A DNA stretch of 38,184 bases. It comes from a virus. Shown here in pieces: positions 1 through 38,184 of this stretch. The notes below the pieces were generated by a model. It was not told the DNA's origin. It ran no database searches and was given only the letters and a program-made list of their open reading frames with translations. The translations under genes were made by a program, and so were the position numbers. The stretch covers positions 1 through 38,184 of IMG/VR virus record IMGVR_UViG_3300032118_000025; one strand, 5' to 3'. Every line of letters starts with the position of its first letter. Positions within the stretch are counted from its first letter, which is position 1.

Positions 1-27
1 CTCAGGTCATAGGTATGTGTTAGCCGG

Positions 28-2073
28 ATGGCTATAACCTACGAACAACGTAAAAAATACGCGCAGAAACACAGCCGCGAACTATCCCAATCGGGTAGGG
101 ACATCGGCAAGATCCCTCCAGTCGCCGATCCGGAGCGGAAGGAAGCCACGCAGCGCAGCTTCCGGGCGTTCTGCGAGCGGTACTTCCCCAAGACGTTCGT
201 CCTCGCCTGGTCTCCGGACCATCTCAAGGTTATCGCCAAGATCGAGGACGCGGTCCTTCGCGGCGGCCTCTTCGCGATGGCGATGCCCCGCGGCTCCGGC
301 AAGACCTCGCTCGCGGAGTGCGCGTGCCTCTGGGCGACGATATTCGGCCATCGCGACTTCGTCGCCCTGATCGGCCCCGACGAGGCGCTTGCGCTTCAGA
401 TGCTCGACTCGATCAAGGCGGAGCTCGAGGGCAACGACCTCCTCCTCGAGGACTTCCCCGAGGTCTGCTACCCGATCACCTGCCTCGAGGGGATCGCGCA
501 CCGCGCCAACGGGCAGCTCTGCAATGGCGAGCGGACCCAGATCGGATGGTCCGCGAAGGAGATCGTCCTCCCGACGATACCCGGCTCGTCGGCCTCCGGG
601 GCGATCGTGAAGGTCGCCGGCCTCACCGGCTGTATCCGCGGGATGAAGTTCAAGCGGCCCGACGGGCGAAGCTCCCGTCCGTCTCTGGTGGTGCTCGACG
701 ACCCGCAGACGGACCAGAGCGCGCGGTCCCCGTCCCAGTGCTCGTACCGGGAAAGCATCCTCTCCGGAGCGATCCTCGGCCTCGCGGGACCCGGGAAGAA
801 GATTTCGGGGATCATGCCGTGTACGGTGATCTGGCCGGGGGACATGGCCGACCGGATCCTCGACCGGGAGAAGCATCCGCAGTGGCAGGGCGAGCGGACG
901 AAGATGGTCTATAGCTTCCCGAAGGACGAGGCGCTCTGGGACCGTTACGCCGTGATCCGTGCCGACGGCCTCCGGAAGGGGATCGGGCTCGAGCGTGCGA
1001 CGGCGTTTTACGTCGAGCACCGTGCGGAGATGGACGCCGGCGCTGTGGTCGCCTGGCCCGAGCGGTTCAACCACGACGAGGCGAGCGCGATCCAGAACGC
1101 GATGGACCTGCGGCTTCAGAGCTCCGTGGCGTTTGCGGCCGAGTACCAGAACGAACCGATCGTTACTGACTACGCGGACCAGATCCTCACGGCGGAGCAG
1201 GTCGTCGCGAAGGCGAACGGCTTCGGCCGAGGCGTGGTCCCGCCGAGCGCGACGAAGATTACGATGTTCATCGACCTCCACAAGGACGTCCTCTACTACG
1301 CCGTCTGCGCGTGGGAGGAGAACTTCACCGGGTACGTGATCGATTACGGCACGTTTCCGGACCAGAGGCGTCCGTATTTCGTCTTGACCGAGGCTCCCTA
1401 CAAGCTCGGGGACGTCTACCCGGGGGCCGGGGTCGACGGGGCGCTCGGAGCCGGGCTCGCGGAGCTGGTCAAGGACTTCCTCGGCCGGGACTGGATGTGC
1501 GGCAGCGGCCGGATGCGGATCGAGCGGCTCCTCGTCGACATGGGGTACAAGCCGGCGGTCGCCCAGGCCGTGAAGATGAAGGCTGGCGGCTCCGCGATGA
1601 TGCTCTCGAAAGGCGTCGGGATCCGGGCGAGCCGCAAGCCGATCATCGAGTACACGCGGAAGCCGGGCGAGGTCGTCGGCCACTACTGGTATATTCCGAA
1701 CGTCGCGAAGACGGAGCAGTTCCCGTACGTCCTCATGGACGTGAACTACTGGAAGCGGACGGTCCACGACGGGTTCGCGCTCCCTCTTACCGACCGCGGC
1801 TCCCTGAGCCTCTTCGGATCCGACGGTCGCCGGCACGAGATGTTCGCCGACCACGTCGCGCGAAGCGAGCGGTGGGTCGAGGTGACGGGCCCCGGCGGGA
1901 CCGTGCGCGAATGGTTGTCCCAGCCGACGAGGCCGGACAACCACTATTTCGACTGCCTCGTGGGGTGCGCCGTCGCGGCGTCTATTTCCGGGATCAAGTT
2001 CGAGGGCCAAGGGGTCCAGAAACGAAGTCAGAGGAAACGGTATACACAGGATGATCTGCGGCGACGTGGATGA
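28..2073 (+). CDS. terL: Terminase large subunit
   Basis: This 681-residue protein is the DNA-packaging motor: an ATPase that translocates DNA into the prohead and a nuclease that cuts the concatemer. A Walker A motif (PRGSGKT, residues 87-93) and a Walker B motif (LVVLDDP, about 220-226) mark the N-terminal ATPase. The segment TMFIDLHKD with Asp416 looks like the first acidic strand of the C-terminal RNase H-like nuclease. The length is usual for the family. The ATG at 28 has only a weak upstream SD, but the N-terminus is charged and plausible. It heads the packaging operon and overlaps the next gene by 23 bases. No small terminase is visible upstream or elsewhere in the window. Confidence 0.93.
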   Translation: MAITYEQRKKYAQKHSRELSQSGRDIGKIPPVADPERKEATQRSFRAFCERYFPKTFVLAWSPDHLKVIAKIEDAVLRGGLFAMAMPRGSGKTSLAECACLWATIFGHRDFVALIGPDEALALQMLDSIKAELEGNDLLLEDFPEVCYPITCLEGIAHRANGQLCNGERTQIGWSAKEIVLPTIPGSSASGAIVKVAGLTGCIRGMKFKRPDGRSSRPSLVVLDDPQTDQSARSPSQCSYRESILSGAILGLAGPGKKISGIMPCTVIWPGDMADRILDREKHPQWQGERTKMVYSFPKDEALWDRYAVIRADGLRKGIGLERATAFYVEHRAEMDAGAVVAWPERFNHDEASAIQNAMDLRLQSSVAFAAEYQNEPIVTDYADQILTAEQVVAKANGFGRGVVPPSATKITMFIDLHKDVLYYAVCAWEENFTGYVIDYGTFPDQRRPYFVLTEAPYKLGDVYPGAGVDGALGAGLAELVKDFLGRDWMCGSGRMRIERLLVDMGYKPAVAQAVKMKAGGSAMMLSKGVGIRASRKPIIEYTRKPGEVVGHYWYIPNVAKTEQFPYVLMDVNYWKRTVHDGFALPLTDRGSLSLFGSDGRRHEMFADHVARSERWVEVTGPGGTVREWLSQPTRPDNHYFDCLVGCAVAASISGIKFEGQGVQKRSQRKRYTQDDLRRRG

Positions 2074-2266
2074 GCAAAGCAAAAGGCAGATCTGGCCGAA
2101 TTACGACGAGAACGAGAAGGGGATCGAATGTCCCCGCTGCGGCTGTCGGCACCTCCTCGTCGATACCACGCGGAGGTCATTCGGCCAGATCACGCGGTAT
2201 CGGATGTGCCGGTGGTGCGGCCATCGGATCGTGACGTACGAAAAGGTCCGGGAGGAGACGAAGTGA
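2051..2266 (+). CDS. NrdR-like zinc-ribbon protein
   Basis: A 71-residue protein with two Cys pairs (CPRC at 27-30 and CRWC about 24 residues later) followed by GHRIVTYEKV. Spacing and the trailing R-x-x-TYEK signature match the N-terminal zinc ribbon of the NrdR repressor of ribonucleotide reductase genes, but there is no ATP-cone domain, so it is not a full NrdR. It overlaps the end of terL by 23 bases and the next start by GTGA, so translation is coupled. ATG 2051 gives the longest form; an in-frame GTG at 2066 is an alternative. A nucleic-acid-binding or packaging-accessory role is inference. Confidence 0.72.
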   Translation: MICGDVDEQSKRQIWPNYDENEKGIECPRCGCRHLLVDTTRRSFGQITRYRMCRWCGHRIVTYEKVREETK

Positions 2267-2616
2267 AGATCGAGGAGCAGCAAGTCGTCCGGGTCGACGG
2301 GAAGAGCGTCCTGACGGTCTGGACCGACATCGAGACCGGCGCGGTACGGTACGAGGTGGCCGGCCAGACGGTTGTCAACGTCCAGACGCCGCAGGGGGTC
2401 GCGCAGGCTCCGGTACCGTTCACGTTTCAAATCCTGGCGGAGAACCTACCGGACGCTTGCAAGGACCTCGACGCGCGGATCCAGGAGGCCGCCGGGAAGG
2501 CGACGATGGAATTTATCGCCAACATCAACGCGCAGCAGAAGCGGATCCAGGTCCCGCGCGGGGATCAGATCATACAGTTCCAAAGGGACCCGTCGAGGCC
2601 CAACAGCCACCCCTGA
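2263..2616 (+). CDS. Hypothetical packaging-module protein
   Basis: I chose the GTG at 2263 because it overlaps the preceding TGA (GTGA) and follows the purine-rich GGGAGGAGACG SD. The frame is open further upstream but lies inside the zinc-ribbon gene. The 117-residue product starts VKIEEQQVVRVDGKSVLTVW and is rich in beta-type alternation in its first half, ending in a charged helix. I do not recognise the family. Its place between terminase and portal suggests a packaging or head-assembly accessory. Confidence 0.65.
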   Translation: MKIEEQQVVRVDGKSVLTVWTDIETGAVRYEVAGQTVVNVQTPQGVAQAPVPFTFQILAENLPDACKDLDARIQEAAGKATMEFIANINAQQKRIQVPRGDQIIQFQRDPSRPNSHP

Positions 2617-2693
2617 TCCCGATTTTGTCCTATTAGTAGTACTCCGGCGCTATTCCCTGGTTTTCCAAATATTTACGCGGTAAAGCCCGGGGT
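2617..2693 (+). other. Short intergenic gap before the connector gene
   Basis: A 77-base gap, more AT-rich than its neighbours, separates the terminase-side genes from the connector gene. It holds a small dyad (TTTAC-gcg-GTAAA near 2674). I see no convincing promoter or terminator. Confidence 0.3.
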
Positions 2694-2900
2694 ATGAGCA
2701 CCAGCCTCGACGACATCGAGAGCGCGCTCGGTGCGGCGCTCACGAGCCCCAAGCACGTCCGGGTCGATTCGATCGACGTCGACAAGCCTTCGATCCCCGA
2801 CCAGATCGCCGCCGCGAAGTTCCTTCAAGGGGTCGCCTCGACCAAGGACTTCGCGAAGGCGTTTACCCGGATCAAGATCGTCCCGCCCGGGAGCGTCTGA
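2694..2900 (+). CDS. gpW-like head-tail joining protein (positional)
   Basis: A 68-residue protein beginning MSTSLDDIESALGAALTSPK, lying directly between the terminase module and the portal. Lambda gpW has the same length and the same place (terminase, W, portal), and the amphipathic helices (DQIAAAKFLQGVAS) fit a small connector. Sequence similarity to gpW is not obvious by eye, so this is a positional assignment. The SD is poor. The stop lies 2 bases before the portal GTG start. Confidence 0.5.
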   Translation: MSTSLDDIESALGAALTSPKHVRVDSIDVDKPSIPDQIAAAKFLQGVASTKDFAKAFTRIKIVPPGSV

Positions 2901-2902
2901 TC

Positions 2903-4336
2903 GTGTGGCCGTTTAGGAAGGCCAGCGCCCCGAGGAAGGCGATCCTCGCTCGGTTCGACTCGGCGCAGACCACGGCCGACAACCGCAAGCACTGGATCAA
3001 CGCCGACCTCCTCTCCGCCGACGCCGCGGCGAGTCCCGAGATCCGGAGTAGAATCCGGTCTCGGGCGCGCTACGAGGTCGCGAACAATAGCTACGCCCGC
3101 GGGATCGTCCTGACGCTCGCGAACGACACGATCGGGACCGGGCCGAGGCTCCAGATGGCGACGGGGGCCGCGGCCACCGATCGCCTGATCGAGAAGGAGT
3201 TCGGTGCGTGGGTCGACGAGGTCGGCCTCTCCGAGATCCTCCGGACAATGCGGATGGCAAGGGCCCAGGACGGGGAGGCGTTCGCGCTCCTTGCGACGAA
3301 CCCCATCTACCAGCATCCGATCAAGCTCGCGGTCCGTCCGATCGAGGCGGACCAGGTGACCACGCCGGACTTCTCGAGCCTTGAACCTAACGCGGTCGAC
3401 GGGATTCTCTTCGACTCCTACGGGAACCCGTCCCAGTACCACGTACTCCGGGTCCACCCCGGGGCGATGGTCGCGTTCCCGGCCGATTACCAGCGGATCC
3501 AGGCCCGGTACATGATCCATTGGTTCCGGTCCGACCGTCCGGGCCAGTCCCGGGGGCTCCCGGATATCCTCCCGGCGCTTCCGCTCTTCGCCCAGCTCCG
3601 GAGGTACACGCTCGCCGTGATCGCGGCGGCCGAGAGCGCGGCGGACATCGCCGTCGTGATGAAGACCAATACCCCCGCCGGGGGCGAGGCGGCCGAGGTT
3701 TCGCCGATGGCGGAGATGGAGTTCCAGCAACGGATGGCGGTCTTCGCCCCCGAGGGCTGGGAGCCGACGCAGCTCAAGGCAGAGCAGCCGGCGACGACCT
3801 ACGAGATGTTCAAGAAGGAGATCCTGAACGAGATCGCCCGCTGCCTGAACATGCCCTACAACGTCGCCGCGGGGAACTCCTCGTCCTACAACTACGCCTC
3901 GGGCCGGCTCGACCACCAGACGTACTACAAGTCGATCGCCGTGGATCAGCGGCACTGCGAGGCGGTCGTCCTCGACCGGATACTCGCCGCGTGGATCGAG
4001 GAGGCGACCCCGGTCTACGGGCTCGAGCTGATCGGCGTCCCGGGCCACCAGTGGTTCTGGGACGGGCACGAGCACGTCGACCCCCAGAAGGAAGCGACGG
4101 CGCAGGCGCAGCGGCTCGCGAGCAACACGACGACGCTCGCCGCCGAGTATGCTCGGCAGGGGCTCGACTGGGAGGAGCAGCTCGAGCAGAGGGCGAGGGA
4201 GCTCGAGGTCATGCGAAAGCTCGGCCTCCCGGCCCCCGGGGCGGCCCCCGCGGCTACCGAAGACCAGCCCGAGGAGGAGCCCGAGGAAGATCCGGCCGAG
4301 GCCGACACCATAGAGGAGAACGACGATGCCGAATGA
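2903..4336 (+). CDS. Portal protein, lambda family
   Basis: The 477-residue portal forms the dodecameric ring at the unique vertex through which DNA passes. Lambda-family traits are the early ARYEVANNSYARGIV segment, the MARAQDGEAFALLATNP strand-helix region, and the YNVAAGNSSSYNYASGRLDH motif that precedes the last conserved helices. Length is normal. The start is GTG (VWPFRKA), 2 bases after the previous stop. The last about 30 residues are very acidic (EEEPEEDPAEADTIEEND). The 3' end overlaps the protease-capsid gene by 11 bases, so the SD for that gene (AGAGGAGA) lies inside the portal gene. Confidence 0.93.
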   Translation: MWPFRKASAPRKAILARFDSAQTTADNRKHWINADLLSADAAASPEIRSRIRSRARYEVANNSYARGIVLTLANDTIGTGPRLQMATGAAATDRLIEKEFGAWVDEVGLSEILRTMRMARAQDGEAFALLATNPIYQHPIKLAVRPIEADQVTTPDFSSLEPNAVDGILFDSYGNPSQYHVLRVHPGAMVAFPADYQRIQARYMIHWFRSDRPGQSRGLPDILPALPLFAQLRRYTLAVIAAAESAADIAVVMKTNTPAGGEAAEVSPMAEMEFQQRMAVFAPEGWEPTQLKAEQPATTYEMFKKEILNEIARCLNMPYNVAAGNSSSYNYASGRLDHQTYYKSIAVDQRHCEAVVLDRILAAWIEEATPVYGLELIGVPGHQWFWDGHEHVDPQKEATAQAQRLASNTTTLAAEYARQGLDWEEQLEQRARELEVMRKLGLPAPGAAPAATEDQPEEEPEEDPAEADTIEENDDAE

Positions 4337-6380
4337 GAAGACGCTGATCCTCGCTGTCGCGAAGTTCGAGATCCTCGAGGCGGCGCTCAAGGGCGAGGAC
4401 GGGAAGCCGAAGCTCCCGACCTTCGAGATGCTCGCCTATACCGGCGCCCCGATGAAGCTCATGGGGTGGCGGTACCCGGTCATCGTGGACCTCGACGGCC
4501 TCTCGATTCCGAGCCAGCAGAGGCCGATCCGCTTCTGCCACGATTCCATGATCGGGATCGGGCACACGGAATCGATCTCGATCCAGGGCGGATCCCTGAT
4601 CGCACGCGGCGTCATCTCGCGGGACACCGCGGAGGCGAAGGAAGTCGTGGCCTCGGCCAAGAACGGATTCCCGTGGCAGGCGTCAATCGGCGCCTCGGTC
4701 GAATCGCAGGCCGATTTCGTCAAGGAAGGCGAATCGGTCGAGGTCAATGGAAGGAAGATCCCCGGGCCGGTCAACGTGGTCCGGAAGTCGACTCTCGGTG
4801 AAATCAGTTTCGTGGACCTGGGAGCCGACGGGAACACGTCGGCGACGATCGCCGCGAAGGCGGCAAAGGAGTTAGCCATGCCGGATGACGGAAAGACGGA
4901 AGAGGGCAAGGAGGTCGAGGCCGGCAAGGTCGAGACCAAGCCCGAGGAGAAGAAGAAGGAAGAGGCCAGCCCGGGCGGGCGTGCGGACGAGATGGTCGCC
5001 GAGGCTTACCGCCGGCGCGCAATCGACGACATGACGGTCTCCGCCCAGTCCGAGCACCAGGACGACCCGGAGGCGTGCGAGCGGTTCCGGGACCTGGGCC
5101 AGCGGCACATCGAAGCGAAGACCTCGGCGAAGGACTTCGAGATCGAGCTCCTGAAGGAAAAGCGGCCCCTGGTCCATTCCCGAGGCAGGGACGACCGCGG
5201 GGCCGGGGACGTGCTCTCCGCCGCCGCCACGATCGCGGGTCTCGGAGACGAGGTCGCCGTCAAGGCGCACGGGGAGCGCGCCGTCGAGTCCGCGAGGAAG
5301 CAGTTCGGGCACGACATCGGGCTCCAGGAGATCATGCTCAAGGCCGCCGCCTCGAACGGCTACCACGGCCGGCAACGGGTCACGATCGGGAACTGGCGCG
5401 AGGTCTGGAGCTACGCCGCGGGCGACATCCGCGCGGCGGGGTACTCCACGGTGAACCTCCCGTACATCCTCGGGAACGTCGCGAACAAGGCGGCGGGGAA
5501 GGTCGGCGCGGATCCGAGCTGGGTTGCTCCGCTCATCTCCGGGGCCGCGAGCCATGCGAACTTCCAGAGCCACACCGTCTTCTCGATGGGCGCCAACGGC
5601 ACGCTCGAGAGCGTCGGGCCGGGCGGGGAGCTCAAGCACATGCGGCTCTCCGAGGACACCTACACGCGGCAGGTCGGGACCCGGGGCGCCGTCCTCCGCC
5701 TCTCCAGGACCGACATCATCAACGACGACATGGGCCAGTTCGCGAAGAACGCCCAGACGCTCGTCCGGAAGGGCTACAACGCCCGCGAGAAGGCGCTCTT
5801 CACCCTGATCATCGCGAGCGGCGCGGGGAGCTCGCACTTTACGGCGGCGCGCACGAACTACATCAGCGGCGCGACCACGGTCCCGGGGACGCTCACCGGG
5901 ATGACCGCCGCGGTCAAGGCGTTCCGGAAGCTGACCGGGGTCGACAACGAGCCGATCAACGTCGATCCTTCGATCGTCATTGTCTCGCCGAGCTACGAGG
6001 CGGCAATGAACGCGCTCCTCGGGGCCGCGGTCCCCGCGCTGGTCGTCAGCCGTATCGAGACCGCCGCCAGCACTCCGGTCTTTTCCGGGGCCACGAACAT
6101 CTACTCCGGCCGGTTCGGCGGAAAGGCGATCACGAGCCCGTGGCTCGAGAACACCTCGATTGGCGGATCCGACGGCTCGACCGCGTGGTACCTCTTCGCC
6201 GACCCCAACATCCTTCCCTGCTACGAAATCGCGTACCTCAACGGGCAGCAGACGCCGACGGTCGAATATTTCGGCCTCGAGAGCGAGGCCGATTCGCTGG
6301 GCGTCGCGTGGCGGATCTACTGGGACTTCGGAGTCGCCGCGGCCGAGTGGCGCGCGGGCGTCAAGATCGCCGGCGCGTAA
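4326..6380 (+). CDS. Prohead protease / scaffold / major capsid fusion
   Basis: A 684-residue polyprotein. Residues 1-170 form an HK97-type prohead protease: His72 in FCHDSMIGIGH and Ser120/Ser124 in WQASIGASVE are the likely catalytic residues, followed by LGEISFVDLGAD. Residues about 171-325 are charged, helical and scaffold-like (EEKKKEEASPGG). Residues about 328-684 are the major capsid protein of the Mu gpT-like type: FSMGANGTLE, GPGGELKHMRLSEDTY, then LRLSRTDIINDDMGQFA. Protease-capsid fusions are a known arrangement. The mature shell protein should be released by self-cleavage. An excellent internal SD and ATG at 4865-4880 may also yield the scaffold-capsid part alone. Confidence 0.9.
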   Translation: MPNEKTLILAVAKFEILEAALKGEDGKPKLPTFEMLAYTGAPMKLMGWRYPVIVDLDGLSIPSQQRPIRFCHDSMIGIGHTESISIQGGSLIARGVISRDTAEAKEVVASAKNGFPWQASIGASVESQADFVKEGESVEVNGRKIPGPVNVVRKSTLGEISFVDLGADGNTSATIAAKAAKELAMPDDGKTEEGKEVEAGKVETKPEEKKKEEASPGGRADEMVAEAYRRRAIDDMTVSAQSEHQDDPEACERFRDLGQRHIEAKTSAKDFEIELLKEKRPLVHSRGRDDRGAGDVLSAAATIAGLGDEVAVKAHGERAVESARKQFGHDIGLQEIMLKAAASNGYHGRQRVTIGNWREVWSYAAGDIRAAGYSTVNLPYILGNVANKAAGKVGADPSWVAPLISGAASHANFQSHTVFSMGANGTLESVGPGGELKHMRLSEDTYTRQVGTRGAVLRLSRTDIINDDMGQFAKNAQTLVRKGYNAREKALFTLIIASGAGSSHFTAARTNYISGATTVPGTLTGMTAAVKAFRKLTGVDNEPINVDPSIVIVSPSYEAAMNALLGAAVPALVVSRIETAASTPVFSGATNIYSGRFGGKAITSPWLENTSIGGSDGSTAWYLFADPNILPCYEIAYLNGQQTPTVEYFGLESEADSLGVAWRIYWDFGVAAAEWRAGVKIAGA
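4865..4880 (+). promoter_or_regulatory. Internal SD and start codon inside the capsid fusion
   Basis: AAAGGAG at 4865-4871, a 6-base spacer and an in-frame ATG at 4878-4880 (codon 185) lie exactly at the border between protease and scaffold segments. Initiation here would give a 500-residue scaffold-capsid protein without protease. This resembles lambda C/Nu3, where the scaffold is made from an in-frame start within the protease gene. Use of this start is inference. Confidence 0.6.
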
Positions 6381-6412
6381 GCAGCAGCCGGGAGCGAAAG
6401 GAGACCTGAGAC

Positions 6413-7144
6413 ATGTCGAATCTTTTCACGTTCTTGAGCGAGGGCATTGCCCTGGACCATACCCCGGCGTCGGCGCTGACCGGGGGGCAGCTTATCCAAC
6501 TCTCGGGGAAGCGGGTGGCGATCACCACGGAGCCGGTCGCCGCCAGCGTGCTGGGGTCCGTCCAAACCGATGGGAAATGGAGCGGCCCCTACGTCGGCGG
6601 CGTCTGTAACGTCGGCGACAACCTCTGGTGGGACGCCAACGGGACGCCGTACGGGGGCGCCGCGAACGGCGCGCTCACGAACATCGGAGCCGACGGCGAC
6701 TGGTGGGTCGGGACGGTCTCGGCCGCTCCGGCCGCCACCGACGCCACGGTCAACTTCATCCTCAACGAGCAGAACATAAATCAGCCCGTTTGGTTCGGTC
6801 GGACGTATTTAAAGTCCGCCGTCGACATCACCATGGTCGAGGCGACCCATTCCGGCGGGGTGATCGAGATCACCGCTGACGCGAAGACCGTCACGCTCCC
6901 GATCGGAGTCGTCGGGATGGAGCACATCATCGTCAACCGGGTCGCCGACGGCGGCTCGCTCCTGACGGTCGACCTCAACGGGAACGAGATCATCCGCGGG
7001 ATGAACCTCACGATCGCCGCGACGAAGACCGCGAACAACACCAAGGTTACGCAGATCATGGGGGACTGGATCCACCTGGTCTGCACCGTTGCCGCGACGG
7101 CGTGGCGTTGCGTCGGCATTCGCGGGACCTGGGTCACCAGCTAG
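6413..7144 (+). CDS. DUF2190-like capsid decoration protein with added C-terminal domain
   Basis: A 243-residue protein directly after the capsid gene, with a good SD (GAAAGGAGA). Residues about 1-110 resemble DUF2190/head-decoration proteins (TGGQLIQLSGKRVAITTEPV, then repeated Gly-Asn-Trp turns). Residues about 120-243 form a second beta-rich unit (EATHSGGVIEITADAKTVTL ... CTVAATAWRCVGIRGTW) like modules at the ends of tail fibres and head fibres. The combination suggests a surface decoration or head-fibre protein. Function beyond capsid association is inference. Confidence 0.68.
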   Translation: MSNLFTFLSEGIALDHTPASALTGGQLIQLSGKRVAITTEPVAASVLGSVQTDGKWSGPYVGGVCNVGDNLWWDANGTPYGGAANGALTNIGADGDWWVGTVSAAPAATDATVNFILNEQNINQPVWFGRTYLKSAVDITMVEATHSGGVIEITADAKTVTLPIGVVGMEHIIVNRVADGGSLLTVDLNGNEIIRGMNLTIAATKTANNTKVTQIMGDWIHLVCTVAATAWRCVGIRGTWVTS

Positions 7145-7150
7145 TCACCG

Positions 7151-7513
7151 ATGACCGATCTAATCCAGACCGGGGTGGCGTGGCTTGACGTACAGCGGAA
7201 AGCCTACCTGTCCCGTCTGGTGACGTACCAGCGTGGCCTCGACTCCGTTTCGGTCGGGGCCACGCTGGGTACGTTCGAGGAGGAAGGGTTCGACGAGTCG
7301 GGCTCGATCATCCGGACCCGGCGGATCGACTTCATCATGACGGCCGCCGACCTGATCCTCGACGGTGCGGTCGTCAAGCCGATCCCGGGGGATCGGATCG
7401 TTGACGGGACGGACACGTACGAGGTCATGGCGGTTATTAGCGGAGAGCATTACCGGGTCGCGGACTCCTCCGGCCTCATGGTCCGGATCCATACGAGGCT
7501 GATCGACGAGTAA
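7151..7513 (+). CDS. Head-tail connector (head closure/stopper-like) protein
   Basis: A 120-residue small beta-barrel-type protein. The pattern IPGDRIVDGTDTYEVMAV...YRVADSSGLMVRIHT matches head-closure (stopper, gpFII/gp16-like) proteins, which seal the portal after packaging and receive the tail. It lies in the usual slot between the capsid and the tail terminator. The SD is weak and the gene sits 6 bases after the previous stop, so it is probably coupled. Confidence 0.7.
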   Translation: MTDLIQTGVAWLDVQRKAYLSRLVTYQRGLDSVSVGATLGTFEEEGFDESGSIIRTRRIDFIMTAADLILDGAVVKPIPGDRIVDGTDTYEVMAVISGEHYRVADSSGLMVRIHTRLIDE

Positions 7514-7516
7514 ACC

Positions 7517-7942
7517 ATGTCGCTGATCATCGATATCGCGGACGCGATCGTATCTTCTCTGAACGATCACGAGTTCAGCCAGGACCTCACGGCCGAGCGC
7601 AAGTACCTCCAGATCTTTGAACTGCCGGAGATGGCCGAGCTACACGTAACCGTCGTCGCGCAGAGCCTGGAACGGACGGAGATCACGAAGGATGGGACGG
7701 ACAGGGCCGATGTACAGGTGGCCGTTTTCGTCCAGAAAAAGCTCGCGAAGATCGAGGACGACGGAGAGGTCGACGACCTGATGGATCTGGCGCAGGAGAT
7801 CGTCCTCTATCTCGAGGGCATCAGGACTTTCGGCGGCGCGGTATGGTCCAAGACGGAGCACAATCCGGTCGTGCTGCCTGGGCACTTCGACAAGCTGCGG
7901 CAGTTCACGAGCGTTATCACGCTCAGCCTAACGGCAATGTGA
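7517..7942 (+). CDS. Tail terminator / tail completion protein
   Basis: A 141-residue alpha/beta protein beginning MSLIIDIADAIVSSLND, with a central strand (ELHVTVVAQSLERTEITKDG) and a helical DLMDLAQEIVLYLEG segment. This order is typical of gpU/HK97 gp10-type tail terminators, which cap the tail tube and join it to the head. It sits 3 bases after the stopper-like gene and just before the tail tube gene, as expected. Confidence 0.65.
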   Translation: MSLIIDIADAIVSSLNDHEFSQDLTAERKYLQIFELPEMAELHVTVVAQSLERTEITKDGTDRADVQVAVFVQKKLAKIEDDGEVDDLMDLAQEIVLYLEGIRTFGGAVWSKTEHNPVVLPGHFDKLRQFTSVITLSLTAM

Positions 7943-7972
7943 CCGGCCGCTTGAAAACGGAGGACAAAGACG

Positions 7973-8473
7973 ATGGCGACCATCAGGCTCGGGAAAGACG
8001 TACTGATCCAGATCGATACCGCTGGAGTAGGCGGAGCTGGGGCTACCTGGGTCTCTATCGCGCAGCAGACCGACGGGAAGCTCGACGTCAAGACGGACAA
8101 GATCGACACCACGGTCAAGGGCGACAACGGCTGGACCAAGGAGCTCCCCGTCGCGCAGGGCTGGACGATCACCTGCGAGGGCAAGGCGGATCCGGCCGAC
8201 CCGACCTACGCCCTGCTCTGGGCTGCTCAGATTACCGGAACGGTCGTCTACTGGAGACTCAGCCGCGGGTACATTGCCGGGACGTCGTACGAGGGGACGG
8301 CGTACGTCTCGTTCGGCGAATCGTACCCGCTCAAGGACGCGGTCGGCTTCTCGCTCGAGCTCTCCTGCCAAGGAAAGCCGACGGTATCGACCCCGTTGGC
8401 GAGCCCCTCGGCGAGCAAGTCGGCGAGCCCATCCGCGAGCGCGTCCGCGAGCCCGTCGGCGTCGTCTTCTTAA
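7973..8473 (+). CDS. Major tail tube protein with Ser/Ala/Pro-repeat tail
   Basis: A 166-residue tail tube protein. Residues 1-140 are beta-rich with the usual pattern (MATIRLGKDVLIQIDTAG, KLDVKTDKIDTTVKGDNGW, then WTITCEGKADPADPTYALLW). Position between terminator and tail chaperones fits, and a GGAGG SD precedes it. Unusually, residues about 141-166 are low complexity: repeated SPSAS/SAS units replace the immunoglobulin-like domain that some tail tube proteins carry. The same motif makes up most of the protein at 36675. Each tube ring would display six such tails on the outside of the tail if this is the tube subunit. Confidence 0.82.
   Translation: MATIRLGKDVLIQIDTAGVGGAGATWVSIAQQTDGKLDVKTDKIDTTVKGDNGWTKELPVAQGWTITCEGKADPADPTYALLWAAQITGTVVYWRLSRGYIAGTSYEGTAYVSFGESYPLKDAVGFSLELSCQGKPTVSTPLASPSASKSASPSASASASPSASSS
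8395..8470 (+). repeat. Short Ser-Ala-Pro repeat block in tail tube gene
   Basis: Imperfect tandem units of tcsgcgagc / ccstcs code for [20 protein letters not shown]. Codon use is mostly TCG/TCC/AGC for Ser and GCG for Ala. The protein-level motif equals the long array at 36850-37617, but the DNA is not an identical copy. Confidence 0.8.
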
Positions 8474-8492
8474 CGATAGGATCCTGGGTCGG

Positions 8493-8522
8493 CCTGGCTC
8501 GATCCCTCTCTGACGAGCCGGG
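8493..8522 (+). terminator. Candidate terminator hairpin after tail tube gene
   Basis: CCTGGCTCG (8493-8501) pairs with CGAGCCGGG (8514-8522) across a 12-base loop; one pair is G-T. It is followed by tcggccCTTTAACG rather than a clean T-run. GGGTCGGCC occurs on both sides. It lies in the 81-base gap between tail tube and tail chaperone genes, where phages often reduce read-through. Confidence 0.4.
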
Positions 8523-8554
8523 TCGGCCCTTTAACGACAGAGAGGAGAATCACG

Positions 8555-8983
8555 ATGGCGGCGAATCGGCTCGAGGGCGAAGTCGAGATCACGCTCGACA
8601 AGCGGCGAATTCTAAAAATGACCATGAGGGCCCGTGCCCTGTTTAGTCAGCAGACCGGGATATCCGTTGACAAGTTTGTTCGGCTCATGGTCGCGGACCT
8701 CCAGGAAGGGAATTCTCCGCGGAATGACTACCTCGCGGCGCTTCTTTGGGCCTGCCTTGTCCACGAGGACCGGATGCTCACCCTCGAGCAGGCCGAGAAC
8801 TTGCCGACCTACGCGGTCGGGGAGAAGGATTCCGAACGGCAGTTGGTCGTTGTCAAGAAGCTGATCGATGTCTGGAACCTGCGGGAGGGATTCGACCCGA
8901 AGGAGGCCGAGAAGAAACCGGAGGCTGGCGGGACCGAAGCCCCCCCGGCCCAGATCGAGACCTTGAGGTCCCCGAATGCCTGA
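8555..8983 (+). CDS. Tail assembly chaperone, short form (G-like)
   Basis: A 142-residue acidic protein beginning MAANRLEGEVEITLDKRRIL, with an AGAGGAGA SD. It lies between the tail tube and tape measure genes, the site of the lambda G/T pair. It is the unshifted product and ends at 8983. A slippery run at 8941-8947 near the 3' end allows part of the ribosomes to continue in the -1 frame. Its role is to coat and fold the tape measure before tube polymerisation; it is absent from the virion in known phages. Confidence 0.75.
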   Translation: MAANRLEGEVEITLDKRRILKMTMRARALFSQQTGISVDKFVRLMVADLQEGNSPRNDYLAALLWACLVHEDRMLTLEQAENLPTYAVGEKDSERQLVVVKKLIDVWNLREGFDPKEAEKKPEAGGTEAPPAQIETLRSPNA

Positions 8984-9267
8984 AGCTCGCCTACGCGATC
9001 GGGCTCCGGCCGGAAGAGTTCTGGGGGCTGACGGCTCCGGAGTTCTTCCGGCTGGTCCTGGCGTGGGGGGACCGGGAGCGGCTCCGGAGACACGAGGCCG
9101 CGGTACTCGCGCTCGCGATCGGATCGGCGGTCGGAGGAGGTAAGGACGTGACCGCGAAGTCGATCTACAAGATGGTTACCGGGGAGGACCTCCCCGAGGG
9201 CGAGGCCGACGAGGCCGAGGCCACGGCGTTCTTCGCGAAGGTCGACCGCGAGCTGGAGGTCCGGTGA
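8555..9267 (+). CDS. Tail assembly chaperone, -1 frameshift form (GT-like)
   Basis: Reading 131 codons to 8947 and slipping back one base gives a fusion of about 237 residues ending at 9267. The downstream part (CLKLAYAIGLRPEEFWGLTA) has the GLxPxEFWxLTPxE signature of phage tail-assembly-chaperone families, has no good start of its own, and overlaps the upstream frame. This is the gene organisation expected for a G/GT pair. The coordinates span the whole translated region; the frame changes at 8941-8947. The stop overlaps the next GTG start. Confidence 0.75.
8941..8947 (+). other. Putative -1 slippery heptamer C CCC CCG
   Basis: In the zero frame the codons are GCC CCC CCG; slipping one base back re-pairs both Pro codons as CCC CCC. 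The heptamer has the X XXY YYZ form and lies 36 bases before the zero-frame stop at 8983, inside the frame overlap. A run of seven C spans 8940-8946. No clear downstream pseudoknot was worked out. Confidence 0.65.
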
Positions 9268-9806
9268 AGATTTACGTTACGGTCGAGGGGATCGATAGGG
9301 AGATTGCCGATCTGGCCGAGTTTGGCAAGAAGGCAAGGAAGAAACTGGTGAAGCTTGTCAAACTCTCCGCAGATTCGATCGGCGTCCAGTCGGGCATGCG
9401 CGCGCCAGTTTCCACGGGCGCTCTGCGCGAATCGATTAGTGTCAAGTTCTCTCGGAACCGCACCACGGCATTCATCCGACCTGAGAAAGCGCATGGCGTC
9501 TATCAGGAATACGGGACCGGAACGGCCGGGATGGCCCATACCTTCGTCTCGATGAAGGACACCTCGGACACGACCCCGCTCAAGCACAAGGTTCCAATGG
9601 GGTTCCCGAATGTGAGCAGGGTTGCTTCGTGGGCCCGGCGACACGGTATCAAACCCTTCCTGGTCGCGCGCGCCATTTGGCGGAGGCAGGGATTGAAGCC
9701 GCAGCCTTTCACGGAGCCGGCCGGAGTGGTGGTGGCCCCCCGGTTCGTCGCTGGGGTGGAGGAGATCCTCAAGAAACAGGCGGCCGAGTTCAACAAGAAG
9801 AAGTGA
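9264..9806 (+). CDS. HK97 gp10-like / minor tail protein
   Basis: A 180-residue protein with a GTG start that overlaps the preceding TGA and follows a GGAGGT SD. The motif APVSTGALRESISVKFSRN followed by YQEYGTGT is the hallmark of the HK97-gp10 / lambda gpZ-like connector family (P-x-x-T-G-x-L-R-x-S-I...E-x-G-T). The C-terminus, with KPQPFTEPAG and a Lys-rich end, also fits. Such proteins complete the tail end that meets the head. Its location after the chaperones rather than before the terminator is somewhat unusual. Confidence 0.75.
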   Translation: MKIYVTVEGIDREIADLAEFGKKARKKLVKLVKLSADSIGVQSGMRAPVSTGALRESISVKFSRNRTTAFIRPEKAHGVYQEYGTGTAGMAHTFVSMKDTSDTTPLKHKVPMGFPNVSRVASWARRHGIKPFLVARAIWRRQGLKPQPFTEPAGVVVAPRFVAGVEEILKKQAAEFNKKK

Positions 9807-9809
9807 CGG

Positions 9810-11660
9810 ATGGCCAATATCTTCGTCAAGATCGGCGCGGACGACGAGGCACTCGCGAAGGCGTTAAAAAGAGCGTCGAGCAAGCTCCAGAAGTTCGGGA
9901 AGGACCTGGAGCGGGTCGGCATGAAGCTGACCCAGGGGCTCACGGTCCCGATTGCCGGCGCGGCGGCGGCGGTCTTCGCGTTCTCGGAGAAGTCGAAGGC
10001 GGCGTTCGAGAAACTCGGCTCCTCGGTGAAGTCTTCCCTCGGGCGGATCGGGGACGATATCGCGAAGTCGATCAACCTCGAGGGGATCACCGAGGGGATC
10101 GCGGGGATGGTCCGGTCCGTATCCGAGGCGTTCATTTCGCTTCCGACCGGCGTGAAATCGGCCGTCGTCGCGATCGCTGCTTTCCTGGCGGTGATCGGTC
10201 CGGCGCTCCTGATCATAGGGAAGTTCTCCACGGCCATAGGCGTCTTGGTTGGGATGATGACCGGGCCAATTGGGATCGCGATCGCCATCGGTGTTGCGCT
10301 CGCTGGGGTGATCGCCTACTCGGAAGCAAATGAGAGGGCAGCGAACTCCTCCGCCAAACTGGCGGAGCAAACGAAAAATACAACCAAGCAGCTTATCGTC
10401 GAAGGCGAGGTGCGACTGGCAAATTTGCGTGCCAAATTGGGCAGTCGCAGTCTCGGAATTACCCAGCCGCTCGAAGTAGTCATGAGACTCGAGGATGAGA
10501 TCGAGGCTCAGAGGAAATTGGTTTCCTCGCTCAAAGAGCTCGAACGCACGGAGGAGGCGACCTCGAAGGCGCTCGCGAAGCACGCCGACATCCTGGCGGA
10601 CTTCACGGCCAGTACGACGGCCTACGGGGAGACCACGGATAACCTCACGGCGAAGCTCCACAGTCTCAAGAACATCTACGTCGAGTGGCTCAAGGTCGGG
10701 CTCAAGCCCGCCGACGAGTTCATGAAGAACTTGCGCGACGACATCGAGGCCACGACCGACGCGCTCGAGAAGCAGACCGATGCGACGAAGCGGCTGGAGG
10801 TCTACCAGACCGCCGCCACCGCGGGCCGAACCTACGAGATCCAGGGTGGCGGGGTGAACCCGATTGCGGCCTCGCGGGATGCCATGATGGGGCGGTACAA
10901 CCAGATGGCCTCGGACAACCTCAAGCTCGGGATCGAGGCTCCGACCGCCGCAATGAGGGCGCTCCGCGTGAGCATCGAGGAGCTCCAGGATCCATGGTCG
11001 GAGTTCGTCGGCCTCGTGGCCGCCTCGGCCCCGGTCTGGCAGCAGCTCGGGCAGGCAATGCACTCGGTCGTTCAGGCATTCACGCAGGGGGTCGGAGACG
11101 CGATTGCCCAGGTCCTCGTCTATGGGCAAAGCCTCGGGAAGATGATGCAGGACTTGATGAAGCGGATCGCGGCGATGATCATTTCGACCCTGGTACAGAT
11201 CGCGATCCAGTGGGTGATCTCCTCACTCCTCGGGGTGGGCATGATCGTCACGCAGACCGTCGCTGCGGTGAAAGCCTACGCGATCCAGACCTGGGCGGGT
11301 GCGTTCGCTGCGACCGCCGCCATCCCGATCGTCGGGCCTGCTGCTGCGTTTGGGGTCGCCGGAACGGCCCTCGCGACCATGCTCGCGGGCGTCCCGGCCG
11401 CTGGGGCTGCGGGCATGGCTGCTGGCGCTTCTGGCATGGTCGCGGCCGAGGGCGGTATTTTCACGACGCCGGGGATCACGCGGATCGCCGAGCGCGGGAG
11501 GCCGGAGCTGGTCCTGAACGAGCAGAACATCCGGCGGTTCTTCCCGGGCATGCTCGGCGGGGGCCGGCCGGTTGTAGTCCATAGCCATGTCATTCTCGAC
11601 GGCAGGGAAATCGGTAAGGCATCGGTAAAGTATATTCCCGATGTGATCAGAGGACTCTGA
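9810..11660 (+). CDS. Tail tape measure protein
   Basis: A 616-residue protein that sets tail length and helps DNA entry. The N-terminus (MANIFVKIGADDEALAKALK) and long helical stretches are typical. Residues about 117-170 form hydrophobic Gly/Ala/Ile-rich segments. Helical Ala/Gly-rich sequence follows at about 450-540, then FTTPGITRIAERGRPELVLNE, a common C-terminal element of tape measures. It follows the chaperone pair as expected. By the usual proportionality of tape length to tail length this would be a short siphovirus tail (inference). The stop overlaps the next ATG by 1 base (TGATG). Confidence 0.9.
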   Translation: MANIFVKIGADDEALAKALKRASSKLQKFGKDLERVGMKLTQGLTVPIAGAAAAVFAFSEKSKAAFEKLGSSVKSSLGRIGDDIAKSINLEGITEGIAGMVRSVSEAFISLPTGVKSAVVAIAAFLAVIGPALLIIGKFSTAIGVLVGMMTGPIGIAIAIGVALAGVIAYSEANERAANSSAKLAEQTKNTTKQLIVEGEVRLANLRAKLGSRSLGITQPLEVVMRLEDEIEAQRKLVSSLKELERTEEATSKALAKHADILADFTASTTAYGETTDNLTAKLHSLKNIYVEWLKVGLKPADEFMKNLRDDIEATTDALEKQTDATKRLEVYQTAATAGRTYEIQGGGVNPIAASRDAMMGRYNQMASDNLKLGIEAPTAAMRALRVSIEELQDPWSEFVGLVAASAPVWQQLGQAMHSVVQAFTQGVGDAIAQVLVYGQSLGKMMQDLMKRIAAMIISTLVQIAIQWVISSLLGVGMIVTQTVAAVKAYAIQTWAGAFAATAAIPIVGPAAAFGVAGTALATMLAGVPAAGAAGMAAGASGMVAAEGGIFTTPGITRIAERGRPELVLNEQNIRRFFPGMLGGGRPVVVHSHVILDGREIGKASVKYIPDVIRGL

Positions 11661-13651
11661 TGGCAAACAAGTTTAATCACTCTAACTTCGCACTCGGGAC
11701 CGTATCCGGAACCTTTACCGCGGGACAGACCGCCCTCGATCTGACTGCGGGTCACGGCAACCGGTTCCCGACCGCGCCATTCAGGGTTACTTTATGGAAC
11801 GCCACCGATTACACGAATCCCTCGGATGCATTCTGGGCAGGCGAGGCCGAGATCATTGAATGCGGAGGGAAGACGGCCTCGTCGTTGACTTCATTGACCC
11901 GCGGCCGAGAGGGCACCTCCGCGATCGCAAGCGTGACCGCGAAAACGTACCGGGTTATCTGTTCAATAACGAATAACGACATAGAGAACTACAATTATCT
12001 TTATAACGTAAAGGACTTCGGAGCCACCGGCGACGGCGTCACCGTTGACACCGCTGCGATCCAGGCTGCAATCGATGCCGCGGAGGCTGCCGGAGGGGGG
12101 ATCGTTTACTTCCCGATCGGGATCTACGTGGTGGGGGCCCTTACGGTCACGGTCTCCGGAATTACTCTCAAGGGGGCCTCCTCAAAGAGCACGGTTCTTT
12201 ATAGGACCGAAGGAACCGTGGGGACCTACACCATTACGGTGAACCTATCCGGGAGCACGAAGCCTTTCTCTTTCAACATGGAAGGGTTCAAGCTACGAGG
12301 GAATGAAACGACTCGATCCTTCCATGGCATCTATCTCAACATGGTCTGGGCCGGGCGCCTAGATGATCTTTATTTCACAGGATTTGATAAGCTACTAACG
12401 GGATACGACGCCTATTTCCTTGATGTCTCCAGCATCTTCATGGAGTTCTACAATGAAGGGATCCAGGGAGCCGAGATCGGGCACCCGTGGAATTCGAGCA
12501 CCTTCAAGGATATCTGGGCTTTCGAGGGAAATGCCGACGGGACCTCCATCCCGTTAGATACCTCGAACATGAACAGCAACACGTTCATTGCCCTTTGTTC
12601 AAGTCAGTCACCCGCGAACAAGATCGATTGCTTCAAGCTACTTGGCAATCGAGGCAACACGTATATCTCCTGCCGTTGGGAGTCTATCTACTCGAACAAC
12701 GACTGGCTCCGTGTGGGAAGCAACAACCGTTTCCTGGGGTGTCTTTGGACTACCGCCTGCGCAGTCGCGGCCGGGAAGTTCGCCATCAAGGTTGAAGGAG
12801 ACAACAACTACTTCCGCGATGTGCAAACCAGCTTCTTCGGAAACCTAATTAAGCTCGACAAGAACACCATGGGAAATGAGGTGTGGTTTGACAATTCCAA
12901 TTGTCAATCGCACTACTCGAACGTGGACCATGGCGCCGGGAACGTCCTCCACTACGGCCCCTTCGATCATATCTCCTGCAACAAATTTACCTGGACCGAG
13001 GGGAATAGTTACATCACCGGAACCAGCAAGGTCACAAACCTTTTCACCCATCCTATGTCATTCGCGGATGTGACCCTCGATGGTTTGGTCAAGGCCCTCT
13101 CCGCTGATGATGGACCAAGGGGATTCGGATGTGTCTACAAGTTCGACACCCCCACGGGGAACCGAAGGTTCTACCAGTCATACGGGACCTTTGATACTTA
13201 CTATGCACACACTTTCTCCGTATGGGTGAAAGCGGTTGACTCTGGAGTATCCCACGAGGAGGAGGTTCAACTCCTGGGCGATGAACTCACCGGGGATTGG
13301 ACCACGTACCTGATTCGGGACGACTGCTGGACCAGGCTGGTCTATTACCAGTGTTACAATGAGGACTCGACGCAGCGATTTGCCGGGATCAAGATTGGGG
13401 CAAGTTCCAACGGAATCCTTTGCTACGGTCCCCAGGTAGTCTACTCGGGCGGCGGGGATGGGACATACTTCCCGAAGTGGTACCCAGGAGCTTATACGGA
13501 GCAGTGGATTGCAGCCCCTGCAGGAGGGACATGGGAAGTGATGGATAAAGTATATAATTCTGCTCCTGCTGCTGGAGGATATATTGGATGGGTGTGCACG
13601 GTGGCCGGTACCCCAGGAACCTGGAAGACCTTTGGAGCGATTACGGCTTGA
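11660..13651 (+). CDS. Tail spike/fibre with pectate-lyase-like beta-helix
   Basis: A 663-residue receptor-binding candidate. After a roughly 115-residue N-terminal virion-anchoring segment comes NVKDFGATGDGVTVDTAAIQ, the classic entry to the pectate-lyase-3 / right-handed beta-helix fold of polysaccharide-cleaving tail spikes. Further rungs with G-x-T-L-K-G and N-x-F patterns continue to about residue 440. The C-terminal part (about 465-640) looks like a carbohydrate-binding beta-sandwich, and the end GWVCTVAGTPGTWKTFGAI is common at the tips of spikes. The start overlaps the tape measure stop. Location before the hub gene, rather than at the end of the tail module, is unusual. The substrate is unknown. 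Confidence 0.85.
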   Translation: MANKFNHSNFALGTVSGTFTAGQTALDLTAGHGNRFPTAPFRVTLWNATDYTNPSDAFWAGEAEIIECGGKTASSLTSLTRGREGTSAIASVTAKTYRVICSITNNDIENYNYLYNVKDFGATGDGVTVDTAAIQAAIDAAEAAGGGIVYFPIGIYVVGALTVTVSGITLKGASSKSTVLYRTEGTVGTYTITVNLSGSTKPFSFNMEGFKLRGNETTRSFHGIYLNMVWAGRLDDLYFTGFDKLLTGYDAYFLDVSSIFMEFYNEGIQGAEIGHPWNSSTFKDIWAFEGNADGTSIPLDTSNMNSNTFIALCSSQSPANKIDCFKLLGNRGNTYISCRWESIYSNNDWLRVGSNNRFLGCLWTTACAVAAGKFAIKVEGDNNYFRDVQTSFFGNLIKLDKNTMGNEVWFDNSNCQSHYSNVDHGAGNVLHYGPFDHISCNKFTWTEGNSYITGTSKVTNLFTHPMSFADVTLDGLVKALSADDGPRGFGCVYKFDTPTGNRRFYQSYGTFDTYYAHTFSVWVKAVDSGVSHEEEVQLLGDELTGDWTTYLIRDDCWTRLVYYQCYNEDSTQRFAGIKIGASSNGILCYGPQVVYSGGGDGTYFPKWYPGAYTEQWIAAPAGGTWEVMDKVYNSAPAAGGYIGWVCTVAGTPGTWKTFGAITA

Positions 13652-13660
13652 GGTGAAGAG

Positions 13661-15154
13661 ATGATTCTCGGGTCTTCTGCTATAGGTGAAACCCCTCTTG
13701 CCAGTTCTCTTGATTTAAGTCTTCTCGCTTACTCGGATTCCTATTTAGTCATTCTGATTTCAGATGCGGAAGTTACGAGTATTGTAAATCTTGATTCGAT
13801 CAATTTGGGCATTTCGGTAAACAACGCGAGGAAACTTTCGTTCACGATAATAGATAGCGGGCAGCTCGGCATGGTCAATCCATTCCCAGGGTATGCGAAC
13901 GTAGGGAATCATCACTACCTCGGGGAGTCGGTCGTGCTCCTCTGGAACGGGACCAGGATATTCAGCGGAACGATAAACAACATCGAGGAGCAATTACCAG
14001 CGAAGGGCGATTTCCCTCTGATCCTGAACATCGATTGCCTGGACGACTCCAAACTGTTCGACAGGATACTCGTGAATGCTACGTACTTGAACGCGACAAT
14101 CGAAGAGATCCTGATAGATATAATCTACAATAAAGAGATAATCCTGGATCATTTCTTCCGCGCGGGAAGTACGATCAACGAACTCGAATTTATCACCATC
14201 GGGGGAATCGCATATTTTCTCATTGATGAGATCGCTTTTGAATACATAACAATCAAGCAATGCATAGACGAATTATGCAACCGAGCCGGATTGCTCTGGA
14301 GAATGGATCCATACAAGTCCCTTCAGGTATTTTCCACGTACACCGAAAGGACACCATTCGATATCGGTGATTCTGATCAAGAGAATTACAAAAATCTGAA
14401 ATGCAACAGATCGCTTGATAGATACAGGAATGTTCAATGGGTCAGGGCGGGAAGAGATACCGGTGGGAATGTAGTAAAATCTTTCGTTGGGGATGGAATA
14501 AAAAGAACGTTCGTCCTTGACAGTAAAGTGTCGAGCATTGTATCTATCAAGAAAAACACTGTAACTCAAACCGTAGGAAGAAGAGGATATAACGACGAGG
14601 AGATAAGATACAGCAGTCCGGGAGTGCCGATTCCGGGTTGGTATCAATGGTTCTATGACGACGACGAAGATACGATTACTCAAAATCAAACAATCGACGA
14701 GGTAAATAACCCGAAGCTTCTCGTTACGGATACACTCGAGGTAACATACAAACCATACTATGACGTGCTCGTTTCAAACAGGAACGAGGACTCTATCAAG
14801 TACATGATGCAGCTCTATACCCCAGGCTGCGGGGTGTACGAGAATTCGTTCGAAGATAGCGGACTTGACTCGGAAGCACTCGCGGCCGAGGAGGCCCAGA
14901 ACCTTTTAGATCAATACGGAACGGAGTCGATCAATATTGAATTCGAGATTGATCAGTATGGTTTACTTCCCGGTCAGAAACTCCGGATATATATCCTGAA
15001 GTTAAACGTAAGTGGGTGGTTTATGGTAACGGATGTCAGAATTTCATTCCCAAGGAATAACTACATGAGATGTGGGGTTGTAGCTACGAATCAATTGGTA
15101 TTCGAGGGCTGGGCAAATTGGTGGAAGAAAGCCGACGCCTTTAAGAGCTATTAA
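13661..15154 (+). CDS. Tail hub / baseplate protein (Tal or gp27-like)
   Basis: A 497-residue protein with a hub-like layout: an N-terminal beta domain (ISVNNARKLSFTIIDSG, then GESVVLLWNGTRIFSGTINN), a second domain beginning LNIDCLDDSKLFD, a helical TIKQCIDELCNRAGLLWRMD segment with the catalytic-free hub fold pattern, and a late QKLRIYILKLNVSGWFMVTD strand pair. Hubs close the tail tube and hold the spikes. The DNA is far more AT-rich than the rest of the structural module: the 60 bases from 14101 contain 21 G or C. It ends the plus-strand tail operon and has GAGGTG as SD. Confidence 0.72.
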   Translation: MILGSSAIGETPLASSLDLSLLAYSDSYLVILISDAEVTSIVNLDSINLGISVNNARKLSFTIIDSGQLGMVNPFPGYANVGNHHYLGESVVLLWNGTRIFSGTINNIEEQLPAKGDFPLILNIDCLDDSKLFDRILVNATYLNATIEEILIDIIYNKEIILDHFFRAGSTINELEFITIGGIAYFLIDEIAFEYITIKQCIDELCNRAGLLWRMDPYKSLQVFSTYTERTPFDIGDSDQENYKNLKCNRSLDRYRNVQWVRAGRDTGGNVVKSFVGDGIKRTFVLDSKVSSIVSIKKNTVTQTVGRRGYNDEEIRYSSPGVPIPGWYQWFYDDDEDTITQNQTIDEVNNPKLLVTDTLEVTYKPYYDVLVSNRNEDSIKYMMQLYTPGCGVYENSFEDSGLDSEALAAEEAQNLLDQYGTESINIEFEIDQYGLLPGQKLRIYILKLNVSGWFMVTDVRISFPRNNYMRCGVVATNQLVFEGWANWWKKADAFKSY

Positions 15155-15253
15155 ACGCCAGGATCGCCCCCGCCTTCCCTTTGGAATCGACTTCGAACAA
15201 TTCACCCTACCCCATACGACGGTCCTGGCCTTTATAGGTTATAGAAGTGGAAT
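15155..15253. other. Convergent intergenic gap
   Basis: This gap separates the tail operon from the minus-strand pair. An 8-base inverted repeat (ACCCCATA near 15208 and TATGGGGT near 15255) flanks it, but I see no proper terminator with a T-run on either strand. Confidence 0.3.
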
Positions 15254-15457
15254 TTATGGGGTCCTGAGTTTTACTTTTTCGATGATCACCTCTCCGGCGA
15301 TGTCTCCGACTTGCGAAACGGTTTCCGATTCGATTACCTTCAGCACTTTCCCGTCTGCATCCTTCTCGATCGTGACGGTCTTCGAGACCGTCGTTGTCGA
15401 AATGCTGATACACCCGAAAAGGGATAGCAGCATGGCGATCAGCGCGATCCTTCTCAT
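15254..15457 (-). CDS. Small lipoprotein
   Basis: A 67-residue protein read on the minus strand. The start at 15457 was chosen because AGAAGGAGGTC lies just upstream and the product then begins with a perfect lipoprotein signal: MRRIALIAMLLSLFGC, lipobox LFGC with Cys16. The mature part is Thr/Val/Lys-rich (STTTVSKTVTIEKDADGK). It is downstream of the HIRAN gene on the same strand and probably shares its transcript. Roles known for such small phage lipoproteins include superinfection exclusion and outer-membrane spanins; nothing in the sequence decides between them. Confidence 0.75.
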   Translation of the reverse strand: MRRIALIAMLLSLFGCISISTTTVSKTVTIEKDADGKVLKVIESETVSQVGDIAGEVIIEKVKLRTP

Positions 15458-15558
15458 TTTGACCTCCTTCTGACGATTCCTGCCTTCCAGGATTGGCATC
15501 CTCGATCGATCCGTAAGGGCCGGAGCCTACGAGGACCCGGCCAGCGCTTCCCTGAAGG

Positions 15559-16017
15559 CTAAGGATCAAGCCGGACACCGAATGATCCCCGGTCCTCCTT
15601 CCCGCGATTCCACCCACCGACGATCCGCGCTCCGTGCTTCTCGCGGCCTCGGCCGGCGCTGCGGTAGGCGGCCGCCTGCTCTCGCGGGAGGAAGCCGACG
15701 ATCTTTCCGTTGACCTGGACGGCGACGGCGTTTTGATCGTGCGGGTTATCGTCCTGGGGGACCAACTCGGCGTTGACCGAGAGATCGACGCCGTCCTCGG
15801 TCCGACCTCCGGAGATCTCCTCCAGCTCGCGCTGGTAGTGCGACTCGCCTACGACGTCGAGCCAGATCCGAGTGCGCCTGGCGGTTGTCTTCTGGACCGG
15901 CATTACGCTTTCTCTGGTGACCTTACCCTGGAGTTTGGCGATACAGAATCCGAATCCGGCTCCTACGACGAAACCCACGACGACGAGGAAAACCGACTGG
16001 CCGATTGATTCGTCCAT
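15559..16017 (-). CDS. Membrane-anchored HIRAN-domain protein
   Basis: A 152-residue protein. The start at 16017 was chosen for the GAAAGGGG SD; the frame is open further upstream without a signal. Residues 8-28 form one transmembrane helix (VFLVVVGFVVGAGFGFCIA). Residues about 51-152 are a HIRAN domain: LDVVGESHYQRELEEI, then VNAELVPQDDNPHDQNAVAV, VNGKIVGFLPREQAAAY and RIVGGWNRG...SFGVRLD. HIRAN domains bind DNA 3' ends in HLTF-type remodelers and occur alone in many phages. A membrane anchor is unusual. It is transcribed away from the RHH regulator at 16138. Confidence 0.83.
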   Translation of the reverse strand: MDESIGQSVFLVVVGFVVGAGFGFCIAKLQGKVTRESVMPVQKTTARRTRIWLDVVGESHYQRELEEISGGRTEDGVDLSVNAELVPQDDNPHDQNAVAVQVNGKIVGFLPREQAAAYRSAGRGREKHGARIVGGWNRGKEDRGSFGVRLDP

Positions 16018-16099
16018 CTGGATCCCCTTTCTTTGGCGACCACGGACCGCCTTACCGGGCCGAGGTTTCCGGCCGCAAAAAAAATCTTGAAATTTTCTC

Positions 16100-16129
16100 T
16101 TGACGAAGCGAACGTAACAATTGTATCCT
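16100..16129 (+). promoter_or_regulatory. Sigma70-type promoter of the RHH gene
   Basis: TTGACG (16100-16105), an 18-base spacer and TATCCT (16124-16129). Transcription would start near 16136, only about 2 bases before the ATG at 16138, and there is no SD before that ATG, so the message may be leaderless. Confidence 0.6.
16117..16124. promoter_or_regulatory. Candidate operator palindrome ACAATTGT
   Basis: A perfect 8-base palindrome sits in the promoter spacer and touches the -10 box. A dimeric ribbon-helix-helix protein bound here would block the promoter, so autorepression is plausible. One site only; inference. Confidence 0.35.
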
Positions 16130-16137
16130 ATCACGCC

Positions 16138-16320
16138 ATGGAAGCAAAGAAGAAGATCCTGCGGCAGGTCCTGCTCCCGGTGAAACTCCAGCAGAGCTTC
16201 TCCGGCAAGTGCAAGACCGAGGGGCTCACCCAGCCACAGGTGATCGAGGGGCTGGTAGAAGGATGGACATCGGGGAGGATCCGGCTACCCGTTTCGGTGT
16301 CTCCCAAAAAGACGACCTGA
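16138..16320 (+). CDS. Ribbon-helix-helix DNA-binding protein
   Basis: A 60-residue protein starting MEAKKKILRQVLLPVKLQQS. A beta strand (about 7-13), helix (15-29) and second helix (32-46, TQPQVIEGLVEGW) fit the Arc/CopG-type RHH fold, which binds DNA as a dimer by a two-stranded sheet. I chose ATG 16138 because it starts right after the promoter and just before the strand; the frame is open upstream from 16033. It faces the HIRAN/lipoprotein pair across a shared control region, so it is the best candidate for the phage's switch regulator. Confidence 0.72.
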   Translation: MEAKKKILRQVLLPVKLQQSFSGKCKTEGLTQPQVIEGLVEGWTSGRIRLPVSVSPKKTT

Positions 16321-16722
16321 TTTTTCGCGAGGGAGAGCGTCGGGGTCCGTTCGTCGGCGTCGTCAAAAGGTGGTGAGAAAAATGGGGATAGTACCTGAGC
16401 TGGAAGGGGTTTTCTCTTCGACCGAATCCTTACCAGTTAGGGTAGGATTCGGGTCGGTTTCGCGGTTCTCCTCGAGGAACCGCTACACGAACTCCGGGTA
16501 CCCGAAGTCGGTAGAAATTATTGGCATCGGTGTCCTTCTGGGGGCGAGGATCACCGACGAGATAAACGGGGATCTGGACTATTGCGGGCAATGGCCGACG
16601 GAAAGTTTGACGGTTTCGCCGCGGGGGCGGCTCTTCAAGCCCTCTCTAAATCGGTTGGCCAAATACCACCAAATTCTCACTCATACCCGAGCCGCCCCCG
16701 CACTTTTTTGAGGAGAGCAGGA
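16321..16722 (+). other. About 400 bases without a convincing gene, with three dyads
   Basis: A frame is open from ATG 16382 to 16711 (about 109 codons), but it has no clear SD, no recognisable domain and odd composition, so I do not call it a gene. The stretch does hold three successive inverted repeats at 16419-16508 (separate entry), which suggest an RNA or protein-binding function. Confidence 0.4.
16419..16508 (+). ncRNA. Three consecutive stem-loops (candidate structured RNA)
   Basis: Stem 1, 16419-16456: 15 pairs with two single-base bulges and a 6-base loop AGTTAG. Stem 2, 16462-16483: GCGGTTC with GAACCGC, extended by one pair past a bulge. Stem 3, 16491-16508: centred on the palindrome CGGGTACCCG. 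The spacing is 5-8 bases. No T-run follows, so they are not simple terminators. Confidence 0.35.
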
Positions 16723-16839
16723 ATGGGATACGTGCTTTTCGCCTTGGCTGGATTCGTCGTCGGGGTCGTCGGCCTCTCCGTCGTCGCGCTCTGCTGCGCC
16801 TCGGCACGGGCCGACCGGGCAAGTGAGGAGGATCGATGA
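16723..16839 (+). CDS. Small single-pass membrane protein
   Basis: A 38-residue protein preceded by GAGGAGAGCAGGA. It starts with a transmembrane helix (YVLFALAGFVVGVVGLSVVA), then CCASARADRASEEDR. The layout, one helix followed by Cys and a short charged tail, is like DUF3789-type phage mini-proteins. Its stop overlaps the next ATG (ATGA). Function unknown. Confidence 0.65.
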   Translation: MGYVLFALAGFVVGVVGLSVVALCCASARADRASEEDR

Positions 16840-16997
16840 ATTCGAGTGGTGGACAGCCGTCGTCGGACGAGAGGGACTTCTGGTTCCTTCCGTTCATGGT
16901 CGTTTGCTACGTGATCGTTTTCCTGGCGTGGACCTGCCTCGAGCCGCGGGAGGACCCGCCGCCGCAGGCTCCGGCCCACGCCTCCGCGCATCCGTAG
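16836..16997 (+). CDS. Small single-pass membrane protein with Pro-rich tail
   Basis: A 53-residue protein starting at the ATGA overlap with the previous gene and behind GAGGAGG. The first 18 residues are polar, FWFLPFMVVCYVIVFLAWTC forms a transmembrane helix, and the tail EPREDPPPQAPAHASAHP is Pro/Ala-rich. With the 38-residue partner it forms a coupled pair of small membrane proteins. A holin/antiholin-type role is possible but nothing proves it. Confidence 0.65.
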   Translation: MNSSGGQPSSDERDFWFLPFMVVCYVIVFLAWTCLEPREDPPPQAPAHASAHP

Positions 16998-17065
16998 GCC
17001 CGTAGAGAGGAGAAAGGGGGGAAGAAACCTCACCGAGGGAAAGTGAAGAAGAAAAGTGCGTCGAC

Positions 17066-17105
17066 GGATCCCCGGGGTCGCGACGGGGAACGGCCCCGGG
17101 GGTCC
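17066..17105 (+). terminator. GC hairpin followed by TTTATT
   Basis: GGATCCCCGGGG (17066-17077) pairs over 12 positions (one G-T) with CCCCGGGGGTCC (17094-17105) across a 16-base loop, followed by TTTATT. It closes the small membrane-protein operon. Its right half contains the 20-mer GGAACGGCCCCGGGGGTCCT (17087-17106), repeated exactly at 19278-19297. Confidence 0.55.
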
Positions 17106-17130
17106 TTTATTCGGAGAGAAAAAAACGACA

Positions 17131-17245
17131 TGGCAGGCAGGGCAAGGCGTGGCCGATCTGGGCCGGGCGTGGCCCGGCGGGGCAAGGCAAGGCAGGCGAG
17201 GCTTGGCAAGGCGAGGCGCGGCGAGGCAGGGCGGGGCATGGCAGG
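17131..17245 (+). repeat. GGC-anchored pentamer array, short copy
   Basis: A run of units of the form GGC plus two variable bases, mostly GGCAA, GGCAG, GGCGA and GGCGC, with some units shortened or lengthened by a base. The plus strand is purine/G-rich with few T. It lies between the hairpin at 17066 and the SD of the RAMP-like gene, and ends in a short T-run (17247-17251). All frames through it are open, so open frames here are not evidence of genes. Confidence 0.85.
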
Positions 17246-17333
17246 GATTTTTCAACCGAGGCACATCAGCTCACGAGGACAAATCCTCACGACGAGCAAC
17301 GATGAAAGCCTCACAACAGAGAGGATTGGTTCT

Positions 17334-17930
17334 ATGAAGATCGTGATCACGCTCCAGGGTACGTCACCGCTCCTCATGCACAACCCGAGGATGGTCGACC
17401 CCGAGTACGACCTCAACCGGGAGATCAAGTCGATCACCTCGAAACGCAAGAAGACCGACGAGGACCTCCAGCGGATCGAGGAACTCGAGTGGTTCGGCGG
17501 CCTGTACACCCAGCCGGACGGAGGCGGTAAGCAGATCGTCGTCCAGCCTTCCGCGAAGGTCCGGAAGTGCCTGATCAACACCGCAAAGATCAGCAAACTC
17601 GGGAAGATGATCGAACGGGCGATCAGCTTCAACGAGATGAACGTTCCCCTGATCTACACCGGGCCGAAGGACATCAAGGTCCTCTTCGCCGACAAGGCGT
17701 TCCACAGCCGCCTGTCTGTCGGGATCGGTGGGAAGCGCGTGATGCGCGTCCGCCCTTCGTTCATGCCGTGGTCGCTCGAGGTCCGCGGGATCTTCGTTGA
17801 CGACGCCGGCCTGAACTTCGACGACCTCGAGCGCATCGTCGAGCTGGCCGGGGTGGTGGAGGGGATCGGCGATAACCGCGTCAACGGCTACGGGCGCTTC
17901 GTCGGAATCGTGAAGGCGGTGGGCAAGTGA
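17334..17930 (+). CDS. RAMP/Cas7-like phage protein
   Basis: A 198-residue protein; ATG 17334 follows AGAGAGGA, and the upstream open frame is repeat DNA. It starts KIVITLQGTSPLLMHNPRMV and has the conserved-looking blocks EIKSITSKRKKTDEDLQRIE, VVQPSAKVRKCLINTAKIS, VPLIYTGPKDIK and MRVRPSFMPW. The Gly-rich end GVVEGIGDNRVNGYGRF (about 173-189) resembles the G-rich loop of RAMP proteins (Cas5/6/7). I recall this as a recurrent phage family of unknown function. RNA or nucleic-acid binding is inference. It is coupled to the next gene by GTGA. Confidence 0.7.
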   Translation: MKIVITLQGTSPLLMHNPRMVDPEYDLNREIKSITSKRKKTDEDLQRIEELEWFGGLYTQPDGGGKQIVVQPSAKVRKCLINTAKISKLGKMIERAISFNEMNVPLIYTGPKDIKVLFADKAFHSRLSVGIGGKRVMRVRPSFMPWSLEVRGIFVDDAGLNFDDLERIVELAGVVEGIGDNRVNGYGRFVGIVKAVGK

Positions 17931-18457
17931 AAGAGCCCTTCGCGATCACGAGGGCCGACGGGCGCAGCAACACGCAGGTGATCTGCGATCTCGTCGGCGA
18001 ATGCCAGCCGGGCCGGATCTTCAGCTACGAGGAGCTGGGAAAGTTTCTCTCGGCTGGAACCCGCCGGAATTACGAGATCGAAGACGTACAGGGAGCCGTC
18101 CGGCTCGCCGGGCCGAAGCTCGGCAGGATTCACAAGCGGGCGCTCGTCAACGTCAAGCTCACCGGGTACCGGCTGGTCCCGGCCGAGGAGCACAGGGTCC
18201 TTGCCGTTGACCGGCAGAACAAGGCCAGCCGGCAGCTCAAGCGTGGGTTCGAGATCCTGCGGGATGTCCGTCTGGAGGAGATCAAGGACCTCCAGGTGCG
18301 GTCGGCGATCCAGGGGCAGCTCATGATCGTATCCGGGCTGTTCTATGCCGTGGCGGCTCACGAGCGGAGGATCGACCGGGTGGAGCAGCTGATCGACGAC
18401 ATGCTCCACGAGGGTAAGGACGGCGGGAAAGCCGGTCCTGTTCTGGCGGTGAAGTAA
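17927..18457 (+). CDS. Partner of the RAMP-like protein, possible winged-helix
   Basis: A 176-residue protein with a GTG start overlapping the preceding TGA. The N-terminal third (NTQVICDLVGECQPGRIFSY then EELGKFLSAG) looks like a winged-helix DNA-binding unit, followed by VQGAVRLAGPKLGRIHKRAL and a strand YRLVPAEEHRVL typical of a wing. The C-terminal half is helical. Coupling with the RAMP-like gene, and a terminator just after it, make a two-gene unit. No family name can be given with confidence. Confidence 0.55.
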   Translation: MKEPFAITRADGRSNTQVICDLVGECQPGRIFSYEELGKFLSAGTRRNYEIEDVQGAVRLAGPKLGRIHKRALVNVKLTGYRLVPAEEHRVLAVDRQNKASRQLKRGFEILRDVRLEEIKDLQVRSAIQGQLMIVSGLFYAVAAHERRIDRVEQLIDDMLHEGKDGGKAGPVLAVK

Positions 18458-18466
18458 GGCCATGGA

Positions 18467-18517
18467 GAAGCGCAGGGCGTCGACGTCGAACGGGAATGCG
18501 GGGGCGCCCTGCGCTTC
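18467..18517 (+). terminator. Intrinsic terminator
   Basis: GAAGCGCAGGGCG (18467-18479) and CGCCCTGCGCTTC (18505-18517) form a perfect 13-pair stem with a 25-base loop, followed by GATTTTCT. It lies 10 bases after the end of the RAMP-like operon. Confidence 0.65.
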
Positions 18518-18527
18518 GATTTTCTGG

Positions 18528-18905
18528 GCAGGCGAGGCTAGGCCCGGCACGGCACGGCAAGGCCCGGCAAGGCAAGGCAGGCGCGGCGGGGCTGGGCGTG
18601 GTCTGGCAAGGCAGGCGCGGCATGGCAAGGCGAGGCACGGCATGGCGGGGCGCGGCAGGGCAGGCGCGGCATGGCAGGCTGGGCTTGGCGAGGCACGGCA
18701 GGGCAGGGCCGGGCTTGGCCGGGCTGGGCCAGGCGTGGCAAGGCAAGGCAGGCAAGGCACGGCGTGGCTTGGCAAGGCAAGGCAGGGCAAGGCGAGGCAC
18801 GGCACGGAAAGTCAGGCAAGGCATGGTGTGGCGGGGTAGGGCACGGCAGGGCCGGGCTTGGCCGGGCTGGGCCAGGCGTGGCAAGGCAAGGCAGGCAAGG
18901 CAAGG
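18528..18905 (+). repeat. GGC-anchored pentamer array, long copy
   Basis: About 380 bases of GGCNN-type units (GGCAA, GGCAC, GGCAT, GGCGC, GGCTT, GGCCG...), the same unit as at 17131-17245. Within it a 56-base segment is repeated exactly (18704-18759 and 18847-18902), showing segmental duplication on top of unit slippage. It lies directly after an intrinsic terminator and before the SD of the lipoprotein gene, the same arrangement as the short copy. No stop codons occur in most frames on either strand. I see nothing coding in it. Confidence 0.88.
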
Positions 18906-18975
18906 TATGGCGCAGGCCGGGCGGTCCGGCCCCGCCGCGGAGGGGGAATGTGGGAGGGGGGGAATGGAGGTCCTG

Positions 18976-19215
18976 ATGCGGTACGTCATTTTCGTCCCCG
19001 TCGTCTTCGCGATCGCGTCCGTCTCCGGCTGCCTCAACCCGTCGGCCGAGCCGCGGTCGTTCGACGCGCGGCAGAAGTCGGCGATCCTCGCCGAGGAGGA
19101 GGCGAACTCGATGGGACGCCTCGAGGCCGCCGGCCGGAACTCGTCCGGGGACCGCGAGGTCTACTTCAGCCGCGAGGCGGCGCGGTGGCGGCAGGAGCGC
19201 GAGGAGCGGGAGTAA
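18976..19215 (+). CDS. Small lipoprotein
   Basis: A 79-residue protein. I chose ATG 18976 because GGAGG at 18966-18970 lies 5 bases upstream; ATG 18964 is possible. MRYVIFVPVVFAIASVSGC is a lipoprotein signal with Cys19 as the lipidated residue. The mature part is highly charged and helical (ARQKSAILAEEEANSMGRLE, ending WRQEREERE), which fits a periplasm-facing helical anchor. Function unknown. Confidence 0.72.
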   Translation: MRYVIFVPVVFAIASVSGCLNPSAEPRSFDARQKSAILAEEEANSMGRLEAAGRNSSGDREVYFSREAARWRQEREERE

Positions 19216-19238
19216 AGGATACCACCACCACCTACCTT

Positions 19239-19297
19239 GGCCCCGGGAGGCTCGATGTCCTCCCGGGGCCGCGAAGAGGAACGGCCCCGGGGGTCCT
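19239..19297 (+). promoter_or_regulatory. Three-arm GC element with mutually exclusive hairpins
   Basis: Arm 1 GGCCCCGGGAGG (19239-19250) pairs perfectly with arm 2 CCTCCCGGGGCC (19259-19270), 12 pairs and 8-base loop. Arm 2 can instead pair with arm 3 GGCCCCGGGGG (19283-19293), about 9-11 pairs. The element lies 25 bases before the next gene. This is the layout of an attenuator, but two overlapping terminators for the upstream operon are also possible. Confidence 0.5.
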
Positions 19298-19321
19298 CGG
19301 TAATCCAGAGAGGAATAACCC

Positions 19322-19609
19322 ATGAAACCAAAGAAGACCAAGGCTAACGGCCTTGAGCAGTACGTCGGCAAGAACGTCTTCGTCCGGACCGTCACCTACC
19401 ACCATACGGGTCGTCTATCTGCGATCGAGTCCGGATTCCTTGTCCTCGATGACGCGGCTTGGATCGCCGACAGTGGCCGGTGGTCGGAGGCGTTAAAGAC
19501 CGGCTCCCTCTCCGAGGTGGAGCCGTTCCCGGGTCGCGTCCTCGTCTCTGTGGCCTCGATTGTGGACATCTGCGAATGGGGCCTGGTCCTCCCCCGGGAC
19601 ATGAAATGA
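19322..19609 (+). CDS. Sm-like (SH3-fold) small protein
   Basis: A 95-residue protein behind AGAGAGGA. VGKNVFVRTVTYHHTGRLSA, then FLVLDDAAWIADSGRW and VLVSVASIVDICEW give the strand order of an Sm/SH3-like barrel. I recall this as a recurrent phage family of unknown role near recombination genes. Its stop overlaps the ATG of the Ser-repeat ORF (ATGA at 19606). Upstream lies the possible attenuator. Confidence 0.65.
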   Translation: MKPKKTKANGLEQYVGKNVFVRTVTYHHTGRLSAIESGFLVLDDAAWIADSGRWSEALKTGSLSEVEPFPGRVLVSVASIVDICEWGLVLPRDMK

Positions 19610-19830
19610 CGGTTGGCTGTCAACTCATCGGACGCGACTGGTCGCGGTCGCGGTCGGGGTCGCGGTCGGGGTCGCAGTCGTGGTCGGGGTCGGGGTCGGG
19701 GTCGCGGTCGTGGTCGCGGTCGGGGTCGGGGTCGCGGTCGGGGTCGTGGTCGCGGTCGGGGTCGTGGTCGCGGTCGCGGTCGTGGTCGGGGTCGGGGTCG
19801 TGGTCGCGGTCGGGGTCGGGGTCGGGGTAA
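19606..19830 (+). CDS. Ser-X repeat protein encoded by a hexamer satellite
   Basis: A 74-residue reading frame: 12 ordinary residues (MTVGCQLIGRDW) and then 31 dipeptides Ser-Arg, Ser-Gly, Ser-Trp or once Ser-Gln. Each unit is TCG plus NGG, with N being C, G or T (one CAG). The start overlaps the upstream stop as ATGA and its stop overlaps the downstream start as TAATG, exactly as in the coupled genes of this genome, which argues that it is translated. The composition resembles RS/SG-type disordered RNA-binding tails. No family recognised. It may instead be only a spacer whose frame keeps coupling intact. Confidence 0.5.
   Translation: MTVGCQLIGRDWSRSRSGSRSGSQSWSGSGSGSRSWSRSGSGSRSGSWSRSGSWSRSRSWSGSGSWSRSGSGSG
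19642..19827 (+). repeat. Hexanucleotide satellite, 31 units of TCGNGG
   Basis: 186 bases of uninterrupted hexamers TCG-CGG, TCG-GGG and TCG-TGG, with one TCG-CAG. Nearly all variation is at the fourth base, which never is A. The plus strand has no A except in the single CAG unit. The length is a whole number of codons, so slippage by whole units preserves the frame. Confidence 0.95.
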
Positions 19831-20618
19831 TGCTTATGCCCGCGCCAGTCTATCCGCCGCCGACTCCGGGAGTCCGGAGGATCACGCAGTCGACGCTCCA
19901 GCAGTACCTGCGATGCGGGATCGCGTGGGGGTTCCAGCGCGAGTCGAAGGCTCGGCACGCGACCGTCCGGATGCTCGTCGGCTCCGGGGTCGATGCCGGG
20001 GCCGCAGAGGACAACCGCGAGAAGATCGTGCGGGGGACCCCGGCGACGCTCACGCGGATCGTCGACGCGGCGGTCGCCGGCTACGAGGAGGAGGCCGGGA
20101 CCTCCGACGTTCCGGAGCCGGCCTCGGAGGTCGCCCAGGGGAAGGACGACACCGCCGCCGCGGCGCGGGTCTTCGGCCTCGAGGTCTCCCCGGGGATCGA
20201 GCCGATCGCAGCCCAGTCCCCGCTCGTCTACCCGGTCCGCGGGATCGAGCTGGCGGGGACCCCAGACTACGTCACCGGCGACGGGGTCGGGGACCTCAAG
20301 GTCGGCCAGCCATGGTCACAAGACCGGGCCGACCGTTCGCGGCAGCTTACCGGGTACGCCGTACTCCACCGGTTGCACTACGGCCGGTGGCCCGGACGGT
20401 GCTGGATCGACTCGCTCTCGTTCAGCGGCGGAAAGTGGCACGCCGCGCGGCTCTGGACGCGGAGGGCGGCCGAGGACGCCTCGACCTTCCTCGAGATCGT
20501 CGAGCGTGCGGCGAAGGGAATGGATTCTGGCGTGGCGCTACCCGCCCCCGAAGGGGCGTGGTACTGCGCCGACAAGTGGTGCCCGTTCTTCCGCCGGTGT
20601 CCGGCGGTCCGGGCGTAA
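19830..20618 (+). CDS. PD-(D/E)XK nuclease, Cas4/RecB-like, with Cys cluster
   Basis: A 262-residue nuclease; ATG 19830 shares bases with the previous stop (TAATG), and ATG 19836 is an alternative. The N-terminal helix ITQSTLQQYLRCGIAWGF and the core GTPDYVTGDGVGDLKVG (Asp146, Asp155, Lys157) form the active site. Cys29 with Cys246, Cys251 and Cys257 (WYCADKWCPFFRRC) match the four-Cys iron-sulfur clamp of AddB/Cas4-type exonucleases. It lies directly before the Bet/RecT annealase, so it probably resects double-strand ends to supply single strands for annealing. Confidence 0.86.
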   Translation: MLMPAPVYPPPTPGVRRITQSTLQQYLRCGIAWGFQRESKARHATVRMLVGSGVDAGAAEDNREKIVRGTPATLTRIVDAAVAGYEEEAGTSDVPEPASEVAQGKDDTAAAARVFGLEVSPGIEPIAAQSPLVYPVRGIELAGTPDYVTGDGVGDLKVGQPWSQDRADRSRQLTGYAVLHRLHYGRWPGRCWIDSLSFSGGKWHAARLWTRRAAEDASTFLEIVERAAKGMDSGVALPAPEGAWYCADKWCPFFRRCPAVRA

Positions 20619-20637
20619 CAGGTCAGGGAGAAGATCA

Positions 20638-21651
20638 ATGGCAGAAGGAACTCAGCAGCAAGAGCGACGGCAGACGGGTCCGGGACCGGGAGCATCACGG
20701 ACCGCGCAGAAACTCGTCGGCCGAATGGCCGAGAAGTATGGCGTAGCCCCGGAGGCGCTCCTCGCTTGCCTCCGCGATACCGCCTTCAAGGTGAAGAGGG
20801 ATGAGCAGCCTTTCAGCGATACCGAGATCGCGGCGGCGCTGATCATCGCCGAACAGCACGACCTCAATCCGTTTGCGAAAGAAATCTACGTCACCCGTTC
20901 GCACGGAAAGCTCCTCGTGATCGTCCCGATCGATGGCTGGGCGAAGCTCGTCAACCGCGAGGGGAGTTACGACGGTTGCGAGTTCGAGACGATCCTTGAC
21001 GAGAAGGGGAAGCCGTACTCGATCGCCTGTCGGATGTTCCGGAAGGACAGGTCACATCCGACGGAGATCACGGAGTACCTCTCCGAGTGCCACCGCGACA
21101 CAGAGCCCTGGAACGGCTGGCCGAGCAGGATGCTGCGGCACAAGGCGTTTATTCAGGCGGCGCGGTACGCCTTCTCGCTCTCCGGAGTCATGGACGACGA
21201 CGAGGCCGAGCGTATGATCGACGCCGAGGTCGAGGCGCCACGGCAGCGGCCGGCGCTTCCGGCACCGCGGGAACTGCAAGACCAGCCGTGGGACTCCCGG
21301 CAGGCTCGGGAGCCGGTCGGGGCCGGGCTCGAACAGGAGCTTGACCGTACGGCCAGGGCATCGTCCGTCCCATCGGCCGAGACGAAGCCGTCACCCGCCC
21401 CGGGAGTGGAGGCGACGCCCGACCAGATCAACCGCGAGGCGGTCGCGGAGCCGGGGCGGAATGATCCCCCGCTGGGCGCCGGAGAGGACCACTACAAGCT
21501 CTGGCAACAGCTCAGCTCGATGAGGAAAGACCTCGGGATTGAGGGGATCCGGAAGGTCAAGGCCGCGCTCGGCGTCGACTCCTTGAGCCCCTCGCTCACG
21601 GTCGACCAGCTCCGGGTCGCGGTCGAGGTGGCGCAGGACCTCGCGAGGTGA
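20638..21651 (+). CDS. bet: Bet/RecT-family single-strand annealing protein
   Basis: A 337-residue recombinase. The Bet signature is clear: AALIIAEQHDLNPFAKEIYV, VPIDGWAKLVNREGSYDGCE, FRKDRSHP, then EPWNGWPSRMLRHKAFIQAA and FSLSGVMDDDEAERM. The family anneals complementary single strands during phage recombination and replication. Residues about 215-285 are a disordered Pro/Ala/Glu-rich linker, and a small helical domain (about 285-337) ends the protein. ATG 20638 was chosen for the AGGGAGA SD. It pairs with the nuclease just upstream. Confidence 0.9.
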   Translation: MAEGTQQQERRQTGPGPGASRTAQKLVGRMAEKYGVAPEALLACLRDTAFKVKRDEQPFSDTEIAAALIIAEQHDLNPFAKEIYVTRSHGKLLVIVPIDGWAKLVNREGSYDGCEFETILDEKGKPYSIACRMFRKDRSHPTEITEYLSECHRDTEPWNGWPSRMLRHKAFIQAARYAFSLSGVMDDDEAERMIDAEVEAPRQRPALPAPRELQDQPWDSRQAREPVGAGLEQELDRTARASSVPSAETKPSPAPGVEATPDQINREAVAEPGRNDPPLGAGEDHYKLWQQLSSMRKDLGIEGIRKVKAALGVDSLSPSLTVDQLRVAVEVAQDLAR

Positions 21652-21655
21652 GGCT

Positions 21656-21961
21656 ATGAGAGGAAAGATCCCAATCCGAGAAGGGGCGCGGCTCTGCAAG
21701 AAGTACCGGTGTCCCGTGATCGTCTGCTTCGCTATCGAGGCCGATGGCGAGAGGTTCACGGTGATGACTTATGGCGAGACGAAAAAGCTATGCAAACATG
21801 CAGCCGACCTCGGGAAGAAGTTCGCCGAGGCAGTCATGGGCGGAACCGTTGCTCCTGCGCCGATCGAGCCTACCGACCTCCCAGAGGAGCCGACGGAGTG
21901 GATTGGCTACCGCGGCAGTTCGATTGCCGCCGATGGCCTGGTGAAAGGTGGTGAGGTCTGA
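21656..21961 (+). CDS. Conserved phage hypothetical protein
   Basis: A 101-residue protein with a strong GAGGTGAGG SD. The core KKYRCPVIVCFAIEADGERF, then VMTYGETKKLCKHAADLGKK, is a beta-hairpin and helix pattern that I recall from small phage proteins in DNA-metabolism blocks (the V-T-Y-G-x-T-x-x-x-C motif). It lies between the annealase and the SMC-like ATPase, and its stop overlaps the ATPase ATG by 1 base. Function unknown. Confidence 0.6.
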   Translation: MRGKIPIREGARLCKKYRCPVIVCFAIEADGERFTVMTYGETKKLCKHAADLGKKFAEAVMGGTVAPAPIEPTDLPEEPTEWIGYRGSSIAADGLVKGGEV

Positions 21962-24135
21962 TGGACCGCATCGCCTCCGTCCATCTCATCGGATTCAAAG
22001 GGCTCGACCGGGATTACGTCCTCGACGGACCCACGATCCTCTCGGGCCCCAACGGCCGGGGGAAGTCGGCCTGCCTCGAAGGGCTCCGCTACGCCATGAC
22101 CGGAGCCGTCCCCGGGGGCCGGAAGCTCGACGCCGTCGCCGCGCTCTTTCCGCCCCGCGGGGGGTCCGTCCGTGTGGTCGACTCCGCCGGCCGGTGGATC
22201 GAGCGCGGGATCGTCCGCGACGCCGCGAAGGCGAAGGTCTCCGAGATCCTCGCGACCTCCGACGACAAGGAGGGGGAGGACCCAGACCTTTCCGCCTGGG
22301 CGGTTTCGGAGGTGGTACTCGACATCCAGGCGTTCCTCGCGCTCTCGGCGGAGAAGCGCCGGGAGTTCGTTCTCCGGCTCTGCGGCGGCGGGACGGCGCC
22401 GGAGGACCTCGGCGGCCAGCTCGAAGCCGAGTACGTCCGGACGATCGCCGGCCCCGGGGCGACTCCGGAGTCCGTCTTCGATTCCCGGGATCTACCGCCA
22501 GAGGTCGACTCCCTTGCCGGAGCGTGGATTCGGCCTCGCGGCCTCCGCGAGGTCCTCGCCTCCCTTCTCGGCGCGGCCGCGACCGGGAAGAGCCTCTCGG
22601 AACTCTTCCTCCGCCTGACCGAGACGGCGAAGGGGCGTCGGCTCGGGGCGCGGGCCGCCGCGCTCGAGGCGACGGCCGCGATCAAGGAACTCGAGGTCGA
22701 GGCGCAAGGCGCGCGGGCCGCGGCCGCCGAGATCGACGAGAAGCGGAAGGCGTACGAGAAGGCGCAGGAGGAATTCTCCGCCTACCGCGCACGGGCCGCG
22801 CGACGGGACGAGGCGCGCCAGCGGCGGGACGCCGCGACGAAGGCCCACGACGCGGCGCTCGCCGCGCTCGACGGGGCCCAGAAGCTCGCGGCGATCGCAG
22901 CCCCCCCGGGCGAGCGGCCGGTCCCGCCGGCGGGGGATCCCCGGCGGGAGGAGACGCTCGCGGAGATCGGTTCGAACCTCGGCCAGCAACAGGCGATACG
23001 GAAAACTCAGCGCGAGTACGAGCGGCTCATCGAGATCGAGGAGCGGACCGGGAACCAGATCACCGAGGCCGAGGAAGCCTTCCACAGCCACGAGCAGCTC
23101 CCGCTCCGCCGGGTGACCCTCCTCCTCGAGGAGATCCCCGACGAGGCCGACCCGTCGATCCCCGAGCTTCGGGCCGCGGTCCGCGAGGTCACCAAGGGGT
23201 TCAACGCCGAGACCGTAGCGCTCGAGCGCCGGGCGGAGGAGGCGGCCGAGGCCCACGGGAAGGCTTGGGAGGAGGCCCGCGGGGCCAAGGACGGCCTGCG
23301 GGAGGCGATCGTGAAGCTCGAGGAGCTTACGCGGGCAGAGGCCGAGGCCCGCCGGCGGCTGGCAGACCTCGAGGCCGGGACCTCGGCCGACGATGCCGGC
23401 CACAGGCGCCGGCTCGCTGCCTGGGAGACCGCCGACAAGACCTACCGCGCGGCCGGAGAACGGCTTCGGGGAGCCCAGGCGACGATGGATCGTGCGCGGG
23501 CGGATCTGACCGACGCCGCGAAACGGGTCGAGGCCGTCGAGCAGGTCAACGCGGAGGCGTTCTCGGGCCTCGATGCGCTGGAGATGAAGGTGATCCAGGC
23601 CCGCGATGCGCTCCAGACGGCGGAGGCCGCGGCCGGCGCGGTCAAGGCGTACTCCGCGGCGGTCAAGCGCGCGGAACAGAACCAGGTCGACAAGAGGGCC
23701 TGGAAGGCGGCGGAGGCGGCGATCCGGAGGCTCCGGGAGCGGGTCGTCGGGGAGTCGACCTCCGGGCTCGTCGGCGAGATCAACGCGGTCCTCCGGGCCG
23801 CCGGCCGCGAGGAGACCGCGTACCTCGAGCTCGAGAGCGACCGCGGGAAGCCGGCCTTCGAGTGGGGCTGGACCTGCGGCGAGGCCCGCGTCTCGCTCTC
23901 CGCGCTCTCGAGCGGCCAGGCGGTCCTCTTCCTCGCCGCGCTCTCGATCGCGCTCACGCGGCGGTCGGCCGTACGGAAGGTCCTCCTCGTCGAGGCCGAC
24001 CCGCTCGACACGAAGAACTTCGAGGCGCTCCTCGGCGCGCTATCGCCCCAGGCGGCCGGGCTCGAGGCGTGCGTGCTCGCGACGGCGACGAACGGGTGGT
24101 CGGCGCCGACGGGGTGGAAGGTGGAGAGGCTGTGA
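21961..24135 (+). CDS. SMC/SbcC/RecF-like ATPase
   Basis: A 724-residue ABC-type ATPase. It has Walker A at the N-terminus (GPNGRGKS, 29-36), a long Ala/Glu/Arg-rich coiled coil (about 220-600), the signature LSSGQ (649-653) and Walker B VLLVEAD (674-680). This is the layout of SbcC, RecN and other SMC relatives, shorter than full SbcC. The acidic Walker B reads VEADP rather than the usual DEP. It probably works with the adjacent nuclease and annealase on DNA ends; no SbcD-like nuclease is next to it. Base composition is extreme: 46 of the 60 bases from 23881 are G or C. Confidence 0.82.
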   Translation: MDRIASVHLIGFKGLDRDYVLDGPTILSGPNGRGKSACLEGLRYAMTGAVPGGRKLDAVAALFPPRGGSVRVVDSAGRWIERGIVRDAAKAKVSEILATSDDKEGEDPDLSAWAVSEVVLDIQAFLALSAEKRREFVLRLCGGGTAPEDLGGQLEAEYVRTIAGPGATPESVFDSRDLPPEVDSLAGAWIRPRGLREVLASLLGAAATGKSLSELFLRLTETAKGRRLGARAAALEATAAIKELEVEAQGARAAAAEIDEKRKAYEKAQEEFSAYRARAARRDEARQRRDAATKAHDAALAALDGAQKLAAIAAPPGERPVPPAGDPRREETLAEIGSNLGQQQAIRKTQREYERLIEIEERTGNQITEAEEAFHSHEQLPLRRVTLLLEEIPDEADPSIPELRAAVREVTKGFNAETVALERRAEEAAEAHGKAWEEARGAKDGLREAIVKLEELTRAEAEARRRLADLEAGTSADDAGHRRRLAAWETADKTYRAAGERLRGAQATMDRARADLTDAAKRVEAVEQVNAEAFSGLDALEMKVIQARDALQTAEAAAGAVKAYSAAVKRAEQNQVDKRAWKAAEAAIRRLRERVVGESTSGLVGEINAVLRAAGREETAYLELESDRGKPAFEWGWTCGEARVSLSALSSGQAVLFLAALSIALTRRSAVRKVLLVEADPLDTKNFEALLGALSPQAAGLEACVLATATNGWSAPTGWKVERL

Positions 24136-25094
24136 TGGAAAACAATGTTTCCGCTGTCAGGCGCGGGAGATGCGAGGAGTGTGGAAAGGAAATATTCTTT
24201 TATCCATCGCGGCGCCGAAGGTTCTGTTCAATGCACTGTAAAGTTGCATCCCAGGTAGTTCGGATACAGCATAGTCCTTGTCTATGGTGTGGGAAAGATT
24301 TGCATTGCCGCCCTTTCGAAGCGCAGAGAAAGTATTGTTCAATCAAATGTAAGTCGCAAGGGCTGAGAAAAAAAAGGCCTCCATTAAATATTCCATGCGG
24401 TTTTTGCGGAAAGATTTTCTCGCCACGAAGGCCAACAGATACTACCCGGCTGTACTGCTCAGTGATATGTGTCCGTAGGTTATATTCGTCTAATCACAAT
24501 GAAATTAGAACCTGTGTTTATTGTGGAAGTAAATTTACTGCAAGGAGAAGTGATAAAAAAGCGTTTTGTTCTCGCATATGCGGTACTACCAATCGGCGTA
24601 AGTCGATGAGAGTTTTTACTTGCGCATATTGCAAAAAAAAGTTCCTTACAAAATACGACACCACAAAGTTTTGCTCTAATTCATGCAAAAGCAAATCACA
24701 GTGCAAAAGGACCATACGTGAGTGTCGTTGGTGTGGAAAAGTCTTTTCCGAGCGCCCTTGTGTTATGAATAGACCGAATAAACCGCAAATGTATTGTTCA
24801 CTCAGTTGCGCGGGCAAGGGGAATATGGCTCATCGGAGAAAACATATAACTCTCAATTGCGCAATGTGCGGTAAAGAATTTGTAGTTCGCCCCTGTGATT
24901 TAATGTCGAGCAGTCCTTCAAGAAGTTACAAAATAATGAGGAAATTCTGTTCGCAATTCTGCGCACAAAGAATGAATATTTTTAATCGTCCGTTCAACAC
25001 AGATCAAATCAAGGGCTGGGTCGACACGACGCCGAAGGAGTTCTCCGGCCGACTCAGCAAGGCAAAGGATTGTCAGGGAGGATCTTCATGGTAA
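24135..25094 (+). CDS. Seven-module tandem zinc-finger protein, AT-rich cassette
   Basis: A 319-residue protein of seven similar modules, CxxC followed after 13-25 residues by (F/Y)CSxxC, at about residues 13-35, 49-72, 88-112, 127-149, 163-184, 197-225 and 242-276. Single modules of this kind often sit before HNH nucleases in phages, but there is no HNH here. The start overlaps the SMC-like stop (TGATG). The coding DNA is AT-rich (20 G or C in the 60 bases from 24601) up to about 25013, then GC-rich again for the last about 26 residues, suggesting insertion of a foreign segment. It probably binds nucleic acid. It ends 7 bases into the next gene. Confidence 0.72.
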   Translation: MENNVSAVRRGRCEECGKEIFFYPSRRRRFCSMHCKVASQVVRIQHSPCLWCGKDLHCRPFEAQRKYCSIKCKSQGLRKKRPPLNIPCGFCGKIFSPRRPTDTTRLYCSVICVRRLYSSNHNEIRTCVYCGSKFTARRSDKKAFCSRICGTTNRRKSMRVFTCAYCKKKFLTKYDTTKFCSNSCKSKSQCKRTIRECRWCGKVFSERPCVMNRPNKPQMYCSLSCAGKGNMAHRRKHITLNCAMCGKEFVVRPCDLMSSSPSRSYKIMRKFCSQFCAQRMNIFNRPFNTDQIKGWVDTTPKEFSGRLSKAKDCQGGSSW

Positions 25095-25675
25095 TCACCC
25101 CGAAGACGTGGAATGAGCAGTTTGGCGTGGCACTCAAGAAGGGCCAGGACGGTCTCGATGAGGCGGTGGGGCTCTACCTCTGGGCCAGGGACCATATGAA
25201 GGAGCTGCACAAGGTCGACCCGAACTACACGCAGGACCGAACCGCGTCGGAGATCGCCCGCGTTTGGAACATCTCCGTCGACACGTACTGCCGGACGGTC
25301 GTTCGCCTCGGCGGCGGGACCGACCCGGAGTCCATCGAGAAGGGCCGGGCCGTCATCCGCCGCTTCTCCCCGTTCGAGACTTTCCGGGCGGAGCAGCAGC
25401 TCGGGATCGACCAGATGCGGAAGCTGGTCGACAAGCTCCCGGCGCTCGCCGGTCCCGATGATCTCCACAAAGCGGTCGATGAACTGAGGGTGGAGCTCGA
25501 CGCGCTCGCGGGCGAAGCGAAGGGGAAGGAGAACTCAAACCGGGTCGACTATCGGAAGCGGTGCGCGCAGCTCGAGCGCGAGGTCGCCGCTTGCAGAGAG
25601 AAGATCAGGATACTGGAAACCGAGCTGCGCTGGTTCAGGAAGAACGTGAAGATGACGACCACCCAGAAAGCGTAG
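25088..25675 (+). CDS. Hypothetical protein with HTH-like and coiled-coil parts
   Basis: A 195-residue protein; ATG 25088 was chosen for the AGGGAGGATC SD. TASEIARVWNISVDTYCRTV (about 50-70) looks like a helix-turn-helix, and the C-terminal third (CAQLEREVAACREKIRILET) is a coiled coil. A DNA-binding accessory of the replication block is plausible. No family recognised. Confidence 0.6.
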   Translation: MVITPKTWNEQFGVALKKGQDGLDEAVGLYLWARDHMKELHKVDPNYTQDRTASEIARVWNISVDTYCRTVVRLGGGTDPESIEKGRAVIRRFSPFETFRAEQQLGIDQMRKLVDKLPALAGPDDLHKAVDELRVELDALAGEAKGKENSNRVDYRKRCAQLEREVAACREKIRILETELRWFRKNVKMTTTQKA

Positions 25676-25685
25676 CACGGAGGAG

Positions 25686-25723
25686 GATTCCCCGGCCGGC
25701 CCGAGGAGGCCGGCCGGGGAATC
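25686..25723 (+). terminator. Perfect 16-pair GC hairpin
   Basis: GATTCCCCGGCCGGCC (25686-25701), loop CGAGGA, then GGCCGGCCGGGGAATC (25708-25723), with no mismatch. TGAAAGGAG follows, so the SD of the next gene starts 4 bases after the stem. With no T-run, it may act as an RNA processing or stability element rather than an intrinsic terminator. Confidence 0.55.
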
Positions 25724-25743
25724 TGAAAGGAGTGAAGAGAACA

Positions 25744-25980
25744 ATGAAGCCCACCCCCTGCCGCGGCTGCGGCAAGCCGATCGTCTTCGCGATCAACAAG
25801 GACACCGGCATGGTGATCCCGCTCGACCCGAAGCCGCCGGTCTACGCCGTCGTCGAGGAGGCCGACGGCGAGATCGTTTGTAAGCGGCTCGAGCTTGCGA
25901 TGGTCAGCCATTTCGCGACGTGCTCGAAGGCGAACGAGTTCAGCGGGAAGAACCGGAAGCCGGACGGCGGCGGAGTATGA
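25744..25980 (+). CDS. Small zinc-binding phage protein
   Basis: A 78-residue protein with CRGCGKPIVFAINKDTGMVI then PLDPKPPVYAVV, and HFATCSKANEFSGKN at the end. The CxxC with a later HxxxC forms one zinc site. The same pattern recurs in small phage proteins next to rusA. Strong SD (GAAAGGAGTGAAGAG). Its stop overlaps the rusA ATG. Confidence 0.7.
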   Translation: MKPTPCRGCGKPIVFAINKDTGMVIPLDPKPPVYAVVEEADGEIVCKRLELAMVSHFATCSKANEFSGKNRKPDGGGV

Positions 25981-26426
25981 CCGGCTTCTTCGTTCCCGGT
26001 ACCCCGGTTCCGAAGGGGAGCGCGAGAGCGTTTGTCAATAAGTACACCGGCCGCGCGTCCGTGGTTCAGGACAACGCGGAGCGCCAGCGTCCTTGGGCGT
26101 CGCTCATTTCCCTCAAGGCGGAGGAGGCCGGGCTCCGCCCGATCGCCGGAGGGATTGTCCTCCGGCTCCGGTTCCGGATGCCGAGGCCGAAGGCGCACCT
26201 CCGCGCGAACGGCGAGGTAAAGCCGGCCGCCAAGCGCCTCCCTCACACGAAGAAGCCGGACTGTGACAAGCTCATCCGCCTTGTCCTAGACTCGCTTACC
26301 GGAATCGCCTACGTCGACGACTCGCAGGTCGTTGGTATCTACGCGGAGAAATTCTACGTTTTCCCGTCAATGGCCGGGTGCGAGATCACCGTCAAGCAGG
26401 CCAAGGAAGAGAAGGTCAAGCCGTGA
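25977..26426 (+). CDS. rusA: RusA-family Holliday junction resolvase
   Basis: A 149-residue endonuclease. PGTPVPKGSARAF starts the fold, and the catalytic block KPDCDKLIRLVLDSLTG (Asp95, Asp97) followed by YVDDSQVVGIYAEKFYV (Asp114, Asp115, Lys125) is diagnostic of RusA, which cuts four-way junctions as a dimer. It resolves recombination and replication intermediates before packaging. ATGA overlap at 25977 sets the start. It belongs functionally with the nuclease, annealase and SMC-like ATPase. Confidence 0.92.
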   Translation: MTGFFVPGTPVPKGSARAFVNKYTGRASVVQDNAERQRPWASLISLKAEEAGLRPIAGGIVLRLRFRMPRPKAHLRANGEVKPAAKRLPHTKKPDCDKLIRLVLDSLTGIAYVDDSQVVGIYAEKFYVFPSMAGCEITVKQAKEEKVKP

Positions 26427-26698
26427 CACGCGATCAAGCGCTGGCGTTCATCGAAGTCTCCGTCGGCTCCCCGAAGGTCCGCGCGCACCTCGGCGCGATC
26501 CTCGGCTACGGCCGAGTCCCGACGCTCAAGGACTTCTCGAGCCGCGACTCCGACGCGATCGACTGGTGCGACGAGATCATCGGCTACCTCGAGGAGGTCG
26601 CCGGGGTACTGCGGGAGCTCCAGAAGAACCGGGAGCGGCAGCTCGAGGTCACGGAGGAGGCGCCTCGGCCGCGAAAGGCGAAGGTCGCGGGGGAGTAA
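26423..26698 (+). CDS. Hypothetical protein
   Basis: A 91-residue, largely helical protein (DQALAFIEVSVGSPKVRAHL ... WCDEIIGYLEEVAGVLRELQ) with a charged C-terminus. GTG start in a GTGA overlap with rusA, behind AAGGAAGAGAAGG. It lies 7 bases before the DUF1376 gene. No family recognised. Confidence 0.6.
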   Translation: MTRDQALAFIEVSVGSPKVRAHLGAILGYGRVPTLKDFSSRDSDAIDWCDEIIGYLEEVAGVLRELQKNRERQLEVTEEAPRPRKAKVAGE

Positions 26699-26705
26699 GG
26701 TAGGG

Positions 26706-27560
26706 ATGAGCCGCACCCTCCGCCGCTTCAAGAGCCGACCCCAGTCCATGCCGCTTTTCGCCGATGCCTGGATCGGTAGCCAGAGCATAAACCTCATGAC
26801 TCCCGAGGAGGAAGGCGCGTACGTCCGGCTCCTACTTCACGCTTGGCGCTCTGACACCTGCACCTTGCCGGCGGACGACGCATCCCTGGCAGTCCTGTCC
26901 CGGCTCGGCGAGCGGTGGAACACGTGTTCCGACCGGATACGTTCTTGCTTCTCCGTTTGCGTGCAAGATGCGTCCCGGATCTTCAACGAAAAACAGTATG
27001 ATATTCGTATGAATCACGAGGAATTTTGGCGCCAGCGACAGGCCGCTGGCATAATTTCAGGTAAATCAAGGAGTAACATTGGGAACAAGCGTTCAACACG
27101 TGTTGAACATGTGTTGAACAAGCGTATCGATCTCGTTCGAACATCTTCAGCTTCAGCTTCAGCTTCAGCTTCAGCTTTAAAACCTCCATCTCCAACCTCT
27201 TCCCCCACGCCCCTTGAAGGTGGAGGGTCTAGCGACCCTGGAAGAGGACGACGGACGGACGGACGGAACGCAGCCAGGATCACCGTCGAAGACCTCAAAA
27301 GCGATTGTCGACTGGAGGCGTGCTACCAGAGAGCGATCCGGGTCGGCATCATCGGCAAGAGCCGATCTGATCGTGAGCACTACTGGGCCGCCGCAGTCCA
27401 CGCGCTCCGGCGCGATCCGGTTGGGGCTCCAAATCTTTTCGCCTGGATGGTCAAGGGCAAGGAGTGGTCGAAGATCACCGAGGCGGAGGGAGACGAAGGT
27501 CACAAGCGTCTCAAGAAATTCGAAATGGAAGCGACGTCTACAGAAGGAGGATCCAAGTGA
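26706..27560 (+). CDS. DUF1376 replication-initiator-like protein
   Basis: A 284-residue protein. Residues 14-115 are a DUF1376 domain (MPLFADAWIGSQSINLMTPE, EEGAYVRLLLHAWR, FNEKQYDIR, then EFWRQRQAAGIISGKSRSN), typical of phage replication/initiator proteins with a winged-helix-like N-terminus. A low-complexity linker with SASASASASA (about 147-157) follows, then a C-terminal helical domain (YQRAIRVGIIGKSRSDREHY). The linker DNA carries repeats and palindromes that could be the origin, as in lambda O. A loader for the host helicase would be expected, but none is seen next to it. Confidence 0.78.
   Translation: MSRTLRRFKSRPQSMPLFADAWIGSQSINLMTPEEEGAYVRLLLHAWRSDTCTLPADDASLAVLSRLGERWNTCSDRIRSCFSVCVQDASRIFNEKQYDIRMNHEEFWRQRQAAGIISGKSRSNIGNKRSTRVEHVLNKRIDLVRTSSASASASASALKPPSPTSSPTPLEGGGSSDPGRGRRTDGRNAARITVEDLKSDCRLEACYQRAIRVGIIGKSRSDREHYWAAAVHALRRDPVGAPNLFAWMVKGKEWSKITEAEGDEGHKRLKKFEMEATSTEGGSK
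27083..27175 (+). other. Candidate replication origin inside the initiator gene
   Basis: Within about 90 bases: an 18-base perfect palindrome GTTCAACACGTGTTGAAC (27091-27108), a further TGTTGAAC (27112-27119), a direct repeat GAACAAGCGT (27083-27092 and 27116-27125), the palindrome GTTCGAAC (27135-27142), and five perfect TTCAGC units (27146-27175). The flanks are AT-richer than the genome. Repeats inside the initiator gene recall the lambda O origin. Confidence 0.5.
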
Positions 27561-27700
27561 CCCTTTACCCCAGGAGCAGTCTTTCTCGTTCCGAGGTCCC
27601 GGTAGTCGTCAGGACCCCCGAAAGCCTGCCGCCGGGGAAGCTGGGGGCCTTGCCGAAGGTTTTGGAGCTACATAGCGGAGGTGATACCGATGGGGAGTAG
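27557..27700 (+). CDS. Small hypothetical protein
   Basis: A 47-residue frame with a GTG start overlapping the previous TGA. AGAAGGAGG at 27542-27550, 6 bases upstream, is one of the best SD sequences in the window, so I keep it as real. The product (VTLYPRSSLSRSEVPVVVRT...) has no recognisable domain. Confidence 0.5.
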   Translation: MTLYPRSSLSRSEVPVVVRTPESLPPGKLGALPKVLELHSGGDTDGE

Positions 27701-27881
27701 AAGTTCGGATCGATCCGGCGACAAAGCGGACGCAATCCGCAAAGGAACCAAGATCAGGAGAAAAAGAACCAAGGTAAGACTCGCCGCATTCACTCATGGG
27801 CAGGTGACCGGATGTCATCGGGATCGAAACAGGAATCGTTCCTTCCGTTCTCCAAGAACAACCGCGCATGGCGGACGCTGA
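27690..27881 (+). CDS. Small basic hypothetical protein
   Basis: A 63-residue basic protein starting at ATG 27690 behind GCGGAGGTGA. It has KADAIRKGTKIRRKRTKVRL and an Arg/Asn-rich end, and could bind nucleic acid. It overlaps the preceding gene by 11 bases. Codon use is atypical, so this is a weak call. Confidence 0.4.
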   Translation: MGSRSSDRSGDKADAIRKGTKIRRKRTKVRLAAFTHGQVTGCHRDRNRNRSFRSPRTTAHGGR

Positions 27882-27894
27882 TGGAGGTGGAGTG

Positions 27895-28347
27895 ATGGAC
27901 GCCGTTATGATTCGGCTCTACGCCAGGCTTCCCGTGGCTGGCACTGACGACCAGAGGTTGGCAACGGAGCAGGTCAAAGGCGAGATCGAGCGCCTGTCCG
28001 CGGCGCTGAAAAAGATGCTTGGCAGAGCGGAGACGGCTGAGGCCGAGATCGAACGGCTCTGTGCCGAGGTCGAGCACTGGCGTGTGAAGGCCGAGTGTTA
28101 TGGGGGCATGGTCCACGGGATCACCCCGGTGCTCGCTAAAGCGGGGTTCCCAGTCGAGGAGTTCGCCAAGGACGGGAACCTCGGGGCTATCCCGAGGGCG
28201 GTATCGCGCATGGCTGCCGAGGTCGAGCGACTCAAGGCGGCTCTGAAGGAGCTCCGTGACTGGTTCGAGGGCTGGCAGGACTTCCACATGTCCTCGCGTT
28301 GGGTGGCGAAGATCGACGCCGCGCTTGAACCGGGAAAGGAGGGATGA
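27895..28347 (+). CDS. Coiled-coil hypothetical protein
   Basis: A 150-residue helical protein. ATG 27895 was chosen because GGAGGTGGAG precedes it; ATG 27868 would add 9 residues. Heptad-like stretches (VKGEIERLSAALKKMLGRAE and AAEVERLKAALKELRDWFEG) indicate two coiled coils around a short Gly/Pro-containing middle. Such proteins are common among non-essential early phage genes. The stop overlaps the next ATG. Confidence 0.6.
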   Translation: MDAVMIRLYARLPVAGTDDQRLATEQVKGEIERLSAALKKMLGRAETAEAEIERLCAEVEHWRVKAECYGGMVHGITPVLAKAGFPVEEFAKDGNLGAIPRAVSRMAAEVERLKAALKELRDWFEGWQDFHMSSRWVAKIDAALEPGKEG

Positions 28348-28529
28348 CCATGTCGCCAGCGGAATCCAATTTCTCTTGGACGGTCGACCAGATCGAGCAC
28401 CTTACCGACCTCGTCAAGGAGCTCCGCGAGCGCGTATCAAGGCTCGAGGGCCTCGCGATGTCCCGCCCGGAGCCGAGCGCGGGGAAGTCGTACCACCCGC
28501 CTTCCCCGGGGACCGTGATCGAGTCATGA
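28344..28529 (+). CDS. Small coiled-coil protein
   Basis: A 61-residue protein starting in an ATGA overlap behind GAAAGGAGGG. Its central helix (DQIEHLTDLVKELRERVSRL) is a short coiled coil, and the end is Pro/Ser-rich. Function unknown. The next 80 bases (28530-28609) hold no gene that I can support. Confidence 0.5.
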   Translation: MTMSPAESNFSWTVDQIEHLTDLVKELRERVSRLEGLAMSRPEPSAGKSYHPPSPGTVIES

Positions 28530-28609
28530 GTAACTCCAAGGCCGATCCCCTACTGTAATCTTCGCGAGGTGCCGATGGCTGATCTGAAACGATCTGGAGG
28601 AGGGTAAGA

Positions 28610-28870
28610 ATGTTCACCAGTCGGATGACGATCAAGGCGGTCGCCGAGTATGAGGACAATCCAGGCGGTAGGGCAATCTATCGGATCTCGTACTGCGATC
28701 CGGTCGCATCAAAGACGAGGGAGCACCATTGCCTCGGGTATATCTGGGACGGCGAGATCCTCCGCTGGTTCGGCTACTCGAAGGAGACCTTGCCGAATCG
28801 GCTCGAGCTGACAATCACCGTCGACGCGGTCGAGGCCGTCGAACTCGCCAACCGGTTAAAAAAGGCGTAA
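28610..28870 (+). CDS. Small hypothetical protein
   Basis: An 86-residue protein behind GGAGGAGGGTAAG. Predicted mixed alpha/beta with a Trp-rich centre (CLGYIWDGEILRWFGYSKET) and a final amphipathic helix. No family recognised. It ends the early gene block; a short AT-rich gap (CTATTTTTTAG) follows. Confidence 0.55.
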   Translation: MFTSRMTIKAVAEYEDNPGGRAIYRISYCDPVASKTREHHCLGYIWDGEILRWFGYSKETLPNRLELTITVDAVEAVELANRLKKA

Positions 28871-28904
28871 GGCAATTCACCTATTTTTTAGAAGGAGGTG
28901 CAGC

Positions 28905-29738
28905 GTGAAAACGCTCGCGATCATGGCGGCCGTCCTCCTGACGGCCTCGGTCTTCGGCGCGACGGTCGTCGACAACGGGGCGGCGGGGACTTCCTCGACG
29001 GGGACCTGGACCTCGGTCTCCGGGGCCGGGTCCTACGGCGCGGTCGGCGTCTCCTCGAACGTGAAGGACTCGACGTACACGTTCTCGGCGCCGGCAACGG
29101 GCGTCACGATCGTCTCTCTCTGGTGGACCGCGGCCGGGAACCGCTGCGGCTCCGTCCCCGTCACCGTCTGGAACGGGACGACGCAGGTCGGGACCGTTAC
29201 CCTCGATCAGCGGATCGCTGGCGAACGGTGGGTCCCGATCGGCACGTATAACTTCGGCGGCTCGGCGCGTGTGGTCCTCACGGCGACCGCCGGAAGCTAC
29301 ACGATCGCTGACGGGCTCATGCTTGAGTCGGGCGCGGAGGCGCTACTGGTGGAGGACCCTCCTGTTCCGTTACCGATCTCGAAGTTCGTCGCCGGCTGGA
29401 TCCCGGTCACGAAGAACATCGACGGCTCGGCCTGCTCTCCGACCGGGTACGAGCTCTGGGCCACCCCCGCCACCGTGGACCTCTACGCCACCCCCGCGAA
29501 CGACGCCGGAGCGGTCAAGCGGGTGGTCCCGCCGACCCCGACGACGGACGTCGACGTCACGGCGATGATCGTCTCGACGGCCCGGTTTACCTGGCGACTC
29601 TGGGTACGGACGCTCGCGGGGGACAAGTTCTCCGACTGGTCGAACCCCGTCGCGGTGATCTACGACCCAACGCTCTCCGATCCGATCATACTCGTGGTCC
29701 CGGCGGCCCCGGCGCTCTCGGGGACCGTTCGGCGGTAG
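28905..29738 (+). CDS. Secreted golvesin-like domain protein
   Basis: A 277-residue exported protein. The GTG start follows the ideal SD GAAGGAGGTG. Residues 1-19 (MKTLAIMAAVLLTASVFGA) are a Sec signal peptide. Residues about 20-145 fit a golvesin/xanthan-lyase-type beta domain: VDNGAAGTSSTGTWTSVSG, VSLWWTAAGNRCGSVPVTVW, VTLDQRIAGERWVPIGTYNF and ADGLMLESG. Residues about 165-265 look like a fibronectin-III-type module. Phage structural proteins lack signal peptides, so this is likely delivered to the envelope or outside, perhaps binding cell-surface glycans. Confidence 0.75.
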   Translation: MKTLAIMAAVLLTASVFGATVVDNGAAGTSSTGTWTSVSGAGSYGAVGVSSNVKDSTYTFSAPATGVTIVSLWWTAAGNRCGSVPVTVWNGTTQVGTVTLDQRIAGERWVPIGTYNFGGSARVVLTATAGSYTIADGLMLESGAEALLVEDPPVPLPISKFVAGWIPVTKNIDGSACSPTGYELWATPATVDLYATPANDAGAVKRVVPPTPTTDVDVTAMIVSTARFTWRLWVRTLAGDKFSDWSNPVAVIYDPTLSDPIILVVPAAPALSGTVRR

Positions 29739-29744
29739 GTCTCC

Positions 29745-30149
29745 ATGCGTGTCTACATCTCCGGTCCGCTCGAAGGATGGGATCAGCGGCAAAACATCCG
29801 CCGCGCGCTCCTGGCGATGGAATCGATCATCCTCTCCGGCAACGACCCGTTCTGCCCTCACCTTTCGTGGTTTGCCGGACTGTTCATGCTTGGCTGCGTC
29901 CCGCGCACGGTTTGGATGCGGCTCGACCTCGCGTGGCTCTCGCAGGCCGACGTTGTCGTCCGGATCCCCGGCGAGTCCCCCGGAGCTGACGTCGAGGTCG
30001 CGCGGGCCGGGGAACTCGGGATCCCCGTCGTCTTCGGCGTCAAGGCGTTCTTCGATCGGTACGTCAACCGGAATCCCATTAGGCCGGCCGACGAGGCGGG
30101 GCGGTCCCGCCTCCCGGCCGGTACCTTTTCGGGGAAGGAGAATCCATGA
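29745..30149 (+). CDS. DUF4406 / deoxyribosyltransferase-like protein
   Basis: A 134-residue protein with MRVYISGPLEGWDQRQNIRR, then PFCPHLSWFAGL, WLSQADVVVRIPGESPGADV and EVARAGELGIPVVFG. This matches DUF4406 and the nucleoside 2-deoxyribosyltransferase-like fold (YISGP, DxxxRxPGxSxGAxxE). A role in nucleotide metabolism or base modification is likely by family only; the substrate is unknown. The stop overlaps the lipoprotein ATG. Confidence 0.78.
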   Translation: MRVYISGPLEGWDQRQNIRRALLAMESIILSGNDPFCPHLSWFAGLFMLGCVPRTVWMRLDLAWLSQADVVVRIPGESPGADVEVARAGELGIPVVFGVKAFFDRYVNRNPIRPADEAGRSRLPAGTFSGKENP

Positions 30150-30409
30150 GGAAGGTTATCGCGTTACTCGGGTTCGTCGCGGTACTTGGACTCGCGAGCT
30201 GCCGCTGTCCCGAGCAGGCCGCATTCGTTTCGTTTGAGGCATCGTGGAAGGTAATCGGCCCGCGGTACGTCACGTACGTAAAGGCGGACCCCACGCTTAC
30301 GGATCAGGACAAGGCGGACCGGATCGCCACGGCGACGCTCCTCGACCAGGTTATCGTCGAGGCGAAGGCCGCGCGTTCCGGGACGACGGCCCCGGCCCCG
30401 GTACGGTAA
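30146..30409 (+). CDS. Small lipoprotein
   Basis: An 87-residue protein starting in an ATGA overlap behind GGGGAAGGAG. MRKVIALLGFVAVLGLASC is a lipoprotein signal with Cys19. The mature part is helical (CPEQAAFVSFEASWKVIGPR...) and ends in Thr/Ala/Pro. Possible roles are spanin-like or exclusion lipoprotein; it lies near the two-pass membrane protein at 30925. Confidence 0.72.
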   Translation: MRKVIALLGFVAVLGLASCRCPEQAAFVSFEASWKVIGPRYVTYVKADPTLTDQDKADRIATATLLDQVIVEAKAARSGTTAPAPVR

Positions 30410-30425
30410 GGAGGAGATCACGAGC

Positions 30426-30749
30426 ATGGATCTAAAAATCACCCTCGAATCCCTCACGGAATCGCTCAAGGGGATCCTCTCGGAGTACATTGCCGGCGCG
30501 ACGGCGGACCTCCAGAAGGACCTCCAGGGCGACGTCTCGCGGATCGCCACGAGGACAGCGGAGCTCGGCTTCCGCGCGCTTTCGGGCGACCAGACCGCGA
30601 TCGATACCCTCGAGGACATGAAGGCCCAGGCGATCTCGGTCGCGGTGATCGTCGAGATTCGGGAGCAGGCGCGGATCATCAACGCGCTCCGCGCGGCGGC
30701 GGCCGTCGCCGTCAAGGTGCTCCTGAGCCTGGCGGCGGCTGCGGCGTAA
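30426..30749 (+). CDS. Helical hypothetical protein
   Basis: A 107-residue protein behind AAGGAGGAGATC. It is helical throughout (SLTESLKGILSEYIAGATAD ... AAAAVAVKVLLSLAAAAA) with a hydrophobic Ala/Val/Leu-rich C-terminus that could enter a membrane. It ends the unit before the structured region at 30750. No family recognised. Confidence 0.6.
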   Translation: MDLKITLESLTESLKGILSEYIAGATADLQKDLQGDVSRIATRTAELGFRALSGDQTAIDTLEDMKAQAISVAVIVEIREQARIINALRAAAAVAVKVLLSLAAAAA

Positions 30750-30758
30750 TCGACTGTT

Positions 30759-30813
30759 CCTGGGCACCCGGGGGGTAATCCCCGGTGCCAGCCGGCGCTC
30801 TCGGGTGCCCAGG
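30759..30813 (+). ncRNA. Three-way-junction-like RNA structure
   Basis: A perfect 12-pair closing stem CCTGGGCACCCG / CGGGTGCCCAGG (30759-30770 and 30802-30813) encloses two small hairpins: GGGG-TAAT-CCCC (30772-30783) and GTGCC-AGCC-GGCGC (30785-30798). It lies 10 bases after a stop codon and 4 bases before a promoter. It may be a bulky terminator without a T-run or a separate RNA element. Confidence 0.5.
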
Positions 30814-30816
30814 CTC

Positions 30817-30845
30817 TTGACGACACGCGCAGGGTTACCTAAAAT
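30817..30845 (+). promoter_or_regulatory. Sigma70 promoter
   Basis: TTGACG (30817-30822), exactly 17 bases, then TAAAAT (30840-30845). Transcription would begin near 30852, giving a leader of about 70 bases for the membrane protein gene at 30925 and probably the glycosyltransferase genes. It is the best promoter in the window. Confidence 0.75.
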
Positions 30846-30857
30846 CTGATCTCGATT

Positions 30858-30899
30858 ACTGGCACCGGGCTTGGAGACTAACCATGCCGCGGTGCCAGT
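30858..30899 (+). promoter_or_regulatory. Leader hairpin with embedded mini-ORF
   Basis: ACTGGCACCG (30858-30867) pairs perfectly with CGGTGCCAGT (30890-30899). Inside, GGC/GCC and TGG/CCA extend the stem around a 7-base loop. It would begin about 6 bases from the transcript's 5' end. An ATG in the stem (30884) opens a 14-codon frame that stops at 30926-30928, overlapping the next start codon. Confidence 0.5.
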
Positions 30900-30924
30900 T
30901 CCGTTCCTGCCTCGGGGGCAACCG

Positions 30925-31371
30925 ATGATTACCAGGCTACGCGCGCAGGGCGTCGCGATAGTCGCTATCTTCGTCCTCGGATCCCTCCTGGTCGTCGGCT
31001 CAATCACTTTGGCTGCGGCGATCCCCGTTGACGTGACGGAACTCGGGGATAGTGAACGGGACGCGCTCCATGCAACGATCAAGCTCCTCGAGTGGGGGCT
31101 CATCGTCGTCTCCGGCTCGCTCGTCGCGGCGCTCGGCATCCTCTGGAGATCGAGCCTGATTAAGGACAAGACCCTCCTCGACGAGGTCAAAGCGGCGGCC
31201 CCGGCCCGGGAAGGGATCAAGGAGAGTAATATGATGGTCTGCGAGACCATGCGGGAGTGCGTCGGCTTGCTTCGTGAGATGCGCGCCGACGTCAAGTTTT
31301 GTCGCGAGCGTCGGGGCCGCGAGGAGGCGGGCGCCGATCCCGCCGGCGGGCAGGATACGCACAGGGCCTGA
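30925..31371 (+). CDS. Two-pass membrane protein (holin candidate)
   Basis: A 148-residue protein with two transmembrane helices, about 9-33 (GVAIVAIFVLGSLLVVGSIT) and about 56-75 (WGLIVVSGSLVAALGILW), and a long charged cytoplasmic C-terminus rich in Arg/Glu. ATG 30925 was chosen as the first ATG after the leader; its SD is weak (CGGGGG). Two-pass topology and the nearby lipoprotein suggest a lysis role, but no endolysin is adjacent. Confidence 0.55.
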   Translation: MITRLRAQGVAIVAIFVLGSLLVVGSITLAAAIPVDVTELGDSERDALHATIKLLEWGLIVVSGSLVAALGILWRSSLIKDKTLLDEVKAAAPAREGIKESNMMVCETMRECVGLLREMRADVKFCRERRGREEAGADPAGGQDTHRA

Positions 31372-31382
31372 GTAGGGTTCCG

Positions 31383-33068
31383 ATGGGCGAGCCCGTCGTC
31401 AGCGTGATCATCCCGGCTCGGGTCGAGAAGTACCTCGAGAAGACCATCCGCAACGTACTCGCGAACGCACGCGGGGCGGTCGAGGTCCTCGCGGTCCTTG
31501 ACGGCTGGCTCCCTGAGCCGCGAATCGAGATCGGCGACGAGCGCGCGATCTTCTTCCACTTCCCCGAGGCGATCGGCCAGCGGGCGGCGATCAACTACGC
31601 GGCGAGGAAGGCATGCGGGCGGTACATGATGAAGCTCGACGCGCACTGCGCCGTCGACGAAGGCTTCGACGTCAAGCTCGCCGCGGACTGCGAGTACGAC
31701 TGGACCGTGATCCCGCGGATGTACAACCTCGACGTCGAGACCTGGCTCCCGAAGAAGCACAAGCGGACCGATTACATGTACATCGGCCTCCGGCCGAACG
31801 GGGAACTCCGGACCGAGTACTACGGCGGGCGGGAGTTCAAGCGGCAGCATGCGAAGCCCGCTCTGATCGATGATACGATGAGCTGCATGGGACCCGGGTT
31901 CTTCCTCCACAAGGCGCGGTTCTGGGACCTCGGCGGCTGCGACGAAGCGCACGGTGGCTGGGGACAGCAGGGAGTCGAGGTCGCCTGCAAGGCGTGGCTC
32001 TCCGGCGGCCGCCTCGTCGTCAACAAAAAGACCTGGTTCGCGCACTGGTTCCGCGGGGGCGGGGGGCCGGGGTTCCCGTATCCGATCGGCGGGAGGGCGG
32101 TCGCTTCCGCCCGGGCCTACTCGAAGGACCTCTGGATGGGCGACAAGTGGCCGCAGGCGACGCGGAAGTTCTCCTGGCTCCTCGAGCGATTCAAGCCCCC
32201 GGGCTGGGGTACTCCGGAGCCGGTGGCGGCCCCGGGCCCGGCTCCCGCGTCGGCGGCGGCGTCGTCTTCGGCGTCCGCGCCGCGGCTCTCGGTCGTGATC
32301 CCGAGCTACAAGGACCCGTTCCTCTTTAAGACTATCGAATCGATCCTCGAGAACTTCACGGGCAGCTACGAGATCATCCCGGTGATCGACGGCTATAAGC
32401 CCGAGCGGCCGCTACCGGTCCACCCGAACGTCCGGCCGGTGGTGCTCGAACGGAACGTCGGGATGCGGGACGCGATCAACTCCGGGGTCCGGGCCGCCCG
32501 CGGCGAGTACCTCATGCGTTCGGACGAGCACTGTATGTTCGCCAAGGGGTTCGATACTGCGATCCTCGACCGGATCGAGGACAACTGGATCGTCGTCCCG
32601 CGGCGGTTCTTCCTCGATCCCTACAAATGGGCGGTGATGGCCGACAAGGGCCACGTCGACTACGAGAAGCTGGTCATTCTGGACGCTCCGAAGCCGAGGA
32701 AGTTCTCCGGCGTCGCGTGGATCGAGCGTACGCGCCGGCGGCGCAAACTCACGGTCGACGAGACCATGGCATTCCAGGGCTCTTGCTGGGTCATGGCCCG
32801 GTCCTGGTGGGAGAAGGTGATCGGAGAGCTGCAGACCGAAGGGTACGGTCCCCACTACCAGGACACGACCGAGATGCTCTTCAAGACCTGGCGCGCCGGC
32901 GGGAAGCTGATGCTGAACAAGGGGATCTGGTATGCGCACAAGCACCGGAGCTTCAACCGGACGCATCAGTATTCGGTCTCGAAGGCAATCCCAGAATGGC
33001 TGTACGCGCTCGACACCTGGAAAGAGGACTACGAGAAGGTAAAGGCTCGATGGGGACTGACCGGTTGA
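31383..33068 (+). CDS. Tandem GT2-type glycosyltransferase
   Basis: A 561-residue protein with two GT-A domains joined by an Ala/Pro/Ser linker (about 276-299). Domain 1: VSVIIPARVEKYLEKTIRNV, DxH-type metal motif DAH (86-88) and HGGWG (190-194) as in polypeptide GalNAc-transferases. Domain 2: LSVVIPSYKDPFLFKTIESI and DEH (381-383). Both halves share the same motif order, so it is an internal duplication. It transfers sugars from nucleotide-sugar donors; the acceptor is unknown. It overlaps the next gene by 19 bases. Confidence 0.87.
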   Translation: MGEPVVSVIIPARVEKYLEKTIRNVLANARGAVEVLAVLDGWLPEPRIEIGDERAIFFHFPEAIGQRAAINYAARKACGRYMMKLDAHCAVDEGFDVKLAADCEYDWTVIPRMYNLDVETWLPKKHKRTDYMYIGLRPNGELRTEYYGGREFKRQHAKPALIDDTMSCMGPGFFLHKARFWDLGGCDEAHGGWGQQGVEVACKAWLSGGRLVVNKKTWFAHWFRGGGGPGFPYPIGGRAVASARAYSKDLWMGDKWPQATRKFSWLLERFKPPGWGTPEPVAAPGPAPASAAASSSASAPRLSVVIPSYKDPFLFKTIESILENFTGSYEIIPVIDGYKPERPLPVHPNVRPVVLERNVGMRDAINSGVRAARGEYLMRSDEHCMFAKGFDTAILDRIEDNWIVVPRRFFLDPYKWAVMADKGHVDYEKLVILDAPKPRKFSGVAWIERTRRRRKLTVDETMAFQGSCWVMARSWWEKVIGELQTEGYGPHYQDTTEMLFKTWRAGGKLMLNKGIWYAHKHRSFNRTHQYSVSKAIPEWLYALDTWKEDYEKVKARWGLTG

Positions 33069-33670
33069 ACGAAGCCGCGATCGAGTACTACCGCTACATC
33101 CATACCTTCGGGAACGGGATCCGGGAGCCGCGGTGGCGGGGGACGCGCGTTGTCAAGTTCCCCCAGGACCTGATCCTTTACGCCCAGGTGATCTTCAAGC
33201 GGGTCCCCGACTTTATCGTCGAGACGGGGACGCACTTCGGCGGCTCGGCACTCTTCTTCGCCGACATGCTCTCGCTCGTCGGCGGGAAGAAGGTCTTCTC
33301 GATCGATGTCTCCGACGCGTTTAATCCGCCGAAGCATCCGCTGGTCGAGCACGTCCTCGGGTCGAGTACCGACCTGGCGATCGTCGAGCGCATCCGAAGC
33401 GAGGTTGCCGGCGCCCGCGTGATGGTAGTCCTCGACTCCGACCATTCAACGAAGCACGTACTCGAGGAGCTCCACGCGTACCAGGACATGGTTACGAAGG
33501 GCCAGTACTTGGTCGTCGAGGACTGCTGGACCCGGCACCAAAAGCCCTACCTGCCGTGGTACGCCGTCGAGAAGTTCCTGAAGGAGAACAGCCGGTACCG
33601 GCGTGCGAACATCGAGAAACAATTTCTTTATGCGGTAACGAAGGACGGATGGCTCCGAAGACTACGATAA
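33050..33670 (+). CDS. CmcI-like methyltransferase (cephalosporin hydroxylase family)
   Basis: A 206-residue SAM-dependent methyltransferase-like protein. FIVETGTHFGGSALFFADML is the SAM loop, KVFSIDVSD the acidic strand, VMVVLDSDHSTKHVLEEL the DxDH metal site, and YLVVEDCWT follows. This family includes CmcI and rhamnosyl O-methyltransferases. Lying between two glycosyltransferases, O-methylation of a transferred sugar is the natural reading (inference). It overlaps both neighbours. Confidence 0.82.
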   Translation: MGTDRLNEAAIEYYRYIHTFGNGIREPRWRGTRVVKFPQDLILYAQVIFKRVPDFIVETGTHFGGSALFFADMLSLVGGKKVFSIDVSDAFNPPKHPLVEHVLGSSTDLAIVERIRSEVAGARVMVVLDSDHSTKHVLEELHAYQDMVTKGQYLVVEDCWTRHQKPYLPWYAVEKFLKENSRYRRANIEKQFLYAVTKDGWLRRLR

Positions 33671-34431
33671 TCTACCTCACGGACAACGCGCTTGATCCGC
33701 TGATCGCGGAGACGTGCAAGCGCTACCTCCTCAAGGCGGCGGACGACTCGCGGATCGTCAGCGTATCGCAGAGGCCGATTGACCTTGGGGACAACGTCTG
33801 CGTCGGGGAGATCGGCCGGAGCGGTCTCTCGATCGATCGCCAGCTCCGGTCCGGGCTCGACGTGATCGATACCGAGTTCGTGGCGATCGCCGAGCATGAC
33901 TGCATCTACGGCGCGGAGCATTTCGCCTGGACGCCTCCGGATAAGATCTTTTTTTACTACAACGTGAACTGCTGGCTGCTCCAGTACCGGAGTATCGCAC
34001 ACCCGGAGTACGACGGGATGTTCTCTCTTTACGGCGAGCGGATGGTACAGAGCCAGCTCGTATGCGGGGCCGACGCGCTCCGAGCGGCGGTCGACGAGAA
34101 GCTCGCGATCCTCTCCGACCAAAGCGTAGTCGAGCGGTGGCCGGTCCACAGCCGGATCGGGGAGCCAGGGACGAACTACCTCCACCGGTCGCGGAGGGTG
34201 TTCAGGGACCCGGCTCTACTCCCAGTGTGGCGCCGCGTGAAGGCGTATATCACGCGGTACAACGCGCGGAAGTTCAGGGCGCTGGTACCGAACATCGACA
34301 TCCGCCACGGGAAGAACTTCACGGGCGCACGGCGAGGTAAGCGCCGATGCTGGTCGCTGGCGCCGTGGGGAAGCGTCGAGGATATTTTTGAGCTGGAGAG
34401 CGTGGGATTGATCTCAAAGGAGCTGAGCTGA
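33649..34431 (+). CDS. Glycosyltransferase-like protein
   Basis: A 260-residue protein; ATG 33649 overlaps the methyltransferase by 22 bases. TTIIYLTDNALDPLIAETCK opens a GT-A-like fold, and EFVAIAEHDCIYGAEHFAW has the acidic EHD metal-site motif seen in phage glycosyltransferases, followed by KIFFYYNVNCWLLQY. With the tandem enzyme and the methyltransferase it forms a three-gene sugar-modification unit. The SD of the next gene lies in its 3' end. Confidence 0.7.
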   Translation: MAPKTTIIYLTDNALDPLIAETCKRYLLKAADDSRIVSVSQRPIDLGDNVCVGEIGRSGLSIDRQLRSGLDVIDTEFVAIAEHDCIYGAEHFAWTPPDKIFFYYNVNCWLLQYRSIAHPEYDGMFSLYGERMVQSQLVCGADALRAAVDEKLAILSDQSVVERWPVHSRIGEPGTNYLHRSRRVFRDPALLPVWRRVKAYITRYNARKFRALVPNIDIRHGKNFTGARRGKRRCWSLAPWGSVEDIFELESVGLISKELS

Positions 34432-34432
34432 C

Positions 34433-34861
34433 ATGGGCAAGGTGAAATACAACGACGAGCTGCTCGAGTACGACGACAAGTGGAGCTTCCAGAGCCGGCC
34501 GAATCGGCTATCGGAAATCCCCGACGGAACCGTGGTCTATGCCTCAAACTTCGGGCAGGAAGTACCAGATACCCAGACGTTCCCTCCGAAAATGAAGGGC
34601 GTACGGTTCTACAACTGCATCCTCGACAACTGTATCATTCCCGAGGGCAACGAGGTCGTTGGCGGCTCTCAGCGGCGGTACAAGGCACAGAATGATAGGA
34701 ACGACTGGGAGATCGATAAGGACAACAAAGCGGTGCGACCTATAAACTACCGCATTTTTGAGAAGCTCGGCTTGCCGATACCTGATCCCAAGGACATCCC
34801 CGAAGTCGCGACCGAAGATCCGGTCGACCTCGTCAATAAGGCGATAGCTACCAAGCCGTAG
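34433..34861 (+). CDS. Hypothetical protein with pentapeptide-like turn
   Basis: A 142-residue protein behind CAAAGGAGCTGAG. The middle (MKGVRFYNCILDNCIIPEGN) resembles a short pentapeptide-repeat-like beta-helix turn. The C-terminus is Pro/Asp-rich. Such proteins often accompany phage virion or fibre genes. Function unknown. Confidence 0.6.
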   Translation: MGKVKYNDELLEYDDKWSFQSRPNRLSEIPDGTVVYASNFGQEVPDTQTFPPKMKGVRFYNCILDNCIIPEGNEVVGGSQRRYKAQNDRNDWEIDKDNKAVRPINYRIFEKLGLPIPDPKDIPEVATEDPVDLVNKAIATKP

Positions 34862-34872
34862 GAGTAAGTTCT

Positions 34873-36675
34873 ATGAGCCTCTCCGTCAGTACGATCTGGG
34901 AACTCAATGCCGACGCTACGGCCAGCGGTGTAAACGGGAGCGGATTTAACCCGGCGAACGCCAATATGCTCACCGACCTCGCCTGCGACGCGAATACGGG
35001 CAATACCAACTCGCCCGTGGTCTCCTCGGCGACCTATACCTTCGTCGCGGGGGACGTAGGGCACTGGGTCTACGTCAAATCCGGAACGAACTGGACTCCG
35101 GGCTGGTACAAGATCGCGTCGGTCTCCGGCGGCAAGGCGACGCTCTCGGCGGCTATCGGGGAGGCGGTCCAGCAGGATACGACGAAGGGGAGCCCGTCTC
35201 CGAAGTTCGGCGCGAATACCGTCGCCGGTTGTGGGACGGTCGCGACGCCAACCAGCGGGACGTTCACCATCGACTACTCGCAGGGGACGGCCGCGATTCT
35301 CGCGCTCACGGATGGCGCGAGCACCGACGCTTCGGCGGTCCTCACTTCGGTGACCGGTGGATTCACTCCAGTGATGGTCGGGAACGTCCTGCGACTCGCG
35401 TCCGGGACGAACTACGTTGACGGGTGGTTTGAGATTGTCAGCTACAACAGCGCGACCTCGGTCGCCGTCGATCGCGACTGCGCTGGCGCCGGGAACCTCT
35501 CGAGCGGCGTATTCAAGGTCGGAGGCGCGTTCTCCCTGAACTCGACTCTGGACGACGACTTTTTCGAGCAGGCGCTCGGAACCAACGGGTCCGGAGCAAT
35601 GCGCTTCTTCGTCAAAAACAAGTCGGGTGGAGGCTATTTACTCGGAGAATCGATCTCGCTTGCAACGGGCATCGGCGGGACGCAGGCTCCAGTAGCGATC
35701 GAAGGGTACAATTTGCTACGCGGAGATACTCCGACGGGCGACAATCGGCCGAAGATCGATTGCGCGGCTTATTCTATAACCTTAAATACGGCGATGGACG
35801 TCTACAATTTGCGTATCACTGGTACAGGCAGCAATGTACTAATTCCGAGAACCGGCGGGAGGGTAGTCAATTGCAAGATTGTTAATACAAGCACGACCGC
35901 CAGCAGAAACGCACTGTATAATGACAATGGGAGCAATTATTTATTCAATATAGAACTGATCAGCTACAGGGGATACGCATTCAATACCGGATCCGCGAGT
36001 TTGGTTCTTGATTCCTGTTGGTTGCACGAATCTAATACGGGGCTGAGGCTGGGTTCAGGAGGGGTCACTTTACTAAATACGATCATCTCAAGCAATGTTG
36101 CGTACGCCATAAATTCGGCGGCGGCTCTGACCACTGCGGTTCTTTTCCTGAACTCTACGCTCTACGGTGCCGAGAACAAGACGGGTGTCGGTGTCAATCT
36201 CCTCACCGCAACAACGTATGTCAGATGCAGGAATACGATCCTATACGGCTTTGTCACCGGCATCGCGCATGCGGATGTGCAGACTCAAGGGTTCGACGAC
36301 TTTAACGATTACTATAACAACACGGCCGACGTATCCAACTGGCAAAAGGGTGCGAATGATATCGCGGTCGCCCCGGCGTTTACGAGCGTCGGGCAGGTGA
36401 CGGGGACCGCGGGCGCGTTCGTCGCCGGTAACGGCAAGCTCGTCGACACGTCGAAAAACTTCACGAACCTGGGCGTTGTCGCCGGGCGTGATTACGTGTA
36501 CATCGTCTCGGGCACCGGAGCGACGGCGGGAATCTATGGAATTTCGTCGATCTCGACGACGACGAATGCGAACGATACGCTGAACCTGGACATCTCTCCG
36601 GGTACGAACACGACCGCCGACAAGGTTTACCAGATCACGATCGGGCATAACTTCCTCCCGACGGGAGTCGTATAA
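34873..36675 (+). CDS. Beta-helix virion protein with three repeated modules
   Basis: A 600-residue virion-type protein. The N-terminus ([20 protein letters not shown]) is of a kind found in phage structural proteins. A module of about 35 residues (D/N-V-hydrophobic-SGT-x-GW-Y/F-x-I) occurs three times: about 60-94, 169-202 and 537-573. Residues about 290-470 are rungs of a right-handed beta-helix ([20 protein letters not shown] and similar). The beta-helix core DNA is AT-richer than the ends (26 G or C in the 60 bases from 35941). Its stop overlaps the next ATG (TAATG). Confidence 0.68.
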
Positions 36676-37727
36676 TGGCTCTTGGATTTCCTGGCACTTT
36701 CCCTGGCGGACTTACGATCGGCGCGTTGATCATCGGCGCGGTACAAATAGGGACCGCAGGGACCAAGGGATTCCCTGGTGCTTTCCAAGGTGGGTATTCC
36801 ACGGGGAATTTAACTATCGGCGCCGTCGAGCAGGCAGCGGCTGGGGGCCAGCCTTCGGCGTCCGCCTCGCCTTCGGGATCGCCGTCGGCCTCGAAGTCGG
36901 CTTCGCCTTCGGCCTCGATCAGCCCGAGCCCCTCGGCTTCCGCATCCGGTTCGCCATCGGCATCGGCTTCGGGTTCCCCATCCACTTCGATTTCCCCTTC
37001 CCCTTCTGCCTCGGCCTCAGGATCGCCGTCAGCCTCGGTCTCGCCAAGTCCCTCCGCGTCGGCGTCGGCGAGCCTATCGGCGTCTAGGTTCGCCTCCCCC
37101 TCGGCTTCTCCTTCAGCGTCCGTTTCGCCGAGTCCGTCTGCCTCACCCTCGGCGTCTGTTTCCCCGAGCCCATCGGCATCGCCCTCCGCTTCGAAGTCGG
37201 CTTCCCCGTCCGCCTCGATCAGCCCGAGTCCTTCGGCCTCGATATCCCCGAGTCCTTCGGCCTCGGCTTCCGGGTCTCCTTCTGCCTCGATAAGCCCAAG
37301 CCCTTCGGCCTCGGTATCTCCGAGTCCCTCGGCCTCTCCCTCAAGATCGGCCTCGGCCTCCCCGTCTGCGTCCGTTTCCCCAAGCCCCTCGGCTTCTCCC
37401 TCCGCGTCCGCATCGGCAAGTCCCTCGGCATCCCCTTCCGCGTCCGCATCGGCGAGTCCCTCTGCCTCGCCCTCGGGGTCTCCCTCGGCATCACCCTCGG
37501 CCTCGATCTCGCCAAGTCCCTCGGCTTCCCCATCTGGGTCGCCCTCGGCCTCTCCTTCGGCGTCGGTCTCTGCCTCGCCTTCTGCCTCCCCCTCAGCGAG
37601 TCCCTCGGCATCGGCCTCGTCTGTAGCCCTGAGCATTGCACGCGCTATAGTCCACTTCAGCCTACGGAAGCCTTCCGTAACCTTCGATCTACGGAAGCCA
37701 TCCGTAACTATCTACATGGGAGAATGA
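36675..37727 (+). CDS. Ser-Pro-Ala repeat surface protein
   Basis: A 350-residue protein. Residues 1-56 hold two similar segments ([20 protein letters not shown] and [20 protein letters not shown]). Residues about 59-318 are a long run of SPSAS, SPSGS and SISPSPSAS units with few other residues. The end carries two copies of LRKPSVT ([20 protein letters not shown]). Synonymous codons vary widely between units, so the repeat is kept at the protein level. It is likely an extended, perhaps glycosylated, virion or fibre protein. The same repeat ends the tail tube protein. Confidence 0.72.
36850..37617 (+). repeat. Long degenerate array coding for SPSAS units
   Basis: About 770 bases of TCG/TCC/TCT/AGC, GCC/GCG/GCA/GCT and CCC/CCG/CCT codons in 9- to 15-base units. 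Within this array, short blocks such as cccgagcccctcggc recur. The opposite strand reads as an open Glu/Ala/Asp-rich frame, which is only a by-product. Confidence 0.9.
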
Positions 37728-37733
37728 TTGACC

Positions 37734-38069
37734 ATGAAGAAGCTCAATAGGAGATCGACGGCGTTTGTCGACCTCTCCTTTCTCGATGAGGACCTCGAGA
37801 AGGTAATACCAACTGCGGCAACGTCCGAGATCCATGATCGCGATACCGGGACCGTGATCCGGGCACCGGGAGCTCTTACCGCGCCACTCGCGGCCGATAT
37901 GACGGTGGGGATCTCCGAGGCCGAGAACGAGGTCATTACCGGATCGGCCAACAAAGAGGTCCACGTCCTGACGATCGAGTTCGACTACACGTCGGCGCTC
38001 GGAGCCGCCCACGGGACCGGGGAGTTCGAGTTCATGGTCGAGAACCTGGAAGGAGTCATCGGCAGTTAG
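37734..38069 (+). CDS. Hypothetical virion-type protein
   Basis: A 111-residue beta-rich protein (EIHDRDTGTVIRAPGALTAP ... VLTIEFDYTS ... GEFEFMVENLEGVIGS). The GGGAGA SD lies about 10 bases before ATG 37734; TTG 37728 is an alternative start. It follows the Ser-repeat gene at 6 bases and probably belongs with the same structural set. No family recognised. Confidence 0.6.
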   Translation: MKKLNRRSTAFVDLSFLDEDLEKVIPTAATSEIHDRDTGTVIRAPGALTAPLAADMTVGISEAENEVITGSANKEVHVLTIEFDYTSALGAAHGTGEFEFMVENLEGVIGS

Positions 38070-38184
38070 TTATTAGTTGATATTTAAAGCAGCATGTATA
38101 ATATAGATATACATGTATAATATATCTGTACTGTATCATTGTCATGCACTATGGGTCCTCCCGTAGGCTTAAAAATATACAAGT
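38070..38184 (+). promoter_or_regulatory. AT-rich end region with tandem repeats and TATAAT boxes
   Basis: The most AT-rich stretch of the window. The 13-mer CATGTATAATATA occurs at 38093-38105 and 38112-38124, each with TATAAT (38097-38102 and 38116-38121). The 12-base palindrome TATACATGTATA lies at 38108-38119. A possible -35 (TTGATA, 38077) is only 14 bases from the first box. If the genome is circular here, this region would lie just before the terminase operon and could be the late promoter. Confidence 0.5.

Follow-up and report, generated by a model that had tools for sequence, protein, structure and literature searches.

Structure of the locus

The window, that is, the whole stretch of 38,184 nucleotides analysed here (IMG/VR virus record IMGVR_UViG_3300032118_000025), contains an array of hexanucleotide units between the gene of a small protein and an exonuclease gene, the latter being followed by a gene for a RecT/Bet-like annealing protein. 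The features are:

19322-19609, plus strand: gene of a 95-aa protein with a predicted Sm/LSm fold, the upstream partner (AlphaFold2 model; fold matches)
19606-19609, plus strand: ATGA, overlap of the Ser-X start with the stop of the Sm-like gene (sequence; an identical -4 overlap is seen in most relatives of class A)
19606-19830, plus strand: Ser-X repeat gene, 74 aa, ATG to TAA (translation; frame, start and stop kept in relatives)
19606-19641, plus strand: leader of 12 codons, class A type (leader alignment; compare MNGAILHIGYDW in locus L041)
19642-19827, plus strand: array of 31 TCGNGG units (TRF, pattern search)
19828-19832, plus strand: TAATG, overlap of the Ser-X stop with the nuclease start (sequence; junction not conserved in relatives)
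19830-20618, plus strand: PD-(D/E)XK exonuclease, a neighbour outside the conserved module (PF12705, PDDEXK_1, E = 3.6e-12; phrog_69 exonuclease, E = 3.6e-7)

The array has a TRF score of 252-289. The TCGNGG pattern, with N never being A, is followed by 30 of the 31 units, the remaining one being TCGCAG (19672-19677). The reading frame at 19606-19830 comprises a 12-residue leader, MTVGCQLIGRDW, and 31 Ser-X dipeptides with Arg in 10, Gly in 14, Trp in six and Gln in one, Ser being encoded by TCG in 31 of 31 cases. An earlier, sequence-only reading had described this array as a 31-unit hexamer satellite encoding 31 Ser-Arg/Gly/Trp dipeptides, with invariant Ser codons and variation confined almost wholly to the first base of the partner codon. 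The number of units, the Ser codons and the position of the variation are borne out, and 30 dipeptides fit the description; the satellite status does not hold, as the comparative data show a protein-coding gene.

The Ser-X frame had also been considered the only one linking the two neighbours, and coupled to them as genes are. Both junctions, ATGA and TAATG, are indeed gene-like, but two other frames are open as well: the Gly-Arg frame over 19613-20746, and the Val-X frame straight into the nuclease. Only in the Ser-X frame is the array bordered by both an ATG and a stop. As all three forward frames are open, the frame is not decidable from the window alone. The exact array pattern is absent from the rest of the contig, the reversed-pattern control also yielding zero.

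Reading frame of the repeat in phages and bacteria

When IMG/VR was scanned for the pattern of six TCGNGG units, at least 119 stretches were obtained; separate scans were made for AGYNGG and TCHNGG. An array was considered framed if there was an ATG or GTG 9-60 nt upstream of it and a stop at most 18 nt downstream. Among the matches listed, 89 of the 105 phage TCGNGG arrays with both flanks were framed as Ser-X, and each of the other two frames was found once. For the TCGNGG arrays of bacterial genomes (n = 77) the respective numbers were 8, 1 and 2. The listed bacterial arrays are mostly uniform SWSWSW or SRSRSR, whereas Arg, Gly and Trp occur together in the phage arrays.

The Ser-X frame also dominated in mixed arrays taken over six Ser codons (183 of 206 among the matches listed; other frames, 1 and 4), and was framed in 22 of 125 unmixed arrays. 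By Ser codon, the mixed arrays framed as Ser-X were 80 of 93 for TCG (among the matches listed), 13 of 17 for AGC, 3 of 4 for AGT, 68 of 72 for TCT, 18 of 19 for TCA and the single one for TCC. The frame, with the start 18-45 nt upstream of the array and the stop just downstream, is kept in approximately 85-90% of phage arrays, in agreement with the coupled Ser-X gene proposed earlier. The comparison of frames in relatives suggested at the same time did not show, as a pattern, arrays in another frame or broken by stops beside an intact nuclease. We are highly confident that the Ser-X repeat of the window is a real protein-coding gene.

One locus (L055:1304-1836, minus strand) has a frame-shifted TCGNGG array with Ser-X, Val-X and Gly-Arg alternating, which is a decaying or misassembled copy.

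Codon classes and variation within the arrays

In the loci sampled via the upstream gene family, about half of the repeats contain no TCGNGG array, the Ser codon being AGC, TCT or TCA instead. By codon, the Ser-X units number 771 for TCG, 420 for AGC, 336 for TCT and 140 for TCA, and X is Arg in 630, Trp in 494 and Gly in 484. The Ser codon is uniform inside each array of these loci. Arg is encoded by AGG or CGG, and one of these alone is used in 49 of 55 arrays, compared to 0.7 expected under mixing. Thus, synonymous alternatives have been lost through homogenisation of the units inside an array, and this is also why the variation in the window is restricted to the partner codon. The mixture of X residues persists, with only three of 62 arrays missing one of Arg, Trp and Gly, and is most simply explained by selection. 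The same peptide being written in six Ser codon classes and with two Arg codons, the selection is seen at the protein level.

In TCG arrays the wobble base of Ser shows the least variation and the first base of X varies without restriction, which is the reverse of ordinary coding constraint, and TCG and GG hardly vary whatever the flanking GC content (34-72%). The low variability of the Ser wobble base suggested a nucleotide-level element; this candidate was ruled out by the codon classes, and homogenisation together with selection for the Arg/Trp/Gly mixture suffices. Targeted mutagenesis of N by a DGR-like system was rejected as well: it predicts A, C, G and T in each array, but a single Arg codon is used in most of them. 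All codon classes share a GG with a period of six bases, which is accounted for by the Trp codon TGG; a residual nucleic-acid constraint on the arrays may be reflected in this shared period.

The leader is not subject to homogenisation, and there codon position 3 varies more than the other two. For class A leaders picked by residue pattern the entropy at this position is 1.59 vs 0.86 and 0.74, and for leaders taken without such a choice, 1.81 vs 1.55 and 1.58.

Upstream Sm-like family

The upstream genes of 75 phage arrays are homologous and make up a single family (profile E < 1e-3, among the matches listed), in which two subclasses are distinguished, A (IRTVT...AAWIADTGRF...LPRxQK) and B (GEGLEALLG...YIYTGKL...ESFGLGK). 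It matches no named family in Pfam, PHROGs or NCBIfam, no Sm family appears even among the weak matches of 49 relatives, and the PDB yields no sequence match with E under 0.8. The AlphaFold2 model of the 95-aa protein, built with 46 relatives, has a pLDDT of 93.9 and the order H-E-E-E-(H)-E-E, that is, a short N-terminal helix and a predicted five-stranded, strongly bent barrel, as in Sm/LSm proteins. All 50 top matches to the model (Foldseek and VIA) are Sm/LSm chains with Z of 9.0-10.1; the best fold match has E = 4.6e-5, and an archaeal SmAP is superimposed with Z = 10.1 at 2.2 A over 71 residues. The upstream partner is thus predicted to have an Sm fold and lies, by sequence, outside every named Sm family.

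A search of IMG/VR with the Sm-like family only confirmed 314 relatives, of which the best 80 were taken, 72 having enough downstream sequence. Directly behind the Sm-like gene, 62 of these 72 carry a dipeptide-repeat ORF; of the ten without a repeat by the ORF test, one (L256) has a degenerate repeat. Starting from the repeats, a gene of the Sm-like family was found at most 700 nt upstream in 71 of 107 mixed non-TCG arrays vs 11 of 119 unmixed arrays.

Coupling of the two genes

The Sm-like and Ser-X genes are joined by ATGA or GTGA, with a gap of -4, in most class A relatives, and class B mostly shows small gaps. The mean charge of the leader tracks the Sm-like subclass, being +0.19 in A (n = 53) vs +3.42 in B (n = 19; p = 7e-11). 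In several phages a single Sm-like gene precedes a tandem series of two to five Ser-X genes. The Ser-X proteins have a median net charge of +10 and eight Trp per protein. We consider it very probable that the Ser-X protein and the Sm-like protein are functional partners, and the pair appears to be an as yet undescribed phage system of two parts. The conserved Sm-fold partner, the hexamers of other phages encoding the same peptide, and the homogenisation had all been overlooked by the sequence-only reading.

In five loci (L019, L080, L022, L049, L072) the number of tandem Ser-X genes is three to five, with near-identical leaders and mostly ATGA coupling. Another (L009:2867-3600) has three, one before and two after a single Sm-like gene; the Gly-Arg frame of its third array continues into a zinc-finger-like ORF, and the same is seen in L012.

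Distribution and gene neighbourhood

The Ser-X repeat is common to hundreds of uncultivated phages. Among public phage records the Sm-like family was found only in MW202573 and MW202825, both uncultured, and in MW202825 the repeat is unannotated. The family profile yielded nothing in approximately 1,560 genomes drawn from the four phyla to which four bacterial loci belong, while the positive control for this search recovered four of four virus records; no members were found in plasmids. The open-access literature searched contained neither a description of the Sm-like/Ser-X module or of the DUF6948 module considered below, nor an experiment with the Sm-like or the Ser-X protein; an earlier account may exist elsewhere. 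Neighbouring genes of named families mostly serve recombination and replication (RecT, Erf, RecE-like, exonuclease, helicase/primase, DNA polymerase, methyltransferases).

A mirror module with DUF6948

The BFVD fold matches of the Sm-like model include DUF6948 (PF22253) proteins. There is no detectable sequence similarity between the two families (hhalign probability 0.3%), and PF22253 matches neither the protein of the window nor anything else in the contig. Behind the DUF6948 gene, 68 of 72 IMG/VR loci have a Gly-[Ser/Tyr/Asp] repeat gene, mostly with a 13-nt overlap. The DUF6948 loci considered, cultivated phages included, are:

L572:1293-1783, L574:1483-2012, L573, L575-L579 and L582-L661: DUF6948 genes, with a Gly-X repeat gene behind in most

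The Gly codon differs between these arrays, and the median net charge is -8 for the Gly-X repeat vs +10 for the Ser-X repeat. Three loci (L572, L573, L574) carry both modules, the DUF6948 gene being followed by a Gly-[Ser/Tyr/Asp/Asn] repeat gene. The DUF6948 module occurs in the cultivated Iodobacter phage PhiPLPE, Pectobacterium phage Taid, Vibrio phage IKEMa6-1 and Chlorobiaceae phage CV-1-33. In CV-1-33 the annotated repeat ORF (QOE32032.1, L578:1483-1728) is misframed as Met-Ala, the Gly-X frame being at 1467-1721.

Two human gut phages (MT835900 and MT836871; L580 and L581) have a short GYGSG stretch behind DUF6948 and no separate repeat gene; this stretch is fused in one ORF with a longer non-repeat region.

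Possible role of the Ser-X protein and alternative explanations

The AlphaFold2 model of the Ser-X protein, made from the single sequence, has a pLDDT of 53.7 and no secondary structure; of the readings offered earlier, an RS-like disordered protein is the best one. We put at about even the chance that the chain is a disordered, basic, Trp-rich partner of the Sm-like protein in nucleic-acid metabolism. The two genes would be translated in a coupled way, so that both proteins are made together, and the leader, whose charge differs by Sm-like subclass, is matched to the partner and probably docks the repeat on it. The repeat would then serve as a "tail in trans", with Arg and Trp binding or condensing nucleic acid and Ser and Gly as spacers, presumably within the early replication and recombination programme of the phage. 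That the Ser-X protein works as such a nucleic-acid-binding tail is plausible but somewhat short of an even chance. The array length may shift via slippage or recombination by two residues per step, homogenisation would fix one Ser and one Arg codon per array, and selection would maintain the Arg/Trp/Gly mixture. Rather unlikely, in our estimate, is a further extension, a two-polymer system in which the basic Ser-[Arg/Trp/Gly] chain and, in some genomes, the acidic Gly-[Ser/Tyr/Asp] chain, both of them aromatic and each with its own Sm-fold protein, would form an RNA-protein condensate made by the phage, with properties adjusted via the number and composition of the repeats.

The main functional rival is a membrane-active Arg/Trp peptide that would serve lysis or the shut-off of the host, the Sm-like protein being its regulator or antitoxin. 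Arg/Trp-rich membrane-active peptides resemble Ser-X proteins in charge and Trp content; however, the strict alternation of Ser and the neighbourhood of replication and recombination rather than lysis genes argue against this function, which also leaves the acidic mirror module behind another Sm-like family unexplained, and we consider it unlikely.

The remaining alternatives concern the repeat itself. If it were a DNA- or RNA-level element (a binding array, a G-rich structure or a recombination site), open in all frames by chance, the near invariance of TCG and GG, the conservation of the synonymous base of Ser and the three open forward frames of the window would be accounted for. This explanation is nevertheless very improbable, as AGCNGG, TCTNGG and TCANGG (and, in a few cases, AGTNGG and TCCNGG) take the place of TCGNGG in other phages without any change in the peptide or in its start and stop, and the leaders are kept as peptides.

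A length-variable translation relay setting the expression of the downstream nuclease, as proposed earlier, would agree with the TAATG junction and with the presence of a start codon within approximately 5 nt of the repeat stop in 82 of 157 repeats, some of these starts belonging to the next tandem repeat gene. However, the downstream gene lacks conservation: it differs in nearly every relative, the 157 repeats giving 132 clusters, and the conserved neighbour is the upstream one. Hence, the coupling to the nuclease of the window, for which a direct search found no relatives, is incidental. As the leader and the Arg/Trp/Gly composition are constrained as well, the relay has little chance of being correct and this proposal is abandoned.

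A selfish or neutral microsatellite tolerated downstream of the Sm-like gene would be homogenised and variable in length, as the arrays are, but would hardly have kept its frame, leader class and residue mixture over the divergence of hundreds of phages and across six Ser codons, and ordinary bacterial TCGNGG arrays have neither this frame, nor the leader class, nor the mixture; it too is highly unlikely. Finally, a Gly-Arg protein, a tail similar to that of SmD1, could arise if translation of the Sm-like gene, which shares the Gly-Arg frame, were extended via read-through or a frameshift. It was initially favoured since N is synonymous in this frame; TCG arrays give a perfect (GR)n there, and in L009 and L012 the frame enters a zinc-finger gene. 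The Gly-Arg protein is nevertheless extremely improbable, being ruled out by the AGC, TCT and TCA arrays, where the frame is not conserved and yields Gly-Ala, Gly-Leu or other dipeptides, by the start and stop in this frame in only one of 105 arrays (among the matches listed), and by stops between the Sm-like and repeat genes in many relatives.

Comparison with known systems

Eukaryotic SmB, SmD1 and SmD3 carry disordered Arg-Gly tails. The phage module is similar in joining an Sm fold to a low-complexity Arg-rich chain, but here the chain is a separate, coupled Ser-[Arg/Trp/Gly] protein, and no sequence relationship was found. With Hfq and archaeal SmAP, the latter being the best structural match, the upstream partner shares its small size and predicted Sm fold; it differs in belonging to a phage-specific family with conserved IRTVT and AAWIADTGRF motifs, and the predicted fold does not imply a ring or RNA binding. 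Eukaryotic RS/SR domains also are Ser-Arg dipeptide chains, presumed disordered, whereas in these bacterial viruses the residues alternating with Ser are Arg, Trp and Gly at similar frequencies. In the window, Ser-Arg makes up 10 of 31 dipeptides, the others being Ser-Gly, Ser-Trp and one Ser-Gln, and the 74-aa protein, leader and repeat together, has neither an RRM nor any Pfam domain. A further parallel is the DUF6948 module, where a neighbour with an Sm fold is likewise followed by an overlapping dipeptide-repeat gene; the Sm-like families have no sequence similarity, and the Ser-X chain is basic while the Gly-X chain is acidic.

In Borgs, which are extrachromosomal elements, DNA tandem repeats of a length divisible by three encode disordered amino-acid repeats (PMC9879509); these are described as unique per locus and without Arg CGG codons (PMC9879509). 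In the phage module, by contrast, the peptide is the same across hundreds of phages while the underlying DNA repeats differ, and it has a single conserved partner. In low-complexity regions of prokaryotes, Trp and Arg are under-represented (PMC6821194). Of the open-access literature searched, these two papers come nearest to the module.

If our interpretation is true, hundreds of phage genomes hold an unnamed system of an Sm-fold protein and a separate low-complexity chain that is independent of the codons used. The module was overlooked because both families lack profiles and because gene callers skip or misframe the repeat. Since each array is built on its own codons, the arrays amount to a rare natural experiment on the features that a disordered chain has to preserve, namely, alternation, charge and three balanced residues, and the sister module with DUF6948 in cultivated phages makes the function testable.

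Other repeats in the window

A second protein of this phage with alternating Ser, of 350 aa, is encoded at 36675-37727 and consists mostly of Ser alternating with Ala, Pro or Gly; its gene contains many overlapping DNA tandem repeats of 24-72 bp. Five-base units (AGGCA-like, approximately 76 copies) occupy 18530-18905, just before a likely lipoprotein gene (18976-19215), and are probably non-coding, as a period of five rotates through the frames. A perfect hexamer repeat, (CTTCAG)5.5, is located at 27145-27177.
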